Below, piece after piece: positions 1-64,000 of a stretch of 64,000 nt of DNA. The position numbers and the translations under genes were made by a program. The DNA comes from Mycolicibacterium sarraceniae. GTDB lineage: Bacteria > Actinomycetota > Actinomycetes > Mycobacteriales > Mycobacteriaceae. Each line of letters starts with the position of its first letter. Positions within the stretch are counted from its first letter, which is position 1. The notes beneath the pieces are model-generated. The model was given only the letters and a program-made list of their open reading frames with translations. It ran no database searches and was not told where the DNA came from. The DNA lies in the NCBI RefSeq assembly GCF_010731875.1, contig NZ_AP022595.1, forward strand, positions 3,782,001 through 3,846,000. Direction: 5' to 3'.

Positions 1-377
1 GGCCGTTCTACGCCAGACTGGTTCGCGGTGAGATCGCCCGACTGGCCGCGCGACCGCACGTCGAGGCTGCCCGGCTGGCCGGCGTGGGACCGGTCCGCCT
101 CGCCATGCGTCACCTGCTGCCGGGGGCGGTACCCAACGCACTGGTGGCCGCCAGCCTCGACCTCGGGACGCTGATTCTCACCTTGGCCGCGCTGTCGTTC
201 CTGGGACTTGGCCAGTCCGCCCCGGCGCCCGAGCTGGGCGCCGACGCCGCCCGCAACCTCAGCTATTTCCTGCAGCAGTGGTGGATTCCGGTGATGCCCG
301 GCCTCGGGGTGCTGGTCCTCGCGGTGATCGGCAACATCGCCGGCGACAGCCTGCGCAACCTGATGAAGACGAGCTAG
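1..377 (+). CDS. ABC importer permease, DppC/OppC type (5' end outside window)
   Basis: Inner-membrane permease subunit of a peptide/nickel-class ABC importer. The frame is open from the window edge (position 3), so only about the last 124 residues are present. They include the cytoplasmic EAA loop (EAARLAGVGPVRLAMRH), which docks the ATPase, then two hydrophobic segments and the family-typical ending GDSLRNLM. The DppB-type partner follows after 10 bp behind a clear AGGAGG site. The order C then B is the reverse of the common dppBC order. No ATPase gene lies downstream, so it is presumably upstream of the window. Neighbours suggest a ureide or other small nitrogenous substrate, but that is inference. 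Confidence 0.85.
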   Translation, partial: PFYARLVRGEIARLAARPHVEAARLAGVGPVRLAMRHLLPGAVPNALVAASLDLGTLILTLAALSFLGLGQSAPAPELGADAARNLSYFLQQWWIPVMPGLGVLVLAVIGNIAGDSLRNLMKTS

Positions 378-387
378 GAGGCCGCCG

Positions 388-1392
388 ATGAGAACATTCG
401 TCATTTCCCGGCTGGGGGCCACCGCAGTGATCCTTGTCGCGTTGACCGCGGTGATGTTTGTGCTGCAACACATTTCGCCACTGGATCCGGTCAAGGCTCA
501 GATGGGCGCGCAGGCGTCAGCATCGGCGGTCGCCGCACGCCGGGAAGCGCTCGGCCTCAACGACCCGATCTTCACCCAGTTCTGGCACTACCTCACCGGC
601 GCGGTGCAGGGTGACCTCGGGACGTCCTACCGGACCCGGCATCCCGTCGCGTCCGATCTCGGCAGCTTCTTCCCGGCCACGTTGGAGCTGGCGCTCTACG
701 GCCTCGGTATCGCGTTGCTGCTCGCCGTCCTGCTGGCGTTCAGCACGACGTTGAAGTGGCGGGGATCGGCTGTGCTGCGGGCGATCCTGTTCACCGGCGC
801 GTCGGCGCCCATGTTCCTGCTCGGCATCCTCGGGCTGATCGTGTTCTATCAGAAGCTGGGTTGGGTGCCTGCCAACGGCCGCACCGGGATCAGCAACCCA
901 CCGACCGGACCCACCGGATTGCTGACCGTCGATGGCCTGCTCAGTGGACGCTTCGACGTCGTCACCGACGCGCTGCACCATCTGATCCTGCCGGCGCTGG
1001 TGATGGCGCTGGGACCCGCGGTGGCGATCGGCCGGGTGCTTCGGTCGAGCCTGCTAACCGACATGGACAGCGACTACGCGCGCACCGCGCGGGCAAAAGG
1101 CTTGTCGGAGAGCAGGATCGTGGCCAGCCACGTGCTGCGGAACTGCATCGGCTCGTCGTTGTCGATGACCGGCCTGCAGATCGGGCTGATGTTCAGCGGC
1201 GTGCTGGTCGTCGAGCAGGTCTTCGGCTGGCCGGGAATCGGCCAGTACATCGCCCAGAGCATTCCAGTCGCCGACTTCCCGGCGATCGCCGGCGTGACGC
1301 TGATGCTCGGCGCCCTCTACGTCTTCATCAATACGGCCGTGGATCTTCTCCAGGCCGCCGCAGACCCCCGCATCGCAGCAATAGGAGGATAG
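388..1392 (+). CDS. ABC importer permease, DppB/OppB type
   Basis: Second permease of the same importer, 334 residues, full length for DppB. It starts with RLGATAVILVALTAVMFVL (first membrane helix), then the periplasmic ALGLNDPIFTQFWHYL stretch shared by DppB proteins. The EAA-like loop is at about 225-245 (YARTARAKGLSESRIV) and the FGWPGIGQYIAQSI motif follows. The ATG at 388 is preceded by AGGAGG at good spacing. The gene is followed within 6 bp by the isochorismatase-like gene, so transporter and enzymes form one transcription unit. No defect is visible, unlike several genes further downstream. Confidence 0.9.
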   Translation: MRTFVISRLGATAVILVALTAVMFVLQHISPLDPVKAQMGAQASASAVAARREALGLNDPIFTQFWHYLTGAVQGDLGTSYRTRHPVASDLGSFFPATLELALYGLGIALLLAVLLAFSTTLKWRGSAVLRAILFTGASAPMFLLGILGLIVFYQKLGWVPANGRTGISNPPTGPTGLLTVDGLLSGRFDVVTDALHHLILPALVMALGPAVAIGRVLRSSLLTDMDSDYARTARAKGLSESRIVASHVLRNCIGSSLSMTGLQIGLMFSGVLVVEQVFGWPGIGQYIAQSIPVADFPAIAGVTLMLGALYVFINTAVDLLQAAADPRIAAIGG

Positions 1393-1397
1393 GTTAG

Positions 1398-2039
1398 GTG
1401 CCGAAACAGCCACTGATCGTTGGCAATCCGGTTCTGGTCGTCGTCGATATGCAAGAAAGCGGTGGTATGCCCGCCGCCGAGGTCGGCATCGAGCATATGG
1501 CAGGCTACGACGACCGGATCGAACTGGCCGAGCGGCTCATCGCCGCCGCCCGTGCCTCGGGTATCCCCATCGTGTTCTTCCAGGAGGTGCACCGTCCCAG
1601 CGGTGTCGACTTCGGCCGCGAGCTGGACGGCAATGAGGGGGAGCACTGCGTCGAGGGTAGGGCGGGCACCCCGCTGCACCCGAGGTTACTGCCCGACTTC
1701 ACCGGTCCCAACCACGAATTCCATATCGTCAAGCGGCGCTATTCCGGTTTCATCGGAACGGAATTCGAGATCGTGCTGTCCGGGCTGAAGGCGGACACGC
1801 TGATCCTGATCGGCGGACTGACCGATGTGTGCGTGCACTACACATTCGCCGATGCGCACCAGCGGGACTTCTATGTGCGGGTGGTGACCGACTGCGTCGG
1901 CGGGTCGTCGGTATACCGGCACGACGCCGCGCTGGATGCCATGGAGTACCTACAGGCCGGTGCGGTGCGCACCGGTGACGAAATCATCGCAGCGTTCGAG
2001 CAGCTCGGCGCGCCCGTCCTCGAAGGAGCCACCCGTTGA
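1398..2039 (+). CDS. Isochorismatase-like cysteine amidohydrolase
   Basis: Cytosolic alpha/beta hydrolase of the isochorismatase/nicotinamidase superfamily, 213 residues. The Asp-Lys-Cys triad is visible: Asp in VVVDMQ near residue 17, Lys in VKRRYSGF near 113, and Cys in LTDVCVHYT near 146. In nitrogen-scavenging clusters such enzymes release ammonia from ureido or carbamoyl amides (biuret hydrolase and ureidoacrylate amidohydrolase types), which suits the neighbouring allantoinase and allantoicase genes. The substrate cannot be read from sequence. The GTG at 1398 follows AGGATAGG. The stop codon overlaps the TTG start of the receptor gene (TTGA), a sign of translational coupling. Confidence 0.8.
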   Translation: MPKQPLIVGNPVLVVVDMQESGGMPAAEVGIEHMAGYDDRIELAERLIAAARASGIPIVFFQEVHRPSGVDFGRELDGNEGEHCVEGRAGTPLHPRLLPDFTGPNHEFHIVKRRYSGFIGTEFEIVLSGLKADTLILIGGLTDVCVHYTFADAHQRDFYVRVVTDCVGGSSVYRHDAALDAMEYLQAGAVRTGDEIIAAFEQLGAPVLEGATR

Positions 2040-3619
2040 AGATTCGCCCGCTTGGAGTACTCGCCGCAGGCACCGCGGTCCTGCTCGTCGCGTCCGCGTG
2101 CGGTGGCGGATCCAATTCATCCGGCGGTACACCCAACGCCGCACCGACCGACAAGGTGCTGCACCTGTCGTTCCTGCAGGACCCGGGCCAGCCGCCAGAC
2201 CCCGACGTCTACTACGCGGGACAGGGTCTCCTGCTGACCACCAACACCTACGAGGGCCTGCTGCAGTACAAGGGCGGCACCGACAAGCCGGTGCTGGAGC
2301 CACTTCTGGCCACCGAGTGGAATGCCTCGCCCGATAACAAGGTGTTCACGTTCAAGCTGCGCGAAGGCGTCAAGTTCCACGACGGCACCCCGTTCACGTC
2401 CGCCGCGGTCAAAGCCTCGTTCGACAGACGCGCGGCCGTGAACCAGGGCCCGGCGTACATGGTCACCGACATCGACTCGGTGACAACCCAGGGCGATTAC
2501 GGCGTCACCGTCACGCTCAAAGCGCCCAACTCGGCGTTCCTGGACTACCTGGCCTGCCCGTACGGACCCCGCATCATGAGCCCGGAGGGCCTGAAGACGA
2601 ACGGCGGCACCGACAACGCACAGGGCTATCTCACCAACCACGATCTGGGCACCGGCCCATACACGCTGACCGCTGCCGAGGTCGGCTCCAAGTACGAATT
2701 GACCGCCTTCGCCGATTACTGGGGTGCCAAGCCGTACTTCGAGAAGGTCGAGCTCCCGGTGATCACCGACGTGTCGGCACAGCAGTTGCAGTTCAACAAC
2801 GGCCAGGTCGCCGCGATCCTGCACGACCTGCCGTCCTCGGCGGTGGGGCAGTACCTCAATGACAACAAGTACTCGCACTACTCGCTGCCGACCATGATGT
2901 CGAACTACGTCTATATTAATCCGCGCAAAGGCATGATGACCGACGTCAAGAACCGCAACGCGGTGATGCAGGCCATCGATGTCGACGAGTTGGTCAAGCA
3001 GACCTACTTCGGCCGCGGAAAGAAGGCCGAACAGATCTATCCGCCGAACATGATGGCCGCTGAGTTCGGCAAGCAGGCGGTGACGCACGATCCGTCGGTG
3101 CTGACCGGAATCGCGGCGGGTCTGCCTGCCGACCAGAAGGCCGTCACCATCGGGTACGACTCCAGCAACCCGGACAACCAGTTGATCAGCAACCTGATTC
3201 AGACTCAGTTGGCTGCCGCCGGGCTGACTGCCAAGGTGCAGGCCTATCCCACCTCGGAGATCTACGGCTGGGTCGGCGGCGACGGGCAGTCCGCGCCGGA
3301 GATCATGACCTATCTCGGGTGGCCGGACGCGCCGTCGCCCTACACCTGGGGCCACATCTCCTGGGATGCCGACGGTGGGCTGAACTTCTTCGGCTGCTCG
3401 GCGCCGGCGGTTACCGCGGCACTGGCCAAGGGGCTGCCCGCCGGCACGGACGCAGACTTCTCGACAGCCGGGGAGGAAGCGGTCAAGACCGGTTGCTGGC
3501 TGAACATCGCTGACGTCAACGATTTCATGGTTGCTCAGCCGTGGCTGAAGGGTGTCGAGCAGGCGCACGTCGTGACTGACCCGAACACGCTTCGGCTGTC
3601 CGCGCTGTCCGTGGGCTGA
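2036..3619 (+). CDS. ABC importer substrate-binding lipoprotein, SBP family 5
   Basis: Extracytoplasmic receptor of the importer encoded just upstream, 527 residues, normal for DppA/OppA-type receptors. A basic N-terminus and hydrophobic stretch lead to the lipobox LLVASAC, with Cys22 as lipid anchor, followed by a Gly/Ser linker. The body has the family signature WNASPDNKVFTFKLREGVKFHDGTPF split across about residues 97-122. The start is TTG at 2036, preceded by AAGGAG and overlapping the stop of the isochorismatase-like gene. Family 5 receptors bind peptides, nickel chelates or other small organics. The ligand here is unknown; a cyclic ureide or its derivative is the inference from context. 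Confidence 0.88.
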   Translation: MKIRPLGVLAAGTAVLLVASACGGGSNSSGGTPNAAPTDKVLHLSFLQDPGQPPDPDVYYAGQGLLLTTNTYEGLLQYKGGTDKPVLEPLLATEWNASPDNKVFTFKLREGVKFHDGTPFTSAAVKASFDRRAAVNQGPAYMVTDIDSVTTQGDYGVTVTLKAPNSAFLDYLACPYGPRIMSPEGLKTNGGTDNAQGYLTNHDLGTGPYTLTAAEVGSKYELTAFADYWGAKPYFEKVELPVITDVSAQQLQFNNGQVAAILHDLPSSAVGQYLNDNKYSHYSLPTMMSNYVYINPRKGMMTDVKNRNAVMQAIDVDELVKQTYFGRGKKAEQIYPPNMMAAEFGKQAVTHDPSVLTGIAAGLPADQKAVTIGYDSSNPDNQLISNLIQTQLAAAGLTAKVQAYPTSEIYGWVGGDGQSAPEIMTYLGWPDAPSPYTWGHISWDADGGLNFFGCSAPAVTAALAKGLPAGTDADFSTAGEEAVKTGCWLNIADVNDFMVAQPWLKGVEQAHVVTDPNTLRLSALSVG

Positions 3620-3624
3620 CGCCA

Positions 3625-4458
3625 GTGGTGCTGGGAGAGAGAAAAGTTCGTCGTATCGTCCTGCTGACCCTCGGTTGGGAGGAATTGCCCAAGTCGGTGT
3701 CGGTATATGGGTCGCCACCGGAGCTGCGGATGCGCGAACCGGTCCCCGGCGTGCTGCTGCAGACCGACGGCGGCTGGGTGCTGCTCGACACCGGGTTCAA
3801 CACCGCGCTGATCCGAGATCCGGCGCTGTACCGACGGTTCTTCCCGACCGTCGAGTACATCCCGGTGCTCCCAGGGCCCGGTGAGCCTATCGAGGAGTCG
3901 CTGCACGATATCGGCATCGACGTCGACGACATCCACCTCGTGGCGCTGTCGCATCTGCATCACGATCATGCCGGCGGCGTCAAGCTGTTCGCCGGCAAGG
4001 TACCGGTGCATGCGCAGCGCCGCGAGCTGGAGTACGGTCTGTCGAATCATCCTGAGCCAGAACGGAATGCAATCGTTCGGTTCGATTTCGACGATCCGCG
4101 GATTGACTGGGTGCTTGCCGACGGTGAAGCCGAGATCGCACCCGGTATCACCGCGGTACCGACCTACGGTCACACCCCGGGGCACCAAAGCTTCGTCGTT
4201 GAACTCGACTCCAGTGTCGGCGGCGGCGGCTTCGTGTTCGCCTTCGACGCCGCCGACCTGACCGAGAACATCGAGCACGAACTGCCGATCGGCGGGTTCA
4301 TCGATGTCGACCCGGCCGAGACAGTCGAACCGATCCGGCGGCTGAAGAAGCTGGCCGCCGAGTCGGGGTACGAGCTGGTTCCCGGCCACGACCCGCACGT
4401 GTGGCCGGAGCTGACCCAGCGGCTCGACGAGCGGTTCGGTCCGGTGCTGCCGCGGTGA
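3625..4458 (+). CDS. Metallo-beta-lactamase-fold hydrolase (AHL-lactonase-like)
   Basis: Predicted zinc hydrolase of the metallo-beta-lactamase fold, 277 residues. The metal motif SHLHHDHAGG gives His110, His112, Asp114 and His115. Further ligands are probably the His in YGHTPGHQS near 184 and the Asp in FAFDAADL near 206. The pattern resembles the AiiA/AttM lactonase group, but a quorum-quenching role is not implied by this context. Ring opening of a lactone or cyclic intermediate would fit. It begins 5 bp after the receptor gene (GTG at 3625), and its stop overlaps the GTG of the allantoinase-like gene as GTGA. It looks intact. Confidence 0.8.
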   Translation: MVLGERKVRRIVLLTLGWEELPKSVSVYGSPPELRMREPVPGVLLQTDGGWVLLDTGFNTALIRDPALYRRFFPTVEYIPVLPGPGEPIEESLHDIGIDVDDIHLVALSHLHHDHAGGVKLFAGKVPVHAQRRELEYGLSNHPEPERNAIVRFDFDDPRIDWVLADGEAEIAPGITAVPTYGHTPGHQSFVVELDSSVGGGGFVFAFDAADLTENIEHELPIGGFIDVDPAETVEPIRRLKKLAAESGYELVPGHDPHVWPELTQRLDERFGPVLPR

Positions 4459-5729
4459 GCGGACCGGCTGTCGAGCACGTCATTCGGGCCCGCCGCGCAG
4501 TGATCGACGGTGTGATCCACTCGGCCGCAATTGGCTTGGCGGAGGGTGTGATTCGGGTGATCGACACTGTCGATGCCGACCTGGGTTGCGCCGCGCAGAC
4601 GGTGTTAGAACCTAACGTCGTGTTGATGCCCGGGCTGGTGGACACCCATGTGCACATCGACGATCCTGGCACCGACTGGGAGGGTTTCGCCACCGCGACC
4701 GTGGCGGCGCTGGAGGTCAAACGAGCCGCGGCCGCCGGGGCGTGCCGGGTCGACACCGGATTCTGGGGCGGAATCGTGCCCGACAACCTCGAATCGTTCG
4801 GCGAACTGGCCACTGCTGGGGTACTGGGGTTCAAGTGCCTTCTGTCCGAGTCGGGGAACCCGAACTTTCCGCCACTCGATGTGGCGGATTTCCGTGCCGC
4901 GATGGCCGTTGTCGCCGAGCTGGGTTCGGTGCTGCTGGTGCACGCCGAGAGCGCTCGCGTCCTGGCGGGCTGCCGACCACCGGGGGGCCGAGCCTACGGT
5001 GACTTTCTGCGGTCGCGCCCCGACACCGCTGAGCGGGACGCCGTGCAAATCGTGCTCGACGCCGTCGCCGACAGCGGTGCGCGGGCCCACATCGTGCATG
5101 TCTCCAGTTCCACCGTGCTGCCGTTGGTCGCCGAGGCCAAACGGGCCGGGCTGCCCGTCACCGCTGAAACCTGCCCGCACTACCTGACTTTCGCCGCCGA
5201 GAGCATCCCCGACGGCGGCACTGTGTTCGCGGCCTGCCCGCCCATCCGGGGCGAGGACAACCGTGTCCTGCTGTGGGCGGCCCTTGCCGACCACACCCTG
5301 GACATGGTGGTCTCCGACCACTCACCGTGCGCTCCGCAACACAAGGACCTGCAGGGTGGCGATTTCGGCCGTGCGTTCGGTGGTGTCAGCTCGCTGCAGA
5401 TCGCGTTGCCCGCGTTGTGGACCGAGGCGGTGCGGGGTGGCTTCGGGCTGCCCGAAGTATACCGGTGGATGGCGCAGGAGCCCGCTGAGTTGGCCGGCCT
5501 GATCGACCGTGGTGTGATCGCACCAGGCGCACGCGCCGACTTCTGCGTGTTCGATCCTGACGCGGAGTGGGTGGTGCGCGGTGGCGACCTGCACCATCGC
5601 CATCCGGTCACACCGTATGAGGGTGCACAGCTGACCGGTGCGGTGCGCCAGACATGGCGCGGCGGCCGGGTGACCGATGAGGGCAGCCGCGGCGCTCTGC
5701 TCGGCGCGGGAATCCCGGAGCCGGCATGA
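4455..5729 (+). CDS. Allantoinase-like cyclic amidohydrolase with an internal deletion
   Basis: Amidohydrolase of the allantoinase/dihydropyrimidinase group, expected to hydrolyse a cyclic ureide. The start chosen is GTG 4455, which overlaps the previous stop (GTGA) and gives 424 residues. Metal-site elements are present: DTHVHID, the candidate carbamylated Lys in GFKCLL, LVHAES, HIVHVSSS and VVSDHSPC. Family members read ATAT, then AAAAGGVTTxVDMPLNSxPPTTT, then VAALEAKRAAAAG. Here ATAT joins directly to VAALEVKRAAAAG near base 4702, so about 24 conserved barrel residues are missing in frame. The enzyme may be inactive. Neighbouring genes show similar losses. Confidence 0.78.
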   Translation: MSGPAVEHVIRARRAVIDGVIHSAAIGLAEGVIRVIDTVDADLGCAAQTVLEPNVVLMPGLVDTHVHIDDPGTDWEGFATATVAALEVKRAAAAGACRVDTGFWGGIVPDNLESFGELATAGVLGFKCLLSESGNPNFPPLDVADFRAAMAVVAELGSVLLVHAESARVLAGCRPPGGRAYGDFLRSRPDTAERDAVQIVLDAVADSGARAHIVHVSSSTVLPLVAEAKRAGLPVTAETCPHYLTFAAESIPDGGTVFAACPPIRGEDNRVLLWAALADHTLDMVVSDHSPCAPQHKDLQGGDFGRAFGGVSSLQIALPALWTEAVRGGFGLPEVYRWMAQEPAELAGLIDRGVIAPGARADFCVFDPDAEWVVRGGDLHHRHPVTPYEGAQLTGAVRQTWRGGRVTDEGSRGALLGAGIPEPA

Positions 5730-5989
5730 AGATCCTCGTGCTCAATCCCAACACGTCGCCGACGATGAGCGCTGAAATCGATGCCGCTGCCCGTTCTGCG
5801 GCCGATCTGGGAACCCAAATCACCACCACCCAGCCGAGTTTCGATGCCGACGCGGTGGTGCAGGACGGTGCCGACGTGATCTGCCTGGGCTGCGCGGGCA
5901 TGGCCGGGGTGACCGCTGCGATCACGCACGCACCGGGGCCGGGCAACCCGTGCACACACTGGCCACTAGCGAAAGCGCTGCGACTATGA
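5726..5989 (+). pseudogene. Hydantoin racemase (Asp/Glu racemase family), internally deleted
   Basis: Remnant of a hydantoin or Asp/Glu-type racemase. The first 40 residues match the family (MKILVLNPNTSPTMSAEIDAA). At about residue 42 the sequence jumps to the second catalytic-cysteine block, DGADVICLGCAGMAGV. Usual members are about 230-245 residues; this one has 87. The central half, including the first catalytic Cys, is missing, and the residues after GMAGVTAA no longer resemble the family, so a second rearrangement is likely. The 5' end overlaps the allantoinase-like stop (ATGA) and the 3' TGA overlaps the allantoicase ATG at 5986, so the original operon borders survive. It should have no racemase activity. 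Confidence 0.75.
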
Positions 5990-6826
5990 CGATCGAAGGT
6001 CTTGATCTGGCCTGCCGCGCGGTGGGCGGCAGCGTCGTGGCTGCCAGTGACGAATCGTTTGGGTTCAAGGAACGGCTCATCGACTGTGCGGAGCCCCATT
6101 TCGTCCCCGGGACGTTCGACCTTCGTGGTGAGGTGGTCGACGGCTGGGAGACCCGTCGGCATGCGCCGCAGGGGGACTGGGCCATCATCGGGCTCGGTGT
6201 TCCCGGCCGGTTGCACACCGTCGACGTCGACACCCGTTTCTTCACCGGCAATCATCCGACCGGTGCCACGCTGTACGGGGCCACGCTGGCCGGTTCCGAC
6301 GACCCGTGTGGCGCCGGCGTCCAGTGGCAGGCGCTGGCCCTACCGACAGCCCTGAAGGGCGATGCGCACAACCCGATCGCGGTCACCGATCGGCGCCGCT
6401 ACACCCACCTCAAGGTGGTGCTCGCCTCCGATGGCGGAGTGGCCAGGCTGCGGGCGTACGGCGAGCCGGTGCCCGATCCGGCGCTGTGGTCCGGCATCAC
6501 CGTCGAGGTGTCCGGAGCCGAGCAAGGCGGGCGCCTGGAACACTGCAGCGACATGTTCTACTCCGACGCCCGCGCCCTGATCTCGGCCGACCGGCCGCAC
6601 AGCATGGGGGCGGGCTGGGAGGCCCGGCGCCGGCGGGACATCGGCCCAGACACCCACGACGCGGTGACGATCTCGTTCCTGATCCCGGCCGATCTGGACC
6701 GCGTCGAAATCGACACCTCGTATTTCGTCTTCAATGCGTCGCGCGAGGTCCCGGGTCCGGGCATTGGGCCGGCCCACCGAGGCGGGACTGGCCCAGCTCC
6801 GCGACCGGTGGGAGGCAGCACTGTGA
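5986..6826 (+). pseudogene. Allantoicase-like protein, domain 2 deleted and frame-shifted
   Basis: Allantoicase splits allantoate into urea and ureidoglycolate. The start is ATG 5986, overlapping the racemase stop. Domain 1 is complete: GGSVVAASDESFGFKERL, DGWETRRH, GDWAIIGLGVPG, VDVDTRFFTGNHP, then SDGGVARLRAYG. Domain 2 runs to VEIDTSYFVFNASREV (about base 6750) and breaks. The expected C-terminal tail appears in the +1-shifted frame as ALGRPTEAGLAQLRDRW and ends at TGA 6824-6826. By comparison with domain 1, about 60 residues are missing and the frame is lost. In the surviving frame there is no stop, so translation would run on into the HRI1-like gene to 7413. Confidence 0.75.
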
Positions 6827-7413
6827 CGCCGATTATCGCGCAGTGCGCCGGCCTGTGGCGACGCACATTGTTGATCGAGGCTGACGGCTCCCGCGATACC
6901 GGGACCGATGTCGTGTGGCTGCAAGGCCTTTCGTTATTCGTCGATCTACGTGGTCCGGGCGAGGGTTTCGCGGGCCAGCTCGATCAACGGCTCGATGTCT
7001 TCGAATGGCACCGGCTGGTCGATCTGAAGCCGGCCGGGCCACCCGACGCGGGGCGGATGAGCTGGGCCGGTAAGACTCTCGTGGAGGTAGGCGTACACGC
7101 CGACTACACCGAGCATTGGGAACGCGAGCCGGGACCCGCTGAACCGGTATGGGGACTGCTGGTCTGCGCACCCGATGACGGGGCTGGCGTGCTGGTGCGG
7201 GTGGGCGACCGGTTCGGCTGGGCTTACCAGCGAGCTGGCATCGCGGACGTCGCACTGGGTACCGTCACCGGAAGTGCCTGGCGGATTGAGGTTTCCGCTG
7301 ATCCATCTCGGGTGGGGACCTCGGTGAACCCGCGACTGGAATCCGGACAACTACGAGTCGACGACGATATCGACTGGGAGATCAACGAAAGCGAAGGATG
7401 CGTGACACTGTGA
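6823..7413 (+). CDS. HRI1-like protein of unknown function
   Basis: Protein of about 196 residues starting at GTG 6823, behind GGGAGG. The GTG overlaps the ancestral allantoicase stop as GTGA. It resembles the HRI1-type family found in fungi and bacteria: paired segments GLWRRTLLIEADGSRDTGTDVVWLQ, WHRLVDLKP, AGKTLVEVGVHADYTEHWER and a C-terminal beta-rich part. The family has no established enzymatic role; the strands suggest a lipocalin-like barrel. It may bind or remove a small ligand of the pathway, which is inference. Because the upstream gene lost its frame, this protein can also be made as the C-terminal part of a 475-residue fusion starting at 5986. Confidence 0.6.
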   Translation: MTPIIAQCAGLWRRTLLIEADGSRDTGTDVVWLQGLSLFVDLRGPGEGFAGQLDQRLDVFEWHRLVDLKPAGPPDAGRMSWAGKTLVEVGVHADYTEHWEREPGPAEPVWGLLVCAPDDGAGVLVRVGDRFGWAYQRAGIADVALGTVTGSAWRIEVSADPSRVGTSVNPRLESGQLRVDDDIDWEINESEGCVTL

Positions 7414-8498
7414 CTGCGGCATTCCAATCGGTACCCGTCATCGACATCAGCGGGCTGCGGTCGGCCGACTACGGCGAGCGTGAGCGGGTAGCAGCAGAAC
7501 TCGGCACCGCCGCCCGCGAGGTCGGGTTCTTCTACGTGGCCGGTACCGCTGTCAGCGACGAACTGTTCGAGCGCCTGCTGGCCGCGACGAAAGACTTCTT
7601 CGCCCTGCCAATGGAGGAGAAGATGAAGTCCTACATCGGGTTGTCCACCTGCCACCGCGGCTATGTACCGGTGGGTGAAGAGGGGCTCTACGGAGAGCCG
7701 GCCGCCGATCTCAAGGAGGCATTCGACACCGCACTGGATCTTCCCGCGGACGACCCCGACCATCTGGCCGGCAATCCGATGCTCGGGCCCAATATCTGGC
7801 CCGACATTACCGGGTTCGCCGACACAGTCACCGAGTATTACCAGGCGGTGCTGGGTGTCGGGCAGGATCTGTTGTGGGCCTTTGCGGTAGCGCTGGGCGA
7901 GGATCCCGACATGTTCACCCGGCATACCACCAAGGCACCGAGTCAGCTCCGGCTGATCTACTACCCGTACAACCCGGACGCCAAGGACGCGCAGGGCATC
8001 GGAGCGCATACCGACTACGAATGCTTCACCCTGCTCAAACCGACCGCCCCGGGGCTGGAAGTACTCAACGGTGCCGGCGAGTGGATCGACGTCCCGCCGA
8101 TACCGGGCACATTCGTCGTCAACGTCGGCGACCTGCTGGAGCTGTGGACCAACGGCGCGTTCGTCGCCACGTCGCACCGTGTCCGCAAGGTCGCTGAGGA
8201 GCGCTACTCATTCCCGCTGTTCTTCAATGTCGACTACCACACGGTGGTGCAGCCACTACCCCAATTCGCCGACGGGCCCACCCGGGCGGCGCTGGTCGCC
8301 GGAGAGCATCTGTTCGCCCAGACCGCACAGACTTTCGCCTACCTGAGGTCGAGGTTGGCCAGTGGCGAACTGGTGCTGCCGGAGGGGTCGTTGGAGGTCG
8401 GCACGTTCGGTCAGCAGGCAGCGCCGAACGTGCGACCTATTGTCGAAATCTCGCCCACAACCATCGATAACCCGCACGCTCGGCGAGATTCGCCCTAG
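7410..8498 (+). CDS. Fe(II)/2-oxoglutarate-dependent (IPNS-type) oxygenase
   Basis: Non-haem iron oxygenase of the isopenicillin-N-synthase/2OG-Fe(II) family, about 362 residues. It has the DIOX_N-like N-terminus (VPVIDISGLR, REVGFFYVAG) and the jelly-roll core. Iron ligands are His and Asp in GIGAHTDYECFTLL and the distal His in VATSHRV; the co-substrate Arg is in EERYSFPLFF. The preferred start is GTG 7410, which overlaps the preceding stop as GTGA and lies 12 bp after GAAGGA; the in-frame ATG at 7398 sits too close to that site. It is the last gene of the ureide cluster and looks intact. The substrate is unknown; oxidation of a heterocycle is plausible. Its stop overlaps the convergent SnoaL-like gene by 4 bp. 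Confidence 0.82.
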   Translation: MTAAFQSVPVIDISGLRSADYGERERVAAELGTAAREVGFFYVAGTAVSDELFERLLAATKDFFALPMEEKMKSYIGLSTCHRGYVPVGEEGLYGEPAADLKEAFDTALDLPADDPDHLAGNPMLGPNIWPDITGFADTVTEYYQAVLGVGQDLLWAFAVALGEDPDMFTRHTTKAPSQLRLIYYPYNPDAKDAQGIGAHTDYECFTLLKPTAPGLEVLNGAGEWIDVPPIPGTFVVNVGDLLELWTNGAFVATSHRVRKVAEERYSFPLFFNVDYHTVVQPLPQFADGPTRAALVAGEHLFAQTAQTFAYLRSRLASGELVLPEGSLEVGTFGQQAAPNVRPIVEISPTTIDNPHARRDSP

Positions 8499-8977
8499 CG
8501 CAGGCGCCGCGTCGGCCGGGTCTCGATCGCGTCGATGGTCAGCGCTCGCCGGACGAGTAGCCAGCCCGAGTCGCTCCGCGCGTACTCGTCGTGGTAGCGC
8601 AGGTACCACATCAGGTCGACGATGCCCTCGTCTCGGCGGCTCCAGTGATGTGCGGTTGCCGCTATACGGCCTTGTGCAAGCTCAGGATTCGAGCCGCCGG
8701 TGTAGACCTCTGAGTCGATCGCGTGGTGTGTGCGCCCGACGTTGATCGCCGCTGCCAGCGCAGCCGCGAGAGCATCCCGCCCCTGATGGCGGCCGACCGG
8801 TGTCAGTACATCCGGTGGTGCCGGGAGCACCAGTTCGCCGTCACCGACGAACAACCCGACCACCGTCTCAACATCCCGATCGTCCACGGCGGCCGCGTAG
8901 CGGTGTACCAGATCCGTCAACGCCAACCGGTCCGGCACGCAAAGGTTCACGGCTGCGACCCGAGTCGCTGCGCGCAT
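8495..8977 (-). CDS. SnoaL-like (NTF2-fold) protein
   Basis: Small NTF2/SnoaL-fold protein of up to 160 residues. The core reads RLALTDLVHRYAAAVDDRD, VGLFVGDGELVLP and GRDALAAALAA, then the strands LMWYLRYHDEYARSDSGWLLVRRAL, typical of SnoaL_4-type proteins that act as small isomerases, dehydratases or cyclases on polycyclic or steroid-like substrates. The start is uncertain: ATG 8977 overlaps the upstream luciferase-like remnant by 31 bp, and the conserved part begins about 14 residues later, where a GTG codon is available. It was probably translated with the upstream monooxygenase. No internal loss is visible. Confidence 0.72.
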   Translation of the reverse strand: MRAATRVAAVNLCVPDRLALTDLVHRYAAAVDDRDVETVVGLFVGDGELVLPAPPDVLTPVGRHQGRDALAAALAAAINVGRTHHAIDSEVYTGGSNPELAQGRIAATAHHWSRRDEGIVDLMWYLRYHDEYARSDSGWLLVRRALTIDAIETRPTRRLR

Positions 8978-9375
8978 GCCGACAGCGTGTCCTTGGCCTC
9001 GTCGATATCGGGGACCGCCGGCATCGCCAGTACCAGCCGCCGCGCCCCAACCTCGGCCAGGCGGCCCGCTCGGCGCGCCCCGTCGGGGTTGTCGGCCCAC
9101 AGCTCCCGCAGCCGCCCGCTGGAGAGCGTGTCGATGGTCGCGGCCCGTTCGGCCAGCACCACCGGATGGTGATTGGGCAATACCAGCACTCCGATAGCTA
9201 GCCCCAATGTCGTGGTCTGGGCGGCTAGGAACGCCACCAGATCCAGCGGATCGGGTACCGGGCACTGGGGGGTCAACTCGACTCGCCCGGACGGTTCGTG
9301 GGGATACACGCTGGTGTACTGCGTCACCAGCACCGTGTGCTCGACCGCGACGGGAGCGACGACGGCGAACATCAC
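8947..9375 (-). pseudogene. Luciferase-like (F420/flavin) monooxygenase with two internal deletions
   Basis: Remnant of a luciferase-like monooxygenase, many of which use F420 in mycobacteria. The intact family is about 280-300 residues; this frame has 142. It starts MMFAVVAPVAVEH and jumps directly to TVLVTQYTSVYPHEPSG, losing the alpha-helical segment with the usual GFDSxWxxDH. It continues normally through LDLVAFLAAQTTTLGLAIGVLVLP to ATIDTLSSGRL. There it jumps to a C-terminal tail (RRLVLAMPAVPDIDEAKDTL), losing roughly 115 residues of the barrel. Both joins keep the frame open. The cofactor and substrate sites cannot form, so it is called a pseudogene. Confidence 0.72.
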
Positions 9376-9384
9376 GTCGTGAGG

Positions 9385-9591
9385 CTAACCCGCTGGCCCC
9401 GGGGCGCCTTCGCTGAGTCCCGTCTGATGAGCGATCAACCGATCCAGGAAAACCACCTATCCCTTGAGCGGTTTGCACCGCGCCTGCGCGACCGGGAACC
9501 AGCCCACCCGATCCAGTTCGGGGTACCGTCAGCACCTTCCCGCTCGGCTGCTTGACCGCGTCGAAGGCGAGGCGCGGTAGTTACGGCACCG
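9385..9591 (-). pseudogene. NUDIX hydrolase, 3' fragment with a nonsense codon
   Basis: No intact gene lies between malQ and the luciferase-like remnant. The minus strand contains pieces of a NUDIX-family C-terminal half: AFDAVKQPSGKVLTV in one frame, then, after a jump and frame change near 9535, ELDRVGWFPVAQARCKPLKG, an in-frame TAG, and VVFLDRLIAHQTG. Family members read KGQxxFLDRL at this point, so the TAG probably arose from CAG. The catalytic NUDIX box is absent, so the 5' half is gone. It directly abuts the malQ stop codon. Confidence 0.6.
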
Positions 9592-11724
9592 CTACTCCGG
9601 GCGCGGCACGGTGGCGGCGTGCAGCGCTGCCGCCAAGGCCTGGGCCCGGGGATCGGTCAACACGTCCTCCAGCAGCAGCGGTGCGCCGTCGGGCCCGGTC
9701 AGCGGGACCCGCCAGTTCGGGTATTCGTTGGTGGTGCCGGGTTGGTTCTGGGTGCGCCGATCGCCGACGGCATCGGTCAGCGCCAGTGCCAGTAACCGCG
9801 ACGGGGTTCGCGCCAAATACCGGTACAGGCCCAGGATCACCTGCTCCTCATCTGGATCGGCGCCGAGCAGACCGACCCGGCGCAGCTCGGCCAGCCACGC
9901 TGCTTGCTCGGCTCGGTCGTCGGCCAGCTCATCCTCGGCCGGGCGGGTGAGCAGGCCCAGCTCGTCACGCAGACGCACGTGTTCACCGGCCAGGTAGCCA
10001 GGCGTCGGTGGCAAGTCATGGGTGGTCACCGAGGACAGGCACAATTCGCGCCAGCGCTCGGCGTGCAACGGACCGCGGTCGCCGTCGTTATCCCGTTCGA
10101 ACCACAAGATCGACGTGCCCAACAGGCCCCGCGCGCGGAGGTAATCGCGCACCCACGGCTCCACGGTGCCCAGATCCTCACCGACGACGACCGCACCGGC
10201 CCGATAGGCCTCCAGCGCGACGATCCCGATCATCGCGTCGTGGTTGTAACGCACGTAGGTGCCCTTGGTCGGTGACGCCCCCGCGGGAATCCACCACAGC
10301 CGGAACAATCCGATGATGTGGTCGATCCGCACCCCGCCCGCATGCCGCAGAATTGTCTGGATCAACGCCCGAAAGGGCTGGTAGCCAAGCTCTTCGAGTT
10401 GATCGGGACGCCACGGCGGCTGCGACCAGTTCTGACCCAGTTGATTGAACTCGTCGGGCGGCGCACCGGCAGCCACCCCGAGCGCAAGCACATCCTGCAA
10501 CGCCCAGGCATCGGCGCCGTCGGGATGCACACCGACGGCCAGATCGGCCATGATGCCCAGCGCCATCCCGGTGCGCACCGCCTGAGACTGGGTGGCGGCG
10601 AGTTGATCGTCGAGTTGCCACTGCAACCAGCGGTGGAAGTCGACACCCGCGCTGTGTCGCTCGGCGAACTCGAGCACTTCGGGGCTGCCCGGGTGCCGCA
10701 GCGACTTCGGCCACTCGTGCCAGTTGCCGCCGTATTTCTCGGCCAGCGCCGACCAGGTGGCAAAATCGTCGAGGGCGCGCCCTTCCCGCTCCTTGAATGC
10801 CTCGAAGGCAAGCTGACGGCCCGCGGACCGGGGAACCCGGTAAATCTCTTTCAGCGCAATGCGTTTGGCGGACCAGGAGGTATCTCGGTCGATGGTGTCG
10901 GCCTTGCGGGCGCGCGCCTGTACCGCGGCGCGCAGTTTCCACACCCGGCCGCGTTTGGGCAGAAACGCGAATTCGGGGACGTGCTCAACCCGCAGATACA
11001 GCGGATTGGTGAATCGCCGCGACGTCGGCAGGTAGGGGGAGGGCTCCATCGGCTGCGTGGGGGCGGCCGCGTGCAGCGGGTTGACCAACACGTAGCCGGC
11101 TCCGTGTCGAGCCCCGGCCCAGACCGCCAGATCGGCCAGATCGCCGAGATCGCCAACCCCCCAGGAGTTCTTCGACCGCACGCTGTAGAGCTGGGTGGCC
11201 AGCCCCCAGGTGCGGCGGCCGTCGAGCTGCGGCGGCAGCCCCAGCCAGGCCGGCGTGATGATCAGCGGCGTGCTGCAGTCCTGACCGCCGGAGCGCAGGT
11301 GCACCTCGTGATAGCCCAGCGGTAGATCCGCGGGCAGCACGAAGGTCGCCTCGCCCACCACCCGCCCGTCCAGATCGAACGGCGGTGTCCAGTTGTCGGC
11401 CTGCCGCACCCCGGTGCGGACCGCGCCGTCCTCGAGCCGAACCCAGACGTGGGCGGGGTCGCCGTGGCTGACATGCGCCCAGAACGATGTTTCGGTGCCG
11501 GCGGTGCCGATGATGCTCGGCGGCAGTGACCGTGACCAGTACCGGGTGTCGGAGGCCGAAAGTGCAGCTGCGCGACCCTCTTCGGTGCTCGCCTCGATAC
11601 CGAGCGCGGCCAGGACACCCACCAGCGTGGCCTCGTCGACCCCGACCAGCCGTCCTGTCCAGTCGTGATATTCGGTGGCCACCCCGAACCGGTGGGCCAG
11701 TTCGGACAGCGACGAGTCAGTCAT
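9592..11724 (-). CDS. malQ: 4-alpha-glucanotransferase (amylomaltase)
   Basis: Transfers segments of 1,4-alpha-glucan in maltodextrin/glycogen metabolism; cytosolic GH77 enzyme. It has about 710 residues, like the mycobacterial MalQ with its long N-terminal extension. Visible motifs are GLATQLYSVRSKNSWGVGD, YLPTSRRFTNPLYLRVE, VRIDHIIGLFRLWWIP (nucleophile Asp), GEDLGTVEPWVRDYL (acid/base Glu) and VTTHDLPPTPGYLAGE. The start ATG 11724 (MTDSSLSELAHRFGV) aligns with the mycobacterial start; an alternative ATG lies at 11733. It is divergent from the MFS gene with only about 40 bp between them, and a perfect 14-bp palindrome in the gap may regulate both. Confidence 0.93.
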   Translation of the reverse strand: MTDSSLSELAHRFGVATEYHDWTGRLVGVDEATLVGVLAALGIEASTEEGRAAALSASDTRYWSRSLPPSIIGTAGTETSFWAHVSHGDPAHVWVRLEDGAVRTGVRQADNWTPPFDLDGRVVGEATFVLPADLPLGYHEVHLRSGGQDCSTPLIITPAWLGLPPQLDGRRTWGLATQLYSVRSKNSWGVGDLGDLADLAVWAGARHGAGYVLVNPLHAAAPTQPMEPSPYLPTSRRFTNPLYLRVEHVPEFAFLPKRGRVWKLRAAVQARARKADTIDRDTSWSAKRIALKEIYRVPRSAGRQLAFEAFKEREGRALDDFATWSALAEKYGGNWHEWPKSLRHPGSPEVLEFAERHSAGVDFHRWLQWQLDDQLAATQSQAVRTGMALGIMADLAVGVHPDGADAWALQDVLALGVAAGAPPDEFNQLGQNWSQPPWRPDQLEELGYQPFRALIQTILRHAGGVRIDHIIGLFRLWWIPAGASPTKGTYVRYNHDAMIGIVALEAYRAGAVVVGEDLGTVEPWVRDYLRARGLLGTSILWFERDNDGDRGPLHAERWRELCLSSVTTHDLPPTPGYLAGEHVRLRDELGLLTRPAEDELADDRAEQAAWLAELRRVGLLGADPDEEQVILGLYRYLARTPSRLLALALTDAVGDRRTQNQPGTTNEYPNWRVPLTGPDGAPLLLEDVLTDPRAQALAAALHAATVPRPE

Positions 11725-11740
11725 GGCTGCCATCTTGCTT

Positions 11741-11754
11741 GGTTACCCGTAACC
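11741..11754. promoter_or_regulatory. Palindrome between malQ and the MFS gene
   Basis: GGTTACCCGTAACC is a perfect 6-2-6 inverted repeat in the about 40-bp gap between the divergent starts of malQ (11724) and the MFS transporter (11764). It is a candidate operator for a dimeric regulator; the regulator is not known. Confidence 0.4.
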
Positions 11755-11763
11755 TCGCCTCAC

Positions 11764-12954
11764 GTGGGCACCCCCGAACTCGACGTGTGCCACCGTCGAG
11801 CACGGGTCGCGACGGCGGCACTGTTCCTGACCAACGGTGCGCTGTTCGCCAACCTGCTGCCGCGCTACCCGGAAATCAAGGCCGGCCTTGCACTGTCCAA
11901 CACGGCCTTCGGGCTGGCCGTTGCCGCGTTCTCGGCGGGCGCGCTGCTGACCGGTCCCACCGCGGCGGCACTGATACGCCGCTACCGCTCCTCGGTGGTC
12001 GCGGTTGCCTGCAGCGTGCTGATCGCGCTCTTCGCCCTCGCTGCCGGGCTGGCACCGACCGGGGTGACGCTGGCGGCGGCGCTGTTTTGCGCCGGCGCGG
12101 CCGATTCGGTGGCCGACGTCGCCCAGAACGTGCACGGGCTGCGGCTGCAACGTGCCTACGGCCGGTCGATCATCAACTCGCTACACGCGGTCTGGTCGTC
12201 GGGGGCGGTCCTGGGCGGCCTGATCGGCGCGGGCGCAATCTATTTCGGCGTTCCCCGTTCGGTGCAGTCGGGCGCGTCCGGTGTGCTGTTCAGCGCGGTC
12301 TGCCTGATCGCATACCGCTTCCTGCTACCCGGCGCCGACCACCACGAACCGGCGCACCACGAGTCGTCGGCTGCGGACCGATCGGGCCGCGGCGTCTACC
12401 TCCCGCTGGCGGCTCTGGTGATCGTCGCGATTGCCGGCGCCGCCATCGAGGACGGCGGCAGCTCGTGGGCCACGCTGTATCTGCACGACTCGCTGTCGGC
12501 GCCGGCCGCGATTGCCGCGTTCGGTTACGTCGCCGTGGTCGGTTTCCAATTCATCGGCCGCGCACTGGGCGATCGGATGGTCGACCGGTGGGGGCAGGCC
12601 GCGGTGGCCAGAGCCGGCGGGCTGACCGTCGCGCTGGGGATGGGCATCGCACTGGCCTTTCCGAGCGTTCCCGGCACCATCGCCGGGTTCGCGGCCGCCG
12701 GATTCGGCTCGGCTACCTTGGTTCCGGGCGCGATGCACGCCGCTGACGAGCTTCCGGGCCTGCGCCCCGGCGCCGGGTTGACGGTGTTGACCTGGTTGAT
12801 GCGCGTGGGGTTCCTGGGCTCGCCCATCCTCGTGGGCGCGATCGCCGATGCGGTGTCGCTACGCGTCGGGCTGCTCAGCGTCGTCGTCGCCGGGCTGGTG
12901 GCAGTGGCGCTGGCGCGGACGCTCAGCCCACGGAACCGGTCAGCTCGATCGTGA
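11764..12954 (+). CDS. MFS transporter
   Basis: Major facilitator superfamily membrane transporter, 396 residues from GTG 11764, with about 12 hydrophobic segments. The N-terminal half contains TNGALFANLLPRYPEIKAGLALSNTAFGL and an LL-P-A-pattern typical of the fucose-permease/YbjJ-like group of putative exporters. The C-terminal half contains EDGGSSWATLYLHDSLSA and RALGDRMVDRWGQ, the second cytoplasmic loop motif. The substrate is not inferable. It is divergent from malQ, and its 3' end overlaps the convergent SMR gene by 32 bp, so the two stop regions are antisense to each other. Confidence 0.8.
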   Translation: MGTPELDVCHRRARVATAALFLTNGALFANLLPRYPEIKAGLALSNTAFGLAVAAFSAGALLTGPTAAALIRRYRSSVVAVACSVLIALFALAAGLAPTGVTLAAALFCAGAADSVADVAQNVHGLRLQRAYGRSIINSLHAVWSSGAVLGGLIGAGAIYFGVPRSVQSGASGVLFSAVCLIAYRFLLPGADHHEPAHHESSAADRSGRGVYLPLAALVIVAIAGAAIEDGGSSWATLYLHDSLSAPAAIAAFGYVAVVGFQFIGRALGDRMVDRWGQAAVARAGGLTVALGMGIALAFPSVPGTIAGFAAAGFGSATLVPGAMHAADELPGLRPGAGLTVLTWLMRVGFLGSPILVGAIADAVSLRVGLLSVVVAGLVAVALARTLSPRNRSARS

Positions 12955-13249
12955 GCACACCGGCGATGATCAGCCCGATACCGGCCATCATCACCCACGT
13001 CAACGGCTCCTTGAGGAGCGCCCGCGCGATCACCGCGATCAGTGCCACACCGGCCGCCGACCAGACGCCGTAGGCGACACCGACCGGCATGCCCAGCGAC
13101 AGCGTGACCGAGAGCAGCGTGAACGACACCAGGTAGCCGATCGCCACCGGCGCGATCCAGATCTTCTTGCGGAATCCGTCGGTGGCTCGCAACGACAGCG
13201 TCGCGCACACTTCGACGAGGATCGCGCCTGCCAGCGTCAGCCACATCAC
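12923..13249 (-). CDS. SMR efflux protein, subunit B of a pair
   Basis: Small multidrug resistance family membrane protein, 108 residues, four hydrophobic helices. The conserved helix-1 glutamate of the family is present in LVEVCATLSLRATDG (Glu13), and helix 3 has the GxAYGVWSAxG signature. SMR proteins exchange protons for lipophilic cations or guanidinium-type compounds. It is the second gene of a pair: its ATG overlaps the stop of the preceding SMR gene (ATGA). Such pairs, for example EbrAB or YkkCD, often act as heterodimers. It is GGA-poor in its 5' region, consistent with coupled translation from the first gene. Confidence 0.88.
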   Translation of the reverse strand: MMWLTLAGAILVEVCATLSLRATDGFRKKIWIAPVAIGYLVSFTLLSVTLSLGMPVGVAYGVWSAAGVALIAVIARALLKEPLTWVMMAGIGLIIAGVLTIELTGSVG

Positions 13250-13581
13250 GGCGATGTCTCCTGGTCTCGCGAGCCGAGTTCGACCAAGAGCACCCCGGCA
13301 ATGATCAACCCGATGCCGATGACGATCGGCATGGTGAACGGGTCACCGAAGATCACCGCGGCCAACACCGCCGTCGCCGCGGTTCCCAGCGCACCCCAGA
13401 CGCCGTAGGCCACCCCGATGGGCATGCCGGCCCGCAGGACGAGTGCGAGGAAGTAGAACGAGGCGAGATAGCCGATTACTACGACGACCAACCACAACCG
13501 GTGATCCTGGGATGCCCGTAGCGATAACGTGGCGGTGACCTCAACGCAGATGGCGCACAACAGCAGCGCCCATTTCCGCAT
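13246..13581 (-). CDS. SMR efflux protein, subunit A of a pair
   Basis: First member of the SMR pair, 111 residues from ATG 13581. That start has GGAGGTG about 7 bp upstream; an ATG at 13596 lacks such a site. The helix-1 Glu is in ICVEVTATLSLRAS, and helix 3 has MPIGVAYGVWGALGTA. The C-terminal tail (ELGSRDQETSP) is longer and more polar than that of its partner, a common asymmetry in obligate paired SMR proteins with opposite membrane insertion. Function is predicted to be proton-coupled export of a cationic drug, guanidinium or similar small molecule. Confidence 0.88.
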   Translation of the reverse strand: MRKWALLLCAICVEVTATLSLRASQDHRLWLVVVVIGYLASFYFLALVLRAGMPIGVAYGVWGALGTAATAVLAAVIFGDPFTMPIVIGIGLIIAGVLLVELGSRDQETSP

Positions 13582-13713
13582 GCCAAGCACCTCCATCGGC
13601 TATCAGCCTGGTCAGGATAGCCGGGTGGGAGATTGTGGTCTCCGTCGTACCTCCGGCCCGGGGTGAGCGGGGTGACGGGGCAGTGGCCGTTACTCGTCGG
13701 TAGCGTGGACGGA

Positions 13714-15258
13714 ATGACAACGGAAGCGAACATTCGGCAGGTCGCCGACCGGCCGGTCGTCGCGACCGGCTACGGCCCGGTCCGCGGCACCGACGACGGC
13801 CGGGTCAGGACGTGGAAGGGCATTCGCTACGCCGCGGCGCCGGTCGGGGATCTGCGCTGGCGTGCGCCGGTGCCACCGGAGCCGTCGACCGAGGTCACCG
13901 AGGCGATGGAATTCGGGCCGGTGAGCCCCCAGCCGCGCAGCCCGATCCCGATGGGCCTGGGCACCCGCGCCGATGAAGATTGTCTGTTCCTCAACGTGTG
14001 GGCACCGTCTGATGTCCAGGCGGGTGCGCCCAAACCGGTGATGGTCTGGGTGCACGGCGGCGCCTACATCTTCGGCTCCGGCAGCCAACCGCTCTACGAC
14101 GGCTCGGTGCTGGCCGCCGATTCCGACGTCGTCGTCGTCACCATCAACTACCGGCTGGGTGCCCTCGGCTTCATCGAGCTGTCATCGGCAGGGTTTGACA
14201 GCAATATCGCCCTGCGCGACGTGCTGGCGGCTCTGCGTTGGGTGCAGGCCAACATCGCGGGCTTTGGCGGTGATCCAGACCGGGTGACGCTGTTCGGCGA
14301 GTCCGCCGGCGCCGGTATCGTCACGACGCTGCTGGCCGTGCCGGAGGCCGCCGGGCTGTTTTCCCGCGCCATCGCCCAGAGTTCGCCCGCCACATCGATC
14401 TATGACAGCAGCCGGGCGGGCGCGGTGGCCCAGATGCTGCTCGACCGGCTCGGCATGACCGCCGCCGAGGCCCACCGGGCGCCCGTGCAGGCGCTGATCG
14501 ACGCTTCCATGGACGTCTTCGACCACGTCCCGACCGCCACGCCGGGACGGCTGGCGTTCGCACCGACCGTCGACGGCGATCTCGTCCCCGACTATCCGGT
14601 GACGCTGGCCCGCGCCGGCAAGACGCACCCGGTGCCGCTGTTGATCGGCACCAACAAAGACGAGGCGGCGCTGTTCCGGTTCATGCGCTCACCGCTGATG
14701 CCCATCGCGCCTAAAACCATTCGCACGATGTTCGACGAGATCGCCAACGATCAGCCGGGCCTGCAACTGCCCACCGCCGAACAGATCGGCACGGCCTACC
14801 CGGCCCGGCTGGCCCGCACCCGCAGCCTCGGCGTGGCCAGCGATATGGGCTTCCGGATGCCCTCGGTGTGGTTCGCCGAAGGGCACGGTGCGACGGCCCC
14901 GGTCTACCTGTACCGATTCGATTGGGCAACACCGGTTTTCAAGGCAATCCGGCTTGGCGCCGCGCATGCCACCGAGTTGATCTACGTCTGGGGCAACCTG
15001 GTGTCCGGCTCCCGCGACGTCACCTTCAAACTCGGTGGGCTCAAGACCGGCGAAGCGTTGTCCGAACGCATGCGGGCCCGCTGGAGCGCGTTCGCGGCGA
15101 CCGGTGACCCCAACGTGCCACTGGGCCAACCGCAGTGGGCGCCGTACCGCAGCGACGACCGCGCCACCCTGGTCATCGACCGGGACGACCGGGTAGTCGA
15201 CGACCTGGATCGCCAGATCCGGAAGGCCTGGGGTGATGAGGTGCTCAGCTTCCGCTGA
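13714..15258 (+). CDS. Type B carboxylesterase
   Basis: Alpha/beta-hydrolase of the type B carboxylesterase family (PnbA/LipT-like), 514 residues from ATG 13714. The oxyanion motif VMVWVHGGAYIFGSG is followed by the nucleophile elbow VTLFGESAGAG. The acid residue is probably in LIGTNKDEAALF and the His in LGAAHATELIYVWG. No signal peptide is seen, so it is likely cytosolic. It hydrolyses carboxylic esters of unknown identity. It is flanked by the SMR pair, which points away, and by a 170-bp gap (15259-15428) in which no gene or clear element was seen. Confidence 0.88.
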   Translation: MTTEANIRQVADRPVVATGYGPVRGTDDGRVRTWKGIRYAAAPVGDLRWRAPVPPEPSTEVTEAMEFGPVSPQPRSPIPMGLGTRADEDCLFLNVWAPSDVQAGAPKPVMVWVHGGAYIFGSGSQPLYDGSVLAADSDVVVVTINYRLGALGFIELSSAGFDSNIALRDVLAALRWVQANIAGFGGDPDRVTLFGESAGAGIVTTLLAVPEAAGLFSRAIAQSSPATSIYDSSRAGAVAQMLLDRLGMTAAEAHRAPVQALIDASMDVFDHVPTATPGRLAFAPTVDGDLVPDYPVTLARAGKTHPVPLLIGTNKDEAALFRFMRSPLMPIAPKTIRTMFDEIANDQPGLQLPTAEQIGTAYPARLARTRSLGVASDMGFRMPSVWFAEGHGATAPVYLYRFDWATPVFKAIRLGAAHATELIYVWGNLVSGSRDVTFKLGGLKTGEALSERMRARWSAFAATGDPNVPLGQPQWAPYRSDDRATLVIDRDDRVVDDLDRQIRKAWGDEVLSFR

Positions 15259-15428
15259 TCCGGCCTCTTGACGCGGTGTCTAACCCACGACATGCGCGCG
15301 GCCACCCGCTGGCGTGATCGCCTCGGATGCATCTGCGGCCCGCCGGCTGGGCACCCACCGCCGCCGCGCCATCCACTACGGTTGCCACCATCTAGTCAGC
15401 ATTGGTGCCGTCACCGAGGATGGAGCCC

Positions 15429-15911
15429 ATGGAGGTCAAAGAAGTCCTGCTGCCCGGTGTCGGGCTGCGCTACGAGTTCGACAACGCCGACGGTAACCGC
15501 ATCGGCGTGATCGCCCGTCGGAGCGGTGATTTCGAAGTCGTCCTCTACGGCGCCGCCGACCCCGATCAGGCCCGCCCGGTATTCCGGCTGACCGATGAGG
15601 AAGCTGACGCGCTGGCCCAGATCCTGGGCGCCCCGCGGCTAGTGGAACGTTTCGCCGACCTCACCAAGGAAGTGCCCGGCCTGGGTGCCGGCCAGGTGGA
15701 GATCGTGGCGACCTCGCCGTTTGTGAACCGCCCGCTGGGTGATACCAAGGCTCGCACCCGGACCGGCGCGTCGATTGTGGCGATCGTGCGCGACGAGGAG
15801 GTGCTGGCCTCGCCCGGACCCGCTGACGTGCTGCACGCCGACGACGTCCTCGTGGTGATCGGCACCGAATACGGCATCTCCGGCGTCCGGCGCATCGTCG
15901 ACCAAGGCTGA
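15429..15911 (+). CDS. Regulatory subunit of a CPA2 antiporter (KhtT/TrkA-C type)
   Basis: Cytosolic regulatory protein of about 160 residues. The N-terminal half (EVLLPGVGLRYEFDNADGNRIGVIARRSGD) matches the KhtT-type domain. The C-terminal half from about 90 (GQVEIVATSPFVNRPLGDTKARTRTGASIVAIVRD, then LHADDVLVVIGTEYGI) is a TrkA-C (RCK-C) ligand-binding domain. ATG 15429 has GGATGGAG upstream; ATG 15420 is an in-frame alternative. The membrane antiporter gene starts 4 bp after its stop, so the two form a KhtTU-like potassium/proton efflux pair, typically controlled by a nucleotide such as c-di-AMP; the ligand here is inference. Confidence 0.82.
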   Translation: MEVKEVLLPGVGLRYEFDNADGNRIGVIARRSGDFEVVLYGAADPDQARPVFRLTDEEADALAQILGAPRLVERFADLTKEVPGLGAGQVEIVATSPFVNRPLGDTKARTRTGASIVAIVRDEEVLASPGPADVLHADDVLVVIGTEYGISGVRRIVDQG

Positions 15912-15915
15912 GCTC

Positions 15916-17040
15916 GTGGCTGTGTCGGTGGCGCTTCTATTGGAGCTCGGCGTCATCCTCACGGTCCTGACCATCCTGGGCACCATCGCCCGTAAGTTCG
16001 CGCTCTCACCGATCCCGCTGTATCTGCTGGCCGGGCTGGCCCTGGGCACCGGCGGTATCGCGCCCGTTCCGGCGGCGGGACAATTCGTGTCCACCGGCGC
16101 CTCGATCGGCGTCGTGCTGCTGCTGCTCACCCTGGGCCTGGAATTCTCGATCGGCGAGTTTGCCTCGAGCATGCGACGCCATCTGCCGTCCGCCGCAGTC
16201 GACGTGGTGCTCAATGCCACCCCGGGTGCGATCGCCGGCTGGCTGCTCGGCCTGAACTTCGTCGGCATCATCGCGATGGCCGGTATCACCTTCATCTCCT
16301 CGTCCGGAGTGATCGCACGGGTGCTCAACGATCTACGCCGGCTGGGTAACCGGGAAACGCCGGCTGTGCTGTCGGTGCTGGTGCTCGAGGATTTCGCGAT
16401 GGCGGCTTACCTGCCGATGCTGGCCGTGCTGGCCGCCGGTGGCACCTGGTGGGAGGCGCTGTTGTGGATGGCCGTCGCGGTCGTCGCGCTGGGCGCGGCG
16501 TTCGTGGCCTCCTACCGCTGGGGCCATCACGTCGGACGGCTGATCGCGCACCCGGACGACGAGCAGCTGCTGCTACGCATCCTGGGGCTGACGCTGATCG
16601 TGGCCGCGCTGGCCGAACATCTGCACGCCTCGGCGGCGGTGGGGGCGTTCCTGGTCGGGCTGACGCTGACGGGGGAGACCGCCGAACGGGCCCGCGCCGT
16701 GCTGACACCGCTGCGCGACCTGTTCGCCGCGGTGTTCTTTCTGGCGATCGGATTGTCGGTGGACCCCAAGGATCTGGTGCCGATGCTGCCGGCGGCGTGC
16801 CTGCTGGCCGCAGTCACCGCGGTCACCAAGGTGGCGACCGGCGTGTACGCCGCCCGTCGCGACGGCGTGGCCCGACCGGGCCAGCTGCGCGCCGGCACCG
16901 CGCTGATCGCCCGCGGCGAGTTCTCCCTGGTGATCATCGGACTGGCCGGCACATCGGTCGCCGCGATCGGATCCATCGCCACGCCGTACGTATTCGTGTT
17001 GGCCACCGTCGGGCCCATGCTGGCGAGATTCGCCAAGTAG
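15916..17040 (+). CDS. CPA2-family cation/proton antiporter (KhtU-like)
   Basis: Membrane antiporter of the CPA2/KefB family, 374 residues, about 11-12 hydrophobic helices. Conserved blocks are SPIPLYLLAGLALG, VLLLLTLGLEFS, TFISSSGVIARVLNDL (discontinuous helix), EDFAMAAYLPML and the AVGAFLVGLTLTG helix. RGEFSLVIIGL is near the end. It lacks the C-terminal TrkA-N domain of KefB, consistent with a separate regulatory subunit encoded just upstream. The GTG at 15916 lies 4 bp after the partner's stop. It probably exports K+ or Na+ in exchange for protons in pH or osmotic homeostasis. Confidence 0.85.
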   Translation: MAVSVALLLELGVILTVLTILGTIARKFALSPIPLYLLAGLALGTGGIAPVPAAGQFVSTGASIGVVLLLLTLGLEFSIGEFASSMRRHLPSAAVDVVLNATPGAIAGWLLGLNFVGIIAMAGITFISSSGVIARVLNDLRRLGNRETPAVLSVLVLEDFAMAAYLPMLAVLAAGGTWWEALLWMAVAVVALGAAFVASYRWGHHVGRLIAHPDDEQLLLRILGLTLIVAALAEHLHASAAVGAFLVGLTLTGETAERARAVLTPLRDLFAAVFFLAIGLSVDPKDLVPMLPAACLLAAVTAVTKVATGVYAARRDGVARPGQLRAGTALIARGEFSLVIIGLAGTSVAAIGSIATPYVFVLATVGPMLARFAK

Positions 17041-17067
17041 CACGCCCGGCCATGGCACCATGCGAGG

Positions 17068-18474
17068 GTGCAGACCGTATTCGATCGCCGCGTCGACCCC
17101 GACCTGATCACCCGGGCCCTGCGGTCCGCGTCATTCGGATCGATGTGGCTGGATATGCCCCGGCCCGACTATCCGAAGCTGTCCGGCGGTCTGAGCTGCG
17201 ACCTGCTGGTGGTCGGCGGCGGCTACGCCGGCCTGTGGAGCGCCCTGCACGCCATCGAACGCAACCCCGGCGCACGGGTCGTGCTGATCGAGGCCGAACG
17301 GGTCGGTTGGGCGGCGTCGGGACGCAACGGCGGTTTCGTCGAGGCCAGCATCACCCACGGTGCGGCGAACGGAAAATCCCGCTGGCCAACCGAATTCGAC
17401 CGGCTGGAGAAGCTCGGGCGGGCCAACCTCGACGGGATGCAAGCCGATATCGCCAAGCACGCCATGGCCGTGGACTGGGAACGCTCCGGGATGCTGACCG
17501 TGGCGACCGAACCGCATCAGATCGAGTGGCTGCGCGAAGGCGCCGACGATGGCGACGGGCAGTTCCTTGACAAGGCGGCGGTGCGCGCCGAGGTCGACTC
17601 GCCGACCTATGAGGCCGGACTGTTCGCGGCCGACACCTGCGCGATCGTTCACCCGGCGCGGCTGGTCTTCGAGCTCGCGCGCGCCTGCGCGCACGCGGGC
17701 GTACAGATCTTCGAACACACCGCGGCGGTGGCGGTGGACCGGCAGCGCAACGGTGTCGCGGTGCACACCCGCACCGGGGTGATCGAGGCCGACCAGGTTG
17801 TGCTGGCCACCAACGTCTTTCCCAGCCTGCTCAAGCGCAACCGGCTGCACACCATTCCGGTGTACGACTACGTGCTGGCCACCGAACCGCTGACACAGGA
17901 TCAGCTAGACCGCATCGGCTGGCGCTCGCGGCAGGGGATCGGCGACAGCGCCAATCAGTTCCACTACTACCGCCTCTCGGCGGACAACCGGATCGTCTGG
18001 GGCGGTTACGACGCCCTCTACCACTTCGGCCGTCGGGTCGACCCGACCTATGAGGACCGGCCGGAGACCTATCGCCGGCTGGCCGCGCACTTCTTCATAA
18101 CATTCCCCCAACTCGAAGACGTCCGGTTCAGCCATCGGTGGGCCGGCGCGATCGACACCAACACCCGGTTCTGCGCGCACTGGGGAATGGCCGGGCGCGG
18201 CCGGATCGCCTATGTCAACGGATTCACCGGCTTGGGCGTCGGTGCGGCCCGGTTCGCCGCCGATGTCTGTCTCGATCTGCTGGATGGACATCCCACCGAG
18301 CGCACCGAGCTGGAAATGGTGAACCGCAAACCGCTGCCGTTCCCGCCCGAACCGGCGGCCAGCATCGGTATTCAGGCCACTCGCTGGTCGCTCAACCAGG
18401 CAGATCACCACGCGGGTAAACGCAATGTTTTCCTGCGCACCCTCGACCGGCTAGGCCTGGGGTTCGACTCCTAA
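17068..18474 (+). CDS. FAD-dependent amine/amino-acid oxidase (DAO family)
   Basis: FAD oxidoreductase of the DadA/gamma-glutamylputrescine-oxidase-like group, 468 residues. The dinucleotide motif is CDLLVVGGGYAGLWSALHAIE at about 50-70, followed by VLIEAERVGWAASGRNGGF, the flavin-contacting segment typical of this family. The C-terminal FAD contact is YVNGFTGLGVGAARFAADV. It lacks a signal peptide. It likely oxidises the C-N bond of an amino acid or amine; the substrate is not predictable. The start GTG 17068 follows GCGAGGG. It begins 27 bp after the antiporter gene and could share its transcript. Confidence 0.85.
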   Translation: MQTVFDRRVDPDLITRALRSASFGSMWLDMPRPDYPKLSGGLSCDLLVVGGGYAGLWSALHAIERNPGARVVLIEAERVGWAASGRNGGFVEASITHGAANGKSRWPTEFDRLEKLGRANLDGMQADIAKHAMAVDWERSGMLTVATEPHQIEWLREGADDGDGQFLDKAAVRAEVDSPTYEAGLFAADTCAIVHPARLVFELARACAHAGVQIFEHTAAVAVDRQRNGVAVHTRTGVIEADQVVLATNVFPSLLKRNRLHTIPVYDYVLATEPLTQDQLDRIGWRSRQGIGDSANQFHYYRLSADNRIVWGGYDALYHFGRRVDPTYEDRPETYRRLAAHFFITFPQLEDVRFSHRWAGAIDTNTRFCAHWGMAGRGRIAYVNGFTGLGVGAARFAADVCLDLLDGHPTERTELEMVNRKPLPFPPEPAASIGIQATRWSLNQADHHAGKRNVFLRTLDRLGLGFDS

Positions 18475-18613
18475 CTCCCCGCGACGGGATTACATCAACG
18501 ACACGCCGGGTAGGTGTTCGTTCGTTGGTAACGATTTGAAATCGGCGCCGATACACAGTCGAGATACTTTTGCGGCGCGTCCTTGACGTTCCGCCGACCG
18601 ATCGGGGTGTACG

Positions 18614-19309
18614 GTGTCGCGTTTTTCTCGGAGACCTGTCCTCGCCACCGCTGCGGCTGTTGCAGTGTCGGCGACCTTGGCGCCGCTGGCCCAGGCCACG
18701 CCCGGCGTGGTGGTCTCACCCGGCATGGAGATTCGCCAGGCCAGCAACGTCTGCACGCTCGGCTATGTCGACCCGGCGGCACGGATCGCGTACTCGGCCG
18801 GCCATTGCCGGGCCGACGGTCCCGTGACCGATCGCGACGGCCGTGTGATCGGTGTCGTGTCGACATCCCAGGACAACACCCCCGACGGCGCTATCGTCCG
18901 CACCGACCAGGTGATCTCCGATTACGAGACGATCGCCCTGGCTCCCGACGTCAACATCAACAACATTCTGCCCGGCGGCCGCCAGCTGGTAGCCGAGGCC
19001 GCCCCGGCCATGACGCAGGGCCAACCGGTCTGCCACTTCGGGGTTGTCACCGGCGAAAGCTGCGGCTCGATCGAGCGGGTCAACAACGGCTGGTTCACCA
19101 TGGAGAACGGCGTGGTGAGTCAGAAGGGAGACTCCGGCGGCCCGGTGTACATGCCGGTCGGCAATAACAAGGCAGTGATCATCGGGCTGTTTAACAGCAC
19201 GTGGGGCACCTTCCCGGCGGCGGTGTCCTGGGTGGCGACCAGCCAGCAGGCCAGCGCGGACAGCGGCGTGGTCAACGTTGCCGCGGCCCAGGAAGCCAAC
19301 GGGCACTAG
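18614..19309 (+). CDS. Secreted chymotrypsin-fold serine protease (Rv1815-like)
   Basis: Exported protein of 231 residues. The N-terminus MSRFSRRPVLATAAAVAVSA has a twin-arginine before a hydrophobic core and probable cleavage after AQA, so Tat or Sec export is possible. The chymotrypsin triad is visible: His in AYSAGHCRA, Asp in TPDGAIVRT and Ser in QKGDSGGPVYMP. Paired Cys near the His and before the Ser would form disulfides. It occupies the position of Rv1815, next to a TetR gene and a flavoprotein as in M. tuberculosis. The substrate is unknown. Its stop overlaps the convergent nitroreductase-like gene by 4 bp. The 139-bp upstream gap holds its promoter region. Confidence 0.85.
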   Translation: MSRFSRRPVLATAAAVAVSATLAPLAQATPGVVVSPGMEIRQASNVCTLGYVDPAARIAYSAGHCRADGPVTDRDGRVIGVVSTSQDNTPDGAIVRTDQVISDYETIALAPDVNINNILPGGRQLVAEAAPAMTQGQPVCHFGVVTGESCGSIERVNNGWFTMENGVVSQKGDSGGPVYMPVGNNKAVIIGLFNSTWGTFPAAVSWVATSQQASADSGVVNVAAAQEANGH

Positions 19310-19746
19310 GGCGCGAGCGCGAACACCGGGATGGCCGGGGCCGCGGCGCGCAGCTGATCGGCGCTCGAAGCCGGCGTGAGGCCGGCGATGTGCCCCTTGA
19401 CCTCCCAGTACCACGTATCCAGGTAGCGCTTGAGCAGTGCCGGCTTGTCATCGTCGGCGACCTCGGTGAGCGCAACCGGGGCGTGTCGCCAGCGCGGCCC
19501 GAGCTCGACGGCGCCGGCCGCGCGCGCATTGCGCGCCCACTGGGTGTTCCCACGCGGTGACACCAGGTAGTCGGTCCCTTCGACCCGCATGACGTTGACG
19601 ACCACGCTGTGCAGGGCACCGGATGTGCGGCCGCGCACGCGTAGCGCGCGAGAGCCGGCGATGCTGATCCCCATCTCGGCGAGGCGGCGAATGACGCTAT
19701 TGACGGCACGGGCAGCGACGTTCGGGCGGTCGTAGTGCTGGTTCAT
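19306..19746 (-). CDS. Deazaflavin (F420)-dependent nitroreductase-like protein
   Basis: Protein of 146 residues of the Ddn/PNPOx-like split-barrel family (DUF385-type) common in mycobacteria. The motifs are LRVRGRTSGALHSVVVNVMRVEGTDYLVSPRGNTQWARNARAA split over residues 35-77, the usual cofactor-binding part. Family members use reduced F420 to reduce quinones or nitro compounds, or bind flavins or fatty acids. The ATG at 19746 is followed by the conserved start; ATG 19755 is possible. It is transcribed away from the TetR gene at 19849, and the intervening DNA contains palindromes, so it is the likely target of that repressor. Confidence 0.82.
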   Translation of the reverse strand: MNQHYDRPNVAARAVNSVIRRLAEMGISIAGSRALRVRGRTSGALHSVVVNVMRVEGTDYLVSPRGNTQWARNARAAGAVELGPRWRHAPVALTEVADDDKPALLKRYLDTWYWEVKGHIAGLTPASSADQLRAAAPAIPVFALAP

Positions 19747-19767
19747 GGTCTCCATCCGTTCAGTTAG

Positions 19768-19829
19768 AGAGCAATGCTCTTTTTTGAGAATGCCAGCCAT
19801 CCGGAACAAAATCAAGAGCAGTGATCTTG
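19768..19829. promoter_or_regulatory. Candidate TetR operators in the nitroreductase-tetR gap
   Basis: AGAGCAATGCTCT (19768-19780) is a perfect 6-1-6 inverted repeat. A second repeat, CAAGA-N7-TCTTG at about 19813-19829, contains the same AGAGCA half site. Both lie between the divergent starts at 19746 and 19849, where a TetR-family regulator normally binds to control itself and its neighbour. Confidence 0.5.
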
Positions 19830-19848
19830 GATGTGCCAGACTCGGCGG

Positions 19849-20553
19849 ATGGGGAAACGGGAGGAAACGCGGCAACGCATCGAGGCCCAGATCGTCGAAC
19901 TGGGTCGACGGCAGCTGGCCACCGTCGGCGCCGCCGGTCTGTCGGTGCGCGCGATCGCCCGCGAGCTGGGCATGGTGTCCTCCGCGGTGTATCGATACGT
20001 CGCCAGCCGCGACGCCCTGCTGACCCTGCTGCTGATCGATGCGTACTCCGACCTGGCCGACACGGTCGGGCAGGCGCGGGTCGGCAGCGACAGCGGCTGG
20101 CGAGCCGATGTCGCGACGATCGCCCACGCGATGCGGCAGTGGGCGACCGAACAGCCGGCTGACTGGGCCTTGCTCTACGGCACCCCGGTGCCCGGCTATC
20201 GTGCCCCCGCCGAACTGACCACGGGACCGGGCACCCGGGTGATCGGGATGCTGTTCGACGCGGTGGCCTCCGGGGTCATCACCGGAGATATTGCGCTGAC
20301 CGAACATCATGTCGCACAACCGATGTCAGCCGATCTGGTCCGAGTGCGAGACGAGTTCGGCTTTCCCGGCGACGACTCCCTGGTGATCCGGTGCACCGCG
20401 GTATGGGCATTGCTCATCGGCGCGATCAGCCTGGAGGTCTTCGGCCAGTACGGCTATGACACCTTCACCGATACGAGCGAATTGTTCGACGAACAGATCC
20501 GAATTGCGCTCGACCTGCTGACTGCGGTGCCGCAGAACTCAGACATGTCCTAG
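19849..20553 (+). CDS. TetR-family transcriptional regulator (Rv1816-like)
   Basis: DNA-binding regulator of 234 residues from ATG 19849 (MGKREETRQRIEAQ). The helix-turn-helix is at about 30-50 (GLSVRAIARELGMVSSAVYRYVASRDALL). The remainder is the helical ligand-binding and dimer domain with the TetR_C_25-like WALLIGAISLEVFGQYG. It corresponds in position and sequence type to Rv1816. It is divergent from the F420-type nitroreductase-like gene, with inverted repeats between them, so it probably represses that gene and itself. A 64-bp gap with a KstR-type box separates it from the following operon, so that operon has its own promoter. Confidence 0.88.
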   Translation: MGKREETRQRIEAQIVELGRRQLATVGAAGLSVRAIARELGMVSSAVYRYVASRDALLTLLLIDAYSDLADTVGQARVGSDSGWRADVATIAHAMRQWATEQPADWALLYGTPVPGYRAPAELTTGPGTRVIGMLFDAVASGVITGDIALTEHHVAQPMSADLVRVRDEFGFPGDDSLVIRCTAVWALLIGAISLEVFGQYGYDTFTDTSELFDEQIRIALDLLTAVPQNSDMS

Positions 20554-20568
20554 TTATGTGTCACAGAA

Positions 20569-20584
20569 CTAGAACACGTTCTAG
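20569..20584. promoter_or_regulatory. KstR-type operator
   Basis: CTAGAACACGTTCTAG is a perfect 7-2-7 inverted repeat. Its core TAGAACACGTTCTA fits every fixed position of the published KstR consensus TNNAACNNGTTNNA. It lies 34 bp upstream of the ATG of the VOC/flavoprotein operon. KstR is the TetR-type repressor of cholesterol catabolism in mycobacteria, released by a cholesterol-derived CoA thioester. Confidence 0.8.
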
Positions 20585-20617
20585 CCACACCGGCAGGCCG
20601 GGGATATCCTCAAACCG

Positions 20618-21109
20618 ATGACAAGCCAGACACCTGTCCAGATCGCTTGGGTGACCCGCGATCTGGACGCCACCGAAGCGGCGTTGACAACGCTGCTCGG
20701 GGCCAGGAAATGGATACGAATGCCCGACGTACATTTCGGCCCTGAGACGTGCGTGCATCGCGGCGTCCCTGCCGACCACCACGCCGATATCTCGCTGAGC
20801 TACGCCGGCGATACTCAGCTGGAACTGATCGCGCCGACCCGTGGCGAGAGTGTCTACAGCGAGTTCCTTGCCGAAAACGGCCCCGGCCTGCACCACATCT
20901 GCGTCGAGGTCGCCGACCCGGACGCCCTCGAGGCAGCGCTGGCGACCGCCGCAGCGACGGCCCCGGTCCTCGCCCGCGGCGAGATGCCGGGCGGAATGTT
21001 GTTCGCCTACCTGGCCGCGCCCGCGGCCGGCGTCCCCTACTTCGAGATCGCGTACGTCCCCGACACGATCCGCGCGTTCTACGACTATGTGAAACAGGAG
21101 CAGCAATGA
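20618..21109 (+). CDS. VOC (glyoxalase-fold) family protein
   Basis: Vicinal-oxygen-chelate fold protein of 163 residues with two beta-alpha-beta-beta-beta units. Unit 1 begins QIAWVTRDLDATEAALTTLLG. Unit 2 contains GPGLHHICVEVADPDALEAAL, with the metal-ligand His typical of glyoxalase-4 and methylmalonyl-CoA-epimerase-like proteins; YFEIAYVP supplies the late Glu. It may isomerise or epimerise a CoA ester or cleave a steroid metabolite; the exact reaction is unknown. The KstR-type box upstream and the co-transcribed ketosteroid-dehydrogenase-like flavoprotein place it in sterol degradation. Its stop overlaps the next start as ATGA. Confidence 0.78.
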   Translation: MTSQTPVQIAWVTRDLDATEAALTTLLGARKWIRMPDVHFGPETCVHRGVPADHHADISLSYAGDTQLELIAPTRGESVYSEFLAENGPGLHHICVEVADPDALEAALATAAATAPVLARGEMPGGMLFAYLAAPAAGVPYFEIAYVPDTIRAFYDYVKQEQQ

Positions 21110-22566
21110 GTGGCCTGGACATCCCCACGACGGTCGACGTCTCAACGGTGGCTGAGTGGTCCGATGACGTCGATGTCGTGGTGATCGGCTTCGGGATCGG
21201 CGGCGGCTGTGCGGCCGTCAGTGCCGCGGCCGCGGGTGCGCGGGTTCTGGTGCTCGAGCGCGCGGCCGTCGCCGGCGGGACCACCTCGATGGCCGGTGGA
21301 CACTTCTACCTCGGCGGCGGCACCGCCGTGCAGCAGGCCACCGGCCACAGCGACAGCGTCGAGGAGATGTATAAGTACCTCGTCGCGGTGTCCCGCGAGC
21401 CCGAGCTCGACAAGATCCGTGCGTACTGCGAGGGCAGCGTCGAGCACTTCAACTGGCTCGAGGAGCTCGGGGTCGCTTTCGAGCGCACCTATTACCCGGA
21501 AAAGGCGATCATCCAACCCAATACCGAGGGTCTGATGTTCACCGGCAACGAAAAGGTGTGGCCGTACAAGAACATGGCGGTGCCGGCCCCGCGCGGGCAC
21601 AAGGTCCCGGTGCCCGGTGACACCCAGGGCGCGGCGATGGTGATCGATCTGTTGCTCAAGCGGGCTGCCGAACTGGGTGTGCAGATCCGCTACGAAACGG
21701 GCGCAACCAATCTCGTCGTCGACAACGACTCGGTCGTCGGCGTGTCGTGGAAATGCTTCAACGAGGCGGGGTCGATCCGGGCCAAGTCGGTGGTGATCGC
21801 CGCGGGCGGGTTCGTGATGAATCCCGAGATGGTCGCCAAATTCACGCCGAAGCTGGCCGAGAAGCCGTTCGTGCTGGGCAACACCTACGACGACGGGCTG
21901 GGCATCCGGCTCGGCGAGTCGGTGGGTGGGGCCACCAAGCACATGGATCAGGTGTTCATCACCGCGCCGGTCTACCCGCCCTCGATCCTGCTGACAGGGA
22001 TCATCGTCAACAAGTTCGGCAAGCGGTTCGTCACCGAGGACGGCTATCACTCCCGTACGTCGGGCTACGTGATGGACCAGCCCGACAGCGCGGCATTCCT
22101 GATCGTCGACGAAGCTCACATGCAGCGCCCGGAGATCCCGCTGATCACCTTCATCGACGGCTGGGAGACCGTCGAAGAGATGGAAGCCGCACTCGGCATC
22201 CCCACCGGCAACCTCGTCGAGACACTGAACAACTACAACGAGCACGCCGCAAACGGTGAGGATCCGGAGTTCCACAAGCAGCCGGAATTCCTTGCGCCGC
22301 AAGACAAGGGGCCGTGGGGTGCCTTCGACCTGACGCTGGGCAAGGCGATGTATTCCGGTTTCACCGTCGGCGGCCTTGCCACCAATATCAACGGCGAGGT
22401 GCTGCGCGCTGACGGCAGCGTGATCCACGGTCTGTACGCGGCTGGTGCCTGCGCATCCAATATCGCCCAGGACGGCAAGGGCTATGCCAGCGGCACCCAA
22501 CTGGGGGAGGGCTCGTTCTTCGGGCGGCGTGCCGGGGCGCATGCAGCCGGGACCGCGGCGGGCTGA
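21106..22566 (+). CDS. FAD-binding dehydrogenase, KstD/fumarate-reductase family (Rv1817-like)
   Basis: Flavoprotein of 486 residues from ATG 21106. The Rossmann motif is DVVVIGFGIGGGCAAVSAAAAGARVLVLERA, split by the GFGIGGG turn. It is followed by GGTTSMAGGHFYLGGGT, as in 3-ketosteroid-delta1-dehydrogenase and fumarate-reductase-type flavoproteins. The C-terminal FAD contact is GLYAAGACASN and YASGTQLGEGSFFGRRAG. It matches Rv1817 in size and position. It probably removes or adds hydrogen at a C-C double bond of a sterol-derived ring substrate. It is co-transcribed with the VOC gene (ATGA overlap) and likely KstR-controlled. A 105-bp gap with no clear gene follows. Confidence 0.85.
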   Translation: MSGLDIPTTVDVSTVAEWSDDVDVVVIGFGIGGGCAAVSAAAAGARVLVLERAAVAGGTTSMAGGHFYLGGGTAVQQATGHSDSVEEMYKYLVAVSREPELDKIRAYCEGSVEHFNWLEELGVAFERTYYPEKAIIQPNTEGLMFTGNEKVWPYKNMAVPAPRGHKVPVPGDTQGAAMVIDLLLKRAAELGVQIRYETGATNLVVDNDSVVGVSWKCFNEAGSIRAKSVVIAAGGFVMNPEMVAKFTPKLAEKPFVLGNTYDDGLGIRLGESVGGATKHMDQVFITAPVYPPSILLTGIIVNKFGKRFVTEDGYHSRTSGYVMDQPDSAAFLIVDEAHMQRPEIPLITFIDGWETVEEMEAALGIPTGNLVETLNNYNEHAANGEDPEFHKQPEFLAPQDKGPWGAFDLTLGKAMYSGFTVGGLATNINGEVLRADGSVIHGLYAAGACASNIAQDGKGYASGTQLGEGSFFGRRAGAHAAGTAAG

Positions 22567-22671
22567 GCGCCAGGGCGCAGACGCATTGCGATGGTCGCGG
22601 CAACGCACCAGATCGCCACACCGAGGACAAAGACCGCGTCATACAGCGTTATGCGGCCGCCGCTTGCGCGA

Positions 22672-24585
22672 TCACACCGTCGCGGGCTCAGCCCCGTCGA
22701 CGCGCCCCAGTCGCCACTGCCCTTCGCCGAGCAGTTCCAGATGCTTGGCGTGGTGCTGCTCGACAGTGCTGCGGTGACTGACGCTGACCAGAATGGTGTT
22801 CGGCAATTCGGTGCGCACCATGTCGTAGAGGGCGAACTCCAAGCCCTCATCGAGTGCCGACGTCGCCTCGTCGAGGAAGACCGCCTTGGGTCGGTTCAGC
22901 AGAACCCGGGCGAATGCGATGCGCTGTTGCTCACCCGGTGAGAGCACCTTGGCCCAGTCCTGGACCTCGTTGAGCCGAATGGTCAAGTGCGACAACGCCA
23001 CCTTGGTCAGCGCAGCCTGCAGGTCGTTGTCGCTGATATCCCCTGAGGTGGCCGGGTAGGACACCACCGTGCGCAGATCGCCCAGCGGCACATACGGCAT
23101 CTGCGACAGGAACATCGTGTCGTCGTCGCCGGGGCGGCACAGCGTGCCCGAGGTGAACGGCCACAGCTGAGCCAGGCTGCGCAGCAGCGTGGTCTTGCCG
23201 GCACCCGACGCGCCGGTGATCACCAGCGTCTCGCCCGGATCCAGTCGCAGGTCGATCGGGTCGACCAGCTGTTTGCCGCTGGGCGTGCGGACTTCCACCT
23301 GCCGCAGCTCCACCGAGCCGTCGGGGCTGGTTTCGGTGGCAAGTTTCGGCAGCTCGCGCGCCTCGGCGTTGGTATCCACCAGCCCGTGCAGACGGATGAT
23401 GGCCGCGCGGTAACTGGCTAAGGAGTCGTAGGCGTTACGGAAGAACGACAGCGAGTCGTGGATGGAGCCGAAGGCACTGGACGACTGGGTGACATCGCCC
23501 AGGCCGATTTGGCCGGCGAACAGCCGCGGCGCCTGGATCACCAGCGGAAGCGGATTGATGATTTGGCTCATCGACAGGTTCCAGCCGGTCAGCGCGATGG
23601 TGCGATTCACATACCGCCGATAGTTGGCGATGATCTCGGCGAACTTGGTGCGCAGCAGCCCGCGCTCGGCATTCTCACCCCGGTAGAACCCGACGGCCTC
23701 AGCGGCGTCGCGCAACCGCACCAGCGCATAGCGGAAGACGGCGTTGGTGAGCTCGTTGCGGAAGCTCAGCTTGATCAGTGGGTGGCCGATCCAGAACGCG
23801 ATGATCGTCGCGAACGTCACGTAGACCAGCACCACCCAGAACAGGGCGTGACCAAGGGTGACGCCGGCGAAGGTCAGCGGGCCGGACAGCTTCCACAGGA
23901 TCACGGTGAATGAAACGACCGTCACCAACGAGTTGATCGCGCCGAACAGCAGGGTGCTGGAACTGCCGATCATCGGCTTGTTCGGCGAGGCCCCGACCCC
24001 GGCGGTGAAGATATCGATGTCTTGCTGGATACGCTGATCGGGGTTGTCGATGTCGGTGTCGGTGAAGCGGGTGCGGTAGTAGGCGTGGTCATCGAGCCAG
24101 TCGCACGTGAGCCGGTCAGTGAGCCACACGCGCCAGCGGATGATGAACCGCTGCATCAGGTAGAGATCCAGCATGACCCGGGTGATGTAGATGGTCGCCA
24201 GGACGCCGAACAGGATCAATGCCGCCCAGAAGCCGTGGATACCGGAATCACGGATCTCGGCGTTATCGGCGCCGCCACCTTGGAAGGCCACCTGTAGCGA
24301 GGTGTAGAGGTCATTGCTGTAGTAGCTGAGCAGCACGTCGAGGCGCACCGAGATGATCGTCGACAGCAACAGCACGGCGATCCAGATCCAGTTCACGACG
24401 CTCTGGCGGCCCTTGAAGTAGTCGCCGGTGATTCGCCAGTACTGCCTGCCCCACACGGTGTAGCGAGCCAGCACAAAGAGCACGACAAGGCTCAGAACGG
24501 CGCTGATGGCCCACGCTTTGGAAATCCAGATCAGGGACGGGACGAGCTCGTTTCCCCAGTCCTTGGACGGAGTGAACTTCTCCAA
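22672..24585 (-). CDS. bacA: BacA/SbmA-type ABC transporter with fused ATPase (Rv1819c-like)
   Basis: Membrane transporter of 637 residues, matching mycobacterial BacA (Rv1819c), which imports vitamin B12 and hydrophilic peptides such as bleomycin. Residues 1-390 form the SbmA/BacA-like membrane domain (for example [38 protein letters not shown]). Residues 430-637 form an ATPase with Walker [11 protein letters not shown], signature [13 protein letters not shown], Walker [16 protein letters not shown] and switch His in SVSHRST. The start is a rare TTG at 24585, supported by GAGGAG about 7 bp upstream. PE_PGRS33, its neighbour in M. tuberculosis, is absent. No partner gene is coupled to it. Confidence 0.92.
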
Positions 24586-24692
24586 AGCGTTTCTCCTCTT
24601 GCGGCGACGTCGCGCACGACGACCGAACCCTGCGGCTTTCCCGGCGAACCTACCCTGGCATCCCGGCGAAGGCGCGGGTCCGCACCGGTTGA

Positions 24693-25020
24693 CTAGCTAA
24701 ATGTGAGCGTCAGCGCCGCCTTCAGATCCGACCTATCGGGCGTGTCGCGGGCGGTGAAGCGAAGATAACCGTCGGGCCTGATGACGAATACCGCCGGCTG
24801 AACAGCCGCCAATACCCGCTCGGTGCCGTAGCCGTCGACGATGCGGTGGCTGATTCGGAACACCGACGACCTGCACCCCGAGTGCGGCCCACTCCTCGCG
24901 CAGGATGCGTTCGGTGGCGAACTGCGGGATGCCGACGAATCCGAACGGAACGGGTGCGAGGTTGCACGCCAACGGCTTTCGCATACTGCCGCGGATCGAT
25001 GACCGGGTCGGCGGCCGTCA
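24693..25020 (-). pseudogene. Flavin-type aromatic monooxygenase remnant
   Basis: The 460-bp gap between bacA and secA2 holds no intact gene. The minus strand shows RKPLACNLAPVPFGFVGI followed by PQFATERILREEWAALGVQV (about 24984-24870), which resembles the substrate region of FAD-dependent phenol-hydroxylase-type monooxygenases (typical: FGFVGVPQYETERLLR). After a frame change near 24865 it continues as a C-terminal end, LAAVQPAVFVIRPDGYLRF and DRSDLKAALTLTF, stopping at 24693. The FAD GxGxxG domain and the middle of the enzyme are missing. In M. tuberculosis ilvG occupies this gap. Confidence 0.6.
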
Positions 25021-25044
25021 TGGCGCCGACGGTACCGTTGACGC

Positions 25045-27390
25045 GTGGCGAAAGAGCGCAAAAGCAGCAGTGCCGGACCCGGTCGCATCAGCCGGGGCTT
25101 CTGGCGTCTGTTGGGAGCCAGCACCGAGAAGACCAAAACCGAGTCGATGGCCGCGGTGACGGCCTCGGCCGAGTTCGACGAGAAGGCCAAGGGCCTCGAT
25201 GACGAGCAGCTGGTCAAGGCGGCCAAGCTGCTGGAGCTCGGCGATCTCGCCGCTTCGGCCGACGTCCCGCAATTCCTGGCCATCGCCCGCGAGGCGGCCG
25301 AGCGGAAAACGGGGCTCCGTCCCTTTGACGTCCAGTTGCTCGGCGCTCTGCGCATGCTCGCCGGAGACGTCGTCGAGATGGCCACCGGTGAGGGCAAAAC
25401 CCTCTCGGGCGCGATCGCTGCCGCCGGTTACGCGCTGGGCGGGCGCAATGTCCACGTCGTCACCATCAACGACTACCTGGCCCGCCGCGACGCCGAGTGG
25501 ATGGCGCCGCTGATCGAGGCGATGGGCCTGACCGTCGGCTGGATCACCGCCGAGTCGACGGCCGCCGAGCGCCGCGCGGCCTACGAATGCGATGTCACCT
25601 ATGCCTCGATCAACGAGATCGGGTTCGATGTGTTGCGCGATCAGCTGGTCACCGACGAGGCCGACCTGGTGTCGCCCAACCCCGACGTGGCGCTGATCGA
25701 TGAGGCCGACTCGGTGCTCGTCGATGAGGCACTGGTGCCCCTGGTGCTGGCCGGCACCACGCACCGGGAAACCCCGAAGGTCGAAATCGTCCGTCTGGTA
25801 GGGCAATTGACGGCCGGTGCCGATTACGAAACCGACGCCGACAGCCGCAACGTCCACCTCACCGAGGACGGCGCGAAGAAACTCGAGGCCGCACTCGGCG
25901 GTATCGACCTGTATTCCGAAGAACACGTCACCACCACGCTGACCGAGGTGAACGTCGCCCTGCACGCCCACGTGCTGTTGCAGCGCGATGTGCACTACAT
26001 CGTCCGCGACGGGGCCGTGCAGCTGATCAACTCCTCCCGGGGCCGTATTGCATCGCTGCAACGCTGGCCCGACGGTCTGCAGGCCGCCGTCGAAGCCAAG
26101 GAGGGTATCGAGACCACCGAGACCGGTGAGGTGCTCGACACCATCACCGTGCAGGCCCTGGTCAACCGCTACCCGACGGTGTGCGGGATGACCGGTACCG
26201 CGCTGGCCGCCGGCGAGCAGCTGCGCCAGTTCTACAAGCTGGGTGTCTCACCGATCCCGTCGAATGCGCCCAACGTCCGCGAGGACGCCGCCGACCGGGT
26301 CTACATCACCGCCGCGGCCAAGACCGAGGCGATCATGGAGCACATCATCGAGGTGCACGCCACCGGCCAGCCGATCCTGGTGGGCACCCACGATGTCGCC
26401 GAATCCGAGGAACTGCACGAGCGGCTGATCCGCCGCGGCGTTCCGGCCGTCGTGCTGAACGCCAAGAACGACGAAGAAGAGGCCGCCGTCATCGCGGAGG
26501 CCGGCACGCTCGGCACCGTCACCGTCTCCACCCAGATGGCCGGGCGGGGTACCGATATCCGGCTCGGCGGGTCGGAATCGGACGACCACTCCGCCGATAA
26601 GAAAGAAGTCGCCGAACTCGGCGGCCTGCACGTCATCGGCACCGGCCGGTACCGCACCGAACGCCTCGACAACCAGCTGCGCGGCCGGGCCGGGCGCCAG
26701 GGCGACCCGGGCAGCTCGGTGTTCTTCGCCAGCTGGGAGGACGACGTCGTCGTCGCCCACCTCGACTCGGGCAAGCTGCCCACCGAAGCCGACGACGCCG
26801 GCAAGATCACCAGCGCCAAAGCCGGCACCCTGCTCGACCACGCCCAGCGGATCGCCGAGGGCCGCCTGCTCGACGTGCACGCCAACACCTGGCGCTACAA
26901 CCAGCTGATCGCCCAGCAGCGCGCGATCATCGTCGAACGCCGCAACACCCTGCTGAGCACGGCGGCGGCCCGCAACGAGCTCAAGGAGCTGTCCCCGGAC
27001 CGCTACGAGGAGCTGACCGAGAAGTTCAGCGAGGAGCAGCTGGAGACGATCTGCCGTCAGATCATGCTGTTCCACCTGGACCGTGGCTGGGCCGATCACC
27101 TGGCCTACCTGGCCGATATCCGGGAGAGCATCCACCTGCGGGCCCTCGGCCGGCAGAACCCGCTCGATGAGTTCCACCGGATGGCCGTCGACGCGTTCGC
27201 CAACCTGGCCGCCGATGCCATCGAGGCCGCCCAGCAGACCTTCGAGACCGCCAACATCCTGGAAGAGGAACAGGGCCTGGACTTGTCGAAACTGGCCCGC
27301 CCGACCTCGACGTGGACCTACATGGTTCACGACAACCCGCTCAACGACGACACGTTGTCCGCGCTGAGCCTGCCCGGGGTTTTCCGTTAG
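25045..27390 (+). CDS. secA2: Accessory preprotein translocase ATPase SecA2
   Basis: ATPase of the accessory SecA2 export pathway of mycobacteria, 781 residues, shorter than SecA1. Walker A is [20 protein letters not shown] and the DEAD-type Walker B is [15 protein letters not shown]. Helicase motifs include [23 protein letters not shown] and [13 protein letters not shown]. The C-terminal zinc-binding tail of SecA1 is missing, as expected for SecA2. It starts at GTG 25045. It is followed after 9 bp by pgsA2 as in M. tuberculosis (Rv1821-Rv1822). SecA2 exports a subset of proteins, including some without signal peptides, and supports growth in macrophages in pathogenic species. Confidence 0.95.
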
Positions 27391-27399
27391 GTTTTCCTC

Positions 27400-27999
27400 A
27401 TGACGCAGGCCCCCGATCGGGTGCTGACGATCCCGAATGTGCTGTCGGTGATCCGGCTCGTCCTGCTGCCGGTGTTCCTGTATCTGCTGCTGGTCAGCCA
27501 CGCCTACGGGTGGGCCGTCGCGATCTTGATGTTCAGCGGCTTCTCCGACTGGGCCGACGGCAAGATCGCCCGGCTGGTGGCCAACCAGTCGTCGCGACTG
27601 GGGGCGTTGCTCGACCCGCTGGTCGACCGGATCTACATGCTGGCCGTCCCACTGGGCCTGGCCGCCGCCGGCGTCGTGCCGTGGTGGCTGATGGCCACGC
27701 TGATCGGCCGCGACCTCGTCCTGGCCGCAACCTTGCCGGTGGTTCGCAGCCGTGGGCTGACCGCGCTGCCGGTCACCTACATCGGCAAAGCGGCGACATT
27801 CGCGCTGATGTCGGGCTTCCCCCTGGTGCTGCTGGGGCAGTGGGACGCTCAGTGGAGCCGGGTGGTCGGCGCCTGCGGCTGGGGGTTCCTGATCTGGGGC
27901 GTCGGGATGTATCTCTGGTCGGCGGTGCTGTACCTGCTGCAGGTGCGTCTAGTAGTCACCACGCTGCCGAAGGCAGGCGTCAGCGATGCCGACGGCTGA
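27400..27999 (+). CDS. pgsA2: CDP-alcohol phosphatidyltransferase PgsA2
   Basis: Membrane enzyme of 199 residues that transfers a phosphatidyl group from CDP-diacylglycerol to an alcohol; in mycobacteria this homologue is named PgsA2 (Rv1822). The family motif DGxxAR-x8-9-GxxxDxxxD is visible: Asp53-Gly54, Ala57-Arg58, Gly68, Asp72 and Asp76 in [14 protein letters not shown] and the following [13 protein letters not shown]. Several hydrophobic helices follow. It lies 9 bp after secA2 and overlaps the following DUF881 gene by 14 bp, so secA2-pgsA2-DUF881 form one unit. Whether the acceptor is glycerol-3-phosphate or another alcohol cannot be told. Confidence 0.9.
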
Positions 28000-28900
28000 C
28001 AGCGCACTGGGCGGCTACGACCCGCAGGCCGGCCGCAGCGAGCGGCATGAGAGGCGACCGATGCTGATCCCGCTGCCGGGGCTGCTGCGATCGCTGCTGA
28101 CCGAACACCTCGACCCCGGCTATGCCGCAGCCGCCGCCGAGCGTGAGCGCACCGGGCAGTCCCGCCGGCCCGTCGCCACCCACGCGTGGCAGGCGTTGGC
28201 CGCCCTGCTGATTGCGGCGGTGTTCGCCGCCGCGGTCGCCCAGGCGCGAACCACCGCCCCCGGCGTCAACGCCGCCCAGCAGGTGCTGGCGGCCAGCGTG
28301 CGATCGGCCGAGGGCGCCACCGACCGGCTCACCCGCCGCCGGGATGAGCTGGCCACCCAGGCCGACGACATCCAGCGCCGCCAACTGCGCGACGACGCCA
28401 CCGGGCGAGATCTGCTCAGCCGGCTGGACGCTCTGAGTCTGGCTTCGGCCGCGACCGCCGTCATCGGGCCCGGATTGACGATCACGGTCACCGATCCCGG
28501 GATGGGCCGGGGCTTGTCCGACGTGTCCAACCAGCGGGTGCCCGGCAGCCGCCAAGTGATTCTTGATCGGGATCTGCAGCTCGTGGTGAACTCGCTGTGG
28601 GCCAGTGGGGCCGAAGCGATCTCGGTGGGCGGCGTGCGGATGGGGCCCAACGTGACGATCCGCCAAGCGGGTGGCGCCATCCTGGTCGACAATCATCCGA
28701 TCAGCAGCCCGTACACGGTTCTCGCGGTGGGTCCGCCGAACAATATGCGCGATACCTTCGACCACAGCGGCGGCCTGCAACGGCTGCGACTGTTGGAGGC
28801 GTCCTACGGTGTCGGGGTGAGCGTCGCCAATGGCGACGGCCTGTCGTTGCCTGCGGGCGCAGTTCGAGAGATTAAATTTGCCCAGCAAATCGGGCGGTAG
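27986..28900 (+). CDS. DUF881 membrane protein (Rv1823-like)
   Basis: Bitopic membrane protein of 304 residues. After a cytoplasmic N-terminal 70 residues there is one helix ([20 protein letters not shown]), then a coiled-coil-like segment with [19 protein letters not shown]. The extracytoplasmic DUF881 domain follows: [38 protein letters not shown] and [15 protein letters not shown]881 proteins resemble the YlxW/YlxX proteins near division loci in other Gram-positives; their biochemical role is not established. With the DUF1290 protein and a second DUF881 protein it forms a conserved trio (Rv1823-1825). ATG 27986 overlaps pgsA2. Confidence 0.85.
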
Positions 28901-28921
28901 GTAAGGGATGGGCCGGCACAG

Positions 28922-29254
28922 ATGATTGGTATCGCCGCACTCGTCGTCGGCATCGTGCTGGGCCTGGTGCTGCACCCCGGCGTCCCCGAAGTGATCCAGC
29001 CCTATCTGCCGATCGCCGTCGTCGCCGCGCTCGACGCCGTGTTCGGCGGGTTGCGGGCGTATCTGGAAAAGATCTTCGACCCCAAGGTGTTCGTCGTCTC
29101 CTTCGTGTTCAACGTGCTTGTCGCCGCGCTCATCGTCTACGTGGGCGATCAGCTGGGCGTGGGCACCCAGCTCTCGACGGCGATCATCGTCGTGCTGGGC
29201 ATCCGCATCTTCGGTAACGCCGCCGCGTTGCGCCGCAAGCTGTTCGGGGCATGA
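28922..29254 (+). CDS. Small basic protein, DUF1290 family (Rv1824-like)
   Basis: Integral membrane protein of 110 residues with three to four hydrophobic segments: IGIAALVVGIVLGLVLHPG, YLPIAVVAALDAVFGGLRAYLE, VSFVFNVLVAALIVYVGDQLG and TAIIVVLGIRIFGNAAALRR. This is the Sbp/DUF1290 family encoded next to ftsZ-region DUF881 genes in Bacillus. The function is unknown; a scaffold with the DUF881 neighbours is plausible. ATG 28922 follows AAGGGATGGG. The next gene starts 1 bp after its stop, so the trio is translationally linked. Confidence 0.88.
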   Translation: MIGIAALVVGIVLGLVLHPGVPEVIQPYLPIAVVAALDAVFGGLRAYLEKIFDPKVFVVSFVFNVLVAALIVYVGDQLGVGTQLSTAIIVVLGIRIFGNAAALRRKLFGA

Positions 29255-29255
29255 G

Positions 29256-30047
29256 GTGACCGGCGCGGGGGAGAACGAGGGGGAGGATGTGGCGACCGAG
29301 CACGGGCGCCACGAACTGCCCGGCGCCGCACCAGCCGCGGCGCGGCCGCCCCGAAGCCGCACGCAGCTGGTGTTCGGTGTGCTCGGCGTGCTGCTGTGCG
29401 TGGTGCTCGGTGTCGGCATCGCCACGCAGGTCCGGCAAACCGAATCCGGCGACGCGCTGGATACCGCGCGCCCGGCCGATCTGCTGGTCCTGCTGGGCTC
29501 CCTGCAACAGCGTGAGGCCGCGCTGAACACCGAAGTGGCCGAGCTGCAGCGAAATCTGGCGGCGATGCAGACCGCGGGCAGCAGCGATCAGGTGGCCATC
29601 CAGAACGCCCAGGCCAGACTTGCCGCGTTGTCGATCCTGATCGGCACCGTCGGTGCCACGGGGCCGGGGGTGAGCATCACCATCAGCGATCCTGGCCCCG
29701 GCGTGGCACCGGAAACCATGCTCGACGTGATCAACGAATTACGCGCGGCCGGAGCCGAGGCGATGGAGATCCGCTCGGGACAGCGCGCCGTGCGGATCGG
29801 GGTGGACAGCTGGGTAGTCGGCAGCCCTGGCGCGCTGGAGATAGACACGCAAACTTTGAGTCCGCCGTATTCTGTTCTCGCCATTGGCGATCCACCCACG
29901 CTGGCCGCGGCGATGAACATCCCGGGCGGCGCTGTCGACAGCGTCGAACGGGTAGGCGGGCAAATGACCGTCTCGCAGTCCGACAAGGTGGAGATCACCA
30001 CCTTGCGGCAACCGAAAGCTCGCCAATACGCTCAGCCCGTCAAATGA
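29256..30047 (+). CDS. DUF881 membrane protein (Rv1825-like)
   Basis: Second DUF881 protein of the trio, 263 residues from GTG 29256. A cytoplasmic Pro/Ala/Arg-rich segment is followed by one helix ([20 protein letters not shown]) and a heptad-rich stretch ([23 protein letters not shown] begins it). The domain [49 protein letters not shown] closes the protein. An alternative start is GTG 29289, behind GGGGGAGG. The Rv1825 family is reported to influence cell-wall processes in mycobacteria, but no reaction can be assigned. GcvH follows after 37 bp, probably as part of the same transcript. Confidence 0.85.
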
Positions 30048-30084
30048 GCAGCCCGATCATGAGCGTCCGACACCGAGGAGCACT

Positions 30085-30480
30085 GTGAGCGAAATCCCAG
30101 CCGACCTGCACTACACCGCTGAACACGAGTGGGTGCAGCGCACCGGTGGCGACACCGTGCGGGTCGGGATCACCGACTTCGCCCAGTCCTCGCTGGGTGA
30201 CGTGGTCTACGTGCAGCTACCCGACGTGGACAGCGATGTCACGGCCGGTGAGTCGTTCGGCGAGGTCGAGTCGACCAAGTCGGTTTCGGACCTCTACGCG
30301 CCCGTCAGCGCCAAAGTGATTGCGGTCAACGGCGATCTGGAGGCAAACCCCGGACTGGTGAACTCCGACCCCTACGGCCAGGGGTGGTTGTTGGACTTGC
30401 AGGTCGACGGCGATACGCTCGACCAGGGATTGGCGGCGTTGCTCGATGCGGACGCCTATCGGGGCACAGTGACGGAATGA
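30085..30480 (+). CDS. gcvH: Glycine cleavage system H protein
   Basis: Lipoyl carrier of the glycine cleavage complex, 131 residues. It shuttles the aminomethyl group from P protein to T protein and then electrons to L protein. The lipoylated residue is Lys65 in [28 protein letters not shown] at the N-terminus and [14 protein letters not shown] near the C-terminus are typical. The start is GTG 30085 after GAGGAGC. Unlike gcvP it is not next to a riboswitch and is linked to the garA region, as in M. tuberculosis (Rv1826-Rv1827). GarA controls 2-oxoglutarate and glutamate metabolism. Confidence 0.96.
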
Positions 30481-30636
30481 CATTGTTAGGGTGCCTGCCA
30501 ACCACCGATCCGGCGGTGGTGGGCACAACGGCGACCACTGCGCGGTACGGTCGAGGTAAGTGATGGTGAAGGCGGACGGGCACCTTGTGCGGGCACCCCG
30601 CCAAGTATCGCCACGGCAGCCAGTGAGGAGCAGCGG

Positions 30637-31122
30637 GTGACGGACAAGGACCAGATCTCTGGGGCAGACCAGACGTCTGAGGAAGTCACCGTGGAGACGA
30701 CATCCGTCTTCCGCGCCGACTTCCTCAACGAGCTGGACGCCCCGGCGGCCCCAAGCGGCGACGGCGCAGTGTCCGGGGTGGAAGGTCTCCCGGCCGGCTC
30801 GGCGTTGCTGGTCGTCAAGCGCGGACCGAACGCGGGCTCGCGGTTCCTCCTCGACCAGCCGACGACATCGGCCGGCCGCCATCCGGACTCCGACATCTTC
30901 CTCGATGACGTGACCGTCAGCCGTAGGCACGCCGAGTTCCGGTTGGACGGCAACGAATTCCAGGTCGTCGACGTCGGCAGCCTCAACGGCACCTACGTCA
31001 ACCGCGAACCGGTCGACTCGGCCACGCTGGCCAACGGCGACGAGGTCCAGATCGGCAAGTTCCGGCTGGTGTTCCTGACCGGACCGAAGCCGTCGGACGA
31101 CGAGGGCGGTCCAGGAAGCTAG
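30637..31122 (+). CDS. garA: FHA-domain metabolic regulator GarA
   Basis: Cytosolic forkhead-associated protein of 161 residues. Residues 18-24 contain the double-Thr motif VETTSVF (Thr21, Thr22), phosphorylated by PknB/PknG in mycobacteria. The FHA domain at about 65-140 contains [23 protein letters not shown] and GSLNGTYVN, the phosphothreonine-binding loops. Unphosphorylated GarA inhibits 2-oxoglutarate dehydrogenase and NAD-glutamate dehydrogenase and activates glutamate synthase. Phosphorylation makes the FHA domain bind its own N-terminus. The GTG at 30637 follows GAGGAG. It overlaps the following MerR-like gene by one base. The 156-bp upstream gap is likely its promoter. Confidence 0.95.
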
Positions 31123-31856
31123 TGTCGGCCCCCGATAGTCCCGCGTTTGCCGGGATGTCTATCGGAGCGGTCCTGGACCTGCTGCGACCGGACTTCCCGG
31201 ACGTGACGATCTCCAAGATTCGATTCCTGGAAGCCGAGGGTCTTGTCACGCCGGAGCGCAGCGGATCGGGGTATCGGCGGTTCACCGCCTACGACTGCGC
31301 CAGGTTGCGGTTCATCTTGACCGCTCAGCGCGATCACTACCTGCCGCTCAAAGTCATCAAGGCACAGCTCGACGCGTTGCCCAACGGTGAATTGCCGCAC
31401 ATCGGATCTCCTTACGCCGTAGCGCGTTTGGTGACCGTTTCGGGTGGGGCACCGGCCGGTGCAGACGATGACGGTGCACCCACCCCGGTCCGCCTGAGCC
31501 GGGAGGACCTGCTGGCGCGATCCGGCGTCGACGAGGATTTGGTGGCCGCGCTATGCAAGGCGGGCGTGATCACCACCGGCCCCGGCGGGTTGTTCGACGA
31601 GCACTCGGTGGTCATCGCCCAGTGCGCGCGAGCGTTGGGGGAGTACGGCGTTGAACCGCGGCACCTGCGGGCCTTCCGGTCGGCGGCCGACCGACAATCC
31701 GACCTGATCGCGCAGATCGCCGGCCCGGTGGGCAAGGCGTCCAAGACCGGTGCCCGCGACCGCGCCGACGACTTGGCACGCGAAGTCGCGGCCCTGGCGA
31801 TCACCTTGCACACCTCGCTCATCAAGTCCGCGGTACGAGATGTTCTCGACCGCTGA
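31122..31856 (+). CDS. MerR-family regulator (Rv1828-like)
   Basis: DNA-binding protein of 244 residues with an N-terminal MerR winged helix ([43 protein letters not shown] spans about 12-54). A helical C-terminal domain follows ([26 protein letters not shown]) that may bind an effector or mediate dimers. It lacks the cysteines of metal-sensing MerR proteins. It corresponds to Rv1828. GTG 31122 shares a base with the garA stop, so garA and this gene are co-translated. With the second MerR gene at 32633 and the DUF151 protein it forms a conserved cluster; its target genes are not known from sequence. Confidence 0.88.
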
Positions 31857-31905
31857 GGACTAGACTCTTCAATGGCGGCAACGGGAGCGCGGAGGTTCAA
31901 CACAA

Positions 31906-32400
31906 ATGGGTGAGGTTCGTGTGGTCGGCATCCGTGTCGAGCAGCCCCAGAACCAGCCGGTTTTGCTGCTGCGGGAATCCAAGGGCGATCGCTACCTGCC
32001 TATCTGGATCGGCCAGTCCGAAGCCACCGCGATCGCCCTGGAACAACAGGGCGTCGAGCCGGCTCGGCCGCTCACCCACGATCTGATCCGAGATCTCATT
32101 GTCGCACTTGGGCATTCGCTCAAGGAGGTGCGCATCGTGGATCTGCAGGAAGGCACGTTCTACGCCGACCTGATCTTCGACCGCGATATCAAGGTTTCGG
32201 CCCGCCCGTCGGACTCGGTGGCGATCGCACTGCGGATGGGTGTGCCTATCTATGTGGAAGAAGCGGTGCTGGCCGAGGCCGGGCTGCTGATTCCCGACGA
32301 GAACGACGATCAGTCGACCGGCGCCGTCCGCGAGGACGAGGTCGAGAAATTCAAAGAGTTTCTGGACAGCGTCTCTCCGGACGACTTCAAGGCAACCTGA
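31906..32400 (+). CDS. DUF151 / bifunctional nuclease-family protein (Rv1829-like)
   Basis: Protein of 164 residues of the DUF151 family, called bifunctional nuclease after a plant homologue. The core reads LLLRESKGDRYLPIWIGQSEATAIALEQQGVEPARPLTHDL, in parts, then GTFYADLIF and ARPSDSVAIALRMGVPIYVEE, the most conserved block. An acidic helix (REDEVEKFKEFLDSV) ends the protein. Its role in mycobacteria is not established. It follows the MerR gene by 49 bp and precedes a second MerR gene by 232 bp. That 232-bp gap contains no gene, only a likely promoter for the latter with a TATGCT -10-like hexamer near 32551. Confidence 0.88.
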   Translation: MGEVRVVGIRVEQPQNQPVLLLRESKGDRYLPIWIGQSEATAIALEQQGVEPARPLTHDLIRDLIVALGHSLKEVRIVDLQEGTFYADLIFDRDIKVSARPSDSVAIALRMGVPIYVEEAVLAEAGLLIPDENDDQSTGAVREDEVEKFKEFLDSVSPDDFKAT

Positions 32401-32632
32401 CCGGGTATCCCCGCCTGGTCAACACCAAGATCACGGACACGTATCACTTGTCCCCGAGCGTTTCGACACGCGCGAGGGATGACGGGGAGCACGCGCAAAG
32501 GCGGCCATACTTTCATCACGACGACGAGCACGACTGCCCGTCGAGAAGCGTATGCTGCTATGACTCGGACTAGGGCTTACGCGTTGGTGGAGCAGTGCGC
32601 GGGCCATAGTTCGAACGGCGAGAGGAAGCATC

Positions 32633-33268
32633 GTGGGCGAGCAGCCACGTCAGGGACAGCTGGACCTTGCCGGCACGACGCCTGGCTCCTTCGAGGCAGA
32701 CTCGGCCGCCATCGCCCCCGTGGGTGAGGCAGTGCAGCCGGGCCTGTTTCCCGATAACTCGGTACCCGATGAACTCGTCGGTTACCGCGGCCCGAGCGCC
32801 TGCCAGATCGCCGGAATCACCTACCGGCAGTTGGACTACTGGGCCCGCACCTCCCTGGTGGTGCCGTCCATCCGTGGCGCGGCCGGCTCCGGCAGCCAGC
32901 GGCTGTACTCCTTCAAGGACATCCTGGTCCTCAAGATCGTCAAGCGCCTGCTCGACACCGGTATCTCGTTGCACAACATCCGGGTTGCCGTCGACCATCT
33001 GCGTCAGCGCGGTGTGCAGGATCTGGCCAACATCACGCTGTTCTCCGACGGCACAACGGTCTACGAGTGCACCTCGGCAGAAGAGGTCGTCGACCTGCTG
33101 CAGGGTGGGCAGGGCGTATTCGGCATCGCGGTCAGTGGCGCGATGCGGGAACTGTCCGGCGCGATCGCGGACTTCCCGGGCGAGCGTGCCGACGGCGGCG
33201 AGTCGATCGCCTCACCCGAAGACGAGCTGGCCTCCCGACGGAAGAGCCGCGACCGCAAGATCGGCTAG
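32633..33268 (+). CDS. MerR-family regulator (Rv1830-like)
   Basis: DNA-binding protein of 211 residues. A 40-residue polar leader precedes the MerR-type helix-turn-helix [42 protein letters not shown] (about 50-90) and a helical region [25 protein letters not shown]. The second half, with [31 protein letters not shown], is typical of the Rv1830/McdR-type regulators linked to growth and division control in mycobacteria. No metal-binding Cys is seen. The start is GTG 32633, preceded by GAGAGGAAGC. It immediately precedes the glycine riboswitch, which belongs to the next gene. Confidence 0.88.
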
Positions 33269-33288
33269 ACTCGCGCCGTATCGCCCTT

Positions 33289-33477
33289 GCGCGGGAGAGC
33301 TTCGTGACAGCCAGTCACGGACGCCGAAGGAGCAACACCTCTCCGTCAACCTCTCAGGCCCCAGGACCGCGCGTGGCCACGATGCCTCTGGAAAGCGGTG
33401 ACCTCACGGTCGCCCGCCCATGGGGAAAGGCGTAACGCCGAATCTCTCAGGCGCCCGGTCCGGGTCGACGACAGAGG
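33289..33477 (+). promoter_or_regulatory. Tandem glycine riboswitch upstream of gcvP
   Basis: Two glycine aptamers in series. Aptamer 1 is closed by GCGCGG (33289-33294) and CCGCGC (33367-33372), with the conserved core CGCCGAAGGAGCAA at 33322-33335 and CTCTCAGGC following. Aptamer 2 is closed by CCTCTG (33385-33390) and CAGAGG (33472-33477), with AACGCCGAATCTCTCAGGC near 33434-33452. The linker is 12 nt. The gcvP GTG is 48 nt downstream. Glycine binding normally turns on glycine cleavage genes. Confidence 0.92.
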
Positions 33478-33525
33478 GAGAGGACGCCGCTGACGGCTGC
33501 GTCCGCCCGAGTCAGGAGACCCTTC

Positions 33526-36355
<2,830 letters not shown>

Positions 36356-36357
<2 letters not shown>

Positions 36358-36409
36358 TTTACGGGGCGTGGCAGGGCTCCGCGATTTACGGGGCGTAGCA
36401 GGGCTCCGC
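36356..36409. repeat. 27-bp tandem duplication across the gcvP stop
   Basis: Two adjacent 27-bp copies (36356-36382 and 36383-36409) beginning GATTTACGGGGCGT and ending GGGCTCCGC differ at one base (G or A). Copy 1 starts in the gcvP TGA. Copy 2 carries the last codons and the stop of the convergent small exported protein. Confidence 0.85.
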
Positions 36410-36697
36410 GCCGGGCGTGTAGTACTGCAGCCCGGTGGGCGATATACACGGCGCCTCTCCGGGGAACGCAGGGACCAGCGAGTACGCGTAGCTCTGCGGG
36501 AGGCCGTAGCGCACCCAGTCGCCGGCCACCGCCGCATCGACGGCGTCACCAGCGACGCCCGGGGTGCACCCGCCGACGGTCACGTGCCGACCATCGACAT
36601 CACCGCAGACATCGGCTTGGGCCGTCTGCGCGATCGCCATAGGGATTGCCGACAATGTGGCCACACTCAGCAGAATCGCTACAGATTTCTTTGACAT
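36386..36697 (-). CDS. Small secreted protein of unknown function
   Basis: Exported protein of 103 residues. MSKKSVAILLSVATLSAIPMA is a signal peptide with likely cleavage after AQTAQA. The mature part of about 75 residues is rich in Gly, Ala and Pro and has four Cys (DVCGD, GGCTP, APCIS, EPCYAP), suggesting two disulfides. I do not recognise the family. It converges on gcvP with only 28 bp between the stops. The last residues EPCYAP lie in a 27-bp tandem duplication, and the outer copy would encode a nearly identical ending (EPCHAP), so the C-terminus has been duplicated or is being reshaped. Confidence 0.72.
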   Translation of the reverse strand: MSKKSVAILLSVATLSAIPMAIAQTAQADVCGDVDGRHVTVGGCTPGVAGDAVDAAVAGDWVRYGLPQSYAYSLVPAFPGEAPCISPTGLQYYTPGAEPCYAP

Positions 36698-36781
36698 GTA
36701 GTCATTGTCGCAGGACCAAAGCCATTCGTTACGCCGAAACGTAGACTCGGCCATGTTCGCGGCCGTAGCGGAAGGAGCCCG

Positions 36782-37000
36782 GTGGCCCTCACCATGCGCG
36801 TCGTCGCGACAACGTTGACGGCCGTGACGCTCTGGATCTGCGGTAGCCCAGTGGCCGCCGCGGCCGCGGACTCCACCGGATCGGACACCCCGACATCGAT
36901 CCTGTACGCGGGTATCGCCGGTCTGGCCGTTGGTGGCGTCATCGCTTTCTGGCAGTCGCGCAAGCGCCGGCGGAACGACGACAGAGAGCACGACGACTGA
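36782..37000 (+). CDS. Small membrane-anchored exported protein
   Basis: Protein of 72 residues. An N-terminal hydrophobic stretch (MRVVATTLTAVTLWICGSPVAAAAAD) acts as signal peptide, followed by a short Ser/Thr/Asp linker. A second helix, SILYAGIAGLAVGGVIAFWQ, ends in a highly charged tail SRKRRRNDDREHDD. The arrangement suggests a mature peptide anchored with its basic/acidic tail inside. I do not recognise the family. It is divergent from the small secreted protein with 84 bp between them, and the hydrolase gene starts 13 bp after its stop, so those two are probably co-expressed. Confidence 0.6.
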   Translation: MALTMRVVATTLTAVTLWICGSPVAAAAADSTGSDTPTSILYAGIAGLAVGGVIAFWQSRKRRRNDDREHDD

Positions 37001-37013
37001 TAGCGTCAGCGTC

Positions 37014-37883
37014 GTGCTGCCCGCCAGCGTTCGCCAGTGGCAAGAGGGTGGCCGGATGCTGTCCACCAGCACGGGTTCTGTTTTTATGCGGTCCGCGCCG
37101 GGCCGTGGCCCTGCTGTCCTTCTCCTGCACGGCTTTCCATCGAGCTCATACGATTTCCGCGGTGTCGTCGACCGGTTGGGGGACCGGGCTTGGCTCACCC
37201 TGGACTTCCTGGGCTTCGGTCTATCCGACAAACCCCGGCCACACCGCTACAGCCTGCTCGAGCAAGCCGACATCGTGCAGCAGGTGGTCGCCGACGTCGC
37301 ACCCGGCCCGGTGGTGCTGCTCGCCCATGACATGGGCACCTCGGTGGCCACCGAACTGCTGGCCCGCGACGTCTCCGGCACCTTGCCGTTCGAGATCCGC
37401 CGCGCCGTGCTCACCAACGGCAGCGTGATCATCGAGCGGGCGAGCCTGCGCCGGAGCCAGAAGATCCTGCGCGGCCCATTCGGCCCGATCCTGGCCCGGC
37501 TGACCAACGAACGAAGCTTCCTGCGCGGCTTCGCCAAACTCTTCAGCCCCTCGCACCCGCTCTCCCACGACGAAGCCCAAGCCCAGTGGGCACTGCTGGC
37601 CCGCGACGACGGCCATCGCATCATGAATCTGCTCTGCGCCTATCTCAACGAGCGGGTGCGCTTCGCTCCGCGCTGGCATGGCGCGGTGCGGGACTGGGAT
37701 AAACCGCTGGGGTTCCTCTGGGCCACCGGCGATCCCGTCGCCACCCCTAATGTGCTGGCCGGCTTGCGGGAGCTGCGGCCGGCCGCCGAAGTAATCGAGC
37801 TGCCCGGCATCGGCCACTACCCGCAGATCGAAGTGCCCGACGAATTCGCCGCCGGCGCACAGCAATTACTGCGACTCGACTAG
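37014..37883 (+). CDS. Alpha/beta hydrolase with Asp nucleophile (haloalkane dehalogenase/epoxide hydrolase-like)
   Basis: Hydrolase of 289 residues from GTG 37014. The oxyanion motif is LLLHGFPSSSYDF. The nucleophile elbow reads LLAHDMGTSVATE, with Asp instead of Ser, as in haloalkane dehalogenases and epoxide hydrolases. The acid and His come from the WATGDPVATPN region and PGIGHYPQIEVPDEF. This is the type of the dehalogenase-like Rv1833c found near gcvB in M. tuberculosis, but here it is on the opposite strand relative to gcvP. The substrate is unknown. It overlaps the convergent VWA-domain gene by 4 bp. Confidence 0.8.
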   Translation: MLPASVRQWQEGGRMLSTSTGSVFMRSAPGRGPAVLLLHGFPSSSYDFRGVVDRLGDRAWLTLDFLGFGLSDKPRPHRYSLLEQADIVQQVVADVAPGPVVLLAHDMGTSVATELLARDVSGTLPFEIRRAVLTNGSVIIERASLRRSQKILRGPFGPILARLTNERSFLRGFAKLFSPSHPLSHDEAQAQWALLARDDGHRIMNLLCAYLNERVRFAPRWHGAVRDWDKPLGFLWATGDPVATPNVLAGLRELRPAAEVIELPGIGHYPQIEVPDEFAAGAQQLLRLD

Positions 37884-39787
37884 TTCAGCAGGGTGGTGAC
37901 CGCGGCCGTCAAGTCCGGCGAGTCCGACGTGGCGACGTTCTGATACGTGCCGCCGGAGGCCTGTGTCACGGCCTCCCACGTCGCTCGATCGGAGTCGTCA
38001 CCGAAGTCGATGACGTTGATCGCCACGGGCTTGGCCGGGTCGACCGCCGAATTGACGTACCGCACCAGGCCAGGGCCGTCCAGCGACTGGTCGCTGTGCG
38101 GTCCCTGGGTGATCACCAGCACCGAATTGGTCTGTCCATCGCGGAAATTCGTCACCGCCTCGCCATACGCCAGACGCAACGTGGTGAACGACACCGCACC
38201 GCTGCCGGATGGCGACAGACCGGTCAGCGTGCTGGTCAATGCGGCCGACTGGTCTGGCAACGGTCCCAGCGGCACCGCTGATTTGCCTTGGACCCCGTTG
38301 AACGTCCACAGCCCGACTGCGGCGTTTGGCGGCAGCGCGCCGATGCGGTTGTTCAGAGCCTCAACCACATTGGCCAGCCGCGATTTACCGCCTTCGTCGG
38401 CGCCCATCGCCTGGTTCAGCATAATCGTGGTGGCCGAGCCGCTGGCCGGGTTGGACACCGCCGCGGCCAGGGTGGCCCGCTCAGACTCGTCACCGATCGA
38501 CAGCGGCGTACCCAGCTGCGGGAAGGTGACGACGTCGTTGCCCGGCGGCGTGGTGCCCTCGGCACGGAAACCCGCCTTCGCCAACGCGCTCAGCTGCTCG
38601 GATTTACGCATGAATCGGGCGAATTCGCTGGCGGCGCTGACCTGTTCGCTGGACAACCAGGTCCCCGACAGCAGCACGGTGGGGTAGTCGGCCAGGGCTA
38701 CCGGACCCGAGGGCAGCCATTCGGCGACATTGTTCTTGGCATCGGATGCCGAGGCGCGTCCGAACAGCTGCTGCTCGGTGGTCACCACAGCGTGTACCCG
38801 CGCCTCTGCCCCGTCACCGGAGCCCAGGAGTGCCGTCCAGGCCGCGTCGGCGGTGCCGTCGGCCAATTTCGGCTGCCCGGCCATCAGCGCGTTGACCGCT
38901 CCCAGACCCGCGGATACCGGACCGCCAGCCGGAGCCGATGACGATGCGACGGCTTCGGCAGCCAGGTAGGTGGCGTCGGCGTTCCCTGCGGTCGGCAGCG
39001 CCAGCCGCAACGAACCCCAGCCGGACAGATTCAGCCCGTCCAGGGCGGTGGGGTTGTTCTGCAGTGCTGGCAACGCTGACCAACTCTGTTGCGCCAATGC
39101 CTCTTTGAGCTGCGGGCGGACCGCGAGGACCACCGGCGAGCTGACCAGCGAGCGGGCGTCGCTGACGACCTCCTTGCCCGCGGTAGCCTGCAGTCGCGCC
39201 TCGGCAATGGAACTGGCGGGAATCCACAGGGCGGGACGCTCGCCGAGATCGCCGGGCCAGTTGGAGACGAACCCGTCGACCACCCGATCAGACTCGGCCG
39301 CGGTCACCACCATCTTCACGCAGCGGTCGCCGATCGGCGTCACGACGGCATTGAAACTCTCGGCGAACGTGGTGACATCGGCCGCGATCGACGGATCGGC
39401 GACCACCCCGACGTTGACGGCGCCGGCCAGGCACTTCGAGGCGGCATCGGTCGACCGGTGGGACAGTGCGTCGCCGAAGAAGCGCCACAGGATCACCGCG
39501 CCGACGACCACCACGACGGTGACCAGTGCGGCGATCACGCTGATGCTGACCCCGCGGCGGCCGGTCTCGCTGCGGTGGCCACCTTCAAAAGTGGCGATCC
39601 GGCGACGAGCGGTATCGGTCAGCGGTGACGGCTCGTAGCCGGTATCACCGGGCTCGACAGCTGCGCCCCCGCCGTCTGCGTCACCACCGGGGAGGGCAAA
39701 TCGGCCGGTCGGGTTTTCCGGCACGTCGGCAGGCTCGTCCGGTTCGCCGAAAGATTCCCCGGGTCCGGGTCTGCTGTGCCTGCCCAT
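37880..39787 (-). CDS. Membrane-anchored substrate-binding/VWA-domain protein (Rv1836c-like)
   Basis: Protein of 635 residues. Residues 1-80 are a polar cytoplasmic part rich in Pro, Gly and Glu. A single helix at about 82-104 (VSISVIAALVTVVVVVGAVILW) is followed by an extracytoplasmic domain resembling type-1 solute-binding proteins (VNVGVVADPSIAADVTTFAESF). A C-terminal von Willebrand A-like domain has an altered MIDAS segment (ATTIMLNQAMGADEGGKSRL, VLVITQGPHSDQ, INVIDFGDD). It corresponds to Rv1836c. Ligand and partner are unknown. It lies upstream of nothing in its own direction and is 51 bp after glcB in transcription order. Confidence 0.82.
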   Translation of the reverse strand: MGRHSRPGPGESFGEPDEPADVPENPTGRFALPGGDADGGGAAVEPGDTGYEPSPLTDTARRRIATFEGGHRSETGRRGVSISVIAALVTVVVVVGAVILWRFFGDALSHRSTDAASKCLAGAVNVGVVADPSIAADVTTFAESFNAVVTPIGDRCVKMVVTAAESDRVVDGFVSNWPGDLGERPALWIPASSIAEARLQATAGKEVVSDARSLVSSPVVLAVRPQLKEALAQQSWSALPALQNNPTALDGLNLSGWGSLRLALPTAGNADATYLAAEAVASSSAPAGGPVSAGLGAVNALMAGQPKLADGTADAAWTALLGSGDGAEARVHAVVTTEQQLFGRASASDAKNNVAEWLPSGPVALADYPTVLLSGTWLSSEQVSAASEFARFMRKSEQLSALAKAGFRAEGTTPPGNDVVTFPQLGTPLSIGDESERATLAAAVSNPASGSATTIMLNQAMGADEGGKSRLANVVEALNNRIGALPPNAAVGLWTFNGVQGKSAVPLGPLPDQSAALTSTLTGLSPSGSGAVSFTTLRLAYGEAVTNFRDGQTNSVLVITQGPHSDQSLDGPGLVRYVNSAVDPAKPVAINVIDFGDDSDRATWEAVTQASGGTYQNVATSDSPDLTAAVTTLLN

Positions 39788-39838
39788 GGCGGTGCCTGAT
39801 CCTCTTTCGTGTCAGCGGTCGTGCGGTGCGGTGCGGAC

Positions 39839-42025
39839 TCAGGCGCCGGTGCTGGCCTTGTACTCCCGGCGGCGCCGATGCAGGATCGGCTCGGTGTAGC
39901 CGTTCGGCTGGGCGGCGCCGGCCAGGATCAGCTCCTGGGCGGCCTGGAACGCGATGCTGTTGTCGGGGTCGGTAGCCATCGGCTTGAAATCAGGGTCGGA
40001 CGCATTCTGCCCGTCGACCACGGCCGCCATCCGCCGCAGGCTCTCGCGCACATCGTCGGCGGTGATTACCCCGTGATGCAACCAGTTCGCCAGCAGCTGG
40101 CTCGAAATGCGCAGTGTCGCACGGTCTTCCATCAATGCGACATCGTGGATATCGGGCACCTTCGAACAACCCACACCCGCGTCGATCCAGCGCACCACAT
40201 AGCCGAGGATCGACTGGCAGTTATTGTCGACCTCTTCGTGGATTTCTTCCGGTGACCAGGCCAATTCCTTGGCGAGCGGGATCGTCAGCAACTCGTCGAG
40301 CGTGGTGCGTGTCTGGCCGGCCAGCTCCGTGTGCACCTCTTTGACGTCGACGTAGTGGTAGTGCATGGCGTGCAGGGTCGCCGCCGTCGGGGACGGCACC
40401 CACGCCGTGGTGGCACCGGCCTTGGGCTGGCCGATCTTCTGCTCCACCATCTGCGCCATCAAATCGGTCATGGCCCACATGCCCTTACCGATCTGGGCAC
40501 GGCCGGAGAATCCGGTGGCCAGGCCGACGTCGACGTTCTGGTCTTCGTAGGCCAGGATCCACGGCTGGGTTTTCATCGCACCCTTGCGGATCATCGGGCC
40601 GGCTTCCATCGAGGTGTGGATCTCGTCGCCGGTGCGGTCCAGGAAGCCGGTATTGATGAAGGCCACCCGGTTGGCGGCGGCCTTGACGCAGGCCTTGAGG
40701 TTGGCCGAGGTGCGGCGCTCCTCGTCCATGATGCCGACCTTGATCGTGTTCTGCGGCAGGCCGAGGACGTCCTCGACCCGGCTGAACAGTTCGCAGGTGA
40801 AGGCGACCTCGTCGGGGCCGTGCATCTTGGGCTTGACGATGTATATGGAGCCGGTGCGGCTGTTCTGCCGGGGGCTGCCGTCCTCGGCCTTGAGGCCGTG
40901 GGTGGCGATCAGCCCGGTGAACAGTGCGTCCTGGATGCCTTCGTAGATCTCGTTGCCGTCGGCGTCGAGGATCGCATCGTTGGTCATCAGGTGCCCGACA
41001 TTGCGGACGAACAACAGGCTGCGCCCGGGCAGCGTGAGTTCACCCTGGTCGGGAGTCTTGTAGGTCCGGTCGTCGTTGAGCACCCGGGTGAACGTCTTGC
41101 CGCCCTTGCTGACCTCTTCGGCCAGATCGCCGCGGTTGAGGCCCAGCCAGTTGCGGTAGCCCAGCACCTTGTCGTCGGCGTCGACGGCGGCCACCGAATC
41201 CTCGAAGTCCATGATCGTGGTGATCGCCGACTCGAGCACGACATCCTTGATGCCGGCCTTATCGGTCGTGCCGACAGCGGACTCGGGGTCGATCAGGATC
41301 TCGATGTGCAGGCCGTTGTTCACCAACAGCACTGACCAGGATGGGGAGCCGCGCTCACCGGTGTAGCCGAGGAACTTCTCCGGGCTCTCCAGCGTCGTCG
41401 ATGTGCCGTCGGTCAGGGCGATGTCGAGTGCGCCCCCGGCGACGCTGACACCGGTGGCGGCGGCCCACGAACCGTCGGCCAGCGGCACCGCCTGGTCGAG
41501 GAAGTTGCGGGCGTAGGCGATGACCTTGTCGCCGCGGATCTTGTTGTAGCTGCTGCCCGGTTCGGCACCGCCCTCGGTGCTGATGACGTCAGTGCCGTAG
41601 AGCGCGTCGTACAGCGAGCCCCAGCGCGCGTTCGCGGCGTTCAAGGCGAAGCGGGCGTTGAGGATCGGGACCACCAGCTGCGGTCCGAAGGTGCTGGTGA
41701 TCTCGTCATCGACACCGGAAGTGGTGATCGTGAAGTCAGCAGGCTCGGGCTGCAGATAACCGATATCGCGCAGGAACTGCTGGTACTCACCCGCGTCGAT
41801 ACCGCCGATGATCCGCTGCCGGTGCCACTTGTCGATCTGGGCCTGCAGGTCATCCCGGCGGGCGAGCAGGCCCTGATTTTGGGGGGTGAGGTCAGCGATG
41901 ACCTTGTCGACCCCCGACCAGAAGCTGTCGGCGTCAATCCCGGTGCCGGGCAGCGCCTCGTTGGTGATGAAGTCGTACAACACCCGCGCCACACGCAGGT
42001 TGCCCACGGCCACGCGATCGGTCAT
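39839..42025 (-). CDS. glcB: Malate synthase G
   Basis: Glyoxylate-shunt enzyme of 728 residues that condenses glyoxylate with acetyl-CoA to malate. Full-length form G. Recognisable blocks are [55 protein letters not shown] and [18 protein letters not shown]. The catalytic Arg-Asp region is [38 protein letters not shown], seen in pieces. [31 protein letters not shown] is near the C-terminus. ATG 42025 follows GAGGGAGGAC on the minus strand. It is needed for growth on fatty acids and acetate. It is adjacent to Rv1836c as in M. tuberculosis. Confidence 0.97.
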
Positions 42026-42047
42026 CTGTCGTCCTCCCTCACGGCAA

Positions 42048-42965
42048 TCAATTCATCTTACCCGCAGGTAGGAACCCTTCCGACACGCTGTCGTAGGCGC
42101 AGTTACGCCGGTCGCAAGCCAGCAGCTGTTCGCACCAGCTCACCAGCGCCGCACGCAGCGGGGCCGCACGCTCGCTGATCAGGCCCTGGCGTCGCACGTA
42201 CTCAGCGCGTCCGGCGGGTTCCTCGACCGCGATCGGCGCGAACCCCAGGTGCATCAGATCGTAGGGGCTGGCCCGCATGTCGAGCTCACGCGCCTCGGCG
42301 GCCAGTTCCAGACAGTCCACCAGTAGCTGCGAATCGACCAGCGGGCCGAGCTTGTAGCACCACTTGTAGAGGTCCATGTTGGCGTGCAGGCAGCCCGGCT
42401 GTTCCCAGTCGCGCTGGTCGGCTCGGGTCGGCACACCCCGATTTCGAGTCGCCGCCGCATCGGTGAAGAACCGGAACGCATCGAAGTGGGTGCAGCGCAA
42501 GGGCATCGAATCGACGACGGCGTCGGTGCCGGCGGCGCCCAGCCTCAGCGGCACCCGGCCGTGGCGTACGGCGTCGGTGCGGTAGACCATCGCCCATTCG
42601 TGCATGCCGAAGCAGCCGAACTGCGGCGCACGGTCTTCGGTGGCCCGCAGCAGATCGGCGATGAAGGCGACGGTGGGCAGCCTCGTTCGCAGGAAATCCG
42701 CGCTGACGGTGACGCCGTCGGCGGTTGCCGCGTAGCCGGCGCGATCCAGGTACTCGGCGGCCTCCGGCCCCGCGAGCACGGTGCCATACCCGGGATGCCA
42801 CACCCGCAGCTGGCGTGGGCGCAGGCTGTAGTAGCTGAACAGGAAATCCCACACCGGGTGGGTTTCACCACGGCTGGCCCGACGGCCGTGCGGGCTGGTG
42901 AAGGTCTCGACCCGGGCGCGGTGGGCCGCTGCCCGCGTCATCCAGTCGACATCGGCGAGCACCAC
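42048..42965 (-). CDS. Conserved actinobacterial protein, often annotated 3-methyladenine DNA glycosylase
   Basis: Protein of about 305 residues. Family members share the start DWxxRAAAHxARV, here [17 protein letters not shown], then [40 protein letters not shown], and a Trp/Cys-rich C-terminal half ([33 protein letters not shown]). It is often labelled 3-methyladenine DNA glycosylase in actinobacteria, but the helix-hairpin-helix of true glycosylases is not visible, so that function is doubtful. GTG 42965 is the first codon after the CBS-protein stop (1 bp apart); GTG 42962 and 42974 are alternatives. Placement right after the CBS pair suggests one operon. Confidence 0.6.
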
Positions 42966-42966
42966 A

Positions 42967-44022
42967 TCAGGCACGGTGCATCCCGTCGCGCACGGTCCCG
43001 ACAAGGTCTTCCACCAGGTCTTCGAGTGCGATCATCGCCGTCACGGCACCATCGGCACCCGTGACCAGCGCCAGGTGGCTGTTGTTGCGCCGTAGCTGCG
43101 ACAGCGCGTCCGGCAGCGCCATATCGGCGGCCACCAGGGGCAGCGGGCGCACCACCGAGGCGTCGAGCACCGAATCGGGGCCGTCGATCTGGCTCAGCAC
43201 ATCCTTGATGTGCAGGTATCCGATCAGCGAGTCATCGGCACCGACCACGGGGAACCGCGAGTAGCCCGTCTCATGCAGGGCGTGCTCGACCGCGCTCACC
43301 GAAGGTCCGCTGCCGGGGCCGGCGACCGGGATCGCGCGGATTTCGCTGAGCGGTACCGCGACGTCGTTGACGATGCGGTTGCGGATCTGTAGCGCTCGGG
43401 TCAGCCGCATGTGTTCTTCGGGGTCCAACAAGCCCTCGGAACGCGACTCGGCGATCATCTCCGCCAGCTCGACGGTCGACACGGTGACGTCGAGCTCGTC
43501 CTTGGCTTCGATCCCGAAGATCTTGAGCGTGGTGTTGGCCGCCCAGTTGTAGGAGGCGATGAACGGCCGGACGAACCTGACGTAGGCCAGATAGAGCGGC
43601 ATCAGCAGCATCGCCGTCTTCTCCGGGCCGGCGATGGCGATGTTCTTGGGCACCATTTCGCCGAGCAGGACGTGAAGTGTCACGACGATGCCGAGCGCCA
43701 CCAGGAACGACACCGTGTGCAGCACGGGGTCGGGCACCCCGACCAAATCGAACGGTGTCTCCAACAGCCCGGCCACCGCCGGCTCGCCGACCCGGCCCAG
43801 CAGGATCGAGCACACCGTGATGCCCAGCTGGGCGCCGGCCAGCATCAGGGACAGCTGCTCGCCGGCGCGCAGTACGGTGACCGCGCTCCGCTTACCTTGT
43901 TCAGCAAGGGTTTCCAGCCGGTCGCGGCGAGCCGAGATCAACGCGAACTCCGCGCCGACGAAGAATGCGTTGGCGCCCAGCAGCGCGATCGTCAGCAGCA
44001 CACCCAGGAAGTCGGCACCCAT
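42967..44022 (-). CDS. CBS-domain CNNM/HlyC/CorC-family membrane protein (Rv1841c-like)
   Basis: Membrane protein of 351 residues. Residues 1-190 contain the DUF21/CNNM domain (LLGANAFFVGAEFALISARRDRLETLAEQG, LGEMVPKNIAIAGPEKTAMLL). Residues 205-330 contain a CBS pair (VPLSEIRAIPV, GYSRFPVVGADDSLIGYLHIKDVL, VTGADGAVTAMIALEDLVEDLVG). The C-terminal CorC domain is missing, unlike in its neighbour. The family transports or senses Mg2+ and other divalent cations, with CBS domains binding ATP. Its ATG overlaps the stop of the longer paralogue (TGATG), so the two are a coupled pair, as for Rv1841c/Rv1842c. Confidence 0.9.
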   Translation of the reverse strand: MGADFLGVLLTIALLGANAFFVGAEFALISARRDRLETLAEQGKRSAVTVLRAGEQLSLMLAGAQLGITVCSILLGRVGEPAVAGLLETPFDLVGVPDPVLHTVSFLVALGIVVTLHVLLGEMVPKNIAIAGPEKTAMLLMPLYLAYVRFVRPFIASYNWAANTTLKIFGIEAKDELDVTVSTVELAEMIAESRSEGLLDPEEHMRLTRALQIRNRIVNDVAVPLSEIRAIPVAGPGSGPSVSAVEHALHETGYSRFPVVGADDSLIGYLHIKDVLSQIDGPDSVLDASVVRPLPLVAADMALPDALSQLRRNNSHLALVTGADGAVTAMIALEDLVEDLVGTVRDGMHRA

Positions 44023-45391
44023 CAGCGGTCCCCGTCGTTACTGGGCCAGTCGTCACTGGGTCGGAGCAGCTGGGTCAATACCAGCTGGTCGATACGGCGG
44101 CTGTCCATCGCGACGACGGTGGCGCGCCAGTGGATCGGATCGTCGAAAGGGCCATCGGGGTCGAACGCGGACAGTTCCACCGATTCACCCGTCTCGGGGA
44201 TGTGCCCCAACTTCTCGAGCACCAGCCCGCCGATGGTCTCGTATTCGCCTTCGGGGGCCCGGAAACCCGTCGCCTCGGCCACTTCGTCTATGCGCAGCAG
44301 CCCCGACACCCGCCAGCCCAAACCAGACTTCTGGAAATCGGGGGTGGAGTCGTCATGCTCGTCACGAACGTCGCCGACGATCTCCTCGATCAAGTCTTCG
44401 ACAGTGACCATGCCCGCGGTGCCGCCGTACTCGTCGACCACCATGGCCGTCTGCAACCCGTGGGCGCGCAGCTGCGACATCAGCGCGTCGCCGTCCAGCG
44501 ATGACGGCACCGTCGGCACCGGGATCGCCAGCGTCAGCAGCTTGGTCGTCGGCCGCTGTGCGGCGGGAACACCGAAGACCTGCTTGACATGCACGATGCC
44601 GATGGTCTCGTCCAGGTCGCCGTTGACGACGGGGAAGCGGGAGAAACCAGTGCTGGCTGAGGCGGTCACCAGATCGCTGACCGTGTCATCGGCCTCCAGC
44701 GCCTCGATCTCGGTGCGTGGCGTCATGAACTCCTCGGCGATCCGCGAGCCGAACTGCAGCGAGCGGTTGACCAACGCGGCGGTGGCCTCATCCAGGGAAC
44801 CGTGTTGGGCCGAACTGCGAACCAGCGCACCGAGTTCCTCCGGGGAGCGCGCCGAACGCAGCTCCTCAGCCGGTTCGATGCCGAGCCGGCGCAGGATCCA
44901 GTTGGCGGTGCCGTTGGTGGCCTTGATGGCCGGGGTCATCAACGTGGAGAACATCAGCTGGAAGCCGGCCGTCGCTCGCGCGGTGGGAACCGGGCGTGCC
45001 ACCGCCAGGTTCTTGGGCACCAGCTCACCGAACACCATCGACAGTGAGGTGGCGATCAGGATGGCCAGTGCCAGCGCGATTCCGGCGGCAACACTGTCGG
45101 GCACGTGCAGGTAATCCAGAACCGGGTCGAACAGCCGCGCCAGCACGGGTTCGGCGAGATAGCCGGTGGCCAGGGTGGTGATCGAGATGCCGAGCTGGGC
45201 GCCGGACAGCTGGAATGACAGCGAGCGGTGGGCACGTGAGACGTTGTTGTCCCTGCGGTCGCCGGCGCGGGCGTTGGCATCGACGGTGCTGCGTTCCAGA
45301 GCGGTCAGGGAGAACTCGGCCGCCACGAAGAGTGCCGTTCCCAGCGTCAGTACGACCATCGCCAACAGGCTGAGCGCGGTATAGAGGCCGG

Positions 45392-45395
<4 letters not shown>
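44022..45395 (-). CDS. CBS- and CorC-domain CNNM-family membrane protein (Rv1842c-like)
   Basis: Membrane protein of 457 residues. DUF21/CNNM domain at about 1-200 ([57 protein letters not shown]), CBS pair at about 215-340 ([59 protein letters not shown]). A C-terminal CorC_HlyC domain follows at about 355-440 (GLRIDEV-like, [19 protein letters not shown]). It has GTG 45395 as start, overlapping the stop of a 68-codon frame that begins on the guaB1 stop. The paralogue without CorC domain follows with overlap. It is presumably a divalent-cation transporter or regulator. Confidence 0.9.
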
Positions 45396-47049
<1,654 letters not shown>

Positions 47050-48504
47050 TCAGGCCTCGACCTCGCTGCGGTCACCGCTCCACAGGGTGTGGAAGCGGGC
47101 GGCCGGATCGGCGTCGGTCCGGCCGTAGGTGTGCGCGCCGAAGAAGTCACGCAGACCCTGAGTCAGTGCCGCGGGCAGCCGCTCGGTGCGCAGCGCGTCG
47201 TAGTAGCACAGTGCGGAGGCGAAACCGGGCACCGGGATGCCCAGCTCGGTGGCCTTGACGACGACCCGACGCCAGCTGTCGATTCCGGCCTCGACGGCGT
47301 CACGGAAGTACGGCGCAGCGATAAGGGTGGCCAGCTCAGCGTTCTCGTCGTGGGCCTCCTTGATCCGGTTGAGGAACTTGGCCCGAATGATGCAGCCGCC
47401 GCGCCAGATGGTGGCCATGTCGCCGAGTGTGATGCCCCAGTTGTACTCGGCACTACCCGCCTGAATCTGGTTGAAGCCCTGCGCGTACGCGATGATCTTC
47501 GACGCATACAGCGCCTTGCTGACGTCATCGATGAACTGGGCGGCGTCGGTCGGCTTGGCGCTCAGATCGCCGGAGGCCAGGCCGGTGGTGGCCTTGCGCT
47601 GCGGAACCGAACCCGACAGTGCGCGCGCGAACACGGCCTCGGCGATACCGGTCACCGGCACCCCGAGGTCCAGGGCCGACTTGACTGTCCAGCGCCCGGT
47701 GCCTTTCTGCTCGGCCTCATCAACGATGACGTCGACCAGAGGCTTACCGGTCTTGGCGTCGGTCTGGCGCAGCACCTCGGCAGTGATCTCGATCAGGTAG
47801 CTGTCCAAGTCGCCCTTGTTCCACTCGGCGAAGATCTCGGCGATCTCAGGAGCGGTCTTGCCCAGCCCGTCGCGCAGTAGCTGATAGGCCTCGCCGATCA
47901 ACTGCATATCGGAGTACTCGATGCCGTTGTGCACCATCTTCACGAAGTGCCCGGCTCCGTCAGGGCCGATGTGGGTGCAGCACGGAACGCCGTCGACATG
48001 CGCGGAGATCTCCTCGAGCAGCGGGCCCAGCGACTTGTAGGACTCGGCGGGGCCGCCGGGCATGATCGACGGCCCGTTGAGGGCGCCCTCCTCGCCGCCG
48101 GAGATGCCGGCGCCGACGAAGTGCAGGCCGCGCTCGCGCACTGCCTTCTCGCGCCGGATGGTGTCGGTGTAGAGCGCGTTACCGCCGTCGATGATGATGT
48201 CGCCCGGCTCGAAGACGTCGCAGAGTTCGTTGATTACCGCGTCGGTCGGGTCACCGGCCTTGACCATGATCAGCGCGCGCCGCGGCCGCTCGAGTGCGGC
48301 GGCGAACTCGGCCATCGTCTCGGCGCGAACGAAGCTGCCCTCGGAGCCATGCTCGGCGAGCAGCGCATCGGTCTTGGCGACCGACCGGTTGTGCAGTGCG
48401 ACGGTGTAGCCGTGGTGAGCGAAGTTCCGCGCGATATTGGAGCCCATCACCGCCAACCCGGTAACACCGATCTGTGCAGTACCGTCCGTCTGCGGTGAGC
48501 TCAT
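47050..48504 (-). CDS. gnd1: 6-phosphogluconate dehydrogenase (decarboxylating)
   Basis: Pentose phosphate pathway enzyme of 484 residues converting 6-phosphogluconate to ribulose-5-phosphate with NADP+. The nucleotide fold begins IGVTGLAVMGSNIARNFA. Substrate and catalytic blocks include GAGISGGEEGALNGPSIMPGG, GHFVKMVHNGIEYSDMQLIGEAY (catalytic Lys), KGTGRWTVKSALDLGVPV and GGCIIRAKFLNRI. It is the long, homodimeric form, Gnd1 (Rv1844c type). It lies 9 bp before guaB1 in the same direction, so one transcript is likely. The M56 peptidase gene upstream is separated by 45 bp. Confidence 0.95.
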   Translation of the reverse strand: MSSPQTDGTAQIGVTGLAVMGSNIARNFAHHGYTVALHNRSVAKTDALLAEHGSEGSFVRAETMAEFAAALERPRRALIMVKAGDPTDAVINELCDVFEPGDIIIDGGNALYTDTIRREKAVRERGLHFVGAGISGGEEGALNGPSIMPGGPAESYKSLGPLLEEISAHVDGVPCCTHIGPDGAGHFVKMVHNGIEYSDMQLIGEAYQLLRDGLGKTAPEIAEIFAEWNKGDLDSYLIEITAEVLRQTDAKTGKPLVDVIVDEAEQKGTGRWTVKSALDLGVPVTGIAEAVFARALSGSVPQRKATTGLASGDLSAKPTDAAQFIDDVSKALYASKIIAYAQGFNQIQAGSAEYNWGITLGDMATIWRGGCIIRAKFLNRIKEAHDENAELATLIAAPYFRDAVEAGIDSWRRVVVKATELGIPVPGFASALCYYDALRTERLPAALTQGLRDFFGAHTYGRTDADPAARFHTLWSGDRSEVEA

Positions 48505-48549
48505 CTGGCGCCCTTCAATTGTGTGAATTTTGTTGCGGGAAGAACAGTC

Positions 48550-49476
48550 TCAGGACAAGAACAACCGGTGCAGTTCGGTGAGCCACGGCATCGCGACGGC
48601 GACGGTCGGCACCACGAGCACCGCCGCGGCGGTGGTGTAGGCAGCCAATGAGAGCCACACACTGTTGGGCCGGCCGCACAGCCGGCGCACCCGGATGACA
48701 GTGGTGGGACCGCCCGCGGCCAGGGCGCCCTTCGGCGTGCGCGCGGAGGCACAGGCCACCAGGGCACGCGCCAGGGCAGTGGGGCCGGCGGTCCGTACAG
48801 CGGCGTCATCGGCGAGCAATTCGACGAGGAGCCGCACGGCATTGAGTGCACTGCCGCTACGGACGAACCGGGGGAAGGCGGTGTGCACGGCGATGAACGC
48901 CTCGAGCACCAGATCGTGGCGTGCGCGCAGGTGGGCACGCTCATGGCTGAGGATCGCGGCTAGTTCGCTCTGATTCAACGCGGCCAGGGTGCCCTCGCTG
49001 AGCACGACCCGGCTGCGCACACCGGGCAGGCAATACGCCAGGGGTTCGGCCACGTCCAGCACCCGCAACCCGCTCACGCCGTGCCGGCACTCACCGAGCA
49101 GATCGACCACCATTCGGTGATGCGCCCGGCGCCGCCGAGTGGCCACTGCGACCTGCACACCGGCGACCAGTAGGCGCGCTCCGATGAACAGGGTGACGGC
49201 GAAGACCAGGACATATGCCAGCCACAGCGGCCAGCCGAGCGCCGCGATCTCGCTGGTGATCGTGGCGGTCGGGCGCCCGTCAGCTCCGGGGACAAACAGC
49301 CGGCTGGCGATCGCCAGGCCCGCGCTGAATGCGGATAACACAGCAGCCACTGCAATCGATTGCCAGAGCACGATCGCCGCCCGCGGCGCACGCATTGGCC
49401 AGGAGGCCCGGGCCAGGAGTGCGGGCACAGGACCAACCAGCATCAAGGCGAGGAAGGTGAAGGCCAGCGCGGACAC
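48550..49476 (-). CDS. M56 (BlaR1-like) membrane metallopeptidase (Rv1845c-like)
   Basis: Membrane peptidase of 308 residues with hydrophobic helices at the N-terminus (ALAFTFLALMLVGPVPALLAR) and C-terminus. The zinc motif HExxH is in LAAILSHERAHLRARHDLVLEAF, with the third ligand Glu-containing segment downstream (LLVELLADDAAV). It matches Rv1845c, called BlaR, the partner of the BlaI repressor. It lacks the extracytoplasmic penicillin-binding sensor domain of staphylococcal BlaR1, so its signal is probably something other than direct beta-lactam acylation. It follows blaI by 14 bp on the same strand and is presumed to inactivate BlaI by cleavage. Confidence 0.9.
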   Translation of the reverse strand: MSALAFTFLALMLVGPVPALLARASWPMRAPRAAIVLWQSIAVAAVLSAFSAGLAIASRLFVPGADGRPTATITSEIAALGWPLWLAYVLVFAVTLFIGARLLVAGVQVAVATRRRRAHHRMVVDLLGECRHGVSGLRVLDVAEPLAYCLPGVRSRVVLSEGTLAALNQSELAAILSHERAHLRARHDLVLEAFIAVHTAFPRFVRSGSALNAVRLLVELLADDAAVRTAGPTALARALVACASARTPKGALAAGGPTTVIRVRRLCGRPNSVWLSLAAYTTAAAVLVVPTVAVAMPWLTELHRLFLS

Positions 49477-49490
49477 GCTGACAGTGTCCC

Positions 49491-49907
49491 TCAGACGCTG
49501 GGTGAACCGCCACCGGGCCAGGGTGAACGGTGCCTGGATTCCAATTCGGCCAGTGCGCGGCGCAAGGCGTCCGCCTCATCGACTCCGACTCGTTCGACAA
49601 AGTGCACCAGCGCCGCCTGCCGTCCGCCGGAATCGGACGCCTGATCCAGGGCGTCGACCATCAGGCCCGCGACCAGTTCGTCGCGGCCGTGCACCGGTGC
49701 GTATTGATGGGCCCGGTCGTCACGGATCTGGGATACCAGGTTCTTGCGCGCAAGCCGCTGCAAAACCGTCATCACCGTGGTGTAGGCGAGATCGCGCTCG
49801 GTACAGAGGGTTTCATGGACCTGGCGAACCGTCAACGGTTCACCAGCGGCCCATAAGTGGTCCATCACCGCGCGTTCAAGTTCGCCGAGACGAGTCAACT
49901 TGACCAT
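49491..49907 (-). CDS. blaI: BlaI-type transcriptional repressor (Rv1846c-like)
   Basis: Winged-helix repressor of 138 residues of the BlaI/MecI (Penicillinase_R) family. The DNA-binding domain reads LGELERAVMDHLWAAGEPLTVRQVHETLCTERDLAYTTVMTVLQRLARKNLV over about 7-57. The C-terminal helices with LVAGLMVDALDQA form the dimer. In M. tuberculosis Rv1846c represses blaC, its own operon and the ATP synthase region. ATG 49907 lies next to a candidate BlaI operator at 49949. Divergently, about 190 bp away, is an iron-box-regulated gene; the gap carries both systems' control sites. Confidence 0.93.
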   Translation of the reverse strand: MVKLTRLGELERAVMDHLWAAGEPLTVRQVHETLCTERDLAYTTVMTVLQRLARKNLVSQIRDDRAHQYAPVHGRDELVAGLMVDALDQASDSGGRQAALVHFVERVGVDEADALRRALAELESRHRSPWPGGGSPSV

Positions 49908-49948
49908 TTCCGTTCATTCGGTAGCAGTCGAACAAGAATACTCCCGGT

Positions 49949-49965
49949 TACTACCGGTCGTCGTA
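49949..49965. promoter_or_regulatory. Candidate BlaI operator
   Basis: TACTACCGGTCGTCGTA carries TACTAC and GTCGTA half sites, an imperfect inverted repeat resembling the TACTACA/TGTAGTA boxes of BlaI repressors. It lies 42 bp upstream of the blaI start, where autoregulation would be expected. Confidence 0.4.
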
Positions 49966-50030
49966 TCCAGCTTTCCGGTAACCGCAGGACGGCGTCGCCC
50001 ACCGGTGTGCCAACTGTGACAGCATTCACA

Positions 50031-50088
50031 TTAGGCAATGCTAACCTTGCCTGGCTCATTATGGTTAGGCTCACCTAACCATAATGAG
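50031..50088. promoter_or_regulatory. Overlapping IdeR (iron) boxes with a 34-bp palindrome
   Basis: CTCATTATGGTTAGG (50055-50069) and CCTAACCATAATGAG (50074-50088) form a perfect 15-4-15 inverted repeat. The stretch TTAGGCTCACCTAA inside it matches 13 of 14 bases of the right part of the IdeR consensus TTAGGTTAGGCTAACCTAA. A weaker second box, TTAGGCAATGCTAACCTTG, lies at 50031-50049. The palindrome ends in the GAGGAGG ribosome-binding site of the gene at 50097. Confidence 0.8.
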
Positions 50089-50096
50089 GAGGTGCC

Positions 50097-50816
50097 GTGA
50101 CCACAGCCGTCGTTGATCCACTGATCGACGGAATGACCATCCGCCGCATGCTGCCCCTGCATGAATCCAGCGGCCGCTTGCGCGGCCTGAGCCCGGATTC
50201 CCCGCGGGTGCACGGAGTGGCGGTCATGGCCGATGTGTCACGGCGTCGATGGTGGGCACTCGACTCGGTGACGACATCGGGCCGGCTGGCGACCATGTTC
50301 GATGCTGCGGTCGACGAACTCGGTGACAGACGAGCCGTCGCCCAGCAGCTCGCCGGCACGTTCACGCACGCCGTGTTGGGCCGGGCAGTCACGTTGTTCG
50401 TGCTCGAGGGCCGGGTGTGGGACACCGGGCCTGGCAACCTCTGGATGCACGTCGACTCGGAGGGCACCATCGACTGGGCCGCGGTGGTGGACCCGACGCT
50501 TCGGGTGCTGCCGGACGATCCGGCAGTGACCGACGTAGTCCGGCTACCCAACGAACTCGCACTGGCGACCTGGACGGCGCACCGCTGCCACCGATCGTTG
50601 GAGCCGATATTCCAGTGCCTGCACGAGCTCAGCCGTCGCGCTCTGTCTACGGCGGCAATGTGGCAGATGGTCGGCTCGGCGGTGGTCATCACCGCGACGC
50701 AGGTTCCCATACTCACCGGCAGCGGTGAGGTGATCTGTATGCGCCGCGGGCAGCTGGTGCTCGACGCGCTGAGCGGGTTCGGCCTTCCGGTGCGGGCGAT
50801 GCGCCGGACGGGGTAG
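50097..50816 (+). CDS. Iron-regulated protein of unknown function (distant FhuF-like pattern)
   Basis: Protein of 239 residues starting at GTG 50097, 4 bp after GAGGAGG. No signal peptide or membrane helix. Segments such as ALSTAAMWQMVGSAVVITA and RAVAQQLAGTFTHAVLGRAVTLFVLEGRVWDTGPGNLWM, seen in parts, recall ferric-siderophore reductase (FhuF-like) proteins, but the C-terminal Cys-Cys-x10-Cys-x2-Cys iron-sulfur motif of FhuF is absent, so no redox role can be claimed. Two IdeR-type boxes overlap its promoter, so it should be induced when iron is scarce. It has no counterpart at this place in M. tuberculosis, where Rv1846c and Rv1847 are neighbours. Confidence 0.7.
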   Translation: MTTAVVDPLIDGMTIRRMLPLHESSGRLRGLSPDSPRVHGVAVMADVSRRRWWALDSVTTSGRLATMFDAAVDELGDRRAVAQQLAGTFTHAVLGRAVTLFVLEGRVWDTGPGNLWMHVDSEGTIDWAAVVDPTLRVLPDDPAVTDVVRLPNELALATWTAHRCHRSLEPIFQCLHELSRRALSTAAMWQMVGSAVVITATQVPILTGSGEVICMRRGQLVLDALSGFGLPVRAMRRTG

Positions 50817-50819
50817 GCC

Positions 50820-50848
50820 TTGCGGGTTAGGCAAGCCTTGCCTATGGT
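50820..50848 (+). promoter_or_regulatory. IdeR-controlled promoter of the small RNA
   Basis: A -35-like TTGCGG (50820-50825) and a -10-like TATGGT (50843-50848) are separated by exactly 17 bp. The spacer holds TTAGGCAAGCCTTGCCTAT (50827-50845), which contains a perfect 8-1-8 palindrome and matches the IdeR consensus at 12 of 19 positions. Binding would block RNA polymerase when iron is plentiful. Confidence 0.7.
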
Positions 50849-50854
50849 AATGCC

Positions 50855-50967
50855 AGAACGTCGAACACCACTAAAGACGAACGGACCGCGCCGGATGTCC
50901 TGAGGGCTGCAGTGACACCCCGGTCCGTGCTGAGGACGGGCCCCGCGGTTGATCCGCGGGGCCCGTC
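50855..50967 (+). ncRNA. mrsI: Probable MrsI small RNA (ncRv11846 position)
   Basis: A 190-bp gap between the iron-regulated gene and the Rv1847-like gene has an IdeR-type promoter, no ribosome-binding site or convincing frame, and a strong hairpin 110 nt downstream. The transcript, starting near 50855, can form an internal stem ACGGACCG (50881-50888) with CGGTCCGT (50921-50928), followed by the terminator stem. MrsI, the iron-sparing sRNA of mycobacteria, lies between Rv1846c and Rv1847 on this strand and is IdeR-controlled. Position, control and architecture agree. The exact ends and seed region are inferred. Confidence 0.72.
50935..50967 (+). terminator. Strong hairpin ending the small RNA
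   Basis: GACGGGCCCCGCGG and CCGCGGGGCCCGTC form a perfect 14-bp stem with the 5-nt loop TTGAT. No T-run follows, as is common for mycobacterial terminators. It ends 38 bp before the thioesterase start. Confidence 0.85.
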
Positions 50968-51005
50968 CCTCATCGTGGGCACCCGCCTGGTGTAGACACA
51001 GATGC

Positions 51006-51434
51006 GTGCAATCAGAGCAGTCACCGATCGAACAGATCGCCTTCTCCGCCCCGTTCGACAATGAGCTCGGCCTGGTGTTCACCGAACTCACCCCGGATGG
51101 CGCCAAGGCGCAGTTGGAAGTCCAGCCCAAGCTGCTGCAGCCGATGGGCATCGTGCACGGCGGAGTCTACTGCTCGATGATCGAATCGATGGCCAGCACG
51201 TCGGCTTTCGTCTGGCTGGCCGCCAACGGCGGCGGCAACGTCGTCGGCGTCAACAACAACACCGACTTCCTGCGGGCGATCTCCGGCGGAACCGTCTACG
51301 GCGTCACCGAACCGGTGCACCGCGGCCGTCGCCAGCAGCTGTGGCTGGTGACGATTCGCGACGATAAGGACCGGCTGATCGCCCGCGGCCAGGTGCGCCT
51401 GCAGAACCTCGAGCCTGAGCCGCCGCAGGGCTGA
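51006..51434 (+). CDS. Hotdog-fold acyl-CoA thioesterase-like protein (Rv1847-like)
   Basis: Protein of 142 residues of the PaaI/YbgC-like hotdog family, matching Rv1847. Core blocks are FDNELGLVFTELTPDGAKAQLEV, LLQPMGIVHGGVYCSMIESMASTSAF (hotdog helix with the HGG motif and catalytic Glu) and NNNTDFLRAISGGTVYGVTEPVHRGRRQQLW. It hydrolyses an acyl- or aromatic-CoA thioester of unknown identity. GTG 51006 starts a frame aligned with the family; there is little ribosome-binding site. It sits between the small RNA terminator and the urease operon (52 bp before ureA), so read-through past the hairpin may matter for its expression. Confidence 0.85.
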   Translation: MQSEQSPIEQIAFSAPFDNELGLVFTELTPDGAKAQLEVQPKLLQPMGIVHGGVYCSMIESMASTSAFVWLAANGGGNVVGVNNNTDFLRAISGGTVYGVTEPVHRGRRQQLWLVTIRDDKDRLIARGQVRLQNLEPEPPQG

Positions 51435-51486
51435 GGGCGCCCGGCCGACCTGCTGATCGCGTCCTGCCATGGCAGGATCGCGCTCT

Positions 51487-51789
51487 ATGCGACTCTCACC
51501 GCATGAAACCGACCGGCTCCTCATCTCCTATGCGGCCGAGCTCGCCCGCCGGCGGCAGGCGCGCCGGCTGACACTGAACCATCCCGAGGCGGTGGCGCTG
51601 ATCACCGACCACGTCCTGGAGGGCGCACGCGACGGTCGCACCGTGGCCGAGCTGATGGTCAGCGGCCGCGAGGTGCTCTCCCGCGACGACGTGATGGAGG
51701 GTGTGCCAGAGATGCTGCACGACGTGCAGGTCGAGGCCACCTTTCCCGACGGCACCAAATTGGTGACCGTCCATCACCCCATCCCGTGA
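51487..51789 (+). CDS. ureA: Urease subunit gamma
   Basis: Structural gamma subunit of nickel urease, 100 residues. It begins [24 protein letters not shown], followed by [28 protein letters not shown] and [27 protein letters not shown], which are family-wide. ATG 51487 is the conserved start; an in-frame ATG at 51469 would add six residues. It is the first gene of ureABCFGD, the order known from M. tuberculosis Rv1848-1853. Urease hydrolyses urea to ammonia and CO2, and could also use urea released by the upstream allantoicase-type pathway if that were active. Confidence 0.96.
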
Positions 51790-51820
51790 AGCCCCATCCC
51801 GTGATGTCTTGGAGGACATC

Positions 51821-52135
51821 ATGATTCCCGGCGAGGTCTTCCTCGGTGACGGCGATATCGAGATCAACGCCGGCGCCCAGCGTATCGAACTGGATATCGT
51901 CAACACGGGCGATCGGCCGGTGCAGGTCGGCAGCCACGTACACCTGCCGCAGGCCAACGCCGCGCTATCCTTCGACCGCGCCGCCGCCCACGGTCATCGG
52001 TTCGATATCCCAGCCGGCACCGCGGTGCGCTTCGAACCCGGTGTGGCGCAGCGGGTTCGCCTGGTGCCGCTGGGCGGTTCGCGCGAGGTGTACGGCCTGA
52101 GCCTGAACCCACCCGGAAGGCTGGATCCCGCATGA
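51821..52135 (+). CDS. ureB: Urease subunit beta
   Basis: Beta subunit of urease, 104 residues, beginning [20 protein letters not shown] at ATG 51821, with GGAGG six bases upstream; this decides the start against an upstream ATG at 51809. [22 protein letters not shown] and [17 protein letters not shown] are the conserved blocks that pack against the alpha subunit. The gap after ureA is 31 bp, and the stop overlaps ureC as ATGA. It is full length and unaltered, forming the (UreABC)3 core in the cytosol. Confidence 0.96.
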
Positions 52136-53853
52136 CCGAGCTGTCCCGCGCCCGTTACGCCGCGCTGTTCGGGCCCACCACCGGTGACCGGATCCGGCTG
52201 GCCGACACCGACCTGATCGTCGAGATCACCGAGGACCGCAGCGGCGGGCCAGAATTGGCCGGCGACGAGGCGCTATTCGGCGGCGGCAAGGTGCTGCGTG
52301 AATCGATGGGCCAGGGTCGGGCAACCCGGGCCGACGGCGCACCCGACACCGTGATAACCGGGGCGGTGATCATCGACTACTGGGGAATCATCAAGGCGGA
52401 CATCGGTATTCGCGACGGCCGGGTCGTCGGAATCGGTAAGGCCGGAAACCCTGACATCATGTCGGGTGTCCACCCCGATCTGGTGGTCGGCCCATCGACG
52501 GAGATCATTGCCGGTAACGGCCGCATCGTCACCGCAGGCGCCATCGACTGTCATGTGCACCTGATCTGTCCGCAGATCATGGAAGAGGCGATCGGTGGCG
52601 GCATCACCACGATCATTGCTGGCGGTACCGGACCTGCCGAGGGTAGCAAGGCCACCACGGTGACACCGGGCGGCTGGCATCTGGCCCGGATACTCGAAGC
52701 GCTGGACCACTGGCCGCTCAACATCGCTCTGCTGGGCAAAGGTAATACGGTCAACCATGAGGCGATGTGGGAGCAGTTGCGTTCCGGTGCAGCGGGTTTC
52801 AAGTTGCACGAGGATTGGGGGACCACCCCCGCGGCGATCGACGCCGCCCTGACGGTCGCCGAGGCTGCTGGGGTGCAGGTCAACATCCACACCGACACCC
52901 TCAACGAGATGGGCTTCGTCGAAAACACTCTGGCGGCGATCAAGGGCCGCGCCATCCACGCCTATCACACCGAGGGGGCGGGCGGCGGGCACGCACCCGA
53001 CATCATCACTGTCGCCGCCGAGTCGAATGTGCTGCCTAGTTCGACCAACCCGACCCGGCCGCACACCGTGAACACCCTCGACGAGCACCTCGACATGCTG
53101 ATGGTCTGCCATCACCTCAATTCGAGCGTGCCCGAGGATCTGGCCTTCGCCGAGAGCCGCATCCGGCCCTCGACAATCGCCGCCGAAGATCTGCTGCACG
53201 ATATCGGCGCGATCTCGATGATCGGCAGCGACGCCCAGGCCATGGGTCGCATCGGCGAGGTCGTGTTGCGGACATGGCAGACCGCACACGTGATGAAGCG
53301 CCGCCGGGGAGCGTTGGCCGGAGATGGTGCGGCGGACAACTATCGGGTGCGCCGCTACATCGCCAAGTACACGATCTGCCCGGCTGTGGCCCACGGACTG
53401 GATCACGAAATCGGTTCGGTCGAAGTCGGCAAGCTGGCCGATTTGGTGTTGTGGGAGCCGGCGTTCTTCGGGGTGCGCCCGCACGCGGTGATCAAGGGCG
53501 GCATGATCGCCTGGGCGGCGATGGGCGACGCCAACGCCTCGATCCCAACCCCGCAGCCGGTGCTACCGCGACCGATGTTCGGGGCCGCACCAGCCGCGGC
53601 GGCCGCCACCTCACTGCATTTCGTCGCCCCGCAGGCCATCGAGGACGGGCTGGCCGACAGGCTTGCCGTCAACCGCCGCCTGGCCGCGGTGGGCAATGTG
53701 CGCGCGATCGGCAAGGCGCAGATGCCCCTCAACGACGCCCAACCCCGCATCGAGGTCGATCCCGACACCTTCACCGTGCGGATCGACGGGGAGGTCTGGG
53801 CCGAACAACCCGCCACCGAACTTCCCATGGCACAGCGCTACTTCCTGTTCTGA
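52132..53853 (+). CDS. ureC: Urease subunit alpha (catalytic)
   Basis: Catalytic subunit of 573 residues with the dinuclear nickel site. Ligands by comparison with the Klebsiella enzyme (offset +7) are His141 and His143 in CHVHLICPQ, carbamylated Lys224 in GFKLHEDWG, His253, His279 in [15 protein letters not shown], and Asp367 in GSDAQAMGR. Flap residues Cys326 and His327 are in MVCHHLN. All are present, so activity is expected once UreFGD insert nickel. ATG 52132 overlaps ureB and the stop overlaps ureF (TGATG). The gene is intact and uniform with the surrounding operon. Confidence 0.97.
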
Positions 53854-54488
53854 TGGCCTCCCTTTCCACGCTGCTAGCCCTTGCCGACTCGCGATTGCCG
53901 ACCGGTGGCCATGTGCACTCGGGCGGTGTCGAGGAGGCGATCACCAGCAGGCTGGTGGTCGACATCACCACGCTGGAGGCCTACCTGCGCCGTCGGATCC
54001 GCACCAGCGGCCTGGTGACGGCATCCGTCGCGGCCGCCATGCACCGTGGGGAGCTGACAGCAACCGCCGCCGACGCCGAAACCGATGCCCGCACACCGGC
54101 TCCGGCGGCCCGGCAGGCCTCCCGAGCGCAGGGTCGTGGGCTGCTGCGGCTGGCCCGCCGGGTCTGGCCTAGTACTGAATGGGATGCCCTCGGCCCGCGG
54201 CCGCATCTAGCCGTGACGGCCGGCCGGGTTGGCGCGGCCAGCGGACTGACGCACCAGCAGACCGCGCTGTCGGTGGTGTACACCACGATGACCGGCACCG
54301 CGACCGCCGCGCAGCGGCTTCTGGCATTGGATCCCGCGGATGTCGCGGTGCTGACCTTCGGATTGGCTGAGCTGTGCGAGCAAACCGCCGAGCGTGCGGT
54401 CACCGCACTGGCTGACTTGTCCGACCCACTGCTCGATGAGCTGGCGCAGCAGCACGCACAACGAGAACGTCCCCTGTTCGTCTCCTGA
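53853..54488 (+). CDS. ureF: Urease accessory protein UreF
   Basis: Nickel-insertion chaperone of 211 residues, all-helical, forming the complex with UreG and UreD. It begins [30 protein letters not shown], a family-wide start, and ends in the usual helix before [12 protein letters not shown] 53853 overlaps the ureC stop; an upstream extension of the same frame is only the antisense-like shadow of ureC. UreF gates GTP hydrolysis by UreG. Sequence is more variable than the structural subunits, as usual. Ten bases separate it from ureG. Confidence 0.93.
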
Positions 54489-54498
54489 AAGAGCCTGT

Positions 54499-55179
54499 AT
54501 GCCTCCACATTTCATTGAAGGTCAGCCGCACGCGCATCACGAACGGCCCAAGCGGGTCCGTCAATCGGGTGAGCCGCTGCGCATCGGAATCGGCGGGCCG
54601 GTCGGCTCGGGCAAGACGGCGTTGGTGGCCGCGCTGTGCCGTCAGCTGCGCGATGACCTGTCCCTGGCGGTGTTGACCAACGATATCTACACCACCGAGG
54701 ACGCCGATTTCCTGCGCCGCCACGCGGTGTTACCGGACGACCGGATCGCCGCCGTTCAGACCGGCGGCTGCCCGCATACCGCGATCCGCGACGACATCAC
54801 TGCCAATCTCGATGCGATCGACGACCTCATCGCCGGTCACCCGCAGCTGGACCTGATCCTCGTCGAGTCCGGTGGGGACAACCTGACCGCGACGTTCTCC
54901 TCAGGTCTGGTGGATGTGCAGATCTTCGTCGTCGACGTGGCCGGCGGAGACAAGGTGCCGCGTAAGGGCGGCCCGGGGGTGACGTTCTCGGACCTGTTGG
55001 TGGTCAACAAGACCGACCTGGCCCCCTTGGTCGGCGCCGATCTGGAGGTGATGCGCCGCGATGCCGCCAAGGTGCGTGAAGGCCGCCCGACGGTTCTGAT
55101 CTCGCTGACTGAGGATCCGGCCGCGTCCGCGGTGCTGGCGTGGGTGCGCGAGCAGCTGATCGTCCACCAGCCGGCTTGA
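54499..55179 (+). CDS. ureG: Urease accessory GTPase UreG
   Basis: SIMIBI-class GTPase of 226 residues that delivers nickel to urease. P-loop [20 protein letters not shown] at about 33-50; the nickel-binding Cys-Pro-His is in [14 protein letters not shown]; further motifs are [29 protein letters not shown] and [10 protein letters not shown]. The N-terminus has a His-rich stretch (PHAHHERPK) that may hold nickel. The start is ATG 54499; upstream ATG codons overlap ureF and lack conservation. It is followed 6 bp later by ureD. Confidence 0.96.
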
Positions 55180-55185
55180 GCCGCA

Positions 55186-55812
55186 ATGCATTCCGACGTC
55201 CTCGTGGTGGCCCAGCCTGGGCGGCTGCCTCGCATCGAGTGCCGCGGCGGCCTGGCGGCGCGGCATACCGAACCCGACACCGTGCACCTGGTGTCGGCGG
55301 CGGCGACACCCCTGGGCGGGGACACCATCTCGATCCGGGTGATCGTGGAACCCGATGCGCGACTGCGCCTTCGCAGCGCCGCGGCCACGATGGCACTGCC
55401 CGGCGCGACGACCACGCAGTCGCGGGCGTGCTGGCACATCGAGACCGCCGGTGAGCTCGACCTCGATCCCGAGCCGACGATCGTCGCTGCCGACGCCCAC
55501 CACCTCAGTGTGCTGACGATATGGGCCGCCGGCACCTCGCGGCTGCGGATCCGGGAACGAGTACAGATCGGCAGAACCGGTGAGCGTGAGGGCTTTTGGA
55601 GCGGTGCCATGCACGCTGACGTGGGCGGCACGCCGCTGCTTCGGCATCGGGTGGAGCTGGGCGCAGGCGGCGTGGCCGATGATGCACTGGGCGCCCCGCT
55701 GGCCTGCGTGAGCGAGCTGCGATACCCCGAGCCGGCTGAGGATGCCGCAGGCGTCACGCTGGCCCTGGCCGCCGGCGGGAGTCTCTCGACCTGGCAGGGC
55801 GCGCGGCTCTAG
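55186..55812 (+). CDS. ureD: Urease accessory protein UreD
   Basis: Last gene of the urease operon, 208 residues. UreD (UreH) is the scaffold that binds apo-urease and recruits UreF and UreG; it is beta-helical. Mycobacterial UreD is this short form. Segments such as TPLGGDTISIRVIVEPDARLRLRSAAATMALPG and WIAAG-like TIWAAGTSRLRIRERV, with ERGFWSG-like EGFWSGAMHADVGGTPLLRHRVELG, fit the family. ATG 55186 lies 6 bp after ureG. Its 3' end overlaps the convergent kinase gene by 4 bp, so the operon ends here. Confidence 0.93.
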   Translation: MHSDVLVVAQPGRLPRIECRGGLAARHTEPDTVHLVSAAATPLGGDTISIRVIVEPDARLRLRSAAATMALPGATTTQSRACWHIETAGELDLDPEPTIVAADAHHLSVLTIWAAGTSRLRIRERVQIGRTGEREGFWSGAMHADVGGTPLLRHRVELGAGGVADDALGAPLACVSELRYPEPAEDAAGVTLALAAGGSLSTWQGARL

Positions 55813-57179
55813 TCGCGCGAACCGGCGAGGGTGAGCACCAGCCGGGCACCGCCGAGCGGACTGGCGTGCAACGAGGCTGTGCCACCGTGTAATTCGGCCT
55901 GCTGGGCCACCAGAGCCAGACCGAGACCCGATCCGGATCGCGATGCGGTAGAGCCACGGGAGAACCGTGCGAACACCGCGGCGCGCTCCTCTTCGGGCAC
56001 CCCGCTGCCGTTGTCATCGATCGTGATCTGCACGCCGTCGGCGGAACTGAACACCGACAGCTGCACTTCGGTGGCGGCACCGTGTTTGACGGCGTTGGCG
56101 ATCGCGTTGTCGATGACCAGCCGCAACCCGACGGGTAGGCCGACCATGAGGACCGCGGGGGAGGGTACCAGCGAAACCTTGAGATCGCGGTAGATGCGTT
56201 CGGCATCGTGCGCGGCCCGGTCCAGCAGTTCGGTGATATCGAAGGGCACGAAATCGTCGGCGGTGGTCAACTCACCCTGGGCGAGACGTTCCAGTGCGGT
56301 CAGGGTCGCCTCAATGCGGCTCTGCGTGCGGATGACGTCGCCGATCACCTCGGTGCGCTGTTCAGGCCCGAGATCCAAGGTGGAGAGCACCTCGAGGTTG
56401 GTGCGCATGGCCGTCAGGGGAGTCCGCAGCTCGTGGGAGGCGACGGCGGCAAAATCACGGGCCGACTCCAGCGCGGCCTTGGTGCGGGCCTGCTCGTCGC
56501 CGATCCGGGCCAGCATGCCTTCGACTGCCTCGGCGATCTCCACCGCTTCCTTGACGCCGCGCACCTGCACCTCGTCGGGATTCGACTGGGCGTTGATGGC
56601 GCGGGCTTGCTGGGCCAGCAGCCGGAACGGGTTGATCATGATCAGTGAGATCAACCAGCCGATCACCACCGTGCCCGCGATCACGCCGGCGCAGATCAGC
56701 AGGACCCGCAGATGCAATTCGGCGATCCGGCGCTCGGTTTCGGCTAGCGGCGCACCCAGCGCGATCGTGGCCCCGCCGACCGAGAACGTGCGCACCCGGT
56801 ATTCGACGCCATCGATGGTCGTGTTGGCGTAGCCGTCGCCGAGGGCGGGCAGCACCACCTCGGCGGGCACGGACATGGCCATGGCACCAACCCGGATGGT
56901 GCGCACCAGGCTCCCGTCCGGGGTGGGCGTACCGACCCCGCTGGGTCCTGCCGTCGTCAGTACCGAGCTCACGTCGCCCAAGCTGCTGACCGAGTCCAGT
57001 CGCCGGTCGAGCTGGCTGTACTGGTCATGGGTGACGCCTATCCACACCCAGGTGCCCAACGTCAGCACCAGGATCACCACGGACAACGCAGCGACGATGA
57101 CGATGGTGCGCAACGAGAGCATGCGGGTAGGCAGCCGTTGCAGCACGCGGTAGACGATCTCATCGGGCTTCACGACCAC
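55809..57179 (-). CDS. Orphan PrrB-like sensor histidine kinase
   Basis: Membrane kinase of 456 residues. Helix 1 is at about 20-48 and helix 2 at about 160-185 (LLICAGVIAGTVVIGWLISLI), around an extracytoplasmic sensor domain; a HAMP domain follows. HisKA has ASHELRTPLTAMRTNLEVLSTLDL with the phospho-accepting His. The ATPase has NAIANAVKH, DDNGSGVPEE and GSGLGLALVAQQAELHGG. From about 230 on it closely resembles PrrB (Rv0902c), as I recall that sequence. PrrB normally sits next to prrA, but no response regulator is encoded here; the neighbours are ureD and a hemophore-like gene. It may signal through a remote PrrA-type regulator. Confidence 0.85.
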   Translation of the reverse strand: MVVKPDEIVYRVLQRLPTRMLSLRTIVIVAALSVVILVLTLGTWVWIGVTHDQYSQLDRRLDSVSSLGDVSSVLTTAGPSGVGTPTPDGSLVRTIRVGAMAMSVPAEVVLPALGDGYANTTIDGVEYRVRTFSVGGATIALGAPLAETERRIAELHLRVLLICAGVIAGTVVIGWLISLIMINPFRLLAQQARAINAQSNPDEVQVRGVKEAVEIAEAVEGMLARIGDEQARTKAALESARDFAAVASHELRTPLTAMRTNLEVLSTLDLGPEQRTEVIGDVIRTQSRIEATLTALERLAQGELTTADDFVPFDITELLDRAAHDAERIYRDLKVSLVPSPAVLMVGLPVGLRLVIDNAIANAVKHGAATEVQLSVFSSADGVQITIDDNGSGVPEEERAAVFARFSRGSTASRSGSGLGLALVAQQAELHGGTASLHASPLGGARLVLTLAGSRD

Positions 57180-57234
57180 GCCGACAACCTTAGGATGCCC
57201 CGGCGATACGACGCCGGGCCACGCCGAGAGCGGG

Positions 57235-57600
57235 TTAGACCACGCCAGGCGCGATGGGCCGCGGGATCAAGCCACAGCGAGCCCGGAAGTCGGTCGCCGG
57301 CTGGCGGACGCCCTCCAGCTCGGCGCGCACCTGCGGGTTGGCATCCAGGTACTGCTGGGTCTGGGTTTTGACCTGCGACTTGGGCAGCCCCTGCAGGCCG
57401 GTGAAGAACGCGTTCACGTCCGGATGCGTCCACAGGTAGGTCGACATCGCGGCCGACACCCCGGCCATCACGCCGGTCATGTCCGCGGTGGTGCAGTTGG
57501 GTGGCGGGTCGGCGGCAGCGGGCCCGGCCACGCTGAGCAAAACCGCACCGGCGCCAAGCGCTGCCGCGGCTGCGCGTCGCACAGAACGATTGGATGTCAT
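57235..57600 (-). CDS. Hemophore-type secreted haem-binding protein (Rv0203-like)
   Basis: Secreted protein of 121 residues from ATG 57600, which follows AAGGGGG. The signal peptide RRAAAAALGAGAVLLSVAGPAAA is cleaved before DPPPNCTTADM. The mature domain carries DMTGVMAGVSAAMSTYLWTHPDVNAFFTGLQGLPK and ends near DFRARCGLI, so two Cys can form a disulfide. The pattern matches the mycobacterial hemophore family of Rv0203, which binds haem through Tyr, His and His residues and passes it to MmpL-type transporters. No IdeR box was noticed upstream. It lies between the kinase and ndh on the same strand as both. Confidence 0.75.
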   Translation of the reverse strand: MTSNRSVRRAAAAALGAGAVLLSVAGPAAADPPPNCTTADMTGVMAGVSAAMSTYLWTHPDVNAFFTGLQGLPKSQVKTQTQQYLDANPQVRAELEGVRQPATDFRARCGLIPRPIAPGVV

Positions 57601-57711
57601 CGGGCCCCCTTGTAGTGAGACTGTCATCGCTGATCATGCTAGGGCAGTAGGTGCGTGAACACCGTCATTTCCGCGCCGCTCACCGGCGATTCCCAGCCGG
57701 AATAGCCTGGG

Positions 57712-59082
57712 TCAGCTCGCGGCTTTTTCGTCCTCGACCGTAGCCGCTATTTCCTCGAGCTGCTCGATCCTGGTGCGCGCGTACGCCTGCTGCTCGGTGA
57801 TCGTCAGCTGACTGCGGCCCCGCCCTAAGAATGTCGTCGTCCACGACAGGATGGTCGCGATCTTGGTCTTGAACCCGACGAGATAGACCAGGTGCAGGAA
57901 CAGCCACGCCAGCCAGGCGAAGAATCCGGCGAACTCGATCTTGCCGATCTTGGCCACCGCGCTGAACCGCGACACCGTCGCCATCGAGCCCTTGTCGAAG
58001 TAGCTGAACGGCTGGCGGGCCGCGGGATCGGCACCCTTGAGCTCAGACTTGACCAGGTTGGCAACGTACTTGGCACCCTGGATGGCACCCTGTGCCATGC
58101 CGGGGACGCCGTCGACGAGGGCCATGTCGCCGATCACGAACACGTTCGGGTGTCCGGGAACCGACAGGTCCGGACCCACTTTGACCCGTCCAGCCCGGTC
58201 GATCTCGGCGTCGGACTGGTCGGCGATGATCTTGCCCAGCGGGCTGGCCGACACGCCGGCCGACCACACCTTGGTGGCGGCCTCGATCCGGTCGATCGTG
58301 CCGTCGGGCCGCTTGACAGTGATTCCGTTGCGGTCGACATCGGTGACCATCGCGTTGAGCTGGATCTCGACGCCCAGCTTCTCCAGGCGGTCCTGCGCCT
58401 TCTTTCCCAGCTTCTCGCCCATCGGCGGCAGCACCGCGGGCGCGGCGTCCAGCAGGATCACCCGCGCGCGGGTGGAGTCGATGTGGCGGAACGCGCCCTT
58501 GAGAGTGTGATCGGCGAGTTCGGCAATCTGCCCGGCCATTTCGACGCCGGTGGGGCCTGCGCCGACCACCACGAAGGTGAGCAGCTTCTCGCGCCGGACC
58601 GGATCGCTGGACCGTTCGGCCTGTTCGAAAGCGCCGAGGATGCGTCCGCGCAATTCGAGGGCGTCGTCGATGGTCTTCATGCCGGGTGCCCACTCGGCGA
58701 ACTGGTCGTTCCCGAAGTACGACTGGCCCGCGCCCGCAGCGACGATCAGCGTGTCGTACGGCGTCCGGTAGGTGTGGCCCAGCAGGATCGAGTCGACTGT
58801 CTTGGCCGCCAGGTCGATGTTGGTGACCTCGCCGAGCAGTACCTGGCAGTTCTCCTGCTTGCGGAGGATGACGCGGGTGGGCGGGGCTATCTCTCCTTCG
58901 GAGATGATGCCCGTCGCCACCTGGTACAGCAGCGGCTGGAACAGGTGGTGGGTGGTCTTGGCGATCAGCTTGATGTCGACGTCGGCTCGCTTGAGCTTCT
59001 GCGCGGCATTCAGGCCGCCGAATCCCGAACCGATGACGACGACCTTGTGCTTATCCGATGGAGTGGCACCGGGGTGGGTCAT
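57712..59082 (-). CDS. ndh: Type II NADH dehydrogenase
   Basis: Non-proton-pumping NADH:menaquinone oxidoreductase, 456 residues, peripheral membrane protein of the respiratory chain. FAD motif VVVIGSGFGGLNAAQKLKRA near residue 15; the NADH motif is FVVVGAGPTGVEMAGQIAEL near 172; NVFVIGDMALVDGVPGMAQGAIQGAKY is the C-terminal FAD contact. The C-terminal amphipathic membrane segment is FAGFFAWLAWLFLHLVYLVGF. It matches Rv1854c and follows the usual order with Rv1855c. There are 109 bp to the LLM gene upstream. Several thioamide-type and phenothiazine drugs act on this enzyme in mycobacteria. Confidence 0.96.
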   Translation of the reverse strand: MTHPGATPSDKHKVVVIGSGFGGLNAAQKLKRADVDIKLIAKTTHHLFQPLLYQVATGIISEGEIAPPTRVILRKQENCQVLLGEVTNIDLAAKTVDSILLGHTYRTPYDTLIVAAGAGQSYFGNDQFAEWAPGMKTIDDALELRGRILGAFEQAERSSDPVRREKLLTFVVVGAGPTGVEMAGQIAELADHTLKGAFRHIDSTRARVILLDAAPAVLPPMGEKLGKKAQDRLEKLGVEIQLNAMVTDVDRNGITVKRPDGTIDRIEAATKVWSAGVSASPLGKIIADQSDAEIDRAGRVKVGPDLSVPGHPNVFVIGDMALVDGVPGMAQGAIQGAKYVANLVKSELKGADPAARQPFSYFDKGSMATVSRFSAVAKIGKIEFAGFFAWLAWLFLHLVYLVGFKTKIATILSWTTTFLGRGRSQLTITEQQAYARTRIEQLEEIAATVEDEKAAS

Positions 59083-59191
59083 TTCTGCTCCTCAACGACA
59101 TGCACAGGATAGGGACTACAGTAGTCGCCCGGCGGGCCGACTTCGCGTCGGTCCCCGGGTGGATCAGGTGATATCGGCCACCCGCGGGTGG

Positions 59192-60121
59192 TTACAGCCC
59201 GAGCGCGGGGCGTAACACCTCGGCCAGGGCGGTGACGCGGCCGGGGTGGTAGCCGTCCAGGTTCGTCACGGGGCTCAAGACGACGCCGTCGACGCCGGCA
59301 TCGAGGACCTTGGTGGTGATCTGCTCCGTGATCTGTTCCGGGCTGCCGTACACCGCGCGTTGTTTGACGTCGGCCGGGATGAAGTCCTCGGTGACGTTCT
59401 CGTCGATGATCGCGAACACGAGCATGCTGGTTTCGAGCGTGCTCGGGTCGCGGCCGATGTCCTCGCAGCGCTTGTTGGTCACCTCGATCTTGCGGGCGAG
59501 CTCGTCGAATCCGCACACGAGGTTGAGGTGGTCGAAGTGCCGGGCGGCCAGCGGGATGGTCTTTTTCTCCCCGGTGCCGCCGATCATCAGTGGAATGTGT
59601 TCGCGGAAGCGGGGATTGGCGAATGCCTCATGGGTTGTGTAGTACTGGCCGTCCACGGTCACGCGCTCGCCCTTGAGCATGGGCAGGATGATCTCCAGCG
59701 ACTCGTCGAGCTTCTTGAACCGGTCGGTGAACGTCCCGAATTCATAGCCCAGCGAGTCGTGCTCGAGCTGGAACCAGCCGGTGCCGACGCCCAGGATCGC
59801 GCGGCCCTGGCTGATGACGTCAAGGGTGGTGATCGCCTTGGCCAGCAGCGTCGGGTTGCGGTAGCTGTTACCGGTGACCAGCGTGCCCAGCTGCACCCGC
59901 TGCGTAGCCGTGGCCAGCGCGCCCAGGGCCGTATAGGCCTCCAGCATCGGTTCCTCGGGGGCGCCCAGGCCGGGGAGTTGATAGAAGTGGTCCATCACGA
60001 AGACGGAATCGAAGCCCGCCGCCTCGGCCTCCTGCGCCTGCGCGATCACGGTGGGGAACAGCTCCGAGACACCGGTGCCGTAGGAGAAGTTCGGGATCTG
60101 CAGGGCGAGTCGGATCGTCAC
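59192..60121 (-). CDS. Luciferase-like F420-dependent oxidoreductase (Rv1855c-like)
   Basis: TIM-barrel oxidoreductase of 309 residues of the LLM F420 family. It begins IRLALQIPNFSYGTGVSELF, followed by GFDSVFVMDHFYQLPG, VQLGTLVTGNSYRNPTLLAKAITTLDVISQGRAILGVGTGWF and LMIGGTGEKKTIPLAARHFDHLNL, all typical of F420-binding family members. It is full length, unlike the 142-codon remnant at 8.9 kb. It corresponds to Rv1855c. Its substrate is unknown. GTG 60121 begins the frame; it is separated from the SDR gene upstream by 74 bp and probably shares its transcript. Confidence 0.9.
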   Translation of the reverse strand: MTIRLALQIPNFSYGTGVSELFPTVIAQAQEAEAAGFDSVFVMDHFYQLPGLGAPEEPMLEAYTALGALATATQRVQLGTLVTGNSYRNPTLLAKAITTLDVISQGRAILGVGTGWFQLEHDSLGYEFGTFTDRFKKLDESLEIILPMLKGERVTVDGQYYTTHEAFANPRFREHIPLMIGGTGEKKTIPLAARHFDHLNLVCGFDELARKIEVTNKRCEDIGRDPSTLETSMLVFAIIDENVTEDFIPADVKQRAVYGSPEQITEQITTKVLDAGVDGVVLSPVTNLDGYHPGRVTALAEVLRPALGL

Positions 60122-60195
60122 GGATGAGACGTTAGTCCTCGTCGGGAAACGCCAGGTAAATCAGCGTCGGTCGTCGGCCCTCCGGCTCCAGCAGA

Positions 60196-60867
60196 TCAGC
60201 CGAAGTTGGCCAGCGCACCCCGGCCGACGTGCACGGTCTGGCCGGTGATGTGCCGGGCAGCCGGCGTGGTCAGGAACAGCGAGAGCCGGGCGATCTCGGC
60301 AGCCACCGACGGCGGCGTGGTGGACAGCCCGTCATACGACGGCTCAGCGCTTCGACCGCAGGCCACCGTGTTCACGGTGATACCGCGGGTGCCGAAGTAA
60401 TCCGCTTGTCCCGCAGTCCAATTCGACACCGCCGCCTTTACTGCGGCGTCGGCGCCGCCGTCGCGCGGGTTATCGGGAACCACGGTCACGATCGATCCGC
60501 CGGAGCGCAGGTGGTCACCGATGTTCTGCACCAGCAGCACCGCCGACAACACCGTGGCGTCGAGCGCTGTGCGCCAGGCCTTGGCGGTGTCGACCAGCGT
60601 GTAGGCCCGGGGATCGCCACCGATCCACGCCGGGGCGGGGACGTGGACGATGGTGTCCAGGTGATGCGGGAACAGGGTGCGCGCCTCGGCCAGCGCGGCC
60701 GGATCGGCGGTGTCGCACACGATGGCGTCGACATCGAGTTCCTTGGCGGCTACTTCTAGGTCATCGCGGCGCGCGCCGCTGATGACGACCTTGTGGCCGG
60801 CGTCGCGGAAGCCTTCCGCGATCGTGCGTCCCAGTTCGGTGTCAGCACCAGTGACCAGCACGTCCAT
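60196..60867 (-). CDS. Atypical short-chain dehydrogenase/reductase (Rv1856c-like)
   Basis: Rossmann-fold protein of 223 residues beginning MDVLVTGADTELGRTIAEGF, with the TGxxxxxG cofactor motif. The end TGQTVHVGRGALANFG is SDR-like. The usual YxxxK catalytic pair appears as DAAVK in GGADAAVKAAVSNWTAG: Lys is kept but Tyr is Asp, and the usual Ser of the triad is not evident in GSIVTVVPDN. It may bind NAD(P) without classic oxidoreductase activity, or use other residues. It matches Rv1856c in position and size. It is divergent from modB with 141 bp between them. Confidence 0.85.
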   Translation of the reverse strand: MDVLVTGADTELGRTIAEGFRDAGHKVVISGARRDDLEVAAKELDVDAIVCDTADPAALAEARTLFPHHLDTIVHVPAPAWIGGDPRAYTLVDTAKAWRTALDATVLSAVLLVQNIGDHLRSGGSIVTVVPDNPRDGGADAAVKAAVSNWTAGQADYFGTRGITVNTVACGRSAEPSYDGLSTTPPSVAAEIARLSLFLTTPAARHITGQTVHVGRGALANFG

Positions 60868-61008
60868 CGTCTTTGACCTCCTCGTGCACGCCTTCGAGCG
60901 CGGTGGTGTCGATTGGACACAAATGTTACTGGACGGTAGCTAATTCGGCTAATGGCGCACCGACACGATCGGGACACGACGTGCGAATTCGCCCTTAGGG
61001 TGTGACGG

Positions 61009-61824
61009 GTGAGGTGCAGCGGGGCACACCGTACGCAGCCCCTGCTGCCGCGATGGGTGTACTTGCCGGCCCTGCTCGGCGCGGGATTCGTGGTGCTGCC
61101 GCTGGTGGCGATGGCGATCAAGGTCGACTGGACCAACTTCTGGTCGCTGGTCACCAGTCATGCGTCACAGGCCGCGCTACTCCTGAGTCTGCGGACCGCG
61201 GCAGCTAGCACCGCGCTCTGTCTGGTGCTGGGCGTTCCGATGGCGCTGGTGCTGGCCCGCAACGACGGACGGGTCGTGCGCGCATTGCGCCCGCTGATCC
61301 TGCTGCCACTGGTGTTGCCGCCGGTGGTCGGCGGTATCGCACTGCTGTACGCGTTCGGGCGGCTCGGCCTGCTCGGAGGCTACCTGGAGGCGGCGGGGTT
61401 CCGGATCGCGTTCACCACGACCGCGGTGGTGCTGGCGCAGACGTTCGTCTCGCTGCCGTTCCTGGTGATCGCGCTGGAGGGCGCGGCCCGCACCGCCGGG
61501 TCTGATTACGACGTCGTGGCGGCGACGCTGGGCGCCAAGCCGGCCACCGTGTGGTGGCGGGTGACGCTGCCGCTGCTGAAGCCCGGTCTGGTGTCGGGCT
61601 CGGTGCTGGCCTTCGCCCGGTCGCTGGGGGAGTTCGGCGCCACGCTGACGTTCGCCGGATCGCGCCAGGGCGTCACCAGGACACTGCCGCTGGAGATCTA
61701 TCTGCAGCGAGAGAGCGACCCAGATGCGGCGGTGGCGCTATCGATCCTGCTGGTCGTCGTCGCCGCGGTCGTCGTCCTCGGGCTCGGCGTTCGGCGGTTG
61801 TCCGGGTGGACCAGCGATGCCTGA
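61009..61824 (+). CDS. modB: Molybdate ABC transporter permease ModB
   Basis: Membrane permease of 271 residues for molybdate uptake. It has several hydrophobic helices with [31 protein letters not shown] and the EAA loop [32 protein letters not shown] in pieces, then [36 protein letters not shown], which is specific to ModB/CysTW-type permeases. GTG 61009 is used here; a later GTG near 61051 is possible. It overlaps modC by 8 bp. In M. tuberculosis modA (Rv1857) precedes modB; here the 141-bp gap upstream has no modA. Confidence 0.93.
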
Positions 61825-62908
61825 TCTGCAGTTTCGCGCCGCGGTCGCCGAGCGTGGTTTCGAGGTGGCGTTCGAGGTCGCCGCGGGGGAGGTGCTAGCG
61901 ATCCTCGGCCCCAACGGCGCGGGGAAATCCACCACGCTCCATGTGATCGCCGGGCTGCTGGCACCCGATACCGGGCTGGTGCGCCTCGGCGGGCACGCAC
62001 TGACCGACACCTCAGCCGGGATCCAGGTGGCCACCCATGACCGCCGCGTCGGCCTGTTGCTGCAGGACCCGCTGCTGTTTCCGCATCTGAGCGTGCAGGC
62101 CAATGTCGAGTTCGCACCGCGCAGCCGCAGGGCGGGACGCGCTGTGGCGCGTGGCAGTGCCGCGACGTGGCTGGCCGAGGTCGGGCTGGCCGACTTGGCC
62201 GGGCGCAAACCGAGCCAGCTGTCCGGCGGGCAGGCCCAGCGGGTCGCGATCGCGCGGGCGCTGGCCGCCGAGCCCGAGGTGCTGTTGCTCGACGAACCCC
62301 TGGCCGGACTTGACGTGGCCGTGGCGGCCTCGGTGCGGGCGCTGCTGCGCCGGGTGTGCTCGGCGCGGGGCCGCGCGACCGTGCTGATCACCCACGACCT
62401 GCTCGACGTTCTGACGCTGGCCGACCGGGTGCTGGTGCTCGAGGACGGCGGGGTGGCCGAGATCGGCCCGATCGCCGATGTGCTGGCCGCGCCGCGCAGC
62501 ATGTTCGGCGCCCGCATCGCGGGCGTGAACGTGGTGCGCGGTGTCCGCGACGGTGCCGAGAGCCTGCGCGCCGCCGACGGCACGCACTGGCATGGCAGGC
62601 AGGGCGCCGACCCGATCGCCGAGGGCGGTCTGGTCGCAGTGTTCTCCCCGGCGGCCGTCGCGGTGTACCGCGAGCTACCGCATGGCAGCCCGCGCAACAG
62701 TGTCCAGATCCGGGTCGCGGAGCTGGACGCCGACGGCGCGCGGGTGCGGGTGCGCGCCGCCGAGCAGGCCGACGGCGCGCCGGGGCTGGCCGCCGATATC
62801 ACCGCGGAGTCGGCGGCCGGCCTGCGACTCGCCGCGGGCGACACGGTGTGGTTCACGGTCAAGGCGCAGGAGGTCGCGCTACATGCCGCGGCCCGCGCAA
62901 CACCCTGA
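61817..62908 (+). CDS. modC: Molybdate ABC transporter ATPase ModC
   Basis: ATPase subunit of 363 residues from ATG 61817. Walker [19 protein letters not shown]-loop [12 protein letters not shown], signature [16 protein letters not shown], Walker [16 protein letters not shown], switch His in [12 protein letters not shown]-terminal molybdate-binding (MOP-type) domain at about 285-360 ([36 protein letters not shown]) is typical of ModC and senses intracellular molybdate. It is translationally coupled with modB. Molybdate supports Mo-cofactor enzymes. The substrate-binding protein must be encoded elsewhere or the pair must use another receptor. Confidence 0.94.
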
Positions 62909-62954
62909 GCAGGCCACACTTGCGTCACGGCTGTAACACGGTAGGTTCATCGGA

Positions 62955-63986
62955 ATGACGAAGTCGGACCCGATTTCGCGACGCCCGGGCCGGTGGACGG
63001 CGTTTGCGGTCACCGCGGTGACCGCCGCCAGCGCCGTCACGATCGCGTTGCCAGCACCATCAGCGCTCGCGGATCCCGCCACGCCGACACCCACGCCGGT
63101 GGCTCCCGCAGTCCCGGCCGCTCCGCCGGCTACCCCGGTCCCGGCACCGCCGGCTACCCCGGTCCCGGCACCGCCGGCTACCCCGGTCCCGGCACCGCCG
63201 GTCGACCCCAACGCGCCACCGGTACCGGCACCACCGCCGGTCGACCCCAACGCGCCGGTCCCGCCGCCGCTTGATCCGAACGCGCCGCCGGCTCCGCCCA
63301 CCCCTCCGGCGCTGGAGCCGGGTCGCATCCCGAATACCGCAGGTGGGTTCAGCTACTTGCTGCCCGCGGGCTGGGTTGTCTCTGACGCGTCTCGCCTCAA
63401 CTACGGGCAGGCACTGTTGAGCAAACAGATCGCCCCCGCGGAGAGTGGCCAGCCCGCGCCGACCGCCAGCGACGCCAGCGTCATTCTCGGCCGGTTGGAC
63501 CTGAAGCTGTTCGCCGGTGCCGAGCAGGACAACAGCAAGGCCGCGGTCCGGCTGGGCTCGGACATGGGTGAGTTCTTCATGCCGTTCGCCGGCGTCCGGA
63601 TCAATCAGCAGAGCGGTGCGCTGCAGGCCGGCGACATGCCGGGCTATTTCTCCTCCTACGAAGTGAAGTTCACCGACACCACCAAGCCCAACGGTCAGAT
63701 CTGGGCCGGCGTCGTCGGCACGTCGGTCCCCAACGCACCGCGCGATCAGCGCAACCAGCGCTGGTTTGTGGTCTGGCTGGGCACCGCCAAGGATCCGATC
63801 GATCCCGCGGCCGCCAAGGCGCTGGCCGAGTCGATCCGGCCGTACACCCCGCCGCCACCGCCGGAGCCGCCACCCGCGGATCCGAATGCTCCGGTTCCCC
63901 CGCCGCCGGCAGCGGGTGGGCGAATTCCGCTCGGCGTGCCTGTCCCGGTGGAGACGCCGGTTCCGGGGATGACGCCCGGTCAGTAG
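62955..63986 (+). CDS. apa: Alanine/proline-rich secreted fibronectin-binding antigen Apa (FAP)
   Basis: Secreted, O-mannosylated adhesin of mycobacteria (Rv1860 type, 45/47-kDa antigen), 343 residues. The signal peptide [27 protein letters not shown] ends near residue 39. A Pro/Ala/Thr-rich region at about 40-125 contains three exact PATPVPAP repeats and several PxDPNAP motifs. The globular domain at about 125-295 has [19 protein letters not shown] and the RWFV fibronectin-contact motif in [10 protein letters not shown]. The C-terminus is again Pro-rich, ending [17 protein letters not shown] 62955 follows after a 46-bp gap from modC. It is the last gene, with 14 bp left in the window. Confidence 0.95.
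63123..63194 (+). repeat. Three perfect 24-bp repeats in apa
   Basis: Three identical 24-bp units (63123-63146, 63147-63170, 63171-63194) encode PPATPVPA in the Thr/Pro-rich stalk. They are prone to slipped-strand length change and carry the Thr residues likely to be mannosylated. Confidence 0.9.
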
Positions 63987-64000
63987 GTGATCGTGGCCGT

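What the first reader, a model, noticed from the sequence alone, without database searches (positions are those of the whole stretch)
50820..50967. MrsI-like iron-responsive small RNA with complete promoter and terminator
A TTGCGG-N17-TATGGT promoter with an IdeR-type palindrome in the spacer, followed about 110 nt later by a perfect 14-bp terminator stem, lies exactly where M. tuberculosis encodes MrsI (ncRv11846). An iron-regulated protein gene sits directly upstream, so protein and sRNA form a local iron regulon that M. tuberculosis only partly shares.
Basis: partly seen in the sequence, partly recalled or inferred. Interest (0 to 1): 0.7.

Follow-up and report, generated by a model that had tools for sequence, protein, structure and literature searches.

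The report
Iron-starvation small RNA, MrsI type
This stretch of a mycobacterial genome very probably encodes the counterpart of MrsI, a known small RNA that spares iron when iron is scarce; its target-binding loop is the same in related genera, yet the standard target site is missing in this species' close relatives.

Summary
Confirmed: 50820-50973 is very probably the MrsI gene of a rapid-growing mycobacterium. Promoter, IdeR-type palindrome and perfect 14-bp terminator stem are as described; the window's only IdeR-like sites lie in this locus. A covariance model finds the RNA in 258 of 297 genus genomes and in 12 of 17 shown genomes of other genera of the family, with covariation in both hairpins. 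The apical loop AGGGCUG is unchanged in 72 of 72 aligned copies. Its complement CAGCCC precedes bfrA in 148 of 258 MrsI-positive and 4 of 39 MrsI-negative genomes, but in 0 of 16 of the window's clade, so bfrA repression here is doubtful. The upstream gene, IdeR-boxed in 36 of 36 loci examined, has a predicted FhuF/NIS-synthetase-like fold without FhuF's cysteine motif; 10 of 98 genomes with slow-grower-type MrsI have it, against 154 of 160 other MrsI-positive ones. In six relatives the RNA has no IdeR box of its own and begins 3-9 nt after that gene's stop codon, apparently as its 3' end. No expression was measured; the M. tuberculosis sequence could not be aligned.

The parts
50820..50825 (+). 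-35-like hexamer TTGCGG of the sRNA promoter, beginning 4 nt after the stop codon of the upstream gene
   Evidence: a TTG 16-19 nt before a TANNNT -10 in 61 of 71 loci
50827..50845 (+). IdeR-type palindrome TTAGGCAAGCCTTGCCTAT overlapping spacer and -10
   Evidence: at least 12 of 19 consensus matches in 67 of 71 loci; the other four have none
50843..50848 (+). -10 hexamer TATGGT
50856..50973 (+). predicted MrsI-type sRNA (start inferred from the -10)
50882..50927 (+). hairpin 1, carrying the apical loop
50903..50909 (+). 7-nt apical loop AGGGCUG with the proposed seed GGGCUG (50904-50909)
   Evidence: 72 of 72 aligned copies
50935..50967 (+). intrinsic terminator, 14-bp perfect stem, 5-nt loop, U-poor tail
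50097..50816 (+). upstream gene, 239 aa, predicted FhuF/NIS-synthetase-like fold, no FhuF-type four-cysteine C-terminal motif
50060..50078 (+). IdeR-type box at the -10 of the upstream gene (within the inverted repeat 50059-50084)
   Evidence: a box in 36 of 36 loci
50031..50049 (-). second, weaker IdeR-like box
50015..50030 (+). CRP-like palindrome TGTGACAGCATTCACA
   Evidence: a match in 29 of 36 loci
49491..49907 (-). BlaI (Rv1846c-type) repressor gene, divergent neighbour
51003..51434 (+). hotdog-fold thioesterase gene (Rv1847-type), downstream neighbour

Best explanation
This is the MrsI gene of this mycobacterium. With iron, IdeR-Fe(II) sits on the palindrome over the -10 and blocks transcription; without iron the block lifts and a ~115-nt RNA is made, ending at a long GC-rich terminator hairpin. 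Read-through from the upstream iron-box gene may add to it, since only 3 nt separate its stop codon from the sRNA promoter. The first hairpin displays the loop AGGGCUG, whose GGGCUG pairs with CAGCCC in leaders of mRNAs for dispensable iron proteins and lowers their expression (iron sparing). Shown here: the parts, their conservation and covariation, and a correlation between having MrsI and having CAGCCC before bfrA. Inferred: IdeR binding, transcription, pairing and its effect. In this genome bfrA is probably not, or only weakly, a target through this seed; other targets must be assumed. The adjacent IdeR-box gene likely acts in siderophore-iron handling (fold-based inference).
For: Synteny BlaI - sRNA - thioesterase; IdeR-type box in 67 of 71 loci; RNA found in 258 of 297 genus genomes; covariation with 0 of 500 shuffles as high; loop the same in 72 of 72 while its closing stem changes in compensating ways in 5; CAGCCC before bfrA in 148 of 258 MrsI-positive against 4 of 39 MrsI-negative genomes, reversed-pattern control in 1 of 297 (Fisher p 1.7e-8, not corrected for kinship). 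The published description of MrsI matches (passages of PMC8628891 and PMC11188477).
Against: No expression data. Own-clade bfrA leaders lack CAGCCC (0 of 16; 12 of the 16 read directly), and 110 of 258 MrsI-positive genomes overall lack a match to that pattern. Computed duplex energies do not beat shuffled leaders in this genome (p 0.46) and do not separate expected from control leaders: the best two expected ones reach p 0.023 and 0.027, while two bfr paralogues without CAGCCC reach 0.007 and 0.010. Extended antisense sites are not enriched in the own genome: 29 including the sRNA itself, against 56 for the reversed pattern. The model that collected the sequences contains the loop, which favours loop-conserved copies. 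MrsI of M. tuberculosis was not aligned. Four of the 71 loci lack the IdeR box at the RNA.
Confidence: 0.87

Rival explanations
1. The element is mainly a cis-acting 5' leader or attenuator of the downstream thioesterase (and urease) genes, not a trans-acting sRNA.
For: The thioesterase follows on the same strand within 450 nt in 25 of 30 top-scoring, 30 of 30 slow-grower-like and 10 of 12 other-genus loci, and was found in 12 of 12 other-genus loci within the fetched stretch.
Against: A perfect, covarying terminator separates it from the gene. The most conserved piece is an exposed loop whose complement turns up before a distant gene. A review describes MrsI as an independent small transcript.
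Confidence: 0.06
2. MrsI keeps its loop for targets other than bfrA; bfrA pairing is a clade-dependent trait that the window's clade has dropped. (A variant of the best explanation, not an alternative to MrsI.)
For: Loop the same in 72 of 72, while CAGCCC before bfrA is found in 0 of 16 own-clade genomes and not matched in 110 of 258 MrsI-positive genomes.
Against: Reviews report bfrA repression in M. smegmatis and M. tuberculosis (passages). The pattern misses other distances and other bfrA starts, and 5-6 nt partial sites (CAGCC, GCAGCC) remain in several own-clade leaders.
Confidence: 0.35
3. A chance palindrome and hairpin, or a decayed relic.
For: Decayed or partial copies exist elsewhere: L117, L111, L100.
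Against: Intact promoter, both stems and loop here; strong covariation among relatives.
Confidence: 0.02

Closest known systems
MrsI (ncRv11846) of M. tuberculosis / M. smegmatis
   Same: Same gene neighbourhood, IdeR site at the promoter, about 100 nt, predicted intrinsic terminator, 7-nt apical loop (descriptions seen as passages)
   Different: Slow-grower-like copies have a 5' GGUCGAG that can fold back on CUCGAUC; the window fold shows no such stem and has the longest 5' leader of the 11 copies printed. No canonical bfrA site in the window's clade; a FhuF-like gene directly upstream
RyhB / IsrR-type iron-sparing sRNAs
   Same: Works alike: metal-repressor-controlled sRNA against iron-protein mRNAs (general knowledge; the IsrR paper PMC9410917 was seen only as a listing with the start of its abstract)
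   Different: No sequence relation looked for or shown; repressor Fur there, IdeR here (recalled)
Rfam sodF_sRNA (RF02790)
   Same: Best-scoring Rfam hit on this stretch
   Different: 29.9 bits, below its 46-bit cut-off; another sodF hit lies on the opposite strand; most likely a shared GC-rich hairpin shape

Membership tests
MrsI | Lies between blaI (Rv1846c) and the Rv1847-type gene | tested here: met
MrsI | IdeR binding site at the promoter | tested here: met
   sequence match only; binding not tested
MrsI | About 100 nt with an intrinsic terminator at the 3' end | tested here: met
   predicted about 118 nt, 14-bp stem
[quoted passage not shown]
   AGGGCUG loop; the letters of the published seed were not seen
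MrsI | Sequence identity to ncRv11846 itself | not testable with these tools
   PNAS paper not held; no genome of 4.4 Mb in one contig with a match among the rows shown
MrsI | Pairs with and represses bfrA | tested here: inconclusive
   Seed complement before bfrA in 148 of 258 MrsI-positive genomes but 0 of 16 of the own clade; partial CAGCC in the window genome; repression not testable
MrsI | Induced by iron starvation | not testable with these tools
   no expression data
FhuF-type ferric-siderophore reductase (upstream gene) | FhuF fold | tested here: met
FhuF-type ferric-siderophore reductase (upstream gene) | C-terminal four-cysteine 2Fe-2S motif (recalled) | tested here: not met
   at most 1 cysteine in the last 40 and 2 in the last 60 residues of the 12 aligned members
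FhuF-type ferric-siderophore reductase (upstream gene) | Pfam PF06276 match | tested here: inconclusive
   window protein 0 families; 3 of 12 members match, best E 1.9e-5

The most novel reading that the evidence does not exclude
MrsI and the FhuF-like gene are one ancestral iron module of the family, older than the genus Mycobacterium. The loop has stayed letter-perfect while its surroundings were rewired: in six sister-clade genomes the RNA has no IdeR box of its own and is apparently the 3' end of the iron-box mRNA; in the window's clade the textbook bfrA site is gone; with slow-grower-type MrsI the gene is mostly missing.
Probability: 0.45. Interest if true: 0.65.

Novelty: new member of a known kind. 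Interest (0 to 1): 0.5.

Why it matters
MrsI is one of few mycobacterial sRNAs with a known role. A covarying family-wide alignment gives it a testable structure model (no Rfam 15 family reaches its cut-off on this stretch) and extends it to other genera. It points to a clade where the loop persists without the canonical bfrA site, a good place to find the targets that hold the loop constant, and to six relatives in which the same RNA seems to have become the 3' end of an iron-regulated mRNA, a natural step between free-standing and mRNA-derived sRNAs.

Tried and rejected
Rfam at gathering and loose thresholds gave no acceptable family. Six model hits in other families of the order (L287-L292) were rejected by eye as chance terminators: no AGGGCTG, no IdeR-like box in what I printed. 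Twenty-six opposite-strand terminator hits were dropped from alignment A2 by a stricter E-value, giving A3 with 72 rows. Duplex energies against shuffled leaders were uninformative. Extended antisense sites in the own genome were not enriched; 3 of 28 of those loci have a plausible start within 75 nt; the one inspected (L211) lies antisense within an oxidoreductase-like frame and was not pursued, the other two were not inspected. No solved structure matches the upstream protein by sequence.

Selections. The 72-row set is not random: the 30 best hits, 30 hand-chosen weaker-scoring genus genomes and 12 from other genera. I chose the 30, partly from its list of genomes without the upstream gene; that none of the 30 has the gene is therefore no evidence, and the 10-of-98 figure replaces it. 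L154 (match at a cut contig end) was dropped from the promoter count, hence 71. L089, L090 and L135 were left out of the 36; L089 and L090 were seen later. The 30 loci are its best matches, so near relatives weigh most.

Literature. No paper on MrsI outside mycobacteria turned up (listings only; two mycobacterial papers hold MrsI once each beside these genus names and were not opened). The library lacks most subscription journals.

Full report
What is there. The window is part of one 4.83-Mb contig of an unnamed mycobacterium; its upstream protein is 90-91% identical to that of M. sphagni, M. rhodesiae and M. vinylchloridicum. The stated letters are right.

More than chance. IdeR-like sites occur at three places in the 64 kb, all here, against a shuffle mean of 0.22. 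The RNA folds 5.7 sd better than shuffles.

Family of the RNA. A covariance model from the window and ten relatives matches 258 of 297 genus genomes, 247 of 275 of the good-quality ones; the 39 misses rescanned at E up to 5 gave one hit near 1e-3 (L043, the partial copy read in L100) and otherwise weaker ones. In the order it matches 45 of 248 genomes: 27 of the genus, 12 of other genera of the same family, 6 of other families. Five further family genomes are listed as misses, four of them of one small-genome genus. The twelve carry the loop and an IdeR-like box (by eye; scores) and have a thioesterase nearby, and 7 of 12 show the upstream gene, one of them only as a fragment at the locus edge. 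The six hits in other families are rejected. In 72 aligned copies (69 distinct) 96.0% of pair cells form standard pairs (shuffled 86.8%), 24 of 30 pairs show double-sided change (shuffled 11.4), and sliding the partners by 1-3 columns drops pairing to 31-46%. The loop AGGGCUG is the same in 72 of 72; its flanking stem is CUG/CAG in 67, CCG/CGG in 4 and CAG/CUG in 1, compensating changes around an unchanging loop. A structure-blind MAFFT alignment of hairpin 1 in 32 copies agrees.

Where it is missing or changed. Of 28 good-quality misses, 27 have BlaI. In many of the loci read by eye, only a short spacer separates BlaI from the thioesterase. L100 keeps hairpin 1 without the terminator; L101 keeps the upstream gene and the IdeR-type box after it but not the RNA; L117 and L111 (3.3-Mb genomes) hold decayed copies.

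An RNA without its own promoter. Of 71 loci, 67 have an IdeR-type box upstream of the RNA. The other four (L019, L021, L022, L039: G098, G240, G283, G294) lack it, and checking showed that this is real. In these and in two more (L089, L090: G167, G267) the RNA core begins 3-9 nt after the stop codon of the upstream gene (read), while that gene's IdeR box, about 780-790 nt before the loop, is intact (15-17 of 19 matches). Here the RNA can hardly have a promoter of its own between gene and hairpin; the simplest reading is that it is the 3' end of the iron-box mRNA and inherits iron control from it. A promoter inside the coding sequence is not excluded. This ties gene and RNA together more firmly than adjacency alone. 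In the window both have boxes.

Target side. bfrA was located in 20 of 20 genomes asked. CAGCCC, the complement of GGGCUG, lies 12-51 nt before the bfrA start in 152 of 297 genus genomes: 148 of 258 with and 4 of 39 without detected MrsI; the reversed-pattern control gave 1 of 297 (Fisher p 1.7e-8, not corrected for kinship). At least 52 of the listed genomes have nine complementary bases, CAGCCCTCA (my count of the rows). In the window's clade (the 16 genomes whose upstream protein is at least 80% identical) none matches, and none of the 12 bfrA leaders that I read there has CAGCCC within 60 nt of the start; several keep CAGCC or GCAGCC. Energy calculations are uninformative.

Mechanism. IdeR repression, release in low iron, loop-mediated pairing and iron sparing is the best account. 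It rests on published MrsI work, of which I saw passages in two reviews (PMC8628891, PMC11188477) and in an expression survey that reports low-iron induction (PMC7029489); the original PNAS paper is not held. For this genome transcription, binding and targets are inferred.

Verdict. A real, well-conserved MrsI counterpart; new member of a known kind. What a specialist may not expect is the spread into other genera with an unchanged loop, the missing bfrA site in this clade, and the sister genomes where the RNA seems to be the tail of the iron-box mRNA.

Noticed in passing
L019, L021, L022, L039, L089, L090: MrsI core 3-9 nt after the stop codon of the FhuF-like gene, without an IdeR box of its own; probably an mRNA-derived form of the sRNA.
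   Followed up: partly
window 33282-33484 (+): Tandem glycine riboswitch aptamers (RF00504).
   Followed up: no
window 52294-52585 (-): Rfam 5_ureB_sRNA hit (71 bits) antisense within a urease-like frame; may only reflect conserved coding sequence.
   Followed up: no
window 50015-50030: CRP-like palindrome upstream of the iron-box gene, found in 29 of 36 loci; L117 seems to keep one although the gene is gone (by eye).
   Followed up: partly
window 49949-49965: Dyad TACTACCGGTCGTCGTA in the BlaI promoter region, with similar sequences in many relatives printed; looks like a BlaI operator.
   Followed up: no
window 50990-50999: GTGTAGACAC palindrome just before the thioesterase start, seen in many relatives printed; purpose unknown.
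   Followed up: no
L170 upstream of bfrA, and several other own-clade bfrA loci: Two IdeR-like boxes in tandem upstream of the -10 of bfrA (by eye), so bfrA may be iron-controlled at transcription instead.
   Followed up: partly
L136, L139, L145: Slow-grower-like MrsI copies have a 5' GGUCGAG; in L136 and L145 it closes the first hairpin on CUCGAUC in the predicted fold, in L139 the pairing is shifted.
   Followed up: partly
L101, L100: Partial losses: IdeR-type box kept without RNA (L101); first hairpin kept without terminator (L100).
   Followed up: partly
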